Shown here in pieces: positions 1 through 64,000 of a stretch of DNA of 64,000 nucleotides. The notes below the pieces were generated by a model that was not told where the DNA came from, did no database searches, and saw nothing but the letters and a program-made list of their open reading frames with translations. Each line of letters starts with the position of its first letter. Position 1 is the stretch's first letter. Source of the stretch: Dictyophora rubrovolvata (lineage: Eukaryota > Basidiomycota > Agaricomycetes > Phallales > Phallaceae); assembly GCA_029959195.1 (NCBI GenBank), contig CP114120.1, positions 1,302,001 through 1,366,000 on the forward strand, read 5' to 3'. The translations under genes and the position numbers were made by a program.

Positions 1-1144
1 ATTGGGTAATTGCGATAATAATGTGCGTGGGGTTTGTGGTAAGAGGACATATTATAGGGAGGAGGACAAAATGCTGTCCCAGCGAACTCATCTCAAAAAA
101 GACTCTTTGGCAAAGGGTCCAGCCGGATCCAGTTGGCCATCAGCGGCGTTTGAATGTACGTCAGAAAATAATTATAAGGCGAACATTGCCATCAAAGGAA
201 AATCGCGGAAAATAACCCACGCGGAAAATACCAGAATTGGCGCGAGGCAAAAGCGCAAAGGGACGAGCAGGGACTGGCGCATTCGCCCTTGGCACAGGTA
301 GCCTCCTGTAGCCTCAGCAATGTCCGGGGAGGAAAGGCATTTCCAGGAGTAGTTAGCCTCGGCGATCCCGGTTGAAGTCGATACATATGAGTGTGGTCGC
401 TTCGAGCAAGTAGCGTCTGAGCACATTGTCATCTTGCGGACGCGGCGCAATTACCCAAGGGAGATTCGTAAGCCCGTTCCAATTCAAGCAACACTGAGCA
501 AAACACCCGAGTTTGGGTTACTGGGATCAAAAGCATCATCAGACCTGCACACCGAAGGATGAAAACCCCATAAACATATGTAGTACATTATATACTGGTA
601 TAGACTTTCAGGCACATGAGTTCATGTAGATAGACTCTAATAAAGGCTACGATTTCCTCTTACACTGTGTACGCGGTAGGGCAACGGTAGCATTGTATTC
701 GTTCGTATTCGTTCGTATTCGTTGCATTCACAGCTTTTTGCAGACGCCAGCTGCCATCTGAGTTCGGCAGCCAGTGAAAATCAGCTACCAGCGACGGTCA
801 ACGGTCGTGTGCCAGTAATTTGGCAGGCTGGTTTGAAACTGGCTAGCAAGGCCATCATTGGCGTGAGATGGCATATCAAGTCCGAAATTTGCCTGGCTAT
901 GTATATTCGCCCCAGTACACAATGCCCAACGTGTTCGATGTCAAGCACGTAAGAGCAAAGCCATGTGGAAATGCTGTACAACCGATGAGGCTATCGCAAA
1001 CTATTCATTAACTTATGACTCGTGTCTCATTGTCGGTCTATACGGTCAAAATAAATAGTAATTTCCGTTAAATACATCAATTAGTACTCTTAGTAGATCC
1101 CTTTTGTGCTGCAAACGTTATAGGTTAATAATAATCGGCTGATA
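1..1144. other. Leading region without a supported gene
   Basis: This lies downstream of the minus-strand beta-COP stop. Only short reading frames occur and none resembles a protein I recognise. A plus-strand frame open from the window edge to about position 301 is basic and without domains, so it could be chance or the end of an exon that starts outside. The only clear structure is a short 10-bp tandem repeat near 695-723. Confidence 0.5.
695..723. repeat. 10-bp tandem repeat, about 3 copies
   Basis: The unit GTATTCGTTC is repeated almost three times without mismatch. It is a simple microsatellite-like array in intergenic sequence, with no sign of function. Confidence 0.85.
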
Positions 1145-4100
1145 TCAGCATGATCGTGACTCACCCAGCGTAATCTTGTCCCCTAGGGACAAGGCAATGC
1201 CTTGTGTTTTACTCCTGATCCGTACATGGCCAACAATGACTCCTTCTGATTTCTCAATACTCAAATTAGCCAAAGCATCTTCACCTGAATACCAGTGTCA
1301 GATGAGCTCCAGTTTGTTAACATAGCCTTACCGAATAAACTACGAGCATACATGTTTGCGGACAAGAAATCACACTCGCCAGACATAGCAGTCTCAGGTG
1401 TCAAACAGGACATGTTGGTTGATTTCATGATATGCTGTAGATATTCTCTCAGATCCCTGTTACAAGAATGAAGGTTAGCATCAAAATCAAGATTTTCCAA
1501 AGTTTTGGGGTTTGATACGTACGTTATTGTTGTATTTACATTGACCCTATTCTCCCATTCGAACTCGGTCCACATGCTCCGGAACTACGACGACGTTAAA
1601 TGTAACGGAACTAGTGGGGAAAAAAAGGTTCATACCTGGGATTCATTGCAATAGGCAGGCTTGATGTAATCCATTATATCAATATGGACATCGCTGAGAA
1701 CAACACAGCTCTCAGTTGTGCCGGACTCCCAGATGATATTGCCAAATATAACACCAGTCTCGGTGGAAGCCACCTGAAGTTGAAGAATCGATCAGTGAAT
1801 CTGCCCAAAAAAAGACTAATATCTATTCGAACCTTAATTGTAGCCTTAATACTATGGAACCCATGAGGACCCAGAGTATACGTCGATGGCTTTTCGACTA
1901 ATTTCAAGTCGCCCAAGGTCGCAAACTCTATACATAAGTTTTGCAGAGTATCAGATGTTTGGTTGACGATCAATACATCTAAATGCCAGTTCATCAATAT
2001 CACAACGCGAAAACCCCATCATGCCAGAAACCCACCTAACAAGATATCAAATCCTTGGACCTTGACGTATGCCTCAGCATACACGGGATCCGAAAAGCCT
2101 GGAATGATTGAAAATCAGGGACCGGCTTACACTCAAAACAATTGAGAGAAAGAGGCATCACAAACCAGTTAACTGATGCACTTTGCTTAGGCTGGATGCA
2201 AAATCATCCCGGACGTCGGTGAGACCAGTGGCGCGAGTCAAGTCAAGTTCGTACTTGAGAAAAAAAAAAAAATACCACTCAGAATGACACAAAAATGATA
2301 TGATAAAGATGCTACATTACCTCATTCAAACCATCAGCTCCCGATTTCTTAGAAAACTGTCTAAAGTTGAGCAGATCATCAACCTGAACAGCCTTAGCCT
2401 TTGTTTCTTTTTCACGTTTTTTGGCTGCCTTATCCTAAAAGGAATAGGGAAAAAAAATTCTTGTAAGGCTCTCTTGTTGATTAACACCTCAGGGCTCGCT
2501 GCCTTTACCTCTTCTGTAGCAACCATCGTAGCATAAGCTGCCCTTGTATCTTCCAAGAAAATGGCACGAGCAGTATCCTTTTGATCAAGATCACTAAGGG
2601 TTTTCAAGCAATTAAGAATCCGTTCTTGAGAGTCTTCATCAATCTGTTGTGTCACGAATTTAGATTGTCCAACCCGAATGATCGAAGTCATTATCAACAT
2701 GGCCTATGCATGGGATAAATGCCGGTTACACAAGATCATGGTATTGAACTACATACTTCAGCGCGAATTGCATTTACTTTTTGCGGATCAACGCCTGCAT
2801 TTGAATATCGCAGGACGAGCTTCGTCAGCGTTGAAGCAAGCACAGCCCCTGTGTAGAAATCGCCACTTAAAATTAGAGCTAAAAGGTATTTTCTTTAATC
2901 AGCATGGCGTTGGAGAAAAAGAAAAAGAAGATCATCGATTGACAATTGAAATGGCACATAATTTTTGAAAACAAAAATCAAACCTACCTCTCAATGGAGG
3001 TTTATTAGCAGCCTTCACGGCTTCTAAGCGCGCAGCTGCCGTGCTAGAATATGCTGTTTCCGTGGCATATGTTCCGTCTGGGAGCACGCGAGGCTTTCCA
3101 GTACTTTGCTTGGGTTCCTCTTCTTTTTCGGCTTCCTCGTCGCCGCCAGCCGCATCAAGTAGGCGCTGACAACATCAATCAAAGAATACACAATAACTTC
3201 ACGCTAATGAACTTACTTGCTCTGAGGCTAAAATGGGGATCTCGCCGAGAGAAGTACGGATCTCTCGAATGGATTCTTCAATATCTGGTATTGGGGAAAC
3301 GTGCCCAACATGTACGTAAGTTGTTCCATATACAGCGAAGGGAAAAGAATGTACCATTAACTTCGGTGACATATTCGCCCACAATCCACAAGGTACCACG
3401 AAATACCTTCCCCGCTTTAATCTGGCTCATAGTTGTCAAAAGCTTCTCTGTGATGGATTTGCGCAAATTAGGGAACTTCTGCACCACTTCCCTGAGTTTC
3501 GCGTGATAGGTCAGCTGAAGGGGGATGAGGCCTATGAAAGCAAAAAGACAAACCTGACAAAAGCGATCACATCAACTGCTCCCGAGTTGCTTGGATCGCT
3601 GAGGAATTCCATCAACGCATGTATAACACTGGCGGCTACCTCCGAGAACCGAACGGCACAAATGTGAATAGATTGAATAAGGAGCTGGCGGTATTCCAAG
3701 TTCTAAAGGGGGGAAAAAGGCGATGTATCACTCCACCACTCCACAGCTGCTAAATACCTTTGCGGGGACTTACCTTGTCTTGTTCTTGTTCCATAGTTCT
3801 TTGCAATTGTTTTTTCAGGAGTCCGACCACGTTCTCCACATTTCTACTGGAGACCATCTTAAGTGCAAGTGCGATAGCTTTTCGACGAACTTCCATGTCA
3901 GGACTAAAAAAAATTTCGTAAAAAAATCTCGAGATAAAATTTAACAACAGATATAACCTTACCTAGATAAGACTTCCAGAATGTCGAGAACAAGTCCGTC
4001 TAAGATATGTGCGTGTTTTTGTTGCAGCGCGTCTACACGGTCTAACACAATCAGCTTGACATTGTTGTCGGATTCTTTCTGGATGAGTTCAATTAACGCA

Positions 4101-5230
4101 GAGGCAGCGGCTTGAGAAAAAAAAAAATAGAAATCAACGACCCGCAAAGGCAAAAAATTGTTAAAAGGCTTATACCTTTTATTGCTGCCGGGTTCTGAGT
4201 TAAAGTTGTGAGAGTGGTAGCAGCTTCATATTTCACCGAATGAGATGGGACAGTCAATAGTTCAATGATGCACCGGATGTAACGTGACTATGGTATGTGA
4301 GACGATAATTAGTAGCTTGGAAGAGACAACGGACAGAGCGCATACGCGATATTGAGTGTCATTCAGACAATCCTTCCTGATTAGGTCAATGATAGCCATT
4401 TGGAGCATTTCGTCCAGATTCGGGATTTGATCAAACACTTGCAAAACATATTCAACAGCCTTGGACATGGCCATACTGGTCAAGAACACAAAGGCGTTGC
4501 GTTTACATGTAGAGTCGCTTTCCGCCGCGATAAAGCTCTGGACAAGCTCAGGAGCATCGGGAATCAAATTTTCAAAGTTTCGGTATATGGTGTAGACAGC
4601 GAAAACGGCATTTTTCCGCACGTAGGCGTGTCGATGTTCAAGACAGGTACGAAGTGTGGGTATAAGGGGTTCTAATAGTTCGGCGTCCTTGCTGATTTTG
4701 GTCAAAAAGCGTAATGTGGCACCGCGGATATATTCATTAGGATGTTGCTAAAGATTTCTTTCAGTTTGTTTGACGCAAAAGGAAGGCGCACTTCATACCA
4801 AATCATTGCGAATAGCATTACTATGAAAGTCTGGTTCAACCTTCTGATCGGGGGTGCTTGACTAAAAAGAACGTACCAAACGAGAATCATCTCTTGTTTT
4901 AGCTTTCCATCATCATCATACTTGGGGCAAACTTCCCAATAAAAGTGCAGTAGTTTCTTGAGTTGTTTATTCCGCGACGGCAAAACATATTGAATAACTG
5001 GCATGAGCAATTGGGGCTACATTTGGGTTAAACATCAAGCAAGAACTTTGATTAGCAAACGGACTTACGTGAGGATTCCCATTGAGCGTTGAAACTACGA
5101 TTTTCCTTAAAGTGTCTATTTTGACCTCGTCAGAGCCTTTTTGAAGAGCATTTCGTAAATCCTGTGTGCTGGGCAGCTCTGAAGCATCTTCATATACAAC
5201 GGTAAAGCATGAAGCATCTGAAGAGGCCAT
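1145..5230 (-). CDS. SEC26: Coatomer subunit beta (beta-COP)
   Basis: This is the beta subunit of the COPI coat, which drives Golgi-to-ER and intra-Golgi retrograde vesicle transport. The N-terminus ([19 protein letters not shown]) and the following alpha-solenoid, with segments such as [21 protein letters not shown], are classic beta-COP adaptin-like trunk. The C-terminal appendage ends in a conserved block read as [15 protein letters not shown], then [18 protein letters not shown]. The last intron falls inside the Phe-Gly-Glu-Asp motif (donor GTAAGG, acceptor TTCAG, just above 1270), which confirms the join. The gene is cut by many introns of about 50-60 nt, and all segments found agree with one intact protein near the usual 950 residues. 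The start at 5230 is chosen because the conserved N-terminus follows directly. A 136-bp gap separates it from the divergent CstF-64-like gene, so they probably share a promoter region. The exact C-terminus (GESRSC, then stop) is less certain because a GTGAGT lies just before it. Confidence 0.95.
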
Positions 5231-5366
5231 AGTGCGTAGTCTTGCGTTGTAAAATTAAGAGCTTGATTATCGCTAAGTCCTTGACAGCACGAAAAAGTAC
5301 GTGGTCGTGCTAGCCGGTAACGTTGTCACGCTTGCCGAGACTTGTCACGGGTGTTTACCCAATGCT

Positions 5367-6157
5367 ATGTCATCCCAGCGCGAAACAGATGCATTAATTG
5401 AACTCCTCATCCAGCTTCAGGTTTTATCGTTTTACTATGAGTTCAATCTTGTTGCAATCGCCTAATCTGTCTATTAGAAAATTGCTGGAACAGTTCCAGA
5501 CCAGGCGAAAGCCTTATTGACGGAACAGCCTCCCCTTGCTTACTCTTTAATCAAGCTCATGGTAAGAATGAACATTCTGAGTGCCGAAGCTCTGCAGGTA
5601 ACACGACTGCTTCTCTTGAGATCCATGTAGCATATTCATTTACGAATATTCCCCAACTAGAAATCTCTGACCGCCGCGGCTTATCAAGGACAACAACCAG
5701 TATTACCTGTTCCTGCTCCTGCAGTTGTAAATGTTCCGCCACCAATATCTTCTAATGGACCTCCCCCTCCTTTAGGCGCTTTTCAACAATATCCTCCTAG
5801 TACTGTATACCCATCCGCACCACCAGTTAATCCTGCAGTCCCTCATTCGTATCTCCCGCCGCCTCCCGGACCAGTGGCCTCCCAACTATCACCAAGTGCT
5901 CAGGCAATGTTAGCCGCTATCCCGGATGACCAGAGGGTGCGTTTTTTTCTCTGTCCCATCCTTCTTCCGGCCTTGCCCAGCAAATTTGTTTTCAGAGTAT
6001 GGTGCTCCAGATCTTATCATACACCCCCGAACAAGTTAATCAGCTGTCTCTTAGTGAAAAAGCTACTTTTATACAATTAGTAAGTCATACAACTAGCTAT
6101 TTGAATGAATGATTTTGATAGCAATTATAGCGAGCGACATTTGGAATAAGTTCTTGA
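5367..6157 (+). CDS. CstF-64-like hinge and C-terminal domain protein lacking an RRM
   Basis: The product has about 190 residues in five exons. Residues 1-65 look like the CstF-64/Rna15 hinge, with a leucine-rich helical stretch containing LLTEQPPLAYSLIKLMVRM, comparable to QNPQLAYALLQAQVVM in animal CstF-64. A central Pro/Val/Gln-rich linker follows. The C-terminal three-helix domain carries LQILSYTPEQVNQLSLSEK and ends in IQLRATFGISS. CstF-64 uses the hinge to bind CstF-77 and the C-terminus to bind Pcf11-type partners in pre-mRNA 3'-end cleavage. The RNA-recognition motif normally found first in the family is absent: the start lies 136 bp from the divergent beta-COP gene, leaving no room for it. 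The last exon (6131-6157) is inferred from a GTAAGT donor and a TATAG acceptor and restores the expected leucine-arginine ending. A role as an RRM-less partner in cleavage/polyadenylation is inferred from domains only. Confidence 0.8.
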
Positions 6158-6216
6158 TATATAAACATGCGCGTGTTTTGGGGTGTTACACTGCGAGGGC
6201 TACACTGTCTTGCTCC

Positions 6217-6615
6217 CTAATCCACGGATACGCCTTTCCCTCTCAAGTCATTTTTAGCCTCTGTAATTTCCTGTGATGTTCGCGTTCAATGTAGCTCTTT
6301 GTCAGTGTTAATTGGTCAATCGAAACTCACAGTTAATAATTCACGATATGCTTCAGGGCATTCTGCAAAAGTGAACAATCCCCATCCCAGCGAAGCGAGA
6401 GAATAGGCTCCAAACGAGATAAGCAGCCACCACGGGATCTTCTCGAACTTCAAAGTCTGTATTTAAAGCTGTGAACCAAAAGCATTACATACCACAGGAA
6501 AGAGTTCGGCTCGTATTTCTCCGCTGAAGGGGAAGGGTAAAATAGAAAGGTATATCAGAAAATAAAGAGTAGTGAATAGTCCGCCGATTAATGCAAAGCG
6601 TCCTGCACGTGTCAT
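6217..6615 (-). CDS. DPM3: Dolichol-phosphate mannosyltransferase subunit 3
   Basis: This is a small ER membrane protein of about 100 residues that tethers the catalytic DPM1 subunit of dolichol-phosphate-mannose synthase, which supplies mannose for N-glycans, GPI anchors and O-mannosylation. Three exons are joined by two short introns. Two hydrophobic segments are visible (residues about 7-29, and about 49-70 containing WWLLISFGAYSLASLGWGLF). They are followed by the family signature FAECPEAYRELL and a short helical charged tail (EITEAKNDLRGKG). Length and order match DPM3 well. The stop is 59 bp from the stop of the convergent CstF-64-like gene, so the 3' UTRs must overlap or be very short. 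Confidence 0.93.
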
Positions 6616-6923
6616 TCTGTTAAATTTTGAGAGTCTCGTCAAAGTCTCGTCGTCTTATGCGCCGAGACCGGAGTGCGAATATACACGGCTTCGGCACAAA
6701 TCCGTGATCTCCTTTACTACATGTAACATGTACTAGTGAACACTGAACTACATGCGCAAGTAACTTGGTTCCTGGTCATACTTGTCATTATATCAACAAC
6801 GATCGGTTTGTTCTAGGCTGCACTCCGATAACTATTGTGTTCTCTCTTGAAAAGACTGCTTGAAACCCCGCCCCTCATTCGGTCAAGCGTGCCCGGGTCA
6901 TTGTTAATTGGTTACTGAGTCTT
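6616..6923. promoter_or_regulatory. Divergent intergenic region, DPM3 / NIF3-like
   Basis: These 308 bp separate two divergent starts and must hold both promoters. No canonical TATA box or strong repeat is visible. Confidence 0.5.
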
Positions 6924-8074
6924 ATGTCTGTTCTTAAGGCTGTTGCACGCGCACTCGAACGCGTAGCTCCTCTTCGTTTGGCAGCAAAGTGGGACAATGT
7001 ATGTCTACATGGCTGATATTATTTTTTTGTGGTTGCTGCAATCTATAGTATTTTCATAGGTTGGTGTTCTTCTCGAAGCACCGTATCCCAGGCCAGACGC
7101 TCTACGCGTCCTGTTGACCATTGAGTGAGCTCGTTTTCACGGAATGATGAATCATCTTTGTTATGTTGAATAAATTGTTATGCCACAGTTTAACACCGGC
7201 TGTTCTTGAAGATGCTTTAAGCACACCCACCTCTGTCATCATTGCCTATCATCCGTCAATATTCAAACCCTTATCCTCATTAACACTGTCTATCCCGCTT
7301 CAAGCTGCCCTTTTGAAGTGCGCAGCCGCTGGCATATCCGTTATAAGTCCCCATACCTCACTGGACTGTGTGAGAGGTGGCATAAACGACTGGCTTGCCG
7401 AATGCTTCACAAATTTGGGGTCTGCCATTGTCGAACCACTCAGTCCACTGTCGAGCACCGACGACATAATGGGAGCTGGCTTGGGTCGTATTGTCAGGTT
7501 CTCAGATCCTGTCGATGTCCACAGGATTATTTCCGCTGTCAAAACCTTCCTGGGTCTAAAATATGGTGAGCCATGAGCGTGTGGGAATTCTTCCGATCGT
7601 TCACATGACAATATGTATTATGTAGTACAATTTGGCTCTGCACAACATGTCAGACAAGATGCCAACTTTGTCAGATCTATAGCAATATGCGCAGGAAGCG
7701 GAGGAGCTGTGTTTAAAGGCGTCCAAGTCGACTTGTTTTTCACTGGTGAAATGCAGCACGTGAGTTTCCCATAAGGTAGAGGGAATACGGATCAAAATGT
7801 ATTGAATGTCTTTCTAGCATGAGGTCCTTGCCGCCGTAGGACGGGGAACTAACGTCATTTTATGTGAGTCCCTAAGTCCATATTTCCTCATACATAAGTG
7901 CAGAAGATACGAATAACAACAGGTGGGCATGACAACACGGAAAGGGGCTATCTACCTGTCCTTCGCGAGAAACTCAAAAATAACCTCCGAAATCAGGTCG
8001 ACTTTGGAATAAACGGAAGGGACATCGAAATAGAAGTGAGCAAGGAAGACCGACATCCTTTGCAAACACTATGA
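6924..8074 (+). CDS. NIF3 / DUF34 family metal-binding protein
   Basis: The product of about 288 residues comes from five exons. It belongs to the NIF3 (NGG1-interacting factor 3-like) family, a conserved dinuclear-metal fold whose biochemical role is still unsettled. Visible family hallmarks are the N-terminal KWDNVGVLLE, the HPSIFKPL metal-site segment (HP motif), the central ISPHTSLDCVRGGINDWLA, and the C-terminal GHDNTERGYLP with the GHxxTE metal ligands. Every splice junction keeps the frame across conserved blocks, for example the join that makes NVILCGHDNTE. The ending RHPLQTL is in the range usual for the family. No truncation or missing ligand is seen. Confidence 0.92.
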
Positions 8075-9341
8075 TCTTTTTAGTCGACTCTGTCAATAAA
8101 TACGCTCGATATGTATAAAGAAATTTGCGGAAGGTTGATCCCCGACCTTCAATTGGAGTCAGGGTGCCTGGGTTTAGGCCCATGTGGAGATTGCCTTATT
8201 GCCATTTAGTAAACACTGCAAGTAGCGTTCAACTTGCAGTGCGAGCACGCGCACTTGCATATCTTTGGTTTCAAGTACCCAGAAGATGGCTGAACAGCGT
8301 GTACCTGACTGGCTTCTTTTATCTGCACAAAGAGCACTGAGTGCATCATGAACATCATTTCGGACCGGAGCTTAGCCCTAGGAAGGTTGGCGCGTTCTTC
8401 TTCGCCAGTTTCATTGGCCGAGGAATAACCTCAAATCATCCATCTCATTTCTCATAAAGTTTAAATAATTTGCGGTAGTGCGGTAGAAGTCAACGGCCCT
8501 TTAATAATGCCAAAAGGTAATATCGCCACAGAACCCTCCAAGTACGGCGATGAATGCAGCCGAACGTCGGAGCGACTGACGATTCAGGTATGAAGTCCAA
8601 TCAGGTTTTGTTACCAGGGGCTGCCGACAGCCAGTTAAGGTGAGTGATTAGTCGGTGATCGTCTCAGAACTCCTCAATCATCACTTTATGACTTTATGAT
8701 CACAACTCAGTAGGCCTAGGTAAGCCTTCAGTGGCCCTTCTGCTGGAACGACTGTATACGATATTTCTACTAACTCATCCTTTTGAAAAGGACGCATTCT
8801 CCAAATATTCTCCGTAATGATATACTTTAGGTTTGCTTTAGGTGCTTGCTATTACTAGGAGCAATCGGCGTCCAACATTCCAAACATAATCAGGAACAAG
8901 ACTGGTTGTAGTTGGTTGGATTCAGGGACAGTCTAAGTAGGTACTTCATTCCCCATTTATATATACAGCATGTTGAGCTTTCTGGACGACCTGCAGGAGT
9001 GCCACATATCGGTGCAACACCTGCCGATATACGTAAGCTGTGGCAATTGATTTTCGGACCCGTTGCAATCGCAACACGTGGAGGGACGTCACGGCGATTG
9101 CGCGCTTAGACGCTGTTAAGTTAAGATGGACAAGTAAAGTTGGCAATTGCGAGAACATCTCTGATAGGCCAGACATGATACAATCAATACCCGACCACGC
9201 TTTATTGGAAAACAATTATGTTTTTGACATGTTCGTCCTTCTCTAATCCCGCTTCCCGTCGCATCGCTGTTCCGGAATTCGCTGTCATACTTAAATAGAC
9301 CGGATGTCAAGAGGATTTTCTCAAGAAGACTCTCCCAAGCT
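8075..9341. other. Intergenic stretch of about 1.27 kb without a supported gene
   Basis: Only short unsupported reading frames occur between the NIF3-family stop and the hydrolase start. A 10-bp perfect hairpin lies at 8214-8241. The AT-rich sequence TACTTAAATAGA about 55 bp before the hydrolase start could be a weak TATA-like element. Confidence 0.5.
8214..8241. repeat. Short perfect inverted repeat (hairpin)
   Basis: The arms CACTGCAAGT and ACTTGCAGTG pair perfectly over 10 bp around an 8-nt loop. It lies about 140 bp after the NIF3-family stop, so it could be a structure in the 3' UTR, but no U-tract or partner sequence supports a specific role. Confidence 0.7.
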
Positions 9342-10883
9342 ATGCACCTTCCCAATGCTTTACTCCGTGCGATATGGCTGGCAATCTTAACCCGAACAAC
9401 CTTCACACTCTCCAGCGACATCCAGGGACCTTTCTCTCAACCTACCTGTATTGGGTTTAACCCATATTCATATTCCCCAGATGTTGCTCATTGTCCCGCT
9501 GTAAACCGCCTTACGTCGCAAGCTGTAGAACTTGATCTTCGTAAGTAGTCGTTGCGGTCACATTACGCCACAATTGTGAGCCCTGACATTACTTTATAGG
9601 TTATGTGGATGTAAATCCCACAGCTGACACAGCCCTTCTGTTTGTGCATGGCTGGCCAGGTCTTTGGAGCTCGTGGTCCAATCAAATACAACATTTTGAG
9701 GCACGTACATACATATCCTATCCTACTAACTTGTTGCATATCCATATGTGAAGACTAAATATATGTATTTCGCAGAGAAACTATCGGCTGATAATACCTG
9801 ACTTGCGTGGTTTTGGCGCTTCTACTCACCCTGGAGATGTCGAATCGTCAGGTACTATGGCGGATATGGTAGCAGATCTTGCTTGCATCTTGCGTCAAGC
9901 TTCGCCAAAGCGTAAGGTCGTTTGTATTGGTCACGATTGGGGATCCCAAGTTTGTTGGGAAGCTGCTAGAATGCGCCCGGATCTTATCCAGGCGGTCGCT
10001 GGTGTCGTTGTTCCGTACATCCCTGCCGCTGGCCCTTTCATGCCAATCGAGCGAGTAGCTCAAATTATACCGAAATTATCATATCAGGTATGTAAAAAGC
10101 CCTTCTTGTTTTTTTTTTACATGTTGAGTCGCCGTTCTCAATAATGCCTGTATCATCATCAGATGTTCTTCGAAAAACGTACGGACGAGGCGGTACTTGA
10201 ACTAAACCATTCCATTCGCAGAACACTTCGCGCAACATACCGCAGCTCGAATTCCCCTCCTCCATTGACGTTCTTGACTACCCGAACTTATTTAGAGGGA
10301 TACAAGGATGTGGACGTAATCCCCCCAATCCCATTCATGTCCTCTATCGAAGAAGACTATCTAGTTGAACAATACGAATTACAAGGATTCAAGAATTGTA
10401 AGTTACCTATGTTGAGTTTTGCATCAACAGCTTCTCATATGTTCTGTAGCACTGCAATTCTACACACATGGCGTATGTACATTTCTCGCTCCTATCGTCT
10501 CGTAGCTGTCTGACGTGCAGAGATAGAATCGTTATGGAACTTGGGCCTTTGACCACCAACAAGGCAACTTGACGATTCCTCAACCGGCCTTATTTATTCC
10601 TCCTACCAACGTACGTTGGTGATGATGCTTGCGAAAAGCTTATTTAACCTTTTTTCAAAGGATCCCGTTGCGAACTGGAATGATGTGGCGACCATTATCG
10701 GGTCTGCATCTTTTTTCAAAAATCTTCGGGTAGAGGTGAGTCTCTTATAGCGACATATACTTTCTGATGTGAATCGCCGACCACCGTTGATAGCCCATTA
10801 ATGCTCAACACTGGCCGCATCTCGAAGAACCTCTGGAATTCAACCAGATTTTGCAAAACTGGCTCTTTAGCTTGGGTCTTTAG
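9342..10883 (+). CDS. Secreted alpha/beta hydrolase, epoxide-hydrolase-like
   Basis: A protein of roughly 390 residues spread over about eight short exons. The first 25 residues (MHLPNALLRAIWLAILTRTT...) look like a signal peptide. The oxyanion-hole motif is FVHGWPGLWSSW, the strand before the lid is IPDLRGFGAST, and the nucleophile elbow is CIGHDWGSQV, where Asp is the expected nucleophile as in soluble epoxide hydrolases. The C-terminal block AQHWPHLEEP supplies the catalytic His. The cap region holds the tyrosine-containing ATYRSS segment. The family hydrolyses epoxides to diols through an alkyl-enzyme ester; the natural substrate cannot be read. The exon around 10460-10570 is the least certain: an acceptor GATAG at about 10524-10528 gives the in-frame NRYGTWAFDHQQ. 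A second epoxide-hydrolase-like gene lies at 36.7 kb but lacks a signal peptide. Confidence 0.85.
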
Positions 10884-11703
10884 TCTAATGTCAGGGTCTT
10901 AATTTAATCCACTATCTCACAAAGCTTAATATTTTCAATCTTTTCTCTTTTTATTCATTGTTTATTAGATATCTAAATATCTTATTGTCCGGTAGCCAAA
11001 TCGTTTAGAGTATGTAATAGTAATAATAGTAATATCACTGGATTTCATGTTCATGTTCACGAACTCGACTGAAGTCAGATAATGACACCCACCATGAATT
11101 AGCCATTCTAGAGAGCGTTGGAAGGGATACCGAGGCATAGTTTGATATTTACTCATTTCAAGCAACACTAATTTATTAAATATCTTCCCAGCGCGCTATG
11201 AATGCCATATACTCTGACTCGGAACGTAAAATCGTGCGCGCTTTCATTGAGTATTCGAATTTCAGGATGAGAGCGATGCTGCGAGCTCAAAATTGACACC
11301 CAGGCGGCAACTCGTCGCGCCATGTGTACCGATAGTTCTCTTAGAGGGAAAATAGTTGGTGGGTGTCGCCATGAGGCGAGGTTCGAACCCGTCTTGCCCG
11401 CCGTAGTCCTAGCTCAGTCCCTCTCCCATTGTCCTTACTCGAGGACAGTCCGTGGTATTGGCCCGGCTCACCTGGACACCAGGACGGGTGGTTTAGGATA
11501 TTTAGGGTCAACGGCATTGCTTATCTAAATTATAAGCAATCTCGGCTATCAACCTATCATCTTTGTCGCGAAATGTCAAGTTACTTACCTCCTGTAGCTT
11601 CAAACCTCTTGCTATGAGCCAGTTGCCACTGGTCCTATCTATGTGGACATGTGAGGTCACGCGTCACTGACATGCATTGCGCAACACGTCACGCGTCACG
11701 CCG
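10884..11703. other. Intergenic region with a decayed tRNA-like B-box
   Basis: No gene is supported. On the minus strand near 11360-11415 there is an exact GGTTCGAACC box flanked by a mostly paired T-arm, but the acceptor and anticodon arms do not close. It may be a tRNA-derived repeat remnant. GTCACGCGTCAC occurs twice near 11654 and 11688 just before the hairpin at 11704. Confidence 0.4.
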
Positions 11704-11747
11704 CTGGCTACGGCCTCAGATGGCTATGGCTCTGAGGCCGTAGCCAG
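11704..11747. repeat. Perfect 17-bp hairpin at the 5' end of the FunK1 gene
   Basis: CTGGCTACGGCCTCAGA pairs without mismatch with its inverted copy across a 10-nt loop (TGGCTATGGC). It ends 28 bp before the chosen start codon, so in the transcript it would be a very stable 5'-UTR stem. If translation began at the upstream in-frame ATG (11677), the hairpin would be coding. Confidence 0.9.
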
Positions 11748-11775
11748 TTTTCCAGCAAACCCAATCTCACCCGCG

Positions 11776-14439
11776 ATGGAGACTCCCAGTACTCCAAGTC
11801 GCATAAATCTCGACCCCAATCACTTGCAATCTACACCAGCCAGCAAAGGTTCTGGATCCAGTCTGTCCGCCTTGAAGAAGTTCCAGTATGTGCTCTCTCC
11901 GCGGAAACCCATGCAAGGCTCTAACCTTTTATGAAGCATCGATCAAGTTCATAACCTCGTGTGGCTCGATGTCCTCGCCTTCCAGCTTGGCTCGTTCAAT
12001 CGGTTCCTCCATCGCCAGCTACTGTCAGTTGGCGCAATCAAGTTCCCCGAAGAAAGCGGAGAAAATAATGGCAGAGGCGCGATGTCTCATATCAACAGAG
12101 AATTGCAGGAATGCCTTGGACCCATTGTAACTGCCATGAATGCCCCTCGGAACAACAGGCTCATGAATACCATTCGCACGGAGCTGCAGAATTAGTACGT
12201 CAAGGTACCCGGTCATCTCCTTTCTAACGTTGCCCATAAGCTGTTCGGAAGCAGTTGAAAAGCATCGATATAGCCACTTTGTCAAAGCAGCCAATACTGC
12301 ACTTTTGCTGCTGGCAGACGTCCAGATCGGCGAAAGCAGACGTTGTCCGAGTAAGAACGACGACAAGTTCCTTCTGTTTATGGTCCATGACCCGAGATTG
12401 TTGAGGAGCGTCCATAAAGGTGTAGAGTATGGTCGGAAACCGGACGTAATTGCGGCTTTCCAAGGCCATATCCGTGACCTTTATGGAGATACAAGTGATC
12501 TGCTTGAAGCCGTGAGGAGACCACCCAAAAAACCGCTGCACTGGAAACGAGCCTTGTTATGTGTCGAGAAGAAGGTAAAAAAGAAGAAGATAGGGAAAAG
12601 GACACTAAAAACCTACTCCGTTTACAACCTGGATGAAGATGAAGGTGGCTATATTGAGAGGACGGTAATTGAAACAGAACTCATGACAAAGGAGAAAGAG
12701 GAGAGAAGCAAGCCGTCTCACCCGCAGTCTGGACTAGGTGAGTTATATCATATCATGAACCTCAGTTCGTTGTCTATCTTCCACATCTGACTATCTTTTG
12801 ATTGAAGGATCTGACGCTAAAATGGCAGGAAAGCGACCAGCTGAGGATGAGCCGATTGAGTCTGCACCCGCACAAAAAAGATCTAAAGACTCCGCTAACA
12901 ATAATCAGGGAATAATCGAAATTGAAGCTCCATCTGCAGCTGCGCAGGTTGCAGATTATGCTGCGGAGGCTATGTACAATTGCTTTGGTCGGAATCATGT
13001 GGTGAATCTACTTGTGACTGGTATGCCAGGCATCCTCAGGCATGAATTATTCTCATCTCACAGCTTCTTTTGCCTTCAGATTCAGTCATCAACGTGTGGT
13101 ACTTTGATCATGAATCCCCTATTCAAATGACCGGTCTCGACTTCATTGACAACCTTCCTTATTTTTTTCTCTTCCTGTTCACCCTCCAACGGTTCAGTCT
13201 GGCTGATTGGGGCTATATCCCTAACTTGGTTGATATTAATGAAAAGGAGGAGATTGACATCTCGCAGTCCTGGGACGCTTCCTTACCGAAACCGAATGTG
13301 TTGTTCTCTGCAGAGCAAGGCAATGGCATACATCCTAAGTTTGGTCTCAATGGACGTGCCACAGGCGTTGCAAGCGGCACTGTTACTGTCCAGGAAGTCA
13401 AACGTGACCACAGTGTTGTTGTAAAACTTTCCTACCAAGAGAAGAGCCGGGTGCGCGAACACCGATTTGTCCAGGAGGCGGAAAAAAGGCTTAAGGAAAA
13501 ACATTATGATGATGTCTGTGACTATCTGCCGGAAATTTTAGGCTTCCAAGAATATCATGACTTTGACTCAGATCTTATCCGAAAGGCTGTTTTGGTAAAA
13601 CTACGTGATCTTCGAGAGAAAGCCGGTCGTATCCCTTGTTTAATTGTTTTGCCTAAATACAAGCCTATCGCCAGCCTAACAACAAACTGGTCAAAATTTT
13701 TGAATTCCTTTTTCGCTTTTGTATACTGTAAGTCTTACATCATTTCGAGGATAATTGCTCACGTACAAGACTAGGTCATGCTATGCTTTGGAGCATTGGT
13801 ATCGAACACGGGGACATCAGCGAGGCAAACCTCATGTGGGATCCTGTGACGGGGAAGCCCAAGATCTGCGATTTCGACCTTTCCCACTTCACGGACCAGC
13901 AGAGACCAACTGGTTTCTCCAATACAGGGACATGGGCCTTCATGGCGTTGGAACTGTTAACTCTGGAGGCGATGCTAGGGGAAGTGAAACGATTCTACCG
14001 ACATGATTTGGAATCATTCTTCGCAGTTCTCATTTGGATCCTTTGTCGCTATTGTGATGGAAAATTGTTGTCCAACCCCCCTTTGGAAGATTGGAATGAC
14101 CCGCGGTATTCGGATTGTGCCGCCAGTAGAAGGTATACTTACCGCAAACTCCCAACGATGAATGCACCCAACGGATTGCTAGAGGACGAATGGAAGGCAT
14201 GTGTAAACACTGTCCTTCGGTATGATCTTCAGCAGGACCAGGCTCTTCTTACCCAAAAAAGCATCCGGATTCTCGGGGGAGCCGAGGCGGCAGACTCGGC
14301 CCAAGAATTCCATCAGTCCGTCAACGTCCTTGGTCCCATATTGACATACCCTTTATTCCAGATAGGAGATGGCCCGAAGTTTGTGGAAAGGCTACGCAAA
14401 CGTTTACCAAATCTACCTTTGAGCGTGCCGAGTCGTTGA
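11776..14439 (+). CDS. FunK1-type fungal protein kinase
   Basis: This is a large kinase of the FunK1 class, greatly expanded in mushroom-forming fungi. Six to seven exons join in frame. The N-terminal half is helical and contains WLDVLAFQLGSFNRFL and KHRYSHFVKAANTALLLL. A basic, acidic linker with KKVKKKKIGKR and KRPAEDEP follows and could hold nuclear signals. The kinase domain contains the beta-3 lysine segment SVVVKLSY, the catalytic loop HGDISEANLMW (HGD in place of HRD), CDFDLS (DFD in place of DFG), GTWAFMALELL and the FunK1 hallmark YRHDLESFFAVLIW. These variants are normal for the class. Substrates are unknown; FunK1 genes are associated with multicellular development by expansion and expression. 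The start at 11776 (METPSTP) is preferred over 11677 because the longer form would translate the hairpin, but this is uncertain. Confidence 0.88.
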
Positions 14440-15078
14440 ATACTATACGAATTTCAAGTCAGAGTGGCGACTTCAATTACGAGTCCTCTTCTATAATACA
14501 GACAATTCTTCCAGTGAAATAAAAGTTATTATTGTATACATTAAAAAGGGAACAAGTACAATGACAAAACGTGTGTGATTTCTACAATTGCATGGTTGAT
14601 GTGCACGTACAAGAAAAGAGAGAATGATATATATTAGTGACCAAAGCATGTTCATGAACGCTGCACTGCGTCCGTCTTTGCTTAGAACCATTCGTGATTT
14701 ACTCAACCAGCTCTTCCTACTGGTCGTTTTGGTTGCCCCTATGGACGGCTTGCCTAAACTCAGAGACCGGATTGCATCTCTGGGACTGTTAGTCGCTTTG
14801 TCTAAAGCAACTCTTCAAGGTAAAGGTGCCAGTGAAGACGGCAGTTGAGATCTATCTAATCGACTTGTAGGCGCAAAGCTTCTGGTGTCCTTTCATAAGA
14901 GCCTCCGATATTGGCGAGAGGGTGTGGACTGTTCCGAGGGTGCGGGTGCAAATATTGCCTGTACAGCAAATGGGGAAGGAGAGTCGGAATCATCGGGTAA
15001 CCGTTACCAGAAGACGAGTGAATATCGGACCCAAGCTGCGCCATAGATGGTGGGGTTTTCATGCACGCCAACTGCAAA
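14440..15078. other. Gap downstream of the FunK1 gene
   Basis: The first part is A/T-rich and probably the FunK1 3' UTR. Weak minus-strand coding-like sequence reaches to about 14856 and may be the decayed tail of the neighbouring coiled-coil pseudogene, but it cannot be anchored to any family. Confidence 0.4.
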
Positions 15079-16497
15079 TCAGGCACCGTTCGCGAAGGAA
15101 TCAATTTGCCTCGAGCCTGGTAACTCGAGGACTGAGAGAACTGGCGCAGCAACTTTCTGTGAACGATCTGGATCTGGAGTCTTGGCGCGCAGCGCCGCAG
15201 TAGGACTCGAAGGTGGGATGTCAGAATAATGGAATAGCTGAGACCGGACTTCAAGTGTTTTGGAAAGTGGGAGATTCGAGATTGCAGCCCGAGGTTGCGG
15301 ATCAGTCTCAAAGGCAGTCTTTGCAGTTACGACGGGTTCATCAAATTCCTTTCTTGAATCACCAGCCACACGATTGAGTTCATCGAACTTGGCACGCAAC
15401 TCTGTGTTTTCATGTGATAGTTCCTCATTCTTGGCCGTGAGACTTGCAGATTTTGTTCGCAACCCGCGGTATTTGCGATCCAACGATTCCATTCTGATTT
15501 GAAGCCGCTTGTCTTCTTTTTAAGATACTATAAGGAAAAAAAACGTCGTGTAAAATTGAAAATCCAAATGAGAAAGAGCCTGGTCATGTACTCAATAAGA
15601 TGATCGTCGTTTTCATCAATTTCTTCTTTCAAATACTCGATTTTCTCTCGGAGTTCGCCTATAGTCTCTTCACGCTGACGGTGATTGACTCGCTTCTCCA
15701 AATCACGTTGCATCACTGGCAATTTTTGCTTTAACTAACTCGTTTGTGAGATAAGAGCAGTTTCCGCGTCCTGTGCTACCTCTTCGAATTTAGTGGCTTG
15801 AGCGCGTAAATGTTGTACATCTTTTTGTAGGGTATGAAGCTCGCGTTCGCTATATTGTAAAACAGTCAGAACATAGCAATGAATGATACATATTTTTTAC
15901 TGTACCCTAACCTCAATTGTTGCTCGGTGTGTTGATATTTCGTAGAAGCCCGCTCTAATTCTGCCTCTGGACGAACTTGTTCCAGCCCCCATGCGTTCTT
16001 CTCCCGTTGCAACGTGCTGACGATAGTTCATCAATCTGCGACTGCCCTTCGGAAAGAGCGGCTTTGAGATCGTGAATTCGGGACTCATAGTGGGAGACGG
16101 ACCCAGCTCTCTAGCTCAGCAACGTTGTCTGATGTTTCTTGTAATTCAGCCTTGAGCTCAAGTTTGGCTGTCGTCTCTTCCTCACATTGCGGTCTTACGA
16201 CTTCAGCGGTCCGTTTCAGGGACTCCATGGCAGTAAGTTTCTCCTCCAAGCCGCGAACCTTCGCTCCGTATTCTTCCCGCAACGCAGAGCCAGTTCTGCT
16301 GCTAGCTTCCAGCTCGCCTTGCAAATGCGAACACTCACTATCAAACCCTTGCCTTAACGATGCCAACTCGGACCGATACACAGTGGTCTGCTCTTGATTG
16401 CTGCCTGCAGTTCATGAATCACTGAATTTAATCGCGTGACCTCCGCGTTACTGTGACGGTCTGTCCTTCAACAGTTGGCGCGAACTTTCTCCATCCT
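15079..16497 (-). pseudogene. Decayed coiled-coil protein gene
   Basis: On the minus strand, successive blocks read as long heptad-rich coiled coil, for example LRQGFDSECSHLQGELEASS, LEEKLTAMESLKRTAEVV, KDVQHLRAQATKFEEVAQD and IGELREKIEYLKEEIDEND. A less helical Pro/Ser tail follows (SQLFHYSDIPPSSPTAALR). The blocks lie in different frames. Some breaks are ordinary introns, such as the ones near 15535-15590 and 15850-15910. At least two further frame changes (near 16030 and 16100) and stops near 15737 and 16470 have no GT-AG explanation. The 5' end stops abruptly next to a LINE fragment. No specific family is recognised; SMC-like or tethering coiled coils cannot be told apart. It could still be a divergent gene with unusual splicing, which transcript data would show. 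Confidence 0.65.
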
Positions 16498-16499
16498 TT

Positions 16500-17060
16500 T
16501 ATGTCTGTTCCAATTTCCTTTGACTAGATGCCAATGGAACTCGCTCAGGAATAAACACCTAATTAAAGAAGTCCAAAACCTCCTATGGAAGTCACTACAC
16601 GATGTTTATAAAGTAGGGAACTTCTCGACACACATACCAAACGCAGAGAACGACGGCCACTGCCAGAGCTGCAACACAATGAAATCCCTCTTAGACATTC
16701 TCTCAGAATGCACAGCAACCAGGTACCAAACGTTATGGGACCCTCTGGAAGAAAGTGGGATACACCTGGTTTGAACATCGGTCATATTGGGGAGCACCAC
16801 AGTCCAATTCCGGAACACCAATAACAAGACCACAGGCGGAAAGTCGAGGCGCATTCCGAGCACACCGATCAAGAAACCACGAAACCCTAATAGCGATGAT
16901 AGACCCATGACTTTCTTTCTAAACTGTCCTGGATTCGATGGACAGGCTACGTCCGATTACAAACAATCAAGAAATGGTAGACTGGAGCATGAAGTAAACT
17001 GTTGGAACGATCATGATACTTGTCTTTTCCCGTGCTCGAGGTCTCAAGTAGTGGGTGATA
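16500..17060 (+). mobile_element. LINE (non-LTR) 3'-end fragment, zinc-binding tail of the polyprotein
   Basis: The frame from about 16529 to 16774 reads as the C-terminal zinc-binding segment found after the reverse transcriptase/RNase H region of fungal non-LTR elements. Visible pieces are LRNKHLIKEVQNLLWKSLHD, VYKVGNFSTHIPN and CQSCNTMKSLLDILSECTA, with the C-x2-C...C spacing and the H/C-type LSEC motif. Further degraded similarity in other frames continues to about 17060. Only the 3' end is present, which is typical of 5'-truncated LINE insertions, and it carries stops. No poly(A) tail or target-site duplication is clear. Its left edge abuts the coiled-coil pseudogene. Confidence 0.6.
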
Positions 17061-17736
17061 AAATGCAAAGGCATGAGAGTCGACAATAATATAGCCTATA
17101 TGTGCCGCTGTATACAAAAAATGAGAAATCACACTGTTCGTGTGAATGAGCCCTCTGTGTCAAGCTCGTCGTTACTCAATTACCTCCATGGCCTCTGTCG
17201 CATCGTGATATCAGAGACTTCATGAACATTTCCGAAGTAAGGCTTCTTATTCAATGTGCTTGTTTAATTCATGACTTTAACCCACTATCTTCAGTTTCCC
17301 AGTTGTTATGTAGCTCCGGACAATCAAGTTTGGTCCCGACTCCCTTGATCGTCTGCAGAAGGTAGGAGTCGTCGTTCATTATGAAAAACTCACATTTTTA
17401 TTCCTTGTTCAGCTATGGTCGGATTCCGCCCGTGTCAATTGCCCATTTTTCATACCAACAACCACCGGATTCTAGAAGCGTTTTGTTTAAGTATTTATTT
17501 TGTGAATCATTTTTGTCTTTTTTACTCTAAGTCGACCTCAGGAATTTTTATCTTGCACCGGTTGGATGCAGGCCATTCACTTTCGACTATTATACCGGCA
17601 AGATACTATCCCATCATTAATACAGTGGTTCGTTTTTTGGTGTGGTTCGGCTTTGAATGTCCCTGGTGGTTGGTCACCCTCAGTATGGCCTCAGTATATG
17701 TACGTATTCTCAGGCCCCCATCGTTTATTCTCTTAT
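17061..17736. other. Unassigned stretch between the LINE fragment and the MITE
   Basis: A few short open stretches with plausible intron signals occur around 17170-17470 (one reads LWSDSARVNCPFFIP). None can be extended or matched to a family, so no gene is called. Confidence 0.35.
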
Positions 17737-17738
17737 TA

Positions 17739-17962
17739 CAGCGCTTTTTGAAAGCTAAGGCGGGTGACTGTTTTTGAAATATTGGATTTTTTAAGACACT
17801 CAACACAATTAACTCCCAAAAAATATGGGCAAGTGCTAGATAAAAGTTATACAATTCCATTGCAATAAAAAGTAGGCAATTATCTTACATAGTGCTTGAG
17901 AAATCCTCGTTCTCAGGTGGGAAATTTCTTAGCCGACCCGCCTTAGCTTTTGAAAAGCGCTG
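17739..17962. mobile_element. Tc1/mariner-type (Stowaway-like) MITE, 224 bp
   Basis: The element begins CAGCGCTTTTTGAAAGC and ends with the inverted copy. The terminal inverted repeats are 27 bp long and differ at only two positions. TA dinucleotides sit directly outside both ends (17737-17738 and 17963-17964), the target-site duplication expected of the Tc1/mariner superfamily, and the CAG...CTG termini fit. The inner sequence is AT-rich and has no reading frame of note, so it is non-autonomous and would depend on a transposase elsewhere. The near-identical ends suggest a fairly recent insertion. Confidence 0.85.
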
Positions 17963-17964
17963 TA

Positions 17965-18689
17965 ACGCAATTCATAGCTTGTTCAGGAATTTTGCTATCT
18001 TGACGTGCGTCCAGTTCAGGGGATCCGACATGAGCGATCAGGCTTGGATAGACGGATGATATTGTGTTTTCTTCAACTTGATGTTTGACAGAACACCTCG
18101 ATCCAGAGCGTCGCCGGACAACACAGGGAGTTGATAATGTATGGAAGACTATTCGATAGCTCACAATGTATAGATGTTCTGTACTATTAGTATCATTGTA
18201 AATACCGGCCGAGAATTCCGACACCCCTCCCGGTAACGAATATATGTATGAGAGACCTCTATTATGTCCTTCCCGCGGAGAAGCTTTGAGCCAAAATAGA
18301 CGGCTATTCATTGGCTGCAGTACATGCGGCACATAGCGCTTGCCTGCATGCAGGGATGGCTGTCGGCGCAACTGCCAATTGTGGACTAGCTTCTTTCGTC
18401 ATGACGTCAATTCTCTCGCTTGCTTTCGACATGAACACGGTCGACATTTCCTTCGTCTTTTCGTCTCTTTTGCTCAAAGATTTGCTTTCAAACTCTACTA
18501 TATATCTCTTACAGATGCGTGACATTTTCGATCGATGACAAAGACGGCCCGTGCGCATTGTTTAAATTCACGTGAGTAACGCGTCGAACCCCTCAACGCA
18601 TCTTGAGTTCTTACCACCATCATCTCCTAATATTCTTGTAATATCCTTGAGCATTATTATACATTTTAACACTATTTAAACTTATAAAC
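17965..18689. other. Upstream region of the proline-rich protein gene
   Basis: No supported gene. A minus-strand frame near 18304-18558 lacks any recognisable feature. The last 100 bp before the next start are AT- and pyrimidine-rich, as expected for a promoter/leader. Confidence 0.4.
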
Positions 18690-20490
18690 ATGTTACCCGC
18701 AATAGTCCTTCTATTTTCCGCTATACTCCCATTCTTCCTTATCCCACTCGCACTTTATCCCCCCACACGCGTCCACCCTTCCCTCCCCGGACACGTGTAC
18801 GCTCGCTTATCTCTACTAACAATTATCCCTACCACAGACGTTCCCCCTCCCGTCACGACATTTCAACTACTGCCTTCCGCGACATCGACCGCTGCCCTCG
18901 AAATCCTAACAATCACGGACACCACGGTAACCGCTATTGAAACCAAAATGACAACTGATCTTATCGTGTACGTTCCTCCTGACTATCAAACAACTGACTT
19001 CTACAGCATTCTTGGCACAATACTCCCGTTTTTATTCATTATCGTCATCCTTCGTCACTCTGGCATCGTTTCGTCACCTGCTGCGACCCCGACACCGCTC
19101 ACTTCGACAACCCTTTCATCGCCCCAGCCTCCCGACTCGTCGTTTCCAGCTCATACAGCCCCATCATCTTCCCCAGCTGCATCTCCGACCCCCAATACCG
19201 CCAAATCCGTTCACTATACTTCCGAGCGCAATTTCTTCAAGGATGCTTATTGTTCAACTCCATTGCACCTTGTAAGGTGCGTCAATCAATCGAATGGTTC
19301 TTCTGACTCCACAGTGCTATTCGGTTTGGAAACAACCGCAACTACCACCACAACATCTATCTCGGATTCAGACTTGGAGGCTTCGTCGAACTTGTCTTTG
19401 AAAAAACCTGCCAACACTAAAGAAGAACTTGCCGAGCCACTGTCCCCCGCCCGTCTGTTCAACATTGTCAATAGCGAATTCAGTCAAGAACCTGTTGTCG
19501 TGCTTGCGCCTCCCGGTTCTCTAATTGCGCCGGCAATTCCAATTACTTTAAGTTATCAGGGTGCAACCGATCCATTGAACATTGCGGGCTTCCCACCCTC
19601 TCCCGCTGCACCGCTCCCATCCGACTGGTCCCAAGCTTTCCAACCAACAGTCAAAGGAGATAGACTATCTCCGGGAGCATTGTTTGGCATGACATGCAAC
19701 GATTATGAAACGTCATTCCTCATGAATTCTGGGTACAAGTGTGAGCCGCTTGCAGCATATGATCCGTGAGTGTTCAAGTAGCTGCTAGTTTGACATTAAA
19801 CCCTTATATATTTCCAATCAGCATCATACGTTCTGCCAACGAAACTCAAGATACCGTCTCCAAATCAACCCAATTACATCCGGATGACCCTTCGGGTTCT
19901 ACTTGCGACGCTATACTGGCAGACATCATGTCCAGCATCCGTCGCGCCAATAAAGCGACCAGTCTCCCCTACGAACCGTTGCCGGGAGTGCACCCGCTCC
20001 CAGACCCACAACCCCGACCGACCGCCAATGTCCTTGACGAGTCTCTTTCCGACGTGTTTGCCATGCCGGAGCATCCGGTTCCACCGTCACCACCACCATC
20101 TCAGCAACCGCCATCACCACCACCTCAATCCCAAGCTCCACCAGTTCCGTCACCGGTGGTCCAGGCAGCCGGAGCCATGAAGATCAAGTCTAAGTTGAGA
20201 CAACCTATGCGGAGGCCGCTCGCAGTCACTTTGATCATAGGACGATTGCTTGGCCCACCATCCAAGCTCCGTCAACCGACTCCACGACCGGTATGGGTGG
20301 ACGCGATCGTAGAGAAGTATGGAACTCCGAACCGTCCTCGCTACCCGTCGGCTACAGCGCCTCGACGTGTCGCGCTCAAAAACGGTAGTAAGTTCTTATG
20401 CCAGTCACTAATCACTTGTGATGCGGTTACTCAACGGTGGTTTCAGACCTTAACATCAAGAAAACGAGTGGTTTAATAACACGCGTTTGA
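18690..20490 (+). CDS. Orphan Pro/Ser/Thr-rich membrane protein
   Basis: Three exons encode about 560 residues. Exon 1 runs to a GTGAGT donor at about 19766, exon 2 reaches to about 20391, and a short exon ends in NIKKTSGLITRV. Residues 1-22 (AIVLLFSAILPFFLIPLALY) form a signal peptide or anchor, and a second hydrophobic segment lies near residues 105-123 (SILGTILPFLFIIVILRHSG). Between them is a Thr/Ser-rich, probably luminal stretch. After them comes a long Pro/Ser/Ala-rich, presumably cytoplasmic region with the motif-like SQEPVVVLAPPGSLIAPAIP and a polyproline run (PVPPSPPPSQQPPSPPPQ). The C-terminus is basic with repeated KLRQPxxRP units (KLRQPMRRP and KLRQPTPRP). I do not recognise a family. 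It is flanked by repeats and mobile-element remains, which fits a lineage-specific gene. The polyproline could bind SH3 or profilin partners, but that is a guess. Confidence 0.6.
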
Positions 20491-21701
20491 AGAACCATAA
20501 TCGATACAAGGATTACAGGGAGGGTTGGGAGGCTGGAAGGCTAAGAATGGTTCTTCTAAGGTAACCAGGCTTTGGAGTCATCAAGGTTGCGTCGGAAAAG
20601 GTTGTGTCGGCGCGTTTGCACATCGTCCCGTTTCGAGTTGCTTGGATGCTGAGGCCTCACAAGAGCATCCCGAGACGAACACGATATGGATACCTTCGTT
20701 CCGGAGCAAAGGCATTCATATCATATTCGTCTCTGGATGCTACTTTGTGAGGTGTTAGCTAATGAGTATCTTGCCGTGGTTCCGCACAGTGCTCCGAGCC
20801 ACTCAGCCACGCGTCACCCAGGTGCCAAGGTTTCCATTCGTTTCGTTTCGGGTTTGTCTCATTGTAGGGCCCCTATGAGCAATCCGACACGCTTCGCTTG
20901 GAAATCTTGAACTCTTGGTGTGCGCCACGCGTTCAGATGTCAAGGCTCCCATTCATCTCGTCTCGGGCTTGTCTCATTGTATGGGTTTTTTTGCCTACGA
21001 GCATCCGACATGACTTTGTATTGAAACCTTGAACACTTGGAGCGCGTTTCTTCCGCGCACACATACCTTGTCCCATTGTCTCGGGTTGAAGACCATTTCT
21101 GAGTCGGCGGTGTTCTGCTGTGGTAAAGGTTCGGTCGGGTATGGGTGATGAAGCTCGGTATACGGAAGAAGACCTCGGAGACGGCGCCCGGAGATGGGTG
21201 GTGGTGGTTTTTTATATCTTTATTTTTTATTTTTATTTCATGGACTCGATTTCTTCTCGGACTCTCTTATTGGATGTATTCTCCCCTCGTGATGTATCTC
21301 TTTTCGTCTCATATACCCCTCTTTCTTGTATTTCTTCTTGTGTATATCATCTCTCTGTGTATATCTCTCGTGTCTCGTATCTTCCCCCATGTATCTCCAT
21401 GTGGTCTATCTCTCGCCTCTCGTAATTTGTATCATTTCATATATATATTTATTTGGATGGACTCATAATTCGTTCGACTGTTCGAAAACTGAATCCTGCC
21501 GAAAAACCAAAAACCATTCGTACAGTTTTAAGAGAGTGAGTAATAAGTCAAATATTTGTATTTATAAGTTTTATATGAGGGATGGTATAGTAGTAATGGT
21601 TGTCGAGTTCTTCAAAGTTGACTTCAGAATGATAAGTAGATGACGTACAAGCTAAGTCTCCTGATACATTAAGGGTCTGTAGATGTTAAGATATTCTATG
21701 A
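20491..21701. other. Repeat-rich intergenic region
   Basis: No gene is supported. It holds a diverged tandem repeat (20808-21048) and, at about 21260-21430, a T/C-rich low-complexity tract with many TCTC and GTAT words on the plus strand. The last part is the 3' flank of the minus-strand adrenodoxin reductase gene. Confidence 0.5.
20808..21048. repeat. Diverged tandem repeat, about 120-bp unit, two copies
   Basis: Copy one (20808-20925) and copy two (20926-21048) share blocks in the same order: CACGCGT, CCAAGG/TCAAGG, TCCCATTC-like, TCGGG(C/T)TTGTCTCATTGTA, GAGCA(A/T)CCGACA and TTGAAC(T/A)CTTGG. A further partial echo (TTGTCCCATTGTCTCGGG) follows near 21068-21086. It is non-coding in any consistent frame. 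Divergence suggests an old duplication. Confidence 0.75.
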
Positions 21702-23273
21702 TTAAGTGTACGCGTATACAGTACCGTCTCGGATTCCTTGCTCGACTTCATTACAGGTAGCGTCTAGTCCGCCTGCAGGCTCAATCGCGAGTGGTGTAGG
21801 AAGCCGTTCAACATGTCCAATCTTACTCCCAATTTCTTGTGGTGGTCGGCTCTCTTCACCACCATTTTTGGCTTCTTCACCTCTCCAATCTTGTACAATT
21901 GCAGAAGCGACGTCATTTGCATCAATGACTGTACCCGCGAGAACACCGCGCGCACCTCGACCTGCCCAGCCTGATGCATATACATTCCGCAAGATACGGC
22001 CATCTGCAGAAAGCACTCTACCACCCGCTGAAAGTGTGCGGATGTGCTTCCTCCGTTCGTCAAACCACGGATATGTGATTCCCTCCGAACTTTGGAATAA
22101 AGCGGGACTGCTTTCGTATCCCAAACTTGTCACGATCAAGTTGGTATGGACGATACGTCGGCGCGGAGGGTTAGCTGGAACAACGTCACCTGACGATGTT
22201 ATACAAGTTTCCTCCAGTTCTAATTCAATCAGACCCGGCTCAAGTATTCGATAACCTACTGGCTGTTCGAAGAAACGCATACTGAATGTTTTCAGCTCGT
22301 GAAATTGATTGGAAGTGATCTTGCTTCCATTTTTAAGAAGCTGTAAAATTCTAGTCTGTTGTCGACCTGACGAAAGCGTATTAATTCTCTCAAACAGTTG
22401 AGATGGGATTGGATCCATAATCGCGCTTTCGAGGCTCATTATTTCCCTGACTTCTTTCGGCGTGAACCTAACGTTCTCGGGTCCACGACGGCCAACAATT
22501 TCAACATGTCTTACGTCCAACTGCTCCATTTCTTCTTTCACATTCGCTGGCATATCGTCGAGACTGCGCAGTCTGTCGGGTGAAGAAAGTATCATCCTTG
22601 CTACATCCAAGCTTACATTCCCATGGCCAATAATTGTGACGTGTTTGGCGGATGGAGAAATGGGTGCTGCTTTACAGATGATATGACGTGATTCAGGATG
22701 GCCTGTGTACCAGTGAACGATGTCTAATGCGGGGATACAGTACTGGGAGGGTAGAAGTCGGGAATGCGTTTTTGGTATCGGTGCGCCTGTTGCAAAAGCA
22801 AGATGCGTGTAATACGGGAACAGATTTGACAATGGGACGTTGTAGTGGGATAACGCTCCGGGCGGGATTATCTTCGTAGGTGAAGCACCTTGCGTGTGGT
22901 AGTTTCCTCCGACATGTACATTTCCAAAATAGCGAACTCTAGGGTCCTGAATGACCCGGTCAAATTTATGTATACAGTTCTAAAGCAATACATCATAAAA
23001 AACACCAAATATAAAAGATCATGAAAAATGACTCACTTTGACCTCTGGATGATCCGGAGCGACTCCGTATCTCACTAGCCCATGAGGAGTTTTGAGGCGT
23101 TCATATATGTGAATACGTACGGGAGACGCAGCTTGTTCAAAGCCGCCGTCTGTTTGAGGAATTTCTTTGAGTGACGAAGTCAAGTACAGAACGCGCGCGG
23201 CGAGGTAGAAGCCTGAAGGACCACCGCCTATTATAGCAAGTTTAAGAGGCAGTCCTGAAATGGCCGCATTCAT
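21702..23273 (-). CDS. ARH1: NADPH:adrenodoxin oxidoreductase (mitochondrial ferredoxin reductase)
   Basis: The product of about 500 residues comes from two exons with one intron (about 22982-23038). It is the flavoprotein that passes electrons from NADPH to mitochondrial ferredoxin for Fe-S cluster and heme A synthesis. The FAD-binding motif is IIGGGPSGFYLA (residues about 13-24), followed by GLVRYGVAPDHPEVK. The NADP site is IIGHGNVSLDVARMIL with VGRRGPENVRFTPKE. The C-terminal FAD block reads YASGWAGRGARGVLAGTVID, a slight variant of the usual GWxKRGPxGxI. Length fits the family. A clear cleavable presequence is not obvious before the FAD motif, since only 12 residues precede it, so an upstream exon or internal targeting signal is possible. 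It is divergent from the AP-3 delta gene across 213 bp. Confidence 0.95.
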
Positions 23274-23486
23274 ACTGACATGTTCCTTGTTCCCTGCTCG
23301 TCAATGTGGTGCGTTGAGTGGATTAAAAATAAGCAAAAGTATGAGTGAACCAGGCCGCTGCATCCGGGTTTATTATGTAACTTCTGAGATTGGCCGCATC
23401 TTTGAAATTGCCCAAATCTCAAGTGACCACCAGTCAATCCTCAATCGCTTCATTATATGGGACCTAACACTTGCTATTTATAAGAA
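23274..23486. promoter_or_regulatory. Divergent promoter region, ARH1 / AP-3 delta
   Basis: The 213 bp between two opposed starts must contain both promoters. TTGAAATTGCCCAAATCTC and an AT-rich CTATTTATAAG about 15 bp before the plus-strand start are the only noticeable elements. Confidence 0.5.
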
Positions 23487-26400
23487 ATGTGGGAGAGAAC
23501 TTTACAAGACCTAATTCGCGGTCTCCGAGCCAACAAAAAGGATGAGGCCAAATTCATTGCCCAGGCGATTGACGAGATCCGGGATGAGGTGAAAAGCAAA
23601 GATATGGACCTCAAAGCCGCTGCTGTATTGAAATTAACCTATGTGAGTATTTGAATTATCGTACCGTAATGATACATATGCATTACTTGGATACAGTTGA
23701 ATATGTTGGGATATGATATGAAGTGGGCTTCTTTTACCATAGTTGAGGTTATGTCCTCGCCAAAGCTTCATCTGAAGAGTGTCGGATATCTGGCAGCAAT
23801 ACAATCATTCAATGCGGAGACGGATGTCTTAATGTTGACGACAAATCTTCTGAAAAAGGTGGGTAGGCTTTGATTGGATTGGTTGCGTTTTAGACGATAA
23901 TGTTATACTTCAGGACCTCACTTCTACTCCATCAGAGGCAGCAACTACATTAAATGGTTTATCTCATATTTCAAGTCCCGACATTGCTCGAGACCTTTCC
24001 CCGGATATTATAACCATGTTGAATCATTCGAGAGCTCATGTGCGGAAACGGGCAGTGCTAACATTCTATTCGCTTTCTCAGCGATACCCAGAAATGTTCG
24101 AACGTGGGTTTCCTCGACTGAAAGAAAAGCTTGAGGACCCTGATCCAGGCATGCCTTTCTCTTTCCTTATCTTTCTTTTAACGTTTTGCTTAAATATCCC
24201 AAGGGGTCGTCGCTGCCACTGTTAATGTCCTTTGTGAACTTTCTTTGAAGAATCCCACCGATATTCTTGTTTTGGCTCCCCAGCTATTTCATATACTCCA
24301 AACGTCAAATAATAACTGGATGTTAATTAAGATCATTAAACTAGTACGGGAAACAGTCTCTCCTTCTTTGTGTTTTTTTATACTCTCACCAGTTTGGTGC
24401 CCTAACGCCTCATGAACCACGACTGGTGAAAAAGTTGCAACCTCAAATTACGCATCTGATATCCACAACCCCTGCTATTTCGTTGTTATACGAATGTGTT
24501 CGTACATGTATAACAGGAGGGATGCTTCAAGGAGCTCAAGGAGATTCACTGGCCAGAACTTGCGTAACAAAGTTAGCTGGCTTCCTGGAAGACACTGATC
24601 AAAACTGTATGTCGATATTTCAGCCAGTATCGATTTGAGATTAATAATATTTTCTAGTGAAATACATTGCTCTATTGGCACTGGTTAAGATTGTTCCATC
24701 TCATCCTCATCTTGTTGCACAATACCAGTCCACGATTTTGGCCAGTGTGAATGACCCAGATATCAGTATTCGTATGCGAGCACTAGAATTAGTAACTGAA
24801 ATGGTACTCGGAAAATAATCTTCATGTCTCTGTATACTGATGCTTTCGTTAATTGTCCAGGTCAACATACACAACATACAATCTATGGTTCAACAGCTAC
24901 TTTCTCATTTGGCCCTCCCTACGACTCATCAAACCTCCGCCACTCAATCACTCACGCTTATCTCCTCAGACGTCTTGCCTACAAAGACACTGGCTTCCAG
25001 CTCCTCTCCTTTGGCATCTCCGTCTTACAGACACTTGTTGACACATCGCATTCTGGCCATGACCTCCAAAGATGGATACGCCAGTGTTGATGATTTCGAA
25101 TGGTATTTTGCCGTTCTCGTAGATCTTGCGTATTTGTCGCCAATACCGGGTCCAGAGCTGAAGGACGCGTTAATAGACGTCGTGGTCAGAGTTAAAGCGA
25201 TACGTTCTTATGCAGTGAAGCACTGTGCTCGGTTATTGGGCGACGAGACCTATGTAAATAATGCAACCGTTTCGGATATTGCTATAGCTGGAAGCGAAAA
25301 GACAGCATGGGCGCAAGTTTTGTCAGCGGCCGCGTGGATATGCGGAGAATTTGCACAGTATGGATTCTTTTGAAACTTTTACAGTATCTTTTATTAAGCA
25401 GCTTTTCAGAGAATTGGAGGATCCTCCCCAAGTAATATCCTACTTGTTGCGGGACTCTGTTCTCCGGTTACCTCATAGCACCACAGCGATCTTTATCCAA
25501 GCAGTATTGAAAGTGTTCGGTGTTTGGGCTGTTGACCTTGCGACTCGGTGGAATAACGATTTCCTTCCAGAAGTTAGGAAGACTGTGGAACACGTTTTAT
25601 CGGCTCTGCAAGCTTACGTCAAGCATGATAATACTGAAATTCAGGAGCGGGTGAGATCTTTTTCTTTTTGCTGAGTCCATGAATCTGGTTTTTATGACTC
25701 ATGTTGATTATTAAGGCTGCAAATTCCTCACAACTCTTCACTTTTATTCAGGCGGACTTGGTATCTTTCAAACCAAAGCACAAGCCTGCGATAGATATGG
25801 AGGGTGGTTTCACTGAGCCGTCTGATACAGAACCTGAGTTTCCAAAGAGCCTTTACTTGATCTCCCCTTTAACAATGAGCTACGAACTGAAGCCGGTTGC
25901 TCCAATGGCGCAAGCAAGTGTTCCTGTTCCTGAAGGTCTTGATCTAGATGCCTGGATTGCGTCTCCACCACCTCCAGAAGAAACTCCAATCGGTTCGGAA
26001 AGCGCACAGTTGACTAAGAAGAAAAAAGGCAAAGGCAAGGAAAAGGCTGAAAACGGTATTGACAAAGTAAAGAAGAAGAAACAACAAAGGATACCCCAAG
26101 ATGTTGTTGTGGTTGAGGAGACGCAAGAAGAAAAGGCAGAGAGAGAATTGGTCAGTAAAGTCTGCTGAAGACAATCTATTTGCTTTGACTATACTTTTTT
26201 TATTTAGCGACGGGCAGAACGATTAGAACGATTAAAGGATGATCCCTATTATCTGTTTGACCGTCCAAAGAGCGCACCACCGCAGCCGCACAGCAATATG
26301 GACGACGAAGACTTTGATTCTATACCCGTAGTCAAGTTGGATGGCGTGGAAGGTAAGGTGTTGATATTATCGTGAAGTTGACGTTGGCGCTTAGCTTTTG

Positions 26401-26697
26401 TTTTGTCAAGATTTGTTTTTAACCACACGATCCGAAACTCGACCTCCACAACCCCGTCCAGCTGTGGAAATTGAAGGTGAAATGCCCGAAAATGCGATCA
26501 CACCGTCACAAGGGAAGTCGCCTCCTACTTTAACACGAAGTTCAAACTCTGCGCCATTCATATCAAGACCTTTTGAGCCCTATGATGATGTAGAAGGTGC
26601 ACTTACTCCAGAGCCTATCAAAGTAGTGCGGTCGAAAAAGAAGACACTGACAAAGAAGAAGAAAATTAAAGACGCGGCCCGGGAAGATACTTCTTAG
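23487..26697 (+). CDS. APL5: AP-3 complex subunit delta
   Basis: This is the large delta-adaptin of AP-3, the coat adaptor that sends cargo from the Golgi/endosome to the vacuole. The start is fixed by MWERTLQDLIRGLRANKKDE, the family's conserved N-terminus. The adaptin trunk follows in many short exons, with SHISSPDIARDLSPDIITML, RAHVRKRAVLTFYSLSQRYP, DPDISIRMRALELVTEM and YASVDDFEWYFAVLVDLA. The C-terminal third is a typical low-complexity hinge with acidic and polylysine blocks (KKKKGKGKEKAE; KKKTLTKKKKIKD). A delta signature ERLERLKDDPYYL lies just before the hinge. About ten introns of 50-60 nt all keep the frame. The ear domain of animal delta is absent, as in many fungi. Confidence 0.93.
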
Positions 26698-26924
26698 AAA
26701 AGAATAAATATCAGGAAATTTGATCTGTCTTTATTTCACTCGTGCTAATTTGGTATATCAATTGACGCAGAAAAGACACAATCAGTATACATATGCGAAT
26801 GGAATTGTCTCAAACATTGATAAACGAAACGACAACAATACAGGGTACTAATAATGGAGTAGATTTGCGACGATAGATGAGAAGATAGCAATTGTAAACA
26901 ATAATGGAATAATGGGTATAATAT

Positions 26925-29105
26925 TTATTTATCGTCTTCGACACGTTCTACAGAGTCTACGATTTCGTTAACCAACTCCATCGTTACCCCGGGAATGATG
27001 CGTTCAGCTTCCGTAAAAGCACGTTGTAATTGAGTCAGAGCTGCTCTGGCTTCAGCGGTAGATACCCTAGGGACAAGCTGAGTGATGACGATGTCAGCAG
27101 AAACTAATATGCTTATATGGATTGATTCAATTACCGAAGCAATAGCTGGAAGAACTACAGAATCCAGCATTGATCTCTCATCATAATCATCATACTCTTC
27201 TGTATCGTATATGTCGAGTGACGACACTTGTCCTTGCAATCTTTTTGTATCCCCATCATCTGAGCCAGACGATCCATTTGAATCATGTGAACGCTCCCGA
27301 CCCCTTCGTGGTGTTGTCCGAACTGTACTCTGATCATTATGTCCATGCCCAAAGGTAGTAGCTTCAGGACTATGCAATTCATCTGGCATTTGATTCATAT
27401 GAAAACTTGGTGGGTATGAGGAATTCTGTTTCGGTAAACCATCTACTCCCTTTGGCGGCTGTGGAGTAACAGATATCGGCGGTTCTGTGCGCAACGTAAC
27501 GGAAGACCTGTCGGAAGATATGGATGAATTCGTATTAACATTGGACGAGCGGGTGCCATTAGGACGTTGTACTTGTTCGAGGCCTGGAACTGGTTGTGGA
27601 TACGTCAGTCCGATTTCTGTTCGAACCGTTGCACGCCCGACTGTTGCAGGCCTGTTTACGTGACGAACAGTTCCGAAGTCCCAAAGGTCTTCAGGGTCAG
27701 CTCCATTACCGCTATATTAGAGAAAAGTGAGATTCTTGGAAATAAAAAAAGCTGGGAACAAGGTAAACCATACATGTCATCGTCCTGTTCTGCGTCCTCT
27801 TCTTCCTGTCGTCCACCACCCTCGACCTTCCACCGTTCGTGACGTTCAATGAGCTCGGTTAAGTAACTGGTTTTCTTCGCCATGCGTACAAATTTGTGTT
27901 TCAGTAGTTCACGCGCACTCGGTCGCTGTAAAAGTCGAATTAGTCACGTATGGGTGAGTGTGTGAATACTGTCTCATACATCTTTAGGATCCCTCTGTAA
28001 ACAAAGCGATACAAACTCCCTGAAGGCCTTGGAGAAATTGGCATCTAAAGTTGGTGGTGGATTTTTGGGTATGAGGAAGAGTACTTTCATGGGATGGAGT
28101 TCGGCGTATGGTGGTTCTCCTTTGGCTAGCTCAATAGCAGTAATACCGAGAGACCAGATGTCGGCCTTGTGATCGTATCCGCTTTGTTTGATAACTTCCG
28201 GTGACATCCAATATGGTGTACCCACAAACGTGTTCTTCTTCGCTGACAATGTTCCCGAAAGCTGTCCGGAAACACCGAAATCGGCCAGTTTAACCTCACC
28301 AATCCCCGTGAGGAGAATGTTAGCAGCTCAAGGATAAATTCAGCCTTAGTCAAGAGGGGCTAGAAGCCTGGCAAGATGTACCTTTGATATCTCTATGTAA
28401 CTTCCCTTCCGTGTGCAGGTATTCCAACCCTTTTAACAACTCGCGAACAATAATTGCAATATATTCCTCTCGAAAGACACCCGGTTTCATCTATAAGTTG
28501 TTCGATATAAAACAGCATGTGGACATTGTATGCGCACCAAATCTGAACATGATCCACCCGAGCAGTATCTAGCTCAAATGCTGTCACATAATTTGTATAT
28601 CATATCAAAAATACTTACTCCATCACAATCCATAAGTTCGATCGTTTTAGGTATGAACCATGATATCTTTTCGTTTGAATGATTTGATAATGCATACTGG
28701 TCACTTGCTAATGGTAACATACTTGGTGACATGGGGCGAGTCCAGTTGACTCAAGATTTGGATCTCCTGTTGTATATCTTCGATTTCGTCTTCGGCACTC
28801 TCGAGATCAATTATCTTTATAGCGACAGTCTTTTGGGTTCGTTTATCGAAACTAGAATATGACTTAGCAGGATGCTAAATTCGCCTGAGGTATCCACGCA
28901 CCCTTTGTAGACTTCTCCAAACGATCCTTTACCTAGCCAAGGACATACTCGTGAGTGAGAGAGCTCCAGCTGAAACTTACATAAACCGCACCAATCCGAT
29001 CTTGCTTCACATAGAACTCTTCTGGGTCTGAGATGTGAGTTTCCTTGGGTGGCAATAATTATGGATTTATTTGAAGGAAAATGATAAGATACGCCGGCTT
29101 ACCAT
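26925..29105 (-). CDS. Ste20-family protein kinase, germinal-centre kinase III type
   Basis: Reconstructed from about nine exons. The first coding exon is only the ATG (29103-29105); it joins [14 protein letters not shown] through a GTAAGC...AAG intron. The next intron uses a GTGCGG donor and rebuilds the glycine loop [13 protein letters not shown] exactly. Kinase hallmarks follow: [10 protein letters not shown] (VAIK lysine), [22 protein letters not shown], the Ste20 signature [11 protein letters not shown], and [19 protein letters not shown]. The tail has an acidic and Ser/Pro-rich linker and a C-terminal helix [13 protein letters not shown]-like ([18 protein letters not shown]). This matches MST3/SOK1-type kinases such as fungal Kic1/Sid1 and Don3, which act in septation and polarity networks. 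A 57-nt segment (27078-27134) has intron signals but is also open and in frame, so two protein forms are possible. Confidence 0.92.
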
Positions 29106-29551
29106 GATTGTGATTGTAAAATAGAGTAAAGATGCACGTCAATGCCCGAGATTTTCGAAGAAATTCGCGCTGCTTGCAGCCACACTGCGATGCGATCAGG
29201 GGTAGAATGTGATCCAAGTACTAATGGCGCTGAAAGATGCTGAATATAACCACAAAGTTCCGCTGCAATGAGAAATGAATAGAAAGGAAAATTTGGAATA
29301 AAAAGAAAGAAACGAAATAGTATATATAATAGGGGTAAGAAAAGCACACACTGATGGTGGGCTGTAGGCGCGGAGTTGCAAAGTCACCAAGGTGAGGTTG
29401 ACAACTAGTGGACTTTATTTTTTATAATTAAATTATTGTGATTATCACCAAGCAAGTACTGTGGTGTGTTTAATCATGGATCTAGGCGTCTTTTGGACGC
29501 AGAGACTCTGCAATTTGATGAGTTCAAATTGAATGTTCTAATCACTGGCTG
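29106..29551. other. Promoter region of the Ste20-type kinase
   Basis: It lies between two minus-strand genes and is AT-rich. A TATATATAA stretch near 29320-29330 could be a TATA-like element on either strand. No gene is seen. Confidence 0.45.
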
Positions 29552-30115
29552 CTATAAATCTTCTTTGTTATCCACGGATGCAATCACCGTGTCACTCCCT
29601 TCAATATCAAACTCGTAGATTGTTATCCGACCAAAGAAATCCGAACTTTGCTCGAACACAACCTTCATCTGCTCTACCTCTCCCTTAGGACAAACGAACT
29701 CCTGACGCCGATTAACATCTTCCGGGAAGATCCGTGTAAGTAGCTTCCAGTCTCCATGAGAGACTAAAGTATAGATGGCAGTCTGTGTTCCTACAAATCC
29801 ACCTTGAAAGGCCAGTAAAATCTTCTCTGGTATGACGGGATTTGGAAATGTCAAGTGAACAAACTGTGGTGTTCCCTAAAGTTGGGTATCGGTCAGGAAA
29901 AGCACGAAGAAACCGTGCAAAAAATATGTTTTCACTTGACCAGATGTCCAGCAAGTCTCGGGATTACCATCAGTGAGATTCTTTTTACCAACACTCTTGT
30001 CTAAGGTGGAACTGACTCTTATCAATTGAAAGTTGGCGATGAGGAATATGATTTGGGTATATATAATTGGAACATACTTTATTTTGAGATCCGTTGTTAT
30101 CAGTGATCTCAACAT
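29552..30115 (-). CDS. NR2C2AP-like discoidin-fold protein
   Basis: A protein of about 150 residues in three exons. It matches the small family around the animal nuclear receptor 2C2-associated protein (TRA16), which has a galactose-binding/discoidin-like fold. Conserved blocks are KVSSTLDKSVGKKNLTDG, NPETCWTSGQGTPQFVHLTF, the central ILLAFQGGFVGTQT, and the C-terminal VEQMKVVFEQSSDFFGRITI followed by YEFDIEG. The human protein has closely similar ETCWNS, QIQFQGGF and VTFEDATDFFGRVVIY segments. The start at 30115 (MLRSLITTDLKIK) is taken as the nearest ATG that splices in frame. Fungi lack the nuclear receptor partner, so the role here is unknown. It faces CHL1 across 430 bp. Confidence 0.85.
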
Positions 30116-30545
30116 GTCACCAGCACTGACATTAGAGTCGACCTACAAGATCTTTTTCAAGCCCCGCTGCCTGTCACAATGTTCTCTAGAATCAGAGTCC
30201 ACGTGGATTGTACGATGTCTTCAAAGAATCATTAATAATGTTCCAGTATAAAGAATGCTGATTTGCTCAGGCCGAAACCGAAGGCAATAAATTCAAAATT
30301 GTTCCCGGCTTTAAGAGATGAGGTTCGGGCAATAAATAGGTTATCCGTGGTGTGAACAGATGGAATATTGATTTACAGTGCCGTCCAATACACGCTGTTT
30401 CGTCGAAACATTGAATTTGAAAGATATTAGCGACCGTGCGATGCGTTTCTGCTAACTTGGCCTAACGGTCTAAGAAGGCATTGTGACAACGCGTCTCGTC
30501 ACAATGACCGTGTTCACCCCAAGTTCATCGTTATTCATATCTATA
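30116..30545. promoter_or_regulatory. Divergent region, NR2C2AP-like / CHL1
   Basis: These 430 bp lie between opposed starts. No TATA box or repeat stands out. The plus-strand frame is open with extra ATGs at 30483 and 30504 before the chosen CHL1 start. Confidence 0.45.
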
Positions 30546-33500
30546 ATGTCAACAGAGCCATCTCATCTTCCTCTCACAACGCCAGAACACTTTCCGTCAT
30601 TTCCTTACGACCCACCATATCCGATCCAACTTGAACTCATGCGACACGTCTTTGCATCAATAGAAGACCCCACCCGGAAAGTCGCCATTGTGGAAAGTCC
30701 TACCGGAACAGTTCAGTGTTCAGTGCTCTGTTTTTTATTATCATTCTTAGAACAAAATGTCAAGATAGGGAAAGACTTTAAGCCTTTTATGCAGTACTCT
30801 AACGTGGCTGATGGACGATGCTGAACGTGCCAATAGAGTGCAAACGGAATCGCTCAAAACTTCACTAAACGATGACGAAGGTTTGCGCTCGTTCCATTCA
30901 ATCCGTAATGATTCTGATTTTTGAGGCAATAGATCCTGACTGGGTACACGAACAGGCCCTCGCTGCCCACATCCGTCAGTTCGAAATACGTAAGGAAGAG
31001 TTACAAGAACGCTTGGAGAGAGCCAGACGAAAAGAAGAGGAATTGAAGCGTAAAGCAATGGCTAAGGTTATCCATAAACGACAGGTTGTTTTTTCTTGAT
31101 GCCCCATTGTTCTATAATAAAACTCAAAAACCCCACTAGAGAGCTGAAAAGAAAGTTGAAAAGGACCAGGGACTAGAAGATGAAGACGCAGATTTCCTTC
31201 CCGTAGATGATATCGTCAATGAAGATGGAATCTCTCCAGAACTGAGAGCTCTTATGACACGGTAGGCCATCTTCGCTATATTCTTTCAAGAATGACCTGG
31301 ACTAAACACGTATACAGAGTGGAGGGCTCGCAACGGAAACAAGATACAGACGAGATTGAAGAGATAACCTGCACAAAGGTAAACATCTCGTGCCTGTCTG
31401 TTTCTCACAAGTTCCTTCATTCTTCGCATCTAGGTATTTTACGCCTCTAGGACACATAGTCAGCTTGCTCAACTACGTAGTGAAGTCCGTCGATCATTCT
31501 GAGGTCTGAGCTATCAATAAGATAGATGTGGCTTGTAGCTTTTAAAAACATCTCACAAGTCCCGTATTGTACCGTTGGGCTCTCGAAAAAATCTTTGTAT
31601 TAATGAAGAACTTCGTGCCAAAGGCGATACTGCGACGGAATTGGACGAGGGGTGCAGAGAACTTTTGAATGGTAGATGCCTCAGTTTCAAGCTCAACTAG
31701 GAGCTAAATCTATGGTGAATTAGAAAAGAAAGGGAAACGGTGTCCTTACCTCCCTCCTTATGAAGCAGAGCATCAAATACTCGAGTTTAGGGATCACGTA
31801 CTCGTACGTAATATATTCCAGAATATAACAGTCCACTGACACGTATCAGGCTACCCCCAGAGACATAGAAGATTTAGTTACGCTTGGAAAAGGTGTGAAC
31901 AAGATATATACTCGACGAATGTCCCGTAGCCTAATTGTGCTAAGAGTTGGAAACTTGCCCTTATTTCGGCTCACGGCGTGCTATTCCTCTTGCTGAGGTT
32001 GGTCCCTTTCATGTCACTCAAGTCAAAACGTTCACCGTCTGCAACTTAGCTGGTTACCCTACCATACAACCTCCTACTACAAAGTTCGGCTAGAGAGGCA
32101 CTTGGTATCGATCTAACAGGACACGTCGTCGTGATCGATGAAGCTCACAGTAGGTTCTCCATCCAGTTCAACACGCTCTCTTTCACATTATCTTCTCCGA
32201 AAGATCTCATAGACACTCTTTTATCCATCCACACAACCGTGCTTTCCTTCCAAACACTCACTACCTCCATCACTCAACTAACGACCTATCTTGAGAGATT
32301 TAAGAAGAGGCTAACAACTCTTCACGCATTACATCTACGAAGATTACTTCGATTTCTCGTTGCATTGAAAAGTTTTTTAGAAAAATGGAAGGCTGCTCTG
32401 GCTGTACCCGCTAAAGACGAAGTATTCACTCCCAATCAACTGATGGATGGTTTAGGATCTCACGTTGAAGGAATTAATTTGTTGGAGATTAAAACGTATC
32501 TCAAGCAAAGTAAAATCGCTCGTAAGGGTTTTGTTTGTGTTCTGCTGCCGTTAATGGTTGACTTACATCCGCAAATACTAGGGAAAATCAGTGGATACAG
32601 TGATAAAGAAGCTGAGAAAGCTGCTGGAGTAGGTTAGTTAACCGTCTTCTATTAATTGTAACATTCTTCACATTCTTCATGCAGATTCTAAGCAAGCTGC
32701 GAAACTACGTCGACGTTCGATTCCTCCACTGCATGCTGTCGAGACTTTTATTCTAGCACTTAGCGATGCAAATACAGGTAACATTTCTCTCGTGGTAGAT
32801 ATCGTTTCAAAATTAATTGTGATTTCTAGACGGTTGTGTGCTAATATCCATGGACAAATCCAATTTTTCAATCAAATATCAACTTCTCAATCCAAGTAAT
32901 CATTTTAAGACTGTAACTGAAGCAGCGCGATGCGTCGTTTTAGCTGGCGGAACTATGGCTCCTGTACGTCAATCATTTCTTCGAAATATTATTAAAAAGC
33001 GAATGTAATGTGGGTTCAGATATCGGATTTTCAACTCCAATTGTTTCCCTTCCTTTCGGCAGAGCAGTGTAGTGTTTACACGTGCGGACATGTTATTCCC
33101 TCTTCGAATTTGCGAGTGGTTTTGGCTGGAAAAGGTCCAAAAGGAGGTAACTTGACGTTCAAGTATAAGCAAAGAGATAATGTTGAAATGGTAAGTAGAC
33201 ACATGTATAACCTTTGATGTGGGTTTTGAAGACAATCATGTGGTAGATAAGTGAATTGGGTCAAGTCATTGGAAATCTAGTGAATCTTATTCCCCACGGA
33301 TTGGTCGTTTTCTTCCCTTCGTATGCTTTTTTGAACGTTGCCAGAAAAGCATTTCAAGAGAACGGGGTTTTAGACAGGCTAGAAGGGAAGAAGAAGGTAG
33401 AGTTATTGACGATTATTACCATAAACTCGAGTATTTACAGAGTCGATTAAATTAGGTCTTTTTTGAACCTGAAAGCAGCTCTGGCGTGGATGACGTCCTC

Positions 33501-34116
33501 AGACAATACGCTTTGGCCATTGCATCTGTTTCAACTGTTCGTTATCGTTATCTCATTTTAATTTTTTCCCCTATCCTCATACCCATTCAATATAGACCGT
33601 GTCAAAGAAAGGGGCGTTGTTATTTGCAGTAGTGGGAGCCAAACTTTCTGAAGGCATCAACTTTTCAGACTCTCTGGCTCGGGGAGTTGTAATCGTGGGA
33701 CTGCCATTCCCCTCATTAGGTTCTGTCGAACTTCGAGAACGCATGAGATATGTCTCTGATTTGGCAAAGACATCAAAATTAACCGTACCAAAGTCTGACT
33801 CTGACTCAGGCGGTGGCGCCAAAGACGCAGGAATGGAACTGTATGAGAATATTTGTATGAAAAGTGTTAATCAATCTATCGGTATGGTGTTCAGCGTGCT
33901 TTTTTCGCGCGCTTTATTCATATGCTTAATTGTCTCTCAGGTCGTGCAATTAGACACAAGAATGATTATGCAACGCTGATTCTTGTCGATAGTCGATATG
34001 CTTCGCCGCAGATACGCACGAAACTTCCTACGTGGATTGGAAAGGAGACTGTTGTAGCCAATAGCTTTGGAGATGTTGTGCGGGAAGTTAGTACGTTTTT
34101 TAGGACCAAACATTGA
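30546..34116 (+). CDS. CHL1: ATP-dependent DNA helicase CHL1 / DDX11 (XPD-like Fe-S family)
   Basis: This is a 5'-to-3' Fe-S helicase of the XPD/FANCJ/RTEL1/DDX11 group needed for sister-chromatid cohesion and replication-linked repair. The N-terminal FPYDPPYPIQLELMRH is the Q-motif region. Walker A is split by a 58-nt intron: ESPTGT joins GKTLSLLCSTLTWL. Other blocks are VFYASRTHSQLAQL (motif Ia), CPYLPPYEAEH and an adjacent cysteine region for the Fe-S cluster, VVVIDEAHN (the DEAH box, completed across an intron), FKTVTEAARCVVLAGGTMAP, LVVFFPSYAFL, GALLFAVVGAKLSEGINFSD and the final RAIRHKNDYATLILVD. About fifteen introns are needed, and each restores a conserved motif. The start MSTEPSHLPLTTPEHF is chosen because the conserved region follows closely. 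The GT25 gene begins 55 bp beyond the stop on the same strand. Confidence 0.93.
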
Positions 34117-34171
34117 ACAACATTGGTGTAGCCGATTCATGCGCGGGAAATCGTGACTAGGCGACGAAATC

Positions 34172-35406
34172 ATGATCGACGGCAGCGGTTACTATGTACT
34201 AGATATTTTTTGCATGCCTCCTCACAATCGTTTATACATTATTTTGCTTGTCGCATGTGCAAGTGTCGTTTTCAAACTCTCTACTTATCCGCAATCACCG
34301 TGTCAATGCGAAAATCAAAATAAATCAAATTCTGCTTCAAGCTATCACGAACACCTTAGCACCATACGAAGCTCAGATACCTCGCCACACTCGAAAACAC
34401 TAGGCGTGTTCGATCGCATATATGTCATAAATCTTGCTGCGCGGGATGACAGACGACGAATTATGATTGATTTAGAACGTGCCATGGATATTGAGTTTAC
34501 ATGGCACAACGCGACATTTTATGAAGAGGACGTTGTTGGGAGAATTATGGGTCGGCTGAGGAGGTGGAGAATTGACAATAAAAAAGACGAGACGGTGGGG
34601 CAAAAGAGTGAGGATCCGAATCAACCATATGTGTTTAAATGGAGTGAAGACGTGTTTGAGGAGAGAGATGCGTTGGGCGTTCGGGGAGCTGATTTATGGA
34701 GCGAGGAGGAGGAGGAAAGACTCGGACATCTGGAAGGGGAGACGACTAGTAGTAATAGTACGGCAACAGTGTTACTGGATGCGTACGGCGAAGATGGCGA
34801 AGAGTTTGGGAAGATTCCGCTGCGACTCTCTCAAGTTGCGTGTTGGCATTCACATTATAATGTCCTACGACGGATAGCCGAGGGGAACGACGAGGTCGTG
34901 CTCATCTTGGAAGATGATGTCGATATGGAGTGGGATCTGGACCACCGCCTGCGGATAATGTGGCCGTTCTTGCCTCGAGACTGGGATGTTGTCATGTTAG
35001 GTCGGTGGGAGTCTCCTCCTGAGTTTCCGCTATACCTATCATCTCACTTAATTTGCTAGGACATTGTATGAGTCACGAGTTTGGAAAACCACTTCAAGGC
35101 GCGCCGACGCTCTTTCCAGCGACGCAAAGCTTGTGCAGTCATGCGTACGTTGTCAATCGACGGTCTGCATCACGTCTAGTCCGTTATCTGCGTTCCGAGC
35201 CATTTGCCTATTCTCGTGCGTTCGACCATGCGGTGAATCATCTTTCCATGAGCGGAAGGCTTAAGGTATTCAGTGTCAATCCGCCTGTTGTCATCCAGCC
35301 GAAAGACCTTGCAAGTGATCTTGTTCATCGCGGTTTTAAACCCATCAGAGAACAGTGGTTATCAGATAGTGCGCTGGAACGGGTTGCCCTTGGAAGGGTG
35401 CAATGA
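34172..35406 (+). CDS. Glycosyltransferase family 25 membrane protein
   Basis: Two exons encode about 395 residues. The single intron (about 35000-35059) is removed to give DVVMLGHCMSHEFG. An N-terminal signal anchor (LYIILLVACASVVFKL) suggests a type II Golgi/ER protein. GT25 hallmarks are FDRIYVINLAARDDRR at the start of the catalytic domain, SQVACWHSHYNVLRRI, the acidic donor-binding motif VVLILEDDVDMEWD, and HAYVVNRRSASRLVRYL. GT25 enzymes include bacterial LPS and animal collagen galactosyltransferases; the fungal acceptor is unknown. A long charged insert (residues about 120-200) separates the first two conserved blocks. Its stop is 85 bp from the stop of the convergent phosphatase gene. 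Confidence 0.87.
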
Positions 35407-35491
35407 TAATGATAATAATATAAAAGCTGCATTGTGAATAGTAACAAGAGTACACCTATAAGTAATACAGTTTTTTTTGGGGGGGAATCAT

Positions 35492-36655
35492 TTATAAACC
35501 GTTGAAGGCGTCGAAAAGGGCTTGATATACCCATGCGGCCTGTTCATCTCTTTCGACCATCCGTTGGCGTTGTTCTCTCAGGGCATCTATCTCGTGAGCT
35601 ACGATGTCGTTCTTGAACTTTGAGGGTAGTGGACCGAATGGAGATAATGGTAAAGGGGGTGGAAAAGACGGATTGGATGCAGATCGGTGGGAAGTTAAAA
35701 GGGAATAAGCTCGAAGAACGGAAGAAAGAGCGATGAATGATCCTGTACGGCCAACTCCGGCTGAACAGTGGACCAATGGGGGAGGGCTGATGTTGGGATC
35801 TGAAGGTATAGTGGCATTGAGATGTCGGTTGTTCACCCGTTCTACGAGACGGACAAAGTTGAGGATGGATTCATTGTCAGATGGGACGCCGAAGTCTGGC
35901 CAGCCGGTATAAAGTAGATGGGTAGCCTGGAATTCTTGACCAACGGGTTGTTGCTGTTGCTGATCATACCATCTAAGGCGAAGGTCAGTCAAGATGCATC
36001 GGGCATCGGGGAGGTCTTCTTCTGATTCGACGTGGATGTGAATACTATGCAAGGATGGGTCACATCCTTGTTCTGGATGAACAATGAAATTCTCGGCTTG
36101 AGAAGAGAAGTAATTGTGGGCCCTTCTGCGGCCGTTTTCGACAGGCATTGTGAGTTGGACGATCGTGTGGACACGCTGTCGATGCGGTGACGCGCGAGTC
36201 ATGCAGAGGGTCAGAAAGGCATGGAACGTGTTTGGCAATGGTGCTTGCGCTGCAATCCAGTATTTTCCTCCAAACAGTTCGCGTACCCAATTCGCGTTGA
36301 TGTACCTTTCGTCATCGGCGTCGTCAGTGTCGCCGTTGCCAGGGAAACCGTCTGGACGAGATGGAACTTTTACCCTTGTCCGATCATACGGCTCCAAGGA
36401 TATGTAGCGATTCTTGTGCCTATGCGCGGGGAGTTGTCCGGCTGCACACGAGTAATGCGCCCTGATGTAGGCTGGAATGCCCGACGTTGATTCAGCTGAG
36501 GTGGACGTGGACGCGGACGACGATGTCGAGGTTAAGAATGAATCCTGGCCCAGTCGTGCGAGTTGTCGCTGTTGCTCGCGATAATCGAGAGTATGAAGGG
36601 TAAGTGATAAGGCTGATTTCTGGGTTGCCGACTGCAACCAAGATGGTGGAGGCAT
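35492..36655 (-). CDS. Classical protein tyrosine phosphatase
   Basis: A single-exon gene of 387 codons, unusual beside its intron-rich neighbours. It carries the full PTP set in order: HKNRYISLEPYDRTRV (KNRY), DERYINANWV, KYWIAAQAPLPNTFHAFL, TGWPDFGVP (the WPD loop with its general acid), VHCSAGVGRTGSF (catalytic Cys and P-loop Arg) and the Q-loop LREQRQRMVERDEQAAWVY. It should remove phosphate from phosphotyrosine; fungal relatives act on MAP kinases. A Ser/Thr-rich stretch (STSSSASTSTSAESTSG) and a Gln run (QQQQQ) look disordered. No targeting signal or extra domain is seen. The start is only 61 bp from the start of the divergent hydrolase gene. Confidence 0.95.
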   Translation of the reverse strand: MPPPSWLQSATQKSALSLTLHTLDYREQQRQLARLGQDSFLTSTSSSASTSTSAESTSGIPAYIRAHYSCAAGQLPAHRHKNRYISLEPYDRTRVKVPSRPDGFPGNGDTDDADDERYINANWVRELFGGKYWIAAQAPLPNTFHAFLTLCMTRASPHRQRVHTIVQLTMPVENGRRRAHNYFSSQAENFIVHPEQGCDPSLHSIHIHVESEEDLPDARCILTDLRLRWYDQQQQQPVGQEFQATHLLYTGWPDFGVPSDNESILNFVRLVERVNNRHLNATIPSDPNISPPPLVHCSAGVGRTGSFIALSSVLRAYSLLTSHRSASNPSFPPPLPLSPFGPLPSKFKNDIVAHEIDALREQRQRMVERDEQAAWVYQALFDAFNGL

Positions 36656-36716
36656 TCGACGAGTTGGCGGAGAGAGACGTTGGACAGAGAGACGCCCAAG
36701 AGTGATAGGTTACTTG
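36656..36716. promoter_or_regulatory. 61-bp divergent gap, PTP / epoxide hydrolase
   Basis: The two start codons are only 61 bp apart, so the 5' UTRs must be tiny or the promoter elements lie within the opposite coding sequence. A GACAGAGAGACG purine-rich run is the only visible feature. Confidence 0.6.
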
Positions 36717-37897
36717 ATGGCGACATTACCATTACGCCTCCCAAATGGCATTCGCTCTCGTATGATATCGACCGTGAATGGGCTGGATATGCATGTCTTG
36801 GAAGCGGGAGAGAAAGGGAAACCACTGTTGATTTTATTGCACGGTTTTCCAGAAATGTGAGTTGTCGTCGTCGGAATCAGTGCTCGCCAGAAAGTGCTGA
36901 ACGAGTTGACGGACAAAGCGCGTACTCATATCGACACATTATCCTGCCACTTGCTAATAAGCTGGATGCGTATGTCGTCGCGCCAGACTTGCGGGGCTTT
37001 GGACGGACGACGGGATGGAGCGCAGCGGACACGGCGTCGTTCAGGATGCTCAACCTCGTGACAGACGTCGTCGCCCTCGCTTACGGTCTGGGATATAACG
37101 TCGTCCATTCAATAATAGGCCATGACTTCGGGAGTCGCGTCGGTGCCTACTGTGCTCTCGTTCGGCCTGATCTCTTCAAGTCGGCCGTTATTATGAGCGC
37201 ACCCTTTCCCGGTCCACCTCGATCCAACTTGTTACCCTCATCATCTCCGGCACCGAACATATCACAGATTCTATCTGATCTACGCTCCTTGTCTCCAGCT
37301 CGTAAACACTATACCGAGTATTTTTCCGATCCTTCTCTAGTAGCCAACAGGGACATGATGAGCTCCGCACAAGGCCTTCGTTCTTTCTTTCTAGGTTACT
37401 TCCACATGAAGAGCGCGGACTGGCCTCACAACGATCCTCAGCCTCTACAAGGATGGTCTGCGCTCGAACTCGCCAAATTACCCGAATATTATGTCATGCC
37501 AGTTGACAAGTCTATGCCCGAAGTCGTCTTGCCTCATACACCTTCAGCGACCCCTCCATGGCTCACTGAAGAAGACCTAGACGTTTTTGCTGCAGAATAC
37601 GCACGGACAACTTTTCAAGGTGGTTTGAATTATTATAGCTATCGTATTATCCCTCAAGTCGAACTCTTTCCATTTATGAACAAGCTAGTTGATGTCCCGG
37701 TTGTTTTCGTTCGCGGAGACAAGGACTGGGGCATGCATCAATCACCAGGAGAACTGGATCGTATGAGACTCGCATGTCCAATGATGGCTCCTGGGAACGA
37801 AGGATGTAGAGTCGTAGAAGGGGCCGGTCATTGGGTTCAGCAGGAAAAACCAGAAGAAGTTGTTGACATTATCTCTAATTTTTTGAACGGAATATAA
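36717..37897 (+). CDS. Alpha/beta hydrolase, epoxide-hydrolase-like
   Basis: Two exons encode 372 residues. Exon 1 starts at MATLPLRLPNGIRSRM and contains GLDMHVLEAGEKGKPLLILL followed by the oxyanion-hole motif HGFPE. The 62-nt intron (36857-36918) joins it to IAYSYRHIILPLANKLDAYV. Then come VAPDLRGFGRTTGW, the nucleophile elbow IIGHDFGSRVGAYCALVRPD with the Asp nucleophile, and the C-terminal VVFVRGDKDWGMHQ and GAGHWVQQEKPEEV, which hold the second acidic residue and catalytic His. Cap tyrosines may lie in LNYYSYRIIP. Lacking a signal peptide, it is probably intracellular, unlike the hydrolase at 9.3 kb. Substrate is unknown; haloalkane dehalogenase-like activity cannot be excluded from motifs alone. 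Confidence 0.9.
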
Positions 37898-37973
37898 GGC
37901 TACTTTGACTTTTGTAGCTGTGGGGGCATTGGGATACTGTATAGAGTTGCATGGTACCGCTGCAACTGCGTGT

Positions 37974-38053
37974 GCCTTGCTAGCTCAATCGGTAGAGCGT
38001 GAGACTCTTAACTAGATATCTCAAGGTTGCGGGTTCGACCCCCGCGTGGGGCT
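37974..38053 (+). tRNA. tRNA-Lys (anticodon CTT) with a 7-nt intron
   Basis: The cloverleaf closes well. The acceptor GCCTTGC pairs with GTGGGGC through G-T wobbles. The D-arm is TAGCTCAATCGGTAGAGC. The anticodon stem TGAGA/TCTCA holds the loop CTCTTAA with anticodon CTT, and the T-arm is GCGGGTTCGACCCCCGC. Removing seven nucleotides after the base next to the anticodon gives a 73-nt tRNA, the canonical intron position. Sequence agrees closely with fungal lysine tRNAs. Confidence 0.95.
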
Positions 38054-38061
38054 AGGGTAGC

Positions 38062-38072
38062 TTTTCTTTTTT
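38062..38072 (+). terminator. RNA polymerase III terminator of tRNA-Lys
   Basis: The T-runs TTTTCTTTTTT begin 9 bp after the tRNA 3' end, as expected for a Pol III stop. Confidence 0.8.
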
Positions 38073-38265
38073 CCTATGTCTTAGAATTCCTGTTTCCAGT
38101 GGACTCTTTAAATGTTTTCTCTCATCCAAAAGCTACCAAAAAAGTTTTTTTCTATTGGATTCGCCTCCTAAGCAAGATCCCACTCACTGGCGTTGGTGGC
38201 TAACTTAGTCTAATGATTAATAGTAGTTACCTTGGTGATGTCAATCACGTGCACCATTTTCACCC

Positions 38266-40523
38266 ATGCCCCCCAAACCGATTGTCATTGAAGCTTATAG
38301 TTCGAATGTAGAAGTTTATGCCGATTTGGATTCTGCAGGTTTGACACCGAGAACACCCTTTTCGCGTAAAACAGCGCAGCTGGAGGAAGGACGTGCAGGT
38401 CCTCGGACGAGAGCAATAGCTGCAATTCCCGTCAACGACCCGATTTCAGAAAACGGAGACGAGGATGAATTCGATGACATCGACTTGCAAAACCATCCAT
38501 TATTGCATCAGGAGCGGATTCCAATGCGATCGCCCGAGGATAATGCCAACCAGCGAAGACCAACTTTCGCAAATTGGGATGCTTTCAACCTGCAGAAGCT
38601 GGTAGTTCGTGCACAACGAATACCCTTCGGGCTTATATTTGGCTGCGGGACCGTCATACTGTTGATGTTCCTCATATTTGCGTCAATGAAACAAAAGGGT
38701 GCATTACTGGATTACATGGGTGTAAACACAACTGCGATCAGACTACAAACTCTTGACGACGAAAGCAAAGCGCGGTTTAACACGTCGACCGTCATTGATT
38801 ATTCCAACTATTCTTCATTTCCTCTGACCACCAATCAGTATATCAAGGAATGCTGGAAGGTTGTTCATGATCCTCGTATGAAACATTACGTTCCCTATTG
38901 GAATACTCACCCTGGAGCCGAGCTTGATGTTCTCCACCAGGTATATACGAGTGACTCCTGACCCTCTGAATGCTAATTTTTTTCTCTTATACCTTTTAGA
39001 AATCAACGTCTAACCCTGCAACGTGTTCATCAACGATCACCTACATCTTAGACGGTTCAGTCGGTCTTATGGCAGATCTGGCCCATATTGCGATTATCTC
39101 AGCCTTTGCTCGAGAGGTGCAGTCATTTAGCTCTCTGGTCCATCATTCTCCCTCATAATACTTTCAGAGAAACCGCACCTTCTTTGTCTATGACAAGAAT
39201 TGGAACAGGGGTCGCTGGTCAGACCACTTTCTTCCATTCTCAGAAACCCAGCCTGGTCCAGAGCCTGGTTGTGCTCCGCCTCCTCCTGAAGGTTTGTTTT
39301 TTTTTTGCCACACAGAAATACAATCATTCGTTGTCTGGCTCTGATGATTTAAATTAGAGATGGTTTCTTGCCCAAGGACAGCACGGTGAGCTTAGATTGA
39401 CATTTCTCGGTTTTATCAAGTTAAACAGTGCATAGACATTGGGTATGGAAAGCTCAGTTATGTTAGATTTCAGAATTCTTGAATTTTGTATAAGGTTACC
39501 TCAGCCCGGATAGATGTCATACATTTCGGGAACGGATTTGATGACGAGTTTGAAGATGCGTATGTAGATGATGTTCATCTTCCCTTTTGCTTACTACTCA
39601 ACCGTCATTTTTAGCCACAAAATGGATGTAGAACGTAAAAGGCCTTTATATTCCCGATCCGCTGAATCAATTTCGCAATTCATCCGACCAAGTAAGGTGA
39701 ACCAAGATCTAATCCAAAAAACACGGGATGCGGTTACACAGCTGGCTCTCCAAATAAGTATGCCTTTTTAGGTGCTTGCAGACCTCATGTTCACTTTACA
39801 TATTCAGATAATAACGCAACACAATATATATCGGCTCATATACGTAGGGGAGATCGACGTGCAAAGTCCTGGCGATACAATTTTTTGCCAACGAAACAGA
39901 TACCAACAGAGGAGTATGTCAGTGCCGTCTGGAAAACATACTCGTGGCTCACAGAGCTGCCGAAAAAACCATCGTATACCCCGTTCATATATCTCGCTTC
40001 AGATTCAAAAGATGCTGAAATTGAATTCATTGATACCTTTACGTCCAATGATACCCTAGTGCAGCTGTTCAGCGATGAAAACCTATATCCCTTCGTATAC
40101 TCACTAAGAACAAGTGCAATCAAGGAACTGCAAGACCTGGCACCAATGCAAGAGTATTTCCAGTCTGAATGGAATAATAACAGAATTGAGGACGATAGGA
40201 TCAGGGAGACGAGAGGTGTTATTGTGGATTGGGCATTAATGTCTGGAGCGTGGAGGTCTGACGATGATGGCCAACTTCAGTTCGTTCCCCCGCAGGCGAC
40301 TATATGCACGCTCACGTATGTTTATTCCAACTCTGATTAAATGGTCACCCGAATCTTCCTATTTCATAGATCTAATTTATGCAAGTTGGCTGTTGATGGT
40401 TTAGGTTGGGATTATGCCTTTGATTGGCAGAACAACGAGGTTGGACCACATCCTCGTTGGGTTGAGATCGACGGTGGAGGATCCATTATTCCTATTTGGA
40501 CCCCTTACGAAATATTTGCTTAA
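38266..40523 (+). CDS. O-fucosyltransferase-like type II membrane protein
   Basis: A protein of about 590 residues from about eight exons. The first 115 residues are cytoplasmic and polar, followed by one transmembrane anchor (LIFGCGTVILLMFLIFASM). The luminal part has the acceptor/donor regions of the fungal O-fucosyltransferase-like family: LDGSVGLMADLAHIAIISAF, RTFFVYDKNWNRGRWSDHF, QPGPEPGCAPPPPEE, CPRTARHWVTSAR, the GDP-sugar-type motif YISAHIRRGDRR and the C-terminal ETRGVIVDWALMSGAW with TSNLCKLAVDGLGWDYAF. Splice joins that rebuild RHWVTSARIDVIHFG and NNNATQYISAHIRRGD are exact. The family occurs in many basidiomycete genomes; its sugar and acceptor are not established. Golgi or ER location is inferred from topology. 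Confidence 0.82.
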
Positions 40524-40858
40524 TGATTCTGTAGCACAATAGTTCGGTTTAATACTAAAAACGCAAACTTGAGTCGGAGAAGTCTAAGACTTCTGAGAAC
40601 AATGATCAAAATGGTCAGGCCTAAGCATAGGAATATTGATTCTTCAAATTAATTTTGGAATAAATCAATAATGGGCGAACTTTTAAGTTCAGCCTTCCAA
40701 GTCAATCAAAAGTTAACCCTTGCTTAGGTAAAGCTTGTTGCCGCATGTGTTCTTTCACGTTCACCTGTCTTTGACAATTGTTCAAATTGCTTATTTATTC
40801 GCATTGGATTGCATACTTCATATTCTTCGAGTTCTTTTTTTCTCTCAAAGAAGTTGTA
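40524..40858. other. Upstream region of the Zip2/SHOC1-like gene
   Basis: 335 bp, AT-rich, with a pyrimidine-rich run just before the next start. No gene or strong motif is visible. Confidence 0.45.
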
Positions 40859-43800
40859 ATGGATCGAGAGCTATTGCTGAGAACACATATACGAGAATTG
40901 CTGCTGCCATACGCCCTGAAGCATCTAACAACAAACTATATAGATCACTCTCAATCTGAAGTATCTGAGGTATTTTCTCAGTTCTCACATGTTTTTTTAG
41001 GTTTATCCTTTTTTCTCTCTACATTATTATTCCCCAGCTACTTTCAGAAACTCTCGATGTGGTTCCCTTACGCGACGCGACCTTTCTCGCCCTTCCTGTC
41101 GAACCTTTGGACACATTCAGCTCCTTATTTCGTGTCAAAGAGCAACCTCCGTTTGATGAATCATGGAAAGTTGATGCAGAAGCAAGGACCTTTTTGGTGG
41201 AAACTCTTGGCAGTTTATCTGCCTCCACTAAAGGCCCTACGACTCGCTGCTTGAGTTTTGAGGATGATCGTAAGAACAAGATGTTTTCCTTCTGGGATTA
41301 TTTCGATCTTTCGATCTTTCTGGGTTATAGCTGATCCGGTTCTAAAATTAATGTCGACCATATTAACTCGCCAAGCCATTTCTCAAACACGCGAGCTGGG
41401 AAAATTAGCATCAAACCATACAAAGATTATTTCAACGCCGCATATGCTACTAAAGACTATGAATATGGAAACTGTACCCGAAGGTTATATTGAACCAATA
41501 GTTTTCTCTGAAAAACATCAGGATTCTCTCTTGTAAGTAACATACAACTTACACCGTGCATCTCTCACTAAACATTTCTCCGATTAGAGGCGTTCGGTTT
41601 TCAATTGAGAAAGAGATGCATGAACATGTAATGCATCTCATAAGTCATGCTGCATGCCCTCCTCCGGTTGACCAATATCATAATTACACCCACCCGTCCA
41701 GAGCTTTCCTACGTGGTGATTCACCCCCACACGAGTGCCGAGTACATATGTCACCGCCCGTCTTTCCTGTTGACGCATCCTCTCATTTGAGAGCTAATGG
41801 ACTTGTAAGACCGTCAGAGATGGAATCTCTGGGATTTATCAAAAAGGTTGAATTACCTAATGATGAAGAAGAAATTTCAAAGGAACACATGCAGGTTCTT
41901 AATGGATGGAGTACGTGTTTTGTAGTCAAGTATATCTTCTGTCGATGAACTTCGAAACAGCTACTTTTCCCCAGATTTCCTCAGACACCCCCTCCCTGGG
42001 AAATAGTTCACAAACAACTGAATTCGATGAACTATTCGCTCTAACGCCCTCTCATAAATCCCCTTCACCTAAAATGGGTATGCTAATTTGATTCCGATTT
42101 TTCTCTATTAATACTTTATAGACGAGTATTTAATTCCTCGCGTCTTACATCCAGGAGTAGGTTCTGCTAAGGATAGCAGAAATGATGCAGGAAACTTGAA
42201 GTACGTGAATATCCACCAGTTTGGAAGCATTATTATCAATGCGCGACAATTTTCAGTCTTTTCGAATTCTTATCACCTTTATTACCTGGAATGGAGGCAT
42301 TACCGTCTTCTGACTCGGTCGAGCCCCAGTCTTCTCATCCAAAAGTTCCATCGTCAATCTTAGGTCAGCCGTCCAGGAGTGTAGCTCATGCACTAAGCAC
42401 AGGACAACCGGAGCATTCAATGACACCTATCAAACCCAAAGAGACGCCCGAGAAGCTTCGGACATTGATTGAAACGGTGTGTGCTCCGGTTCATGATGAA
42501 TCTCCTGAAGATTGGATCCTATCCGAGCGATTGGAAGAGAAGGAGACGCTGATGATGGAAGGTACGGGGGTCTCCCACCGCAGCCAATTTGGCTTTTGAC
42601 ATGATTTGTACATTCTCTCCAGTGCCCAAAATGAAGGAGCCTTCCATGCATCCTCCCTCTCCTTCTTGCCCCTCCATACCTATCGCTCCACTATCTCTTA
42701 CTTGTGCCCCGACCAACGCCGGTCCAGAAGCCAAACCCACTGTCTCCGTTCCCGCATTGAAGAAAGTTTCTGGTACTCAATCGCTAAACATCGAATTATC
42801 CTGGAGGTATTAACCTTTTACAAACCATATCGTCTAAAAGGTCTTGTAACGTTGTCCCCGCTAGACCTTTTAATTTTGGTTCTCGGGTCCCCACCACTGA
42901 AGAACTTTCCAATACAGAATCATTTTACCCATCAACTGCACCCGAGTTAGACGCATCAAGTGAAGTGTGCATTCAAGATATCGTGTCTCTCTTGGAAACG
43001 CAGAGAAAGACGGATACTAATGTAGAGCATGAAGATTATCCCTCGATGAAATTTACCAATACCTTCGGTGGCGATTATGATATAATACTAACTCATGCTG
43101 ACAGGCGAAAAGTTCGTGCTTCATTTCCAGAACAAAATCAAAAAATGGCAAATGGTATGACTCCGGAAAACGTCAGTGTAGACGAGGACGATGAAGAGAG
43201 GTTTGGAAATCCGATGCTGACCGGGAAGCCTAACAAGAGACTACGGATAGCACCCTCATCTGTTTTGGACGATGAAAAGGATCCCGCTAATTCGGGTCAA
43301 ATCATGGCAGGAGTAAACGTACCGCGGCCGCACCTCCTGAGTCCTGAAATAGACAACAACCACCGCTCTCCTTCCCAGTACTATGAGGTTGTTAATAGAG
43401 TCAATAGAAATGGTGGTGAATATCCTTATATCGAATGTGGCGAAACCGGTCTGCACGATTCCTCCTGTGTCCAACAAGGGAAAGAGGCGGTTTCCAAAGA
43501 TTCAGTTTCCTCCTTTGGTTATATTCCCTCCAGTGCGAAGTCGACAACCAGTATTCTTGATAACAGAAATTCTCCTTCCCATAATTTGAAACCCCCTTGG
43601 AAACAGGGACTTCCTCCGGCCAAACAGGCTCTCGCTGACTTCCTTCATCTTCGTGCTGGAGGTAAATTAAAACTTGATAACTCCGAACCTCCGGTCTGTT
43701 CGCCACCGCTACCACTCGAAGAAGATTCAATAAATAGACCTCCATCGCCTCCTAGAGAGATTCCCCCAGAAATTGTCGATGCCAATACAGTTTTACTACC

Positions 43801-44847
43801 TTCGAATTGGCTCTGTCCTACCACTCATCTCAAGTATATTGCATCTATGAATGTTTTACAGAAAACGGTTTTGTTGCACCATCTGGAGCTGGAATGTCGT
43901 GTTGACATCGTTGAACGAGAAAATATTGAAGCTCACAGTGCTGATCTCATTATAGGCGTGGATGCTGCCTTACTTTATGTGTCCTTATCCTCCCTTCATC
44001 TTTCAAAAGAGAAGCTTGCCGACCGGATTGCTGTACTTTCCTGGAGATTCGAACTTATTATGGTCGTGTTCGAAGCATTTTCTCTAAAAACCGCATTGCG
44101 TCCTCAACGGTTAACTGAGGGAAATCTAACACCATATGCTTTCCCGCCAGTGACTATTAAGGCTATAAAGACTCTAAAAAAACTGTTAACGGTCATGGAA
44201 ATGATCCCGTCTATGGTAAATGAAAAAAAGACAGCTAAATTACCTAGTACAGTTGTGAAATACGCATATGCCCGAGATGTTTTGGAGGCTGCTAAATTTG
44301 CTAGGCTTGCAGGCGATGAGGTTGGCGCCTTGAATGCGGAATGGTTGTCCGATGAATACTCGCAGGCACGTCATTTACTATTACGCTTCATGACGCGCTT
44401 CTCAAGATCTCATGGCTGATGTGATGTGGCTTAATAAACTTCTACTACATAGGACGAAAAGGATCTTTCTTGTGTTCCTGGAATGAATATTTACGCAGCC
44501 GCCTTGTTGCTTCGTCATATAGATGTCAGTGCATTGGTGAACATGACTTCGATGGAGAGACTAGGGCAATTTTCAAATATTTTGGGAAAAAGGCGCGTGG
44601 TAAGGCTTCTTTTGTTCGCTAGAAAACTGGAGCGATGATAAGATGGCTCTTATGTGAACTGTGTTGAAAGAACTGACGTAAAAAATATTTTTAGATGTTA
44701 CTGAATGATGAAATTGAAACTCGACTTGCCATACAAGCGAGTTCATCCCCGCCGAAGACGGCTCCGCCTGTGGAAGAAGAAGACAAGGAAAACGACCTGA
44801 ACACCTCTTATTGGGAAACTGAAAATGTTGAGCTTCTTTCAGAGTAG
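40859..44847 (+). CDS. Candidate Zip2/SHOC1-like meiotic protein with XPF-like and HhH C-terminus
   Basis: A large protein of roughly 1,050-1,100 residues in about twelve exons, starting MDRELLLRTHIRELLLPY. The N-terminal third is conserved-looking but unrecognised (DVVPLRDATFLALPVEPLD). The middle is long and disordered with many Pro/Ser runs. The C-terminal 300 residues resemble an inactive XPF nuclease fold: VLLHHLELECRVDIVERE, ADLIIGVDAALLYVSLSSL and LADRIAVLSWRFELIMVVFE. The ERK catalytic motif of true XPF is missing. Two helix-hairpin-helix-like motifs follow (LSCVPGMNIYAAALLLRHI; MTSMERLGQFSNILGKRR). This order is that of Zip2/SHOC1, which with Spo16 stabilises meiotic crossover intermediates. 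The last-but-one intron (44366-44452) appears to use a GC donor. A divergent ERCC1/XPF-related protein with another role is the alternative. Confidence 0.6.
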
Positions 44848-44900
44848 ATAGACTCGATGCAAAGAAGGTTAATAAATTCGGTGACCGTCGATTTTGTCCC

Positions 44901-44921
44901 CTTCACTTCACTTCACTTCAC
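44901..44921. repeat. (CTTCA)4 microsatellite
   Basis: Four perfect copies of CTTCA followed by C, in the 3' flank of the Zip2-like gene. Confidence 0.9.
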
Positions 44922-45689
44922 GTTGGAATGACGTTACTTTGACTAGCCACCCGAAAGCTCCGTAGTTCTTACTATCAAACGTGATAGAGGTGCATAATAT
45001 CCTTTCGGTTTTCATTGTGATCCCTATTTTTGTGGACTTGGACGGCATGTGATCAAGTCACACAGCAACCACGAGGCTTCAACGTCATTTAAACTGCGCT
45101 GAAGTTCAGCGGGCTATTAATATCAAATTCTGTGAACATCCGACATAAATTTCAGGGAATATATCATATGGAAGATTATGACAGATCTTCTTGCAAATGA
45201 AAGATGGCACTGCGGCGGTGCTTGTATTAACCGTCCCGAATTTACACATAGGAAGTTCCCTGCACCAACTGAATTAGGGAAATTGAGAAGCTCTGGGCAG
45301 TGGGTTTCTTCGGGCATTGATAGTTTATCAGATAAGGAGCACACGGAGTTTGTGCAGGTGAACTATGAATTATGAAACAGCGAGCTTTTGATTGGCGAAA
45401 AGGTAAGGTCATGGTTTAAATCACAGTTTTATGCAAAGACAAGGGGCTTATACGAAAAATGCTAGCATTTGTGACTAACAGTGATCCGAACAGAGCAGGA
45501 GAAGACCTCAATCGTGTATCCCAAAATAACACAATTCCCCCACACATGACCAATGATTTTTTTCAAAAACAATGACGTGAATAAAAGGTGCTGGCATTGA
45601 CACTGGGCGGGTCGACCGGTCAGCAATAAGTGACGGAGTCCGGTCCAAGTTCAAAGAAGCTGGCACTCAGGTTGATGACTAATGACGAA

Positions 45690-45990
45690 GGGGAAGTTTA
45701 CCATAGTCTACCGCTGTTTCGGTTGGCCCGACTAGTTGGAAGGCGCCATCGAAAGCTGGGATTTTGTCATTTGGAAACAAGCGAGACTTAATCTTAGCTC
45801 GAGGCAGGGGTTTCCGACAAACGCGCCCTTCCCCACTATTGACAACTGAGACCCAAAGCAACGGTAGAGATAATTATCGTTGCGGCTCCCATCTTCTCGC
45901 GTGGCAAGCAAATCAATCTCTCAGTTTATCCCAATTCTACTTTTTCTTTCTTCCTGTCGATAAACTTCAGATGGTTGAGTGAAGGTCACC
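45690..45990 (+). promoter_or_regulatory. Duplicated upstream block, copy 1 (first CDF gene)
   Basis: It shares order and sequence with 48770-49080: CTACCGCTGTTTCGG, GGATTTTGTCATTTGGAA, ACAAACGC, CCATTATT-like, GACCCAA and a 25-bp identical block at 45891-45915 (core CGCGTGGCAAGCAAATC). The identical block lies about 409 bp before the start codon. The order is kept while other parts have diverged, so the duplication included the promoter. Confidence 0.75.
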
Positions 45991-46299
45991 TCTGTTTGTT
46001 TCTTTGTTTTCCCGAGCCAGACACTGCCATCGGAATTTCCGATGACCGTACTTTTCACTTTTTCTACCGTTTCATCATCGCACGTTTCGCTGGGGGTATC
46101 ATTGATCGTGAAATTTTCGAGGGAATATGAGGTTTTAATGCCGGTAATCTAATCTTCCATCATTAATATTCCCCTTTTTTGGGTCTCGGGACTCGCGCTG
46201 AGCTTTTAAGGCCGTCGATTCCTGCCTCCATAGATACTTTCAGTTTCTCCCCCATTCTTCTCCATCCATTTTTTTTCTAATCCATTTCTATTAACGACA

Positions 46300-48285
46300 A
46301 TGACTGCTAGAGACAACTCTAACCCTCGGACTACCTATCTTTCGCCTACCCAGACTCAGGCTCCCAATGATGTACGTGGCCCAATTGCATTTTTTCACCG
46401 CTGCCAGCACCTACGGTTGCCTCTATACAGACATATAGTGTACCTGATGACTCTTCAACATTGACACATATTCCGACCGCCCTCGTCGCAAAGTCTATCA
46501 CGCATTTGCCTTGTGATTCCAAATCTCAAGCGATTGGGGGATGCGACCCTGAACATTCCCCCAAACCAAGATTTGAGGATCCGTACGGGTTTCAAGAAGG
46601 TGTAAAGTCTCCCGAAGAATTGCTTGTCCTTCGGAAATCAGGAAGGAAGGGCAAAAAAGTTGAACTCTATCATCGAAGACAAAATGACGTTCGTTTCCTG
46701 TTGATCCTCTTTCTTTCTTTCGTGTTTACAAGCATTGTAGTTGATAGAATATCTTTTAAAACCAATGGAGACTCATACATCTGAAGCGCAGCAAGAAGAG
46801 GAAGCCGCGCGTCTTTCTGTAAGCGAAATTTTCTCGTGCAATGATGCCATGTTCCACCTGACCTGTTTAGGTCAAAATTGCTGTTTGGGCGAGTCTGATT
46901 GCCAATTTTGCTTTGTGTGTGATTCAACGTGAGTATTCCAATTGATGTCCTGTCTAGAGATGTTACCCTCACATGCTACAATCCAGTATACGCGGCTATA
47001 ACATCGGTTTCAATCTCCCTGATTACCACGGGGATAGACTCTGTATTCGACTTAGGCAGTAATATCATGCTCTTCTGGCTGCATCGGAAAGCCAACAATT
47101 TGGATCCTGCCAATTGGCCTATAGGAGGCGCACGGTTGGAGACCATAGGAAATATAGTTTATGGTGAGTCTTTGAAGTCTCAAACTATAAGAGATGGAAA
47201 TAATATTTTTGTAGGTTCTTTGTGAGCTGTCAATCTGTTTTCTCATGAGACTTAAAACCTAAGCACGATTGCGTCTAGGATGAGCTCTGTTAATCTAGTT
47301 GTCACAGTTGAATCTGTCCAAACAATTATTGATCACAAAGGAGATGACACAAACAAGCTCCATATTCCTTCTTTGATTGCTGTTGCTGCTGCTTTAGGTA
47401 TGGTTCATTTGAATCATTTATCTTAACTTGACTCATTCGTTATATTCAGGTGTTAAATTTTTACTGTTCTTGTACTGCTTTGGTATTCGGCGTTCTTCCA
47501 GTCAAGTACAAATTCTTTGGGAAGACCATCGAAATGATTTATGGATTAATACATTTGGTACAGAGTTTATGCTTACTTTGATTTTTACGTTCTCTAAACA
47601 CTTCCGTCGCAGCACTATTGATGTCACTTGGTGGAAGCAAATTGAAGTGGTGTATGTTTTTTGCTAACCTTTTTGAAATCTCCTTGATGATTTCCTATTT
47701 TTTTAGATTTGGATCCTTTGGGAGGGATGGTTGTATGTCTAGTCGTGTTTCTCGATTGACAGGGCTTTTAAAGCAAGCACTAGATTTCATCAGGCGTAAT
47801 TATTTCCTGGGCGCGAACAATCCGCTCGCAATTCGAGCTCCTTGCCGGAAAATCAGCACCTTACGAGTTCATTCAGCTTATTGCTTACAAGGCCACGACA
47901 TTTAGTGAAGAAATCGAGAAGCTGGATACTGTACGGGCCTATCATGTATGTCTTTGTCATTTTCTGCACACCGTGACTCACGAACTGTTGCATTTGTAGA
48001 GCGGACCTGTACGTTCAAACCACATTACTTTAATTACTTTGTTCGCTTATCTTTCTACAGGAATATTACGTGGAAGTGGATGTGGTCATGCCGGCTGATA
48101 CAGAACTGTGGAAAGCACACGATGTGGCGCAGCGACTGCAGGATCAAATTGAATTGTTGCCAAATGTAGAGCGAGCATTTGTACATGTTGATCACGAAAC
48201 TCAACATCGCCCGGTGAGCTTTTTGGCTTGTTTGTTCGTATAGCAGTGGCTTGACATATTTTGATAGGAACATCGTAAATCGTAG
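46300..48285 (+). CDS. Cation diffusion facilitator metal transporter, tandem copy 1
   Basis: A protein of about 430 residues cut into about twelve exons. A hydrophilic N-terminus (MTARDNSNPRTTYLSPT) leads to FEDPYGFQEGVKSPEELLVL and EYLLKPMETHTSEAQQ. The membrane part has VKIAVWASLIANFALCVIQ (TM1), ITTGIDSVFDLGSNIMLFW (TM2 with DxxxD), RLETIGNIVYG, then TM3-TM4, and EDHRNDLWINTF (TM5 with DHRND, again DxxxD). The cytoplasmic CDF tail follows (EVDVVMPADTELWKAHD...FVHVDHETQHRP). Paired DxxxD sites instead of HxxxD point to the Mn-type CDF branch, exporting Mn2+ from cytosol by proton exchange; that is inferred. Exons include a 7-nt one (47215-47221), a 26-nt one (47707-47732) and a 9-nt one (48000-48008). 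All joins are in frame, so the gene looks intact. Copy 2 lies immediately downstream. Confidence 0.87.
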
Positions 48286-48769
48286 AGGTACCTAACAATG
48301 ACCCACGATTGTTGGTACTATTTTTTTACTGAAACCTTTGAATGTCGAAAGATGAACTCTTCCTCGCATAAACATACTTTACGACTCTTTATCTTTTATT
48401 CTTTTAACTCGATATGGTATCGATATTCAAACTCACGATGTCATACAGCTACATTCGCAATTGGAATGTCAGGTCTGACTTTCAAGCAAGTGACTCCATT
48501 TTGGCGTAAATATATCTAGAGTCCCATGTTATTCAACAAAATAGTAGTCGAGTTCCTATCTAGTTACATATTCAATGTTCTCCCCATCACTTTGGGTTCT
48601 TTATCGACTATTGAATTTTTTTTGCTAAAAGCCATTATGTAATTTGACTGATATGAATTCAATTAATCAAAATGCGGCCTTTCAAATCGCGAGTATTAAG
48701 CAGCTGAAGAATGGCGTCAGTGTATCTACAATGGCAGACTCGACCCCAAAAGCCTCTGCTGACTAAGAC
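48286..48769. other. Spacer between the two CDF copies
   Basis: AT-rich 3' flank of the first copy without any gene. The duplicated promoter block of the second copy begins at about 48770. Confidence 0.5.
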
Positions 48770-49080
48770 TCGAGATGAAGGCCTACCACTGTTTCGGATG
48801 TCCCGAGCAATTGGGAAGGGGCGATCTGACTAGTGACTGGGGCTGGATTTTGTTATTTGGAAGGAGACGGAGTCGAGACAGCTATTACCGCCACAAACGC
48901 CGGATTTCCCATTATTAGACTCTGGGACCCAAGGGTACGGTAAAGACACTGATCGGTGCAGATTAACTATGGTTCCGCGTCAGGAATATCTTCTCGCGTG
49001 GCAAGCAAATCAGGATTGTGCGAATTTAAATGCAGCTGCTCACTGTCTCCCATTTCTACTTTCTTTTCTCTTCTTTGCAT
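48770..49080 (+). promoter_or_regulatory. Duplicated upstream block, copy 2 (second CDF gene)
   Basis: Counterpart of 45690-45990. The 25-bp identical block is at 48988-49012, about 420 bp before the start codon, nearly the same distance as in copy 1 (409 bp). Surrounding sequence has diverged by substitutions and small indels. Confidence 0.75.
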
Positions 49081-49407
49081 GGGCAAAGGCTGCGTGGGCG
49101 TGTCACTATCTCTATCTGTTTTTCAAACACCGCCGTATTCCTTCCGTGCTTTCTTACTCGTTCCACCATCACGTCTTATCGCACGAATTGACGAACATAC
49201 AGTCCCACTACTTCACTTTCCGATCCTCCTGGCGAACATTCTTTCTTACCCGTAACCTATAATCATTCCATCCCATCCGTGTCGATTTTGGGACTTCCGG
49301 CCCTTTCTGCTGGTAGAACTCCACTACTCTTTATAGGTCCCTCCAACCCTTTCCCCGATCTATCCCGCCTTTGGACTTACACTTACCACCTGTTCTCTCT
49401 ATTAAAA

Positions 49408-51462
49408 ATGATCGTCAAGGACGACTTCGGCCTGAATACCCATACCTTACCAGCTCAGGTTTCCAGCGATGATGTACGTCAGCTGATTACATCACTCCAC
49501 CTGAGGTGTCACGCTCATGTTCCCCCCTATCACGTTTACAGCGGACATATATACCTCCTGATGATTCTCAAACGACAACTCAAACCCCGACAGCTTCCAA
49601 GTCTGTCACTGATCTTCCTGCCAGCTCCAATTCCGAGACCGCTAACGAGTACGACCTCGAAAAATCCTCCAAACAAGGATTTGACGATCCATACATGTTC
49701 CAAAAGGGTATAAAATCTCCTGAAGAATTGCTTGTTCTTCGCAAATCAGGAAAAGTGGGCAAGAGAGTCGAACGCTATCACCGAAAACAAAATGAGGTTT
49801 GTTTCTTAGCGTGTTCCTGTCCCAACTGCTTCTCTTCCGTGCTCACAAGAGTTTCAGCTGATAGAGTATCTTCTCAAACCAATGGAAACTCATACATCTG
49901 AAGCTCAGCAGCAAGAGGAAGCCGCGCGTCTTTCCGTAAGCGAAATCTCGTCATTTAAATCGCGCCATGTTCTCACACCTGATCAAACCTGTCCCGTTTA
50001 GGTCAAAGTTGCTGTATGGGCCAGTCTCATTGCGAATTTCGCCTTGTGTGTCATTCAGTGTAAGTATCGCTATTATTATACTTTCCGGATCATTTGTCCG
50101 AATCGCCCCAGTATACGCTGCTATTTCGTCACTATCACTCTCCCTCCTTGCCACTGGCATAGACTCCATTTTTGATTTGGGCAGTAATGTCATGCTCTTT
50201 TGGCTACATAAGAAGGCCAAGAGTTTGGACGTCAATAAATGGCCTGTGGGAGGCGCACGATTGGAAACCATAGGAAATATCGTTTATGGTAAGTTTTAGC
50301 GCTTTTAATCATTTGAACTCGAAGAAGATAGCAATATCACGATAGGTTCTTTGTGAGTTACCAATCTGTTTTTTATGCTCGAGCTTGGACCTAAGCACTG
50401 TCGCATTTAGAATGAGTTCTGTCAATTTGGTTGTTACAGTGGAATCTGTCCGGACAATCATTGATCACAGAGGATCAGACACAAATGCACTTCATATTCC
50501 TTCCCTTATTGCCGTTGCAGCCGCTTTAGGTATAATCATTTCTTACTATTGACTTAGTTCGATTGATTTGTCTTATTCAGGTGTCAAATTCTTATTGTTC
50601 TTGTACTGTTTTGGTATTCGACGTTCTTCAAGTCAAGTCCAGATCTTGTGGGAAGACCATAGAAATGATCTATGGATTAATACGTTTGGTAAATGGCTTA
50701 TATTTACTTTCTCGTTTTTGGCATTGCTTACATCTTTTTAACCTTTACACAACAGGAATATTGATGTCAGCCGGAGGAAGTCGTCTAAAGTGGTGTATGT
50801 ATCAAGATATCCTTTTTCTTCCAGGTTTCTCAATCATTTCGTTTTTTTTTAGATTTGGACCCAATGGGGGGGATGATTGTATGTTCAGATATGTTGTAAA
50901 TTTTTGACCGGTTTGAACGAAGCGTTTTCATTGCCAGATTGCTTTAGGCGTAATTATTGCGTGGGCGAGAACGATCCATTCACAATTTGAGCTTCTCGCG
51001 GGGAAATCAGCCCCTCATGAATTCCTGCAACTCATTGTTTACAAGGCTATGACGTTCAGCGACGAAATAGAAAAATTAGATACCGTGCGAGCCTATCACG
51101 TATGTTTCTTTTCCCTGTTATGTATGACTTGCGAACCGGCATTTAATTATTTCTATAACGCAGAGCGGACCGGTGCGCGAGTTTACAATTTTTTTCTGAA
51201 AAACCTCGACTTAGACTTTGCTTTCCTATATAGGATTATTTTGTAGAAGTGGATGTCGTCATGCCGGCTAATACGGAATTGTGGAGAGCCCACGATTTAG
51301 CGCAGCGGTTGCAAGATAAGATTGAGTTATTACCAAATGTAGAGCGGGCATTCGTGCATGTCGATCATGAAACCGAACACCGTCCAGTGAGTGGCTCGTG
51401 GATCCTCCCCAGAGTATGCCGATATATTGAATCATAATCAGGAGCATCGTAAATATGTGTAA
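49408..51462 (+). CDS. Cation diffusion facilitator metal transporter, tandem copy 2
   Basis: A close paralogue of copy 1 with the same exon pattern, about 430 residues. It starts MIVKDDFGLNTHTLPAQ; this ATG (49408) is preferred to the one at 49279 because it aligns with the copy-1 start and first donor. Shared blocks include PEELLVLRKSGK, EYLLKPMETHTSEAQQQEE, VKVAVWASLIANFALCVIQ, LATGIDSIFDLGSNVMLFW, EDHRNDLWINTF and EVDVVMPANTELWRAHD. The microexons are kept: 7 nt (50346-50352), 26 nt (50853-50878) and 9 nt (51164-51172). Both DxxxD metal sites are intact, so both copies should transport. The divergence is mostly in the N-terminus, introns and synonymous sites, which suggests an older duplication under purifying selection. 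It ends EHRKYV. Confidence 0.87.
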
Positions 51463-53075
51463 CAACTATCACTAGTATCTTCTCATACAGAAACAATCTG
51501 CATATTTCCAAGCTTCAAGTTTCTTAAATACCTAATCACCCTGTCATCCTTCTCCGATTGTTCAATACCAAACCTGCCTTGTATGTCGATTACTACTAGA
51601 GTGTCTAAAATTGTCTTTTCTATCTCCAGCATGTTGTCTCATATTTTCGTCTTTTTTCTCATCCTTTTACATTCAAGCTCTCGTCTAGTTTTACATAATG
51701 CCCGAGTATTTTTGAAGTTTTGCTTTCCGTCTCATTTGATTTGGTGTATTGGCGTGTTTCTTGGTGTAAATGCGTATGTATATTATATATACCATAATAA
51801 TGCTGTGATTGATTGGGGACGCTGATAATTCTTTTTTAAAAAAAACAAACCAAGGCTCGTCAACACCGCAGTGTGACCGCACGTCTTTTTGAAGTTTGAA
51901 TTTTCGTGTGACATGTGACAACACGATGTTTGCTCCCGGCGCAATGACCAAGCGACAACAGCACCTATTCTCTTGAAAAAAACATCGTTGCAGCTTATGT
52001 GCTGATATACCACACACAGTTATATTTCGTTACAATCGACGGCGAGCATTGTGCGCACATTTCAGGATGATGCTCATCTCAAGCCTCGAAAGTTGATGCA
52101 ACTGTTCGAAGCGTTCATGTTCCTACGTGCGAGCTTTTATTCAAAACTATCCTCAGACATGAGGAAACTCGGAGACGAAAAATGGAGTAATAACATAGCT
52201 TTCAAGGGTGATGGAAGGTAATCTTAAGTCTCGTGTTTGTTATAAACTAACGCCATTTCACCTGTTTTTTAATTTTCTTATTATTTCATTTAGTTTAAGA
52301 GTTTCATTCTAGTCTAAATCCTTATAATGAATGGTTTCGAATCATGAATGAGAAACGCCAGGGACAGCATAGCACGATCACTGTGGGCATGTTTCCCTCC
52401 TGTAAGCTGGTAATTTCATTATCTCTTTCGATCACAGTCATAGTGAACGTTAGAATCAAATCAACATATGGCCTGGCCGTCGGCGGGGTGGTGACATACA
52501 AGAGGACGGTGAAGCATTTGATTCAAGACCCACTTGATATCCCGCGGAATTTGTATGTACATATCTATCGCCGTATCTGGATACTTTAACTCCACTGAGA
52601 TCGCCTTCCTAACCTTCGAGCTTCGCCTGTCAACCTTGGACATTTGAACCAAGTTCTGATGCCTCTTGTTCCTCCCAAAAATTTCCTGCTTTCACGTAGA
52701 AAAATTAATCGGAAGTTTAACTTGTTGTTATGAATCATAACGATTTTGGTTCGGTGAAGGTGTGTCCTAAAACTTGCCTCGTGGACATCACGTCAGTATA
52801 ACCTCTGAATGGCTCATCATTAGACTTTTTGGACCTGCATATTCTATTGTATACCTCAATTCCGGTCGTAAACGACCGCCTTTTCGTGTCACGCATTTTA
52901 CGCCTTGCTTTAGCCGCATTGTATAGTTCGTTTTTGGTCTCAATCGTTCTGAAGGAACTAAAATCTTGGCGTCTCAAATGTATTATAAAAATGGGGCGAA
53001 TTTGGCAATGAGACTCCCAACCTGGCATTACCCAGTTTACTACCCAACAACTCCTTCAACTCTACACCTGATAAC
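51463..53075. other. Intergenic stretch of 1.6 kb
   Basis: No gene supported. Several short frames on both strands lack domains and codon bias. The region is AT-rich with short T and A runs. Confidence 0.5.
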
Positions 53076-53914
53076 ATGTCGGTTCACACACTCTCCAACC
53101 CATTCGTTCCCCGGTGAGATTCTAAGCAACATTTATATATACGTACTTTCGCTTACTCGCGGATGATATGTACAATAGGGCCTCTGTTGTCCGTTTTTCG
53201 AATGGTGTTTTCGAGATTCGGCTCCACATGCAGGGCGTCGCCTCTGATGTCCAGCTCGTTCCCCATGAGAACTACGTTCTAGTCACGGGGCGCGTTTCTC
53301 CCCGTGCTCATATTGACGCTAATGGAACCACCTCCAAAGTTTTGTGGGCCGACTATCCTTGCGGATACTTCGGACGCGATGTCCAGCTGAAGATCGGTCC
53401 CAACACAACCGTTAGTTTCGACGATTCCTATTTCCCTTTTCAAAGCTTAAGCAATTGCTCCTATTAGATTGTCGTTTTGGAGCGTCGCCAAGAAAGCGAC
53501 GGGCTCGTTATTCGCTATACCCTTAGACCGAAAGCGGGAAACGCATATGGCGTAGTTTATCCTCAAATTGATGCATTCAGTGCCAGCGGGGTTCACCAAT
53601 CTTCGGCCAACGCTGCTTACGCCTCGGCTGTCTTCGCCAATCAACGCTGGACTTCACACGATGGTGTCACTACATTACTGAATCAGCCCGTCTACGGAGC
53701 CGTGAGCTCCAGTATTCCTTACGCCGGTCCATTTGTTACCACTGTTCCCGGCGCAGGTAATGTCGGCTTCGCCGTTGGTGCTGAGGGCAATGCTCAATTC
53801 GGTGGACACGTTGGTGTACATGCTGGTCCAGTCAACATTGACGTTAATGGTGGACTTTCCGCTCACGTCGATACCGGCGTTACTTTGAAAGAGGGTGTTC
53901 AGCCTCTGCTTTAG
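53076..53914 (+). CDS. Conserved-looking hypothetical protein with Gly/Ala-rich C-terminus
   Basis: Three exons encode about 235 residues. Exon 1 is 38 nt (MSVHTLSNPFVP, then CG) and joins exon 2 over a 65-nt intron (53114-53178) to give NPFVPRASVVRFSNGVFEIR. The ATG at 53168 lies inside this intron and is not used in the chosen model. The first half looks like a small beta-sandwich (FEIRLHMQGVASDVQLVPHE, NYVLVTGRVS), faintly like a small heat-shock or lipocalin-type strand set. The second half contains VVLERRQESDGLVIRYTLRP and a Gly/Val-rich repetitive tail (GNVGFAVGAEGNAQFGGHVG). No signal peptide or membrane helix. A TATATATA element at about 53133-53140 falls within the first intron. I do not recognise the family. 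Confidence 0.7.
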
Positions 53915-54146
53915 AATTTTAATTGGGACTACTACCTATGTTGAACTTTTCGTGACCAGGCGCTGGTCTCTGAAATATAATCTCTTCCCCCTTTTTTATG
54001 ATTGGATATGAAGATACCGACGAGCACCTTCCAAGTTGACATTTTACATCTTTTCTGTTAAAATTCCAACGTCGAGGACACAGTAAATCAACAATATTTT
54101 TGAAAAAAAGAATACGAGACCGTCTGGAAAAAAAAAGGCTACAGTA

Positions 54147-57035
54147 TTATACTTGCTGCTGCAAGAAAACAGCCGTATACCCCGGGACAACAATATAGCT
54201 ACTGGAATGAAGTTGGAAAGTTTTCTGAAGGAATTATATTATGATTTGCTTAAACCTTCCAGAGTGAATAATACTCACTTGGAACTTTGCAATACCCGCT
54301 TGTCCACCAAAGTGCCTCAGGAGATATTCTCCGGAAGGTAACCCAGAAACGTCGAGCGAAACCGGAGCGTCTGGGTTTTTGTTGACGATCACCAATGATA
54401 TGGCTTTTCTACCTTTAGTCACATTAGAAGAAGAGGCATATATCCCCAAGAAATCGGGATTAAAGTCCGAGACGTTAACCGTCAAACTAAGGTCTCCGAA
54501 GTACGTTCCGTTACTTGAATGTACTATTAATCATCTCCGGTCAAAACAACGGAAACTTGGATTCTTACCCCCTGTAGAGCCAATAAGCAAGGCCAGCGGC
54601 ACTAGTTGGATCGGGATCCGACCAGTAAGTAGCACTATCGAGTCCAAATTTACCGAATATTCCCAGAGAATCAGCAGTAACGAGACCACCAGAAATGTCG
54701 GAATCCGCTGTTGAATCCCACTCACTGACAGACAATTTAGTTCCCGGATATCTTTCCGCAATTAATTGTTGGAATCTCGGGATCAACATGACGACATTGG
54801 GATTGGGTTCACTGTTCTGGGCGGGATCAGTACCAATCCAAGATTCGTCGACATATGTAGAATCCCAGAATGAGCGAGTCATTCGCATACGCAAAGCCCT
54901 CGTGGGGGCGTCATCTGCAGTTGTATTTCCTTGGAAATAATAATGAAGGTCCAAATAGTCGAGCAGACGTTTTCCGTGAGTGCTTTCAGCCGCCTTCATT
55001 TCTGATAGGAACCAAGGAAGGAAATCCGTGTTGTTGTGTGCAGCGTTGTCGGAGAATCCCACCTGACTTGTCCAATCTTATGAATAAATAGGTACATGAA
55101 ATATTCGGAGCAAAAAAGCAGTTTAGAAACGTACAATACCACCATGAACAAGTTGAAGGAGCGGCTACTTTTACCTCTGGAAGAGACTCCTTAGCGACGA
55201 TTGAGAAATTAACAACGCGAGAAAGTTCTTCATCGTAGTTCATAGGACTTGGGTGTGATTTTAATCATATGAAATGGTAAGAAATATCAGAAAACGCACT
55301 TCGGATGCATATCCTGATGAGTGTTACTAGATATTTCCATTTCATTGTCGATGGTTACTAGCGTAGGCTTGTTGACGAGTCCGGTCAGCCATTGTTTTGC
55401 CGCAGAGGTGTTCCAAGGGATATAAACAAGATCCTGGTTCGGAACAGGTGTGACATAGGAGCCGTTGGGGAACAGACCATCGCCAGCATCAAGCAAGTAA
55501 GGGTCAAAGGACTCCTGGTCTATCCAGTTTAGTTATTTAACTAAAAAAAAAAAAATCATGAGCAAAAAAAAGTATAAATACCGGGATAGACAGTCGCTGG
55601 GTAGGAATATGAAGTCGCATCCTTTGCAACCCAGTCGAGACTAAAGAAAAAAGTCAAATTCGCATTTACTAGTTGCAAAATTAGCTTGATCGTACGCAGG
55701 GATGGCCAATAAGGTATCGGATCCAGCAGCTTGAACCCATTCAATCCATTGATCAGCATCATCATTAGCCCGGTTCTCAAAATACCAGTCATCTCCAGCA
55801 TTGGTAAACCCGCCGAAGGGATTGTATGCAGTCTCGGCATTACCTCCCCATCTAGATATAGTGACACCGAGTTCTTGGATGTAGCTGGCGTCTGTAGGGA
55901 AATTAATTCCGTAAACATGCTCAGATATGAGATGTGTTCCGGATTGGTCAATTCTGTAAAAAAAAATAATTCAACGACTGTTGGGAGGGAATTGAAAATA
56001 CTGACGTAGCATCTGATTTAGCTGGCAGAGCGAAAACAAATGAAGAGTCGCCAGCAGTAATCGTGAGATTACCGGGAGCTAATGAGGAGGCGAGAGTCAG
56101 ATATGTAATAGATACCGAGGGGGTATCTGCGGGGATCAACGTTTCCAGACTTTCAACGGCAAGATTCTACAAGAGTAATTGATTCATGATTTTTTTTTGA
56201 ATTCCTTCATCGTTAGAAAAAAAATCTTACACGACCATTCAGGCTCACGTCGACTTGAGAGAAATCCACGTTTCCAACGGTTGTTACGGCAATAATATTG
56301 TTCATCAGTGGTTCAGCACTCAAGAATTGAGGAGCGACGGTGATAACTGAAACGAGCTTGATGTTATCGATGTAGTACTATAGCCGTTGTATAATCAACA
56401 ACTATTACTGCGAAACCCAGCTGGTAAATCGTAATACTCACAACAGCCCCATCCAAGCCAGCTTGCCAATTAATACGATTCCAAGAACCGTTGCCCTTGA
56501 AAAAAATTTCTATTATTGACGATGGCTCGTCGATAACTAAAAGGACAAGTGCTAACGAGAGCGCCACCATTCGGGGGAATATCATTAAAATTGAGCAAAA
56601 TTGAGGTGAAATTGTTGGACGTGATCGGGTTGCTCAAGGAGGACAGCGATATGGAAGCCGACTCAGTGTTGTCTACAGTATCCTCTATCGTGATGGTTAA
56701 GTCCGGTTGATCCCCCTACAGATGAGATTACTATAAGCTGAGGTAAAAATGGCTGGGGCTGTATTTTTTTTTACCGAAATGTCAAAACTCAAGCCTGCAA
56801 AAGTGTTGTTGAATGCTGTTGGGTTTTCAAGCGACAATGCGGAGTATTCCGTCGAGTTTACGAAGATACTGCTTGTGCCTTCAGCCATAGTCGTTGCATC
56901 GTAGTTAATGGTACTTCCCCAGCTCCAGTCTTCCCACCCCGGAGCAAGAGCGTCATCGCTGTAGATGACTTCGTCGGCGGAAACCAAGGGAAAGAGGAAG
57001 ATAATAAAGCCCGGTAAGTTTTTGAGGCTTTTCAT
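54147..57035 (-). CDS. Secreted glycoside hydrolase family 44
   Basis: Roughly 750-800 residues from about ten exons. The first 20 residues (MKSLKNLPGFIIFLFPLVSA) are a signal peptide. An N-terminal beta-rich module follows (LDGAVYYIDNIKLVSV), looking like a carbohydrate-binding or galactose-binding-like fold. The catalytic barrel contains VYGINFPTDASYIQELG, TISRWGGNAETAYNPFGGF, LLAIPALDWVAKD, then TIDNEMEISSNTHQDMHP with the presumed acid/base Glu, DLHYYFQGN, and KLSVSEWDSTADSD with the presumed nucleophile Glu. A small beta-sandwich closes it (VNKNPDAPVSLDVSGLPSGE, ending VFLQQQV). GH44 enzymes cut beta-1,4-glucan and xyloglucan backbones in plant cell walls. All joins keep the frame. A convergent hypothetical gene ends 232 bp away. 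Confidence 0.88.
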
Positions 57036-58335
57036 AACAAGGATGTCGACCTTCCAAGCAAAGTCAATTTTTTCTCTGAAAAATAGAGCAAGACCTTTTA
57101 TAACACGTTGAATGATTGATCCATTAAGCTTGCGGGTTGATTTCGGTCGATGCGGACCTCGCGGTGGAACTTTCACTTTCACTGAAGCTTTGGGAAAGTA
57201 GGTATTCCAGAAAACCGCTGAACGAAGATCGGCATGAGAATTTCTCCGAAATCGGAAAAACATGGTTGTTGATTGATGATTCTTACCTGTGTGTAACATG
57301 AGCAAACTGTTTCCCCCACACAGTATAATTACAACCTGGTCGTTCAACAAAAAAAGTGTGGGTATACTATGATCCAGACACGTTGACAAGCGAGCTAATT
57401 TCATGAAAATGAAATATAGACAGAGTCATTGCGTGATTTCCAAGCTGATCGTAAAGAGCCGAGCAAATGAGACTAAGACATTTTTGATATCGAAAATTAA
57501 CGCATGATTGTCGCAAGTTATGTTCGAAAATTCGACGCATTTCGTGGAACCACAAGATTTGACGCTGAGGCCGCCGGTATAGTATCGGAACGGGGAGATT
57601 GGAAAAGCATATTGGAAGACTAAAAGCATGTTGGAAGACTAACCCTAGGATTGGGTAGGATCAGTCTGTCGGATGCAATACCTTATAGTGCAATTAATAT
57701 GATCTAGAGTAAGTATGCTTCCATGAATAAGTAAGCCAATGAATGCCAGGATGACTTTCTCGAGGTTGTTTCGGACTCCCAAATCCAGAGATCGTTTGCA
57801 GTTATCATAGCCGGGAGATTCAAACTGGTTGGCCTTTTTCTTCATTTCTTTGAGTTTAGTCTTGAGTGTTGCTAGGAATCCGTGATATTGGCGAGTAGTC
57901 GGTAGACGGATGTCAAGGATCTCGTTTGTACAGGACTTTGATTCAATCACCAAAGACCACGTCTTTGAACGACTGGGAATCACTGGGAATTCTGTGAGTC
58001 TATGGCGTTTCATTTGATCATCTGCTTCGGAGACAATTAAAAGGGAATGAAGGTCAAAAATGGAAGTGTTCTAGTAGTAAACACAAAACACAGAACAATT
58101 ACATAAAATGACGAGCACCTCAGCTTTGATGTAATTACTTACGGAATTTTCAAGCTTTCACCATTTCACTTTGCAGATATCAGACCGGAGCACTCAAAGT
58201 AGAAAGATGTTATAGTTTGAGTTCAAGTTGCGCTGTGACATAGGCGGACAAAACAGACGCTCAGCAACAAATATCGTTTAAACACTGCCACGTCCTCAAA
58301 AGTAATACTCCTTCGTTCCTTACCATTAATCGACG
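57036..58335. other. Intergenic stretch between GH44 and RAMP4
   Basis: It includes the GH44 promoter. A 122-codon minus-strand frame at 57645-58013 (starting MKRHRLTEFPVIPSRS) is open and has a hydrophobic segment near its end, but shows no domain or flanking splice support, so it is not called. Confidence 0.45.
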
Positions 58336-58705
58336 ATGGTATGTCCTTTATGACATTCATTGAAATTTGGTCTGAATGTTCAACCATTGATCTAATTAGC
58401 CAACTGCTTTTGAAATTCGCCAGAAAAACGCTGCGTTTAACAATGCTGCCCGTGCGGGTAAGAATCCGACAAAACCTTCCCGAGCAGAGCAGATGTCAAA
58501 GCAAGCTCCAATAGGTAAGTAGATTCTTGATTGTATATAGTATCTATCTAAAATTGGACGACAGGGAAATGGGCGTTGGGGCTTATCTTATTCTTAATTT
58601 GCGGTGGTTGTAAGTCTCGCGTTTCTTGTACCGGTCACCGTCTCGATCACTTATTATCTACTATTATCTACAGTTGTTTTCGAGCTCGTCAGACTCATAT
58701 TATGA
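58336..58705 (+). CDS. Stress-associated ER protein RAMP4 / SERP1 (yeast Ysy6-like)
   Basis: A tail-anchored ER protein of 64 residues. The first coding exon is just ATG, followed by a 57-nt intron. The next exons give MPTAFEIRQKNAAFNNAARA, then GKNPTKPSRAEQMSKQAP, and the C-terminal anchor KWALGLILFLICGGFVFELV. This is the RAMP4 family pattern: a basic N-terminus and one transmembrane helix. RAMP4 associates with the Sec61 translocon and ribosome and protects membrane proteins under ER stress. Its stop is 76 bp from that of the convergent RBBP4-like gene. Confidence 0.93.
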
Positions 58706-58781
58706 TGTCTTTTTCTTTCTCTGTTTCGTTCATTCAATAAATCATTGTACAACCACCACCAAAAACTTTCACTAGGTCCTA

Positions 58782-60844
<2,063 letters not shown>

Positions 60845-61202
60845 TGTAGATAAAGAATAATATCAAACGACGTTTCCGAGGTGGCTCAAGTGTGCGGATG
60901 GAACGGAAAAGAGGTGCAGGAGATGGACACTACGTCGCAGGACAAAAGGCGCGATCTCCGAAGACAGAACTGTCACCGAACGCGTCCTACGCGCTTCTTG
61001 CCACTTGTTGGACGTGATGGTGATTTTCCCAGCTTTAAACAAGTCCATGGAACAACACTCATTTATATATAGACTTAATCAAGTGAACGCGGAGCTATCC
61101 TTTTTGTTTATTGCCTATCATGGTTTGTACAGTAATCACAGCGGGGATGGCAGAGTATGAAGGATATCATGTTTACTACTAGTACTGTAAGGTATAATAG
61201 AT
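60845..61202. other. Promoter region of the RBBP4-like gene
   Basis: It lies between two minus-strand genes. Open frames on both strands near 60863-61072 look like chance. No strong motif except TTTATATATAG at about 61060-61070. Confidence 0.45.
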
Positions 61203-61632
61203 CTATGAGTATTCCTTTTCCCATTTTGCGAAGAGTTTCTCTAAATCGAAGTTGGGATCTTCTGGGTTGGTAATGACTGCAACAATAGTCTTGAATCAGT
61301 AAAGGAACGCCGAGGAAAGCAGAGACTGGAACGACAAACTTACCATCACTTTTACCGGCCTGCTGCTTGTTTTTCCATGCTTCCCGGGCTTGTTGGATAA
61401 GCTGTTCTCGTCTGTCGGCATGATGACTTTCTTTCCTCAAATCTTCTTTAGCTTGTAATGTCCGCCGATGCATGATACCGTACAATGCTCCACCGATTAA
61501 AGCGGAATAACGCACAACCTGTCAATGTAACGTTAACCGCGAAAGGCAGAGACAAGGTTATATATATCCAAGGCAGACTCAGCGGAATAAATGGGATAGT
61601 GTTCCACATACGTTTACAGTCGGAGAGGCCAT
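61203..61632 (-). CDS. TIM11: Mitochondrial F1Fo ATP synthase subunit e
   Basis: A protein of about 89 residues in three exons: MASPTVN, then VVRYSALIGGALYGIMHRRT with the following charged helix, then VITNPEDPNFDLEKLFAKWE. Subunit e sits in the inner membrane and helps dimerise ATP synthase and shape cristae. The N-terminal helix carries the glycine-rich GGALYG motif expected for dimerisation (GxxxG-like). The rest is a charged coiled helix (KEDLRKESHHADRREQLIQQ). Length and order match the fungal family (Atp21/Tim11). Confidence 0.92.
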
Positions 61633-64000
61633 ATTTTTTCGAAGTCGAGGCAGAAAAAAGCGTCAACTTCAGTTGTAAAAAATGAGCGGAATCCTGCTAG
61701 CCTGACGAAAATTTTGGATCAGTCTTGGGGAATAGTGTCTATATTGAACAAAGCATTTTAAAAGAGAACAAACAGGTTGATAATTTTATCAGTGAGTACT
61801 ACATAAAATGGCGTTGTACGCTCACCTCGAAGAAAAGACGTCGTCAGCGGCAAAAACCGGAAAGTGAACTTTTTGCATCCGCGGCTTTTTTTTCACCAGT
61901 GCTGCCAATCACAGCCTTCGACAAAAAGCATTCATTTCTTCACGATTTTCATACCGGTTCACTACTCAAAATCTCTATATGATTTAGGTAAGAGTACGAG
62001 GAGATGAAATACGTTCCGAAAGTCTCCTAATGTTCGGCAACTTGCTGCATTGTGCAAGGGAGAAAATTGGAGATTGCAAAATTGAAAACCGAGCCAGCTG
62101 TGCTTTTGTATGGTAAGGCTGATGACTCAAGTTTTGGATCTGAAAGCATTCTAATAGTGGGTCAGTCAAGCGAAAGAAGATCGAGCGGTATGCTGTGTAC
62201 AAAACATATGTCGCTCCCGCGATGAAGGTACGAGTTGACCCGATCGCTAAAGCTGAAGCGCCAAGTATTCGTATCTTCAGACTTCTTAAAGAAAGTATTC
62301 TTTTTTATAAGAATGCTGTCCGAGTTTTACGCAAGTTCTGATCATAATGATTATCTCGATTGCGTCGTCCTTTTCAATCTTGACAAAGACTCACGTGTCC
62401 TTAATTCGAGAAGCGAGTCAGTTGCGCCCCGCCAACGCAAGTTTGCCCATCCTCAGATATTTCAACCGAGTTGTCTACTATCCCGAGGTTCCATAAATAA
62501 CAAAAACGTTATATACTGGGTGGAGCCAGTGAACAGTGTTATGTCTGGCAAATTAAATATTCAGCCGAGATTTCCAACACGGCCTGGAATGTTTGGGGAA
62601 TAGTATGCTGAGAACATGATGGCTCCAATAATAACGTCACTGAATCATCCGATATATATAACATATCGGTTTATTCCAATATCGGTGTAAAACCGGGATG
62701 ACGAGAACAATCATCTCAACCACTTCCGAATTCACCTGCTCAGCCGGTCTGATGACCGTCCGTGTCATCCCCCGACCGATAGAGTTTTAGCAGCAGGCTC
62801 TCATAATAAATACTAGGTACAAGCTTTGGCTTGGTGCATATGACTAACCAATTTAGTTCCCAGACGCATCAGATGATTGTTCACCTGGTTCCGTGTCTGC
62901 TGATGACCAGTGATGACCATTGGCCATGACCACGCCGCAAGAGTCACGAACAATATATAATGCTTACAAAAACGGTCTAGTTGACAGTTGGGCTATTTAA
63001 GAGACCTTGAGGTATTTATTTGTCGAGAACCGCCAAATATATTATAGCCCATTAGACCGGTTTGCAAAGATGAAATACATGTGTATGGTTGTCCAAACCT
63101 CTCACGATTGCCACGCCGTCATTCGGATTCAGTCTGGCTACATATGTATCTGCAACCAAATTTCCTGTAGAAGGAATATAGGCGTGATAGCGGGACAAAT
63201 AAATATACATAGACTGAACACGCGCATATATACACAGAAGATGAGATCTGTTTTTTGTGCGCCACATCAAAGTTCCGACGCCGTTCCGTCAGTGGGAAAG
63301 CACTCACAAAACAATTGCCCTGTGCTTTCTTCGAATATCCGGATCAGCCACCTAGGCACCTTTTTCCGCAGTTGGTGGACCGGTGAATACATATACATTC
63401 ACCTTTGAAATGAATTACAAGCCAATACTATTTAAGAACAGGTATGTATAATACCCGCAGCCCATTCAGTGCCGATACGATGGAGATATAATTCGATATC
63501 GGCGCATATGCGCACGGACGCCCTGAAAGATGTCATAACTGAATTAGAAAGTTCTCGTGAATTCAATGGCGAGCGTTTCGTTTTTGCGCTAAGATTGAAG
63601 GAATGGGACAGGCCTCGTGACTACTCTTAATCGAGCGAGAATACTATTAGCCCGGGTCTATCGAAGTGGCAAAACGTGCGATACAGTAATACAATACATA
63701 AATCATAAAAAAAAATATCTCATTAGGAAATGAAAAAAGATGGTAATAGTTTTTGGGTTACAACATCATGAGAAGAATAGGCAAAGCAGTGCGCAGTATC
63801 AAAACAACAGAACAGCAGTACTTGTCAAAGGTGGGGGGTAGATGTTTGTTTTTTGCTATGCAAACAAAAGTTAGAAAGAACAAAAGATACATGTGTGGTG
63901 AACGACATACGGGCAACAAGCTCATTCACCAACTGGGTGCAGAGATGGATTGACGTGTGTCGAGAGCTGTGTATTGATAACACAAATCAGTCAGAGCAAA
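61633..64000. other. Trailing region without a supported gene
   Basis: About 2.4 kb with only short unsupported frames on either strand (longest about 130 codons at 63007-63408). Small inverted repeats occur (CCGATAT...ATATCGG near 62649-62669 and GCCGATA...TATCGGC near 63471-63503). GATGACC/GATGACCA words recur around 62749-62922. Nothing is assigned. Confidence 0.5.

What the first reader, a model, noticed from the sequence alone, without database searches (positions are those of the whole stretch)
46300..51462. Tandem CDF transporters sharing conserved 7-nt and 9-nt microexons
Both copies need a 7-nt exon (GTTCTTT at 47215-47221 and 50346-50352) to join VYG to SLMSSVNLV across two introns. 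Both also need a 9-nt exon coding Ser-Gly-Pro (48000-48008 and 51164-51172), plus a 26-nt exon (47707-47732 and 50853-50878). The exons are kept while flanking introns have diverged, so the splicing pattern is under selection. Skipping the 7-nt exon would shift the frame, while skipping the 9-nt exon would only delete SGP in front of the cytoplasmic domain. This is a possible splice switch of metal transport. Exons under 10 nt are known in fungi but are usually missed by annotation.
Basis: partly seen in the sequence, partly recalled or inferred. Interest (0 to 1): 0.75.

Follow-up and report, generated by a model that had tools for sequence, protein, structure and literature searches.

The report
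Constitutive microexons in duplicated fungal metal transporters
Two neighbouring copies of a fungal metal-transporter gene each carry exons of 7 and 9 letters that are very probably real, but these encode ordinary core parts of the protein, so they look like a routine annotation trap rather than a splicing switch.

Summary
Two tandem genes (46300-48285, 49408-51462) assemble into complete 14-exon frames of 427 and 425 aa, all 26 introns GT-AG and 51-68 nt, with 7-, 26- and 9-nt exons at the stated coordinates. They are cation diffusion facilitators with DxxxD in TMD II and V, the published pattern of manganese CDFs. The 7-nt exon lies in TM3; skipping it gives a stop at the next codon in both copies. 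The 9-nt exon encodes Ser-Gly-Pro inside the dimerisation domain. FieF aligns without gaps over both. Of 15 prokaryotic CDFs aligned, 15 have residues at the first triplet, 14 at the second, 12 the Gly. So both are best read as constitutive core exons, spliced by intron definition. The splice-switch idea has no positive support: microexon-flanking introns are not better conserved between the copies than the others (18.4 versus 18.6, p = 0.95). One lead remains: intron 6, just after the 7-nt exon, is the best conserved of 13. Fungal microexons down to 1 nt are in print, so this is a new member of a known kind. No RNA was examined.

The parts
46300..48285 (+). CDF transporter gene, copy A: 14 exons, 427 aa
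   Evidence: spliced frame open, 13 GT-AG introns of 51-59 nt; PF01545 and PF16916
49408..51462 (+). CDF transporter gene, copy B: 14 exons, 425 aa
   Evidence: spliced frame open, 13 GT-AG introns of 51-68 nt; PF01545, PF16916, TIGR01297
47215..47221 (+). copy A exon 6, 7 nt (GTTCTTT): rest of Gly215, Ser216, two letters of Leu217, in TM3
50346..50352 (+). copy B exon 6, 7 nt (GTTCTTT), same phases
48000..48008 (+). copy A exon 12, 9 nt: Ser-Gly-Pro 369-371, inside the dimerisation domain
51164..51172 (+). copy B exon 12, 9 nt: Ser-Gly-Pro 366-368
47707..47732 (+). copy A exon 10, 26 nt (rest of Tyr, then LDPLGGMV, TM6 region)
50853..50878 (+). copy B exon 10, 26 nt (rest of Tyr, then LDPMGGMI)
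47222..47278 (+). copy A intron 6, best conserved intron between the copies
   Evidence: interior alignment score 39.5; 0 of 156 non-homologous pairs reach it
50353..50410 (+). copy B intron 6
47231..47241 (+). CAATCTGTTTT kept in intron 6, from intron base 10 (possible intronic splicing element, untested)
50362..50372 (+). CAATCTGTTTT kept in intron 6 of copy B

Best explanation
An old tandem duplicate pair of fungal CDF transporters, most likely of the manganese (MTP8-like) group, in an intron-dense gene where several introns lie very close together. The 7-, 9- and 26-nt pieces between them are constitutive exons encoding core protein: TM3, the start of the cytoplasmic dimerisation domain, and the TM6 region. 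Splicing works by pairing the two ends of each short intron (intron definition), so exon length hardly matters; the two introns flanking a microexon are removed one after the other, not across the exon. Shown here: gene structure, frame, family, conservation of the encoded segments, and splice scores at the 7- and 9-nt exons in the range of the other introns. Inferred: inclusion in most mRNA, intron definition, order of removal, Mn2+ as the substrate.
For: Same 14-exon phase pattern in both copies, open frames. omega 0.115 overall and 0.071 in the core at dS 1.26: both copies kept as proteins. Skipping exon 6 gives a stop at the codon after the junction codon in both copies. GSL and SGP align without gaps to E. 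coli FieF, where the second triplet is SGP too. Of 15 prokaryotic CDFs aligned, 15 have residues at all three GSL columns, 14 at all three SGP columns, 12 the Gly. In Pfam the single-intron rival for exon 6 loses about 10 bits of Cation_efflux and SGP removal loses 4-5 bits of ZT_dimer. Flanking introns of the three microexons are 51-64 nt. A C. elegans study reports that reducing flanking intron size relieves microexons of their dependence on PRP-40 (PMC8378409, abstract and section list seen).
Against: No transcript evidence. No fungal orthologue could be read, so the exon structure is seen in these two paralogues only. Of the 15 prokaryotic CDFs, Marinovum and Antarctobacter have no Gly there and one residue more, and the Pacificitalea frame ends before that place, so the Gly is not universal. 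In two weak PDB matches (3j1z, E 0.2; 8f6h, E 0.25) HMMER puts a one-residue insertion at GSL, balanced by a gap some 20 residues on, and their alignments stop before SGP. The SGP-less protein still passes Pfam's ZT_dimer cut-off (27.8 and 28.2 against 26.7 bits). Intron 6 is the best conserved of 13 introns, which could mean special control of the 7-nt exon.
Confidence: 0.86

Rival explanations
1. Splice switch: the 9-nt exon is alternatively skipped, giving a transporter without SGP and with altered dimerisation or metal sensing.
For: Skipping keeps the frame in both copies; the shortened protein still passes the Pfam cut-off; the Gly is absent in 2 prokaryotic CDFs that do have residues there. 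A microexon switch is published for Trichoderma Xlr2 (PMC11121469; abstract start and passages seen).
Against: Residues are present at the triplet in 14 of 15 prokaryotic CDFs, Gly in 12, and FieF has SGP. Leave-one-out splice scores beside it are ordinary to strong (donors 8.0 and 5.3 for intron 12; acceptors 5.6 and 3.3 for intron 11). Its flanking introns are poorly conserved between the copies (9 and 47 of 156 non-homologous pairs score as high).
Confidence: 0.05
2. Unproductive splicing: regulated skipping of the 7-nt exon makes a premature stop and lowers transporter level by mRNA decay, helped by the conserved element in intron 6.
For: Immediate stop in both copies on skipping; intron 6 is the best conserved intron, with an 11-nt word kept.
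Against: The stop follows from the Met-Ser codons at the start of exon 7 read in the shifted frame, so it is expected without selection. Introns 2, 3 and 9, which do not border the 7-nt exon, also exceed all 156 non-homologous pairs, and intron 5 on its other side does not (20 of 156 score as high). CAATCTGTTTT with up to 1 mismatch occurs 5 times in the window against 2.8 expected, 2 of the 5 being the exact ones in intron 6.
Confidence: 0.06
3. No 7-nt exon: one intron of 111 (A) or 118 (B) nt from a donor 4 bases downstream, giving VYG(E/K)MSSVNLV, one residue shorter.
For: In frame and open in both copies.
Against: Donor scores -2.3 and -3.9 against 1.8-8.8 for the 26 used; longer than any of the 26 introns (maximum 68); about 10 bits lost in Cation_efflux; leaves the 15-nt identical word unexplained. 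A GT at this place comes with every GTRAGT donor.
Confidence: 0.02

Closest known systems
Microexons of Phanerochaete chrysosporium P450 genes (PMC1184071; passages seen)
   Same: basidiomycete genes with small introns and exons down to 6 bp; tandem gene clusters
   Different: different gene family; those authors proposed alternative splicing because of the microexons, with splice variants observed for CYP63
Single-nucleotide exon of Fusarium CYP621A (PMC12940212; part 1 of 3 of the text read)
   Same: same argument: phase mismatch, intron of twice normal length, conserved AG-exon-GT, length marker from an intronless relative
   Different: Fusarium P450; supported there by RNA reads from two species
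Xlr2 microexon switch of Trichoderma virens (PMC11121469; abstract start and passages seen)
   Same: fungal microexon
   Different: there inclusion depends on glucose and changes a DNA-binding domain; no such evidence here
Mn-CDF (MTP8-like) group, e.g. PiMnT1 of Paxillus involutus and AtMTP11 (PMC1868760; passages seen)
   Same: CDF domain, D in TMD II and DxxxD in TMD V
   Different: substrate and tree position of these copies not tested
E. coli FieF/YiiP (PDB 2qfi, 3h90)
   Same: same family; SGP triplet at the same place; gapless over both microexons
   Different: FieF has HxxxD in TMD V, here DxxxD; the match begins at residue 130 of copy B and residue 6 of the FieF chain, so FieF lacks the long N-terminal part

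Membership tests
CDF superfamily | Cation_efflux and dimerisation domains above curated cut-offs | tested here: met
   PF01545 75 bits (cut-off 26.6), PF16916 32-33 bits (26.7) in both copies; TIGR01297 99.7 bits (82.35) for copy B, the only copy scanned there
CDF superfamily | six transmembrane helices | tested here: inconclusive
   simple hydropathy marks segments around TM1-TM4 and, in B, TM6, but not all six; FieF aligns from TM1 into the dimerisation domain
Mn-CDF (MTP8-like) group | DxxxD in TMD V instead of HxxxD, and D in TMD II (PMC1868760) | tested here: met
   DSVFD/DSIFD and DHRND, in register with FieF's metal-binding DxxxD and HxxxD
Mn-CDF (MTP8-like) group | clusters with MTP8-like fungal and plant sequences | not tested
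   no fungal or plant sequences at hand; NCBIfam bacterial MntE only 34.8 bits against a cut-off of 500
Mn-CDF (MTP8-like) group | transports Mn2+ | not testable with these tools
   needs an assay
FieF (equivalog) | NCBIfam equivalog cut-off; H in TMD V | tested here: not met
   51.5 bits against 420; D in place of H
Fungal microexons | internal exon under about 30 nt between GT-AG introns, needed for the frame or the protein | tested here: met
Fungal microexons | junction reads in cDNA | not testable with these tools
   no reads at hand
Regulated microexon switch | condition-dependent inclusion | not testable with these tools
   no reads at hand
Regulated microexon switch | flanking introns more conserved than other introns of the gene | tested here: not met
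   group means 18.4 versus 18.6, p = 0.95; yet one of them, intron 6, is the highest of 13

The most novel reading that the evidence does not exclude
Inclusion of the 7-nt exon is helped by a conserved element in intron 6 and tuned by metal level, so that skipping silences both transporter copies through an immediate stop, or skipping of the 9-nt exon makes a second transporter form. This would be a splicing control of metal export shared by tandem paralogues.
Probability: 0.08. Interest if true: 0.6.

Novelty: new member of a known kind. Interest (0 to 1): 0.25.

Why it matters
Two microexons under 10 nt plus one of 26 nt, kept in two paralogues, make a clean test case for annotation software: a model that misses exon 6 truncates the transporter in TM3, and one that misses exon 12 silently removes three residues of the dimerisation domain. 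They are also natural substrates for asking how a spliceosome handles exons too short for factors to sit on. They do not by themselves suggest new biology of metal transport.

Tried and rejected
Rejected: single-intron models across each microexon. They shorten or lengthen the protein, replace conserved residues or keep intron sequence in it, or use poor splice sites; the best of them is given as a rival. Rejected: 'letters conserved, so splicing selected'; the conservation is what protein constraint gives. Rejected: local gene conversion as the cause of intron 6 conservation; four-fold sites in the adjoining exons 5 and 7 are 13 of 21 and 11 of 19 identical against 76 of 146 overall.

Led nowhere: two scans of genome contigs and three of viral contigs matched peptide patterns but confirmed no relative. 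tblastn of copy B on the plasmid collection found one record at E 1e-5, used as a stepping stone to more CDFs. Passages on microexons in the Rhizoctonia and Cryptococcus genome papers (PMC4014442, PMC3990503) concern read-mapper settings only. A search of the held papers for 'microexon' with 'cation diffusion facilitator' gave 0 papers; CDF with alternative splicing, fungus and manganese gave 2, neither about this by title and start of abstract.

How the prokaryotic CDFs were picked: one search listed 60 of 865 records. At first I fetched 10, for spread of taxa, away from clinical isolates; as it turned out each of these matched over 92% or more of the query. With Terribacillus they gave 11 of 11 with residues at both triplets and Gly in 11 of 11. 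The other four were aligned with the rest: of 15, residues at GSL in 15, at SGP in 14, Gly in 12. The statement that the Gly is invariant was therefore dropped, and I moved the confidence in the best explanation from 0.88 to 0.86, the 9-nt switch from 0.04 to 0.05 and the novel case from 0.07 to 0.08.

Full report
What is there. The region 46300-51462 holds two head-to-tail genes on the + strand. Joining exons by hand gives two complete frames of 427 and 425 aa. Both have 14 exons with the same phases; exons 3-13 have equal lengths in the two copies, while exons 1, 2 and 14 differ slightly. All 26 introns are GT-AG and 51-68 nt. The proteins are 78% identical.

Is it more than chance? Without the microexons the gaps would be introns of 115-143 nt, while the 26 modelled introns average 57 nt with a maximum of 68. 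In each gap the assigned 7- or 9-nt exon is the only candidate of the right phase in which both splice sites reach the weakest scores in use. The 7-nt exon lies in a 15-nt word identical in both copies, the 26-nt exon in a 16-nt word, the 9-nt exon in a 10-nt word. The longest word shared by any of 156 non-homologous intron pairs is 9 nt, though those sequences are about half as long as the gaps. A phase-correct candidate above the weakest used scores appears in 3.3-3.7% of 20,000 random 115-nt segments, and in 0.055% at median scores. The splice scoring comes from these same introns, so it is not independent evidence. Against: the acceptor after the 26-nt exon in copy A has the lowest leave-one-out score of the 26 (2.2).

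What the genes are. Both proteins match Pfam Cation_efflux and ZT_dimer above cut-off. Copy B matches the NCBIfam CDF superfamily model over its cut-off and falls far below the equivalog cut-offs of FieF and MntE. The nearest solved structure by sequence is E. coli FieF. TMD II has DSVFD/DSIFD and TMD V has DHRND, in register with FieF's metal-binding residues. Montanini et al. 2007 (PMC1868760, passages seen; author and year partly recalled) give DxxxD in TMD V as the mark of the Mn-CDF group, in which they place the fungal PiMnT1 of Paxillus involutus. So Mn2+ is the likeliest substrate, by motif only.

What the microexons encode. The 7-nt exon supplies the rest of Gly215, Ser216 and two letters of Leu217 in a hydrophobic stretch at TM3. 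The 9-nt exon supplies Ser369-Gly370-Pro371 inside the ZT_dimer match (356-416). Both align without gaps to FieF, which has SGP too, and to a Terribacillus CDF. Of 15 prokaryotic CDFs aligned with the two proteins, 15 have residues at all three columns of the first triplet and 14 at the second; 12 have Gly in the middle of the second. The three without are Marinovum and Antarctobacter, which have other residues and one more of them, and Pacificitalea, whose frame ends before this place. In two weak PDB matches (E 0.2 and 0.25) an insertion of one residue is placed at GSL and balanced further on. Intronless relatives thus serve as length markers: the pieces belong to the protein. Skipping exon 6 ends the frame at the codon after the junction codon in both copies; skipping exon 12 keeps the frame. 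The SGP-less protein loses 4-5 bits of ZT_dimer but stays just above the cut-off, so Pfam alone does not rule it out.

Selection. dS is 1.26 and omega 0.115 overall, 0.071 in the core, so the duplication is old and both copies are kept. Given that, the identity of the microexons (7 of 7 and 8 of 9) is ordinary: 18% of 7-nt core windows are fully identical and 45% of 9-nt windows have at most one change. If microexons were under special splicing control one would expect better conserved introns around them. As a group they are not: mean score 18.4 for the six introns beside the 7-, 9- and 26-nt exons against 18.6 for the other seven, p = 0.95; for the four beside the 7- and 9-nt exons alone 19.0 against 18.3, p = 0.83. 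Intron 6 is the single best conserved of 13, with CAATCTGTTTT kept from intron base 10 and CCTAAGCAC near its end. Introns 2, 3 and 9 also exceed all non-homologous pairs, so this is a lead and not a finding. Four-fold sites in the adjoining exons are about as alike as elsewhere, which speaks against recent gene conversion there.

How it most likely works. The introns are short, and short introns are thought to be recognised by pairing their own two ends, a mode in which efficiency does not depend on exon length (review PMC8624252, passages seen). In C. elegans, reducing the flanking introns frees microexons from their need for the U1 factor PRP-40 (PMC8378409, abstract). So a 7-nt exon between introns of 51-58 nt may need no special machinery: one intron is removed, then the next. 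This is inference; no RNA was examined.

Comparison and novelty. Exons of 6 bp in Phanerochaete P450 genes (PMC1184071) and of 1 nt in Fusarium CYP621A, with read support (PMC12940212), are in print; the latter uses the same reasoning as here. A regulated fungal microexon is in print for Trichoderma (PMC11121469). In the held library no paper has both 'microexon' and 'cation diffusion facilitator'. This is a new member of a known kind, of modest interest.

Limits. Start codons were chosen by eye. That intron density of this kind suggests a basidiomycete is recalled knowledge, with only a below-cut-off hit to a fungal protein-kinase model elsewhere in the window in its favour (19.7 bits against 24.1).

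Noticed in passing
45891-45915 and 48988-49012: A 25-nt word (ATCTTCTCGCGTGGCAAGCAAATCA) is identical upstream of both copies, 385 and 396 nt before their start codons, at the end of about 200 nt of partly diverged promoter similarity; 0 found in 100 shuffles even with 3 mismatches. At dS 1.26 this looks like a constrained regulatory site.
   Followed up: partly
47222-47278 and 50353-50410: Intron 6 is the best conserved intron between the copies, with an 11-nt word kept shortly after the donor.
   Followed up: partly
47213-47221 and 50344-50352: The 7-nt exon starts with GT after the acceptor AG, so joining it to exon 5 recreates a weak possible donor (GTTCTT, score -0.6), as in recursive splicing exons.
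   Followed up: no
37974-38053: A tRNA gene, 52.7 bits in Rfam, for which ARAGORN did not name the amino acid, perhaps because it holds an intron.
   Followed up: no
34172-37897: Neighbours with Pfam matches: glycosyltransferase family 25 (34172-35059 +), protein-tyrosine phosphatase (35492-36655 -), alpha/beta hydrolase (36680-37897 +).
   Followed up: no
L013 454-1307: The Halobacillus plasmid CDF gene is split into a transporter part and a dimerisation part in two frames.
   Followed up: no
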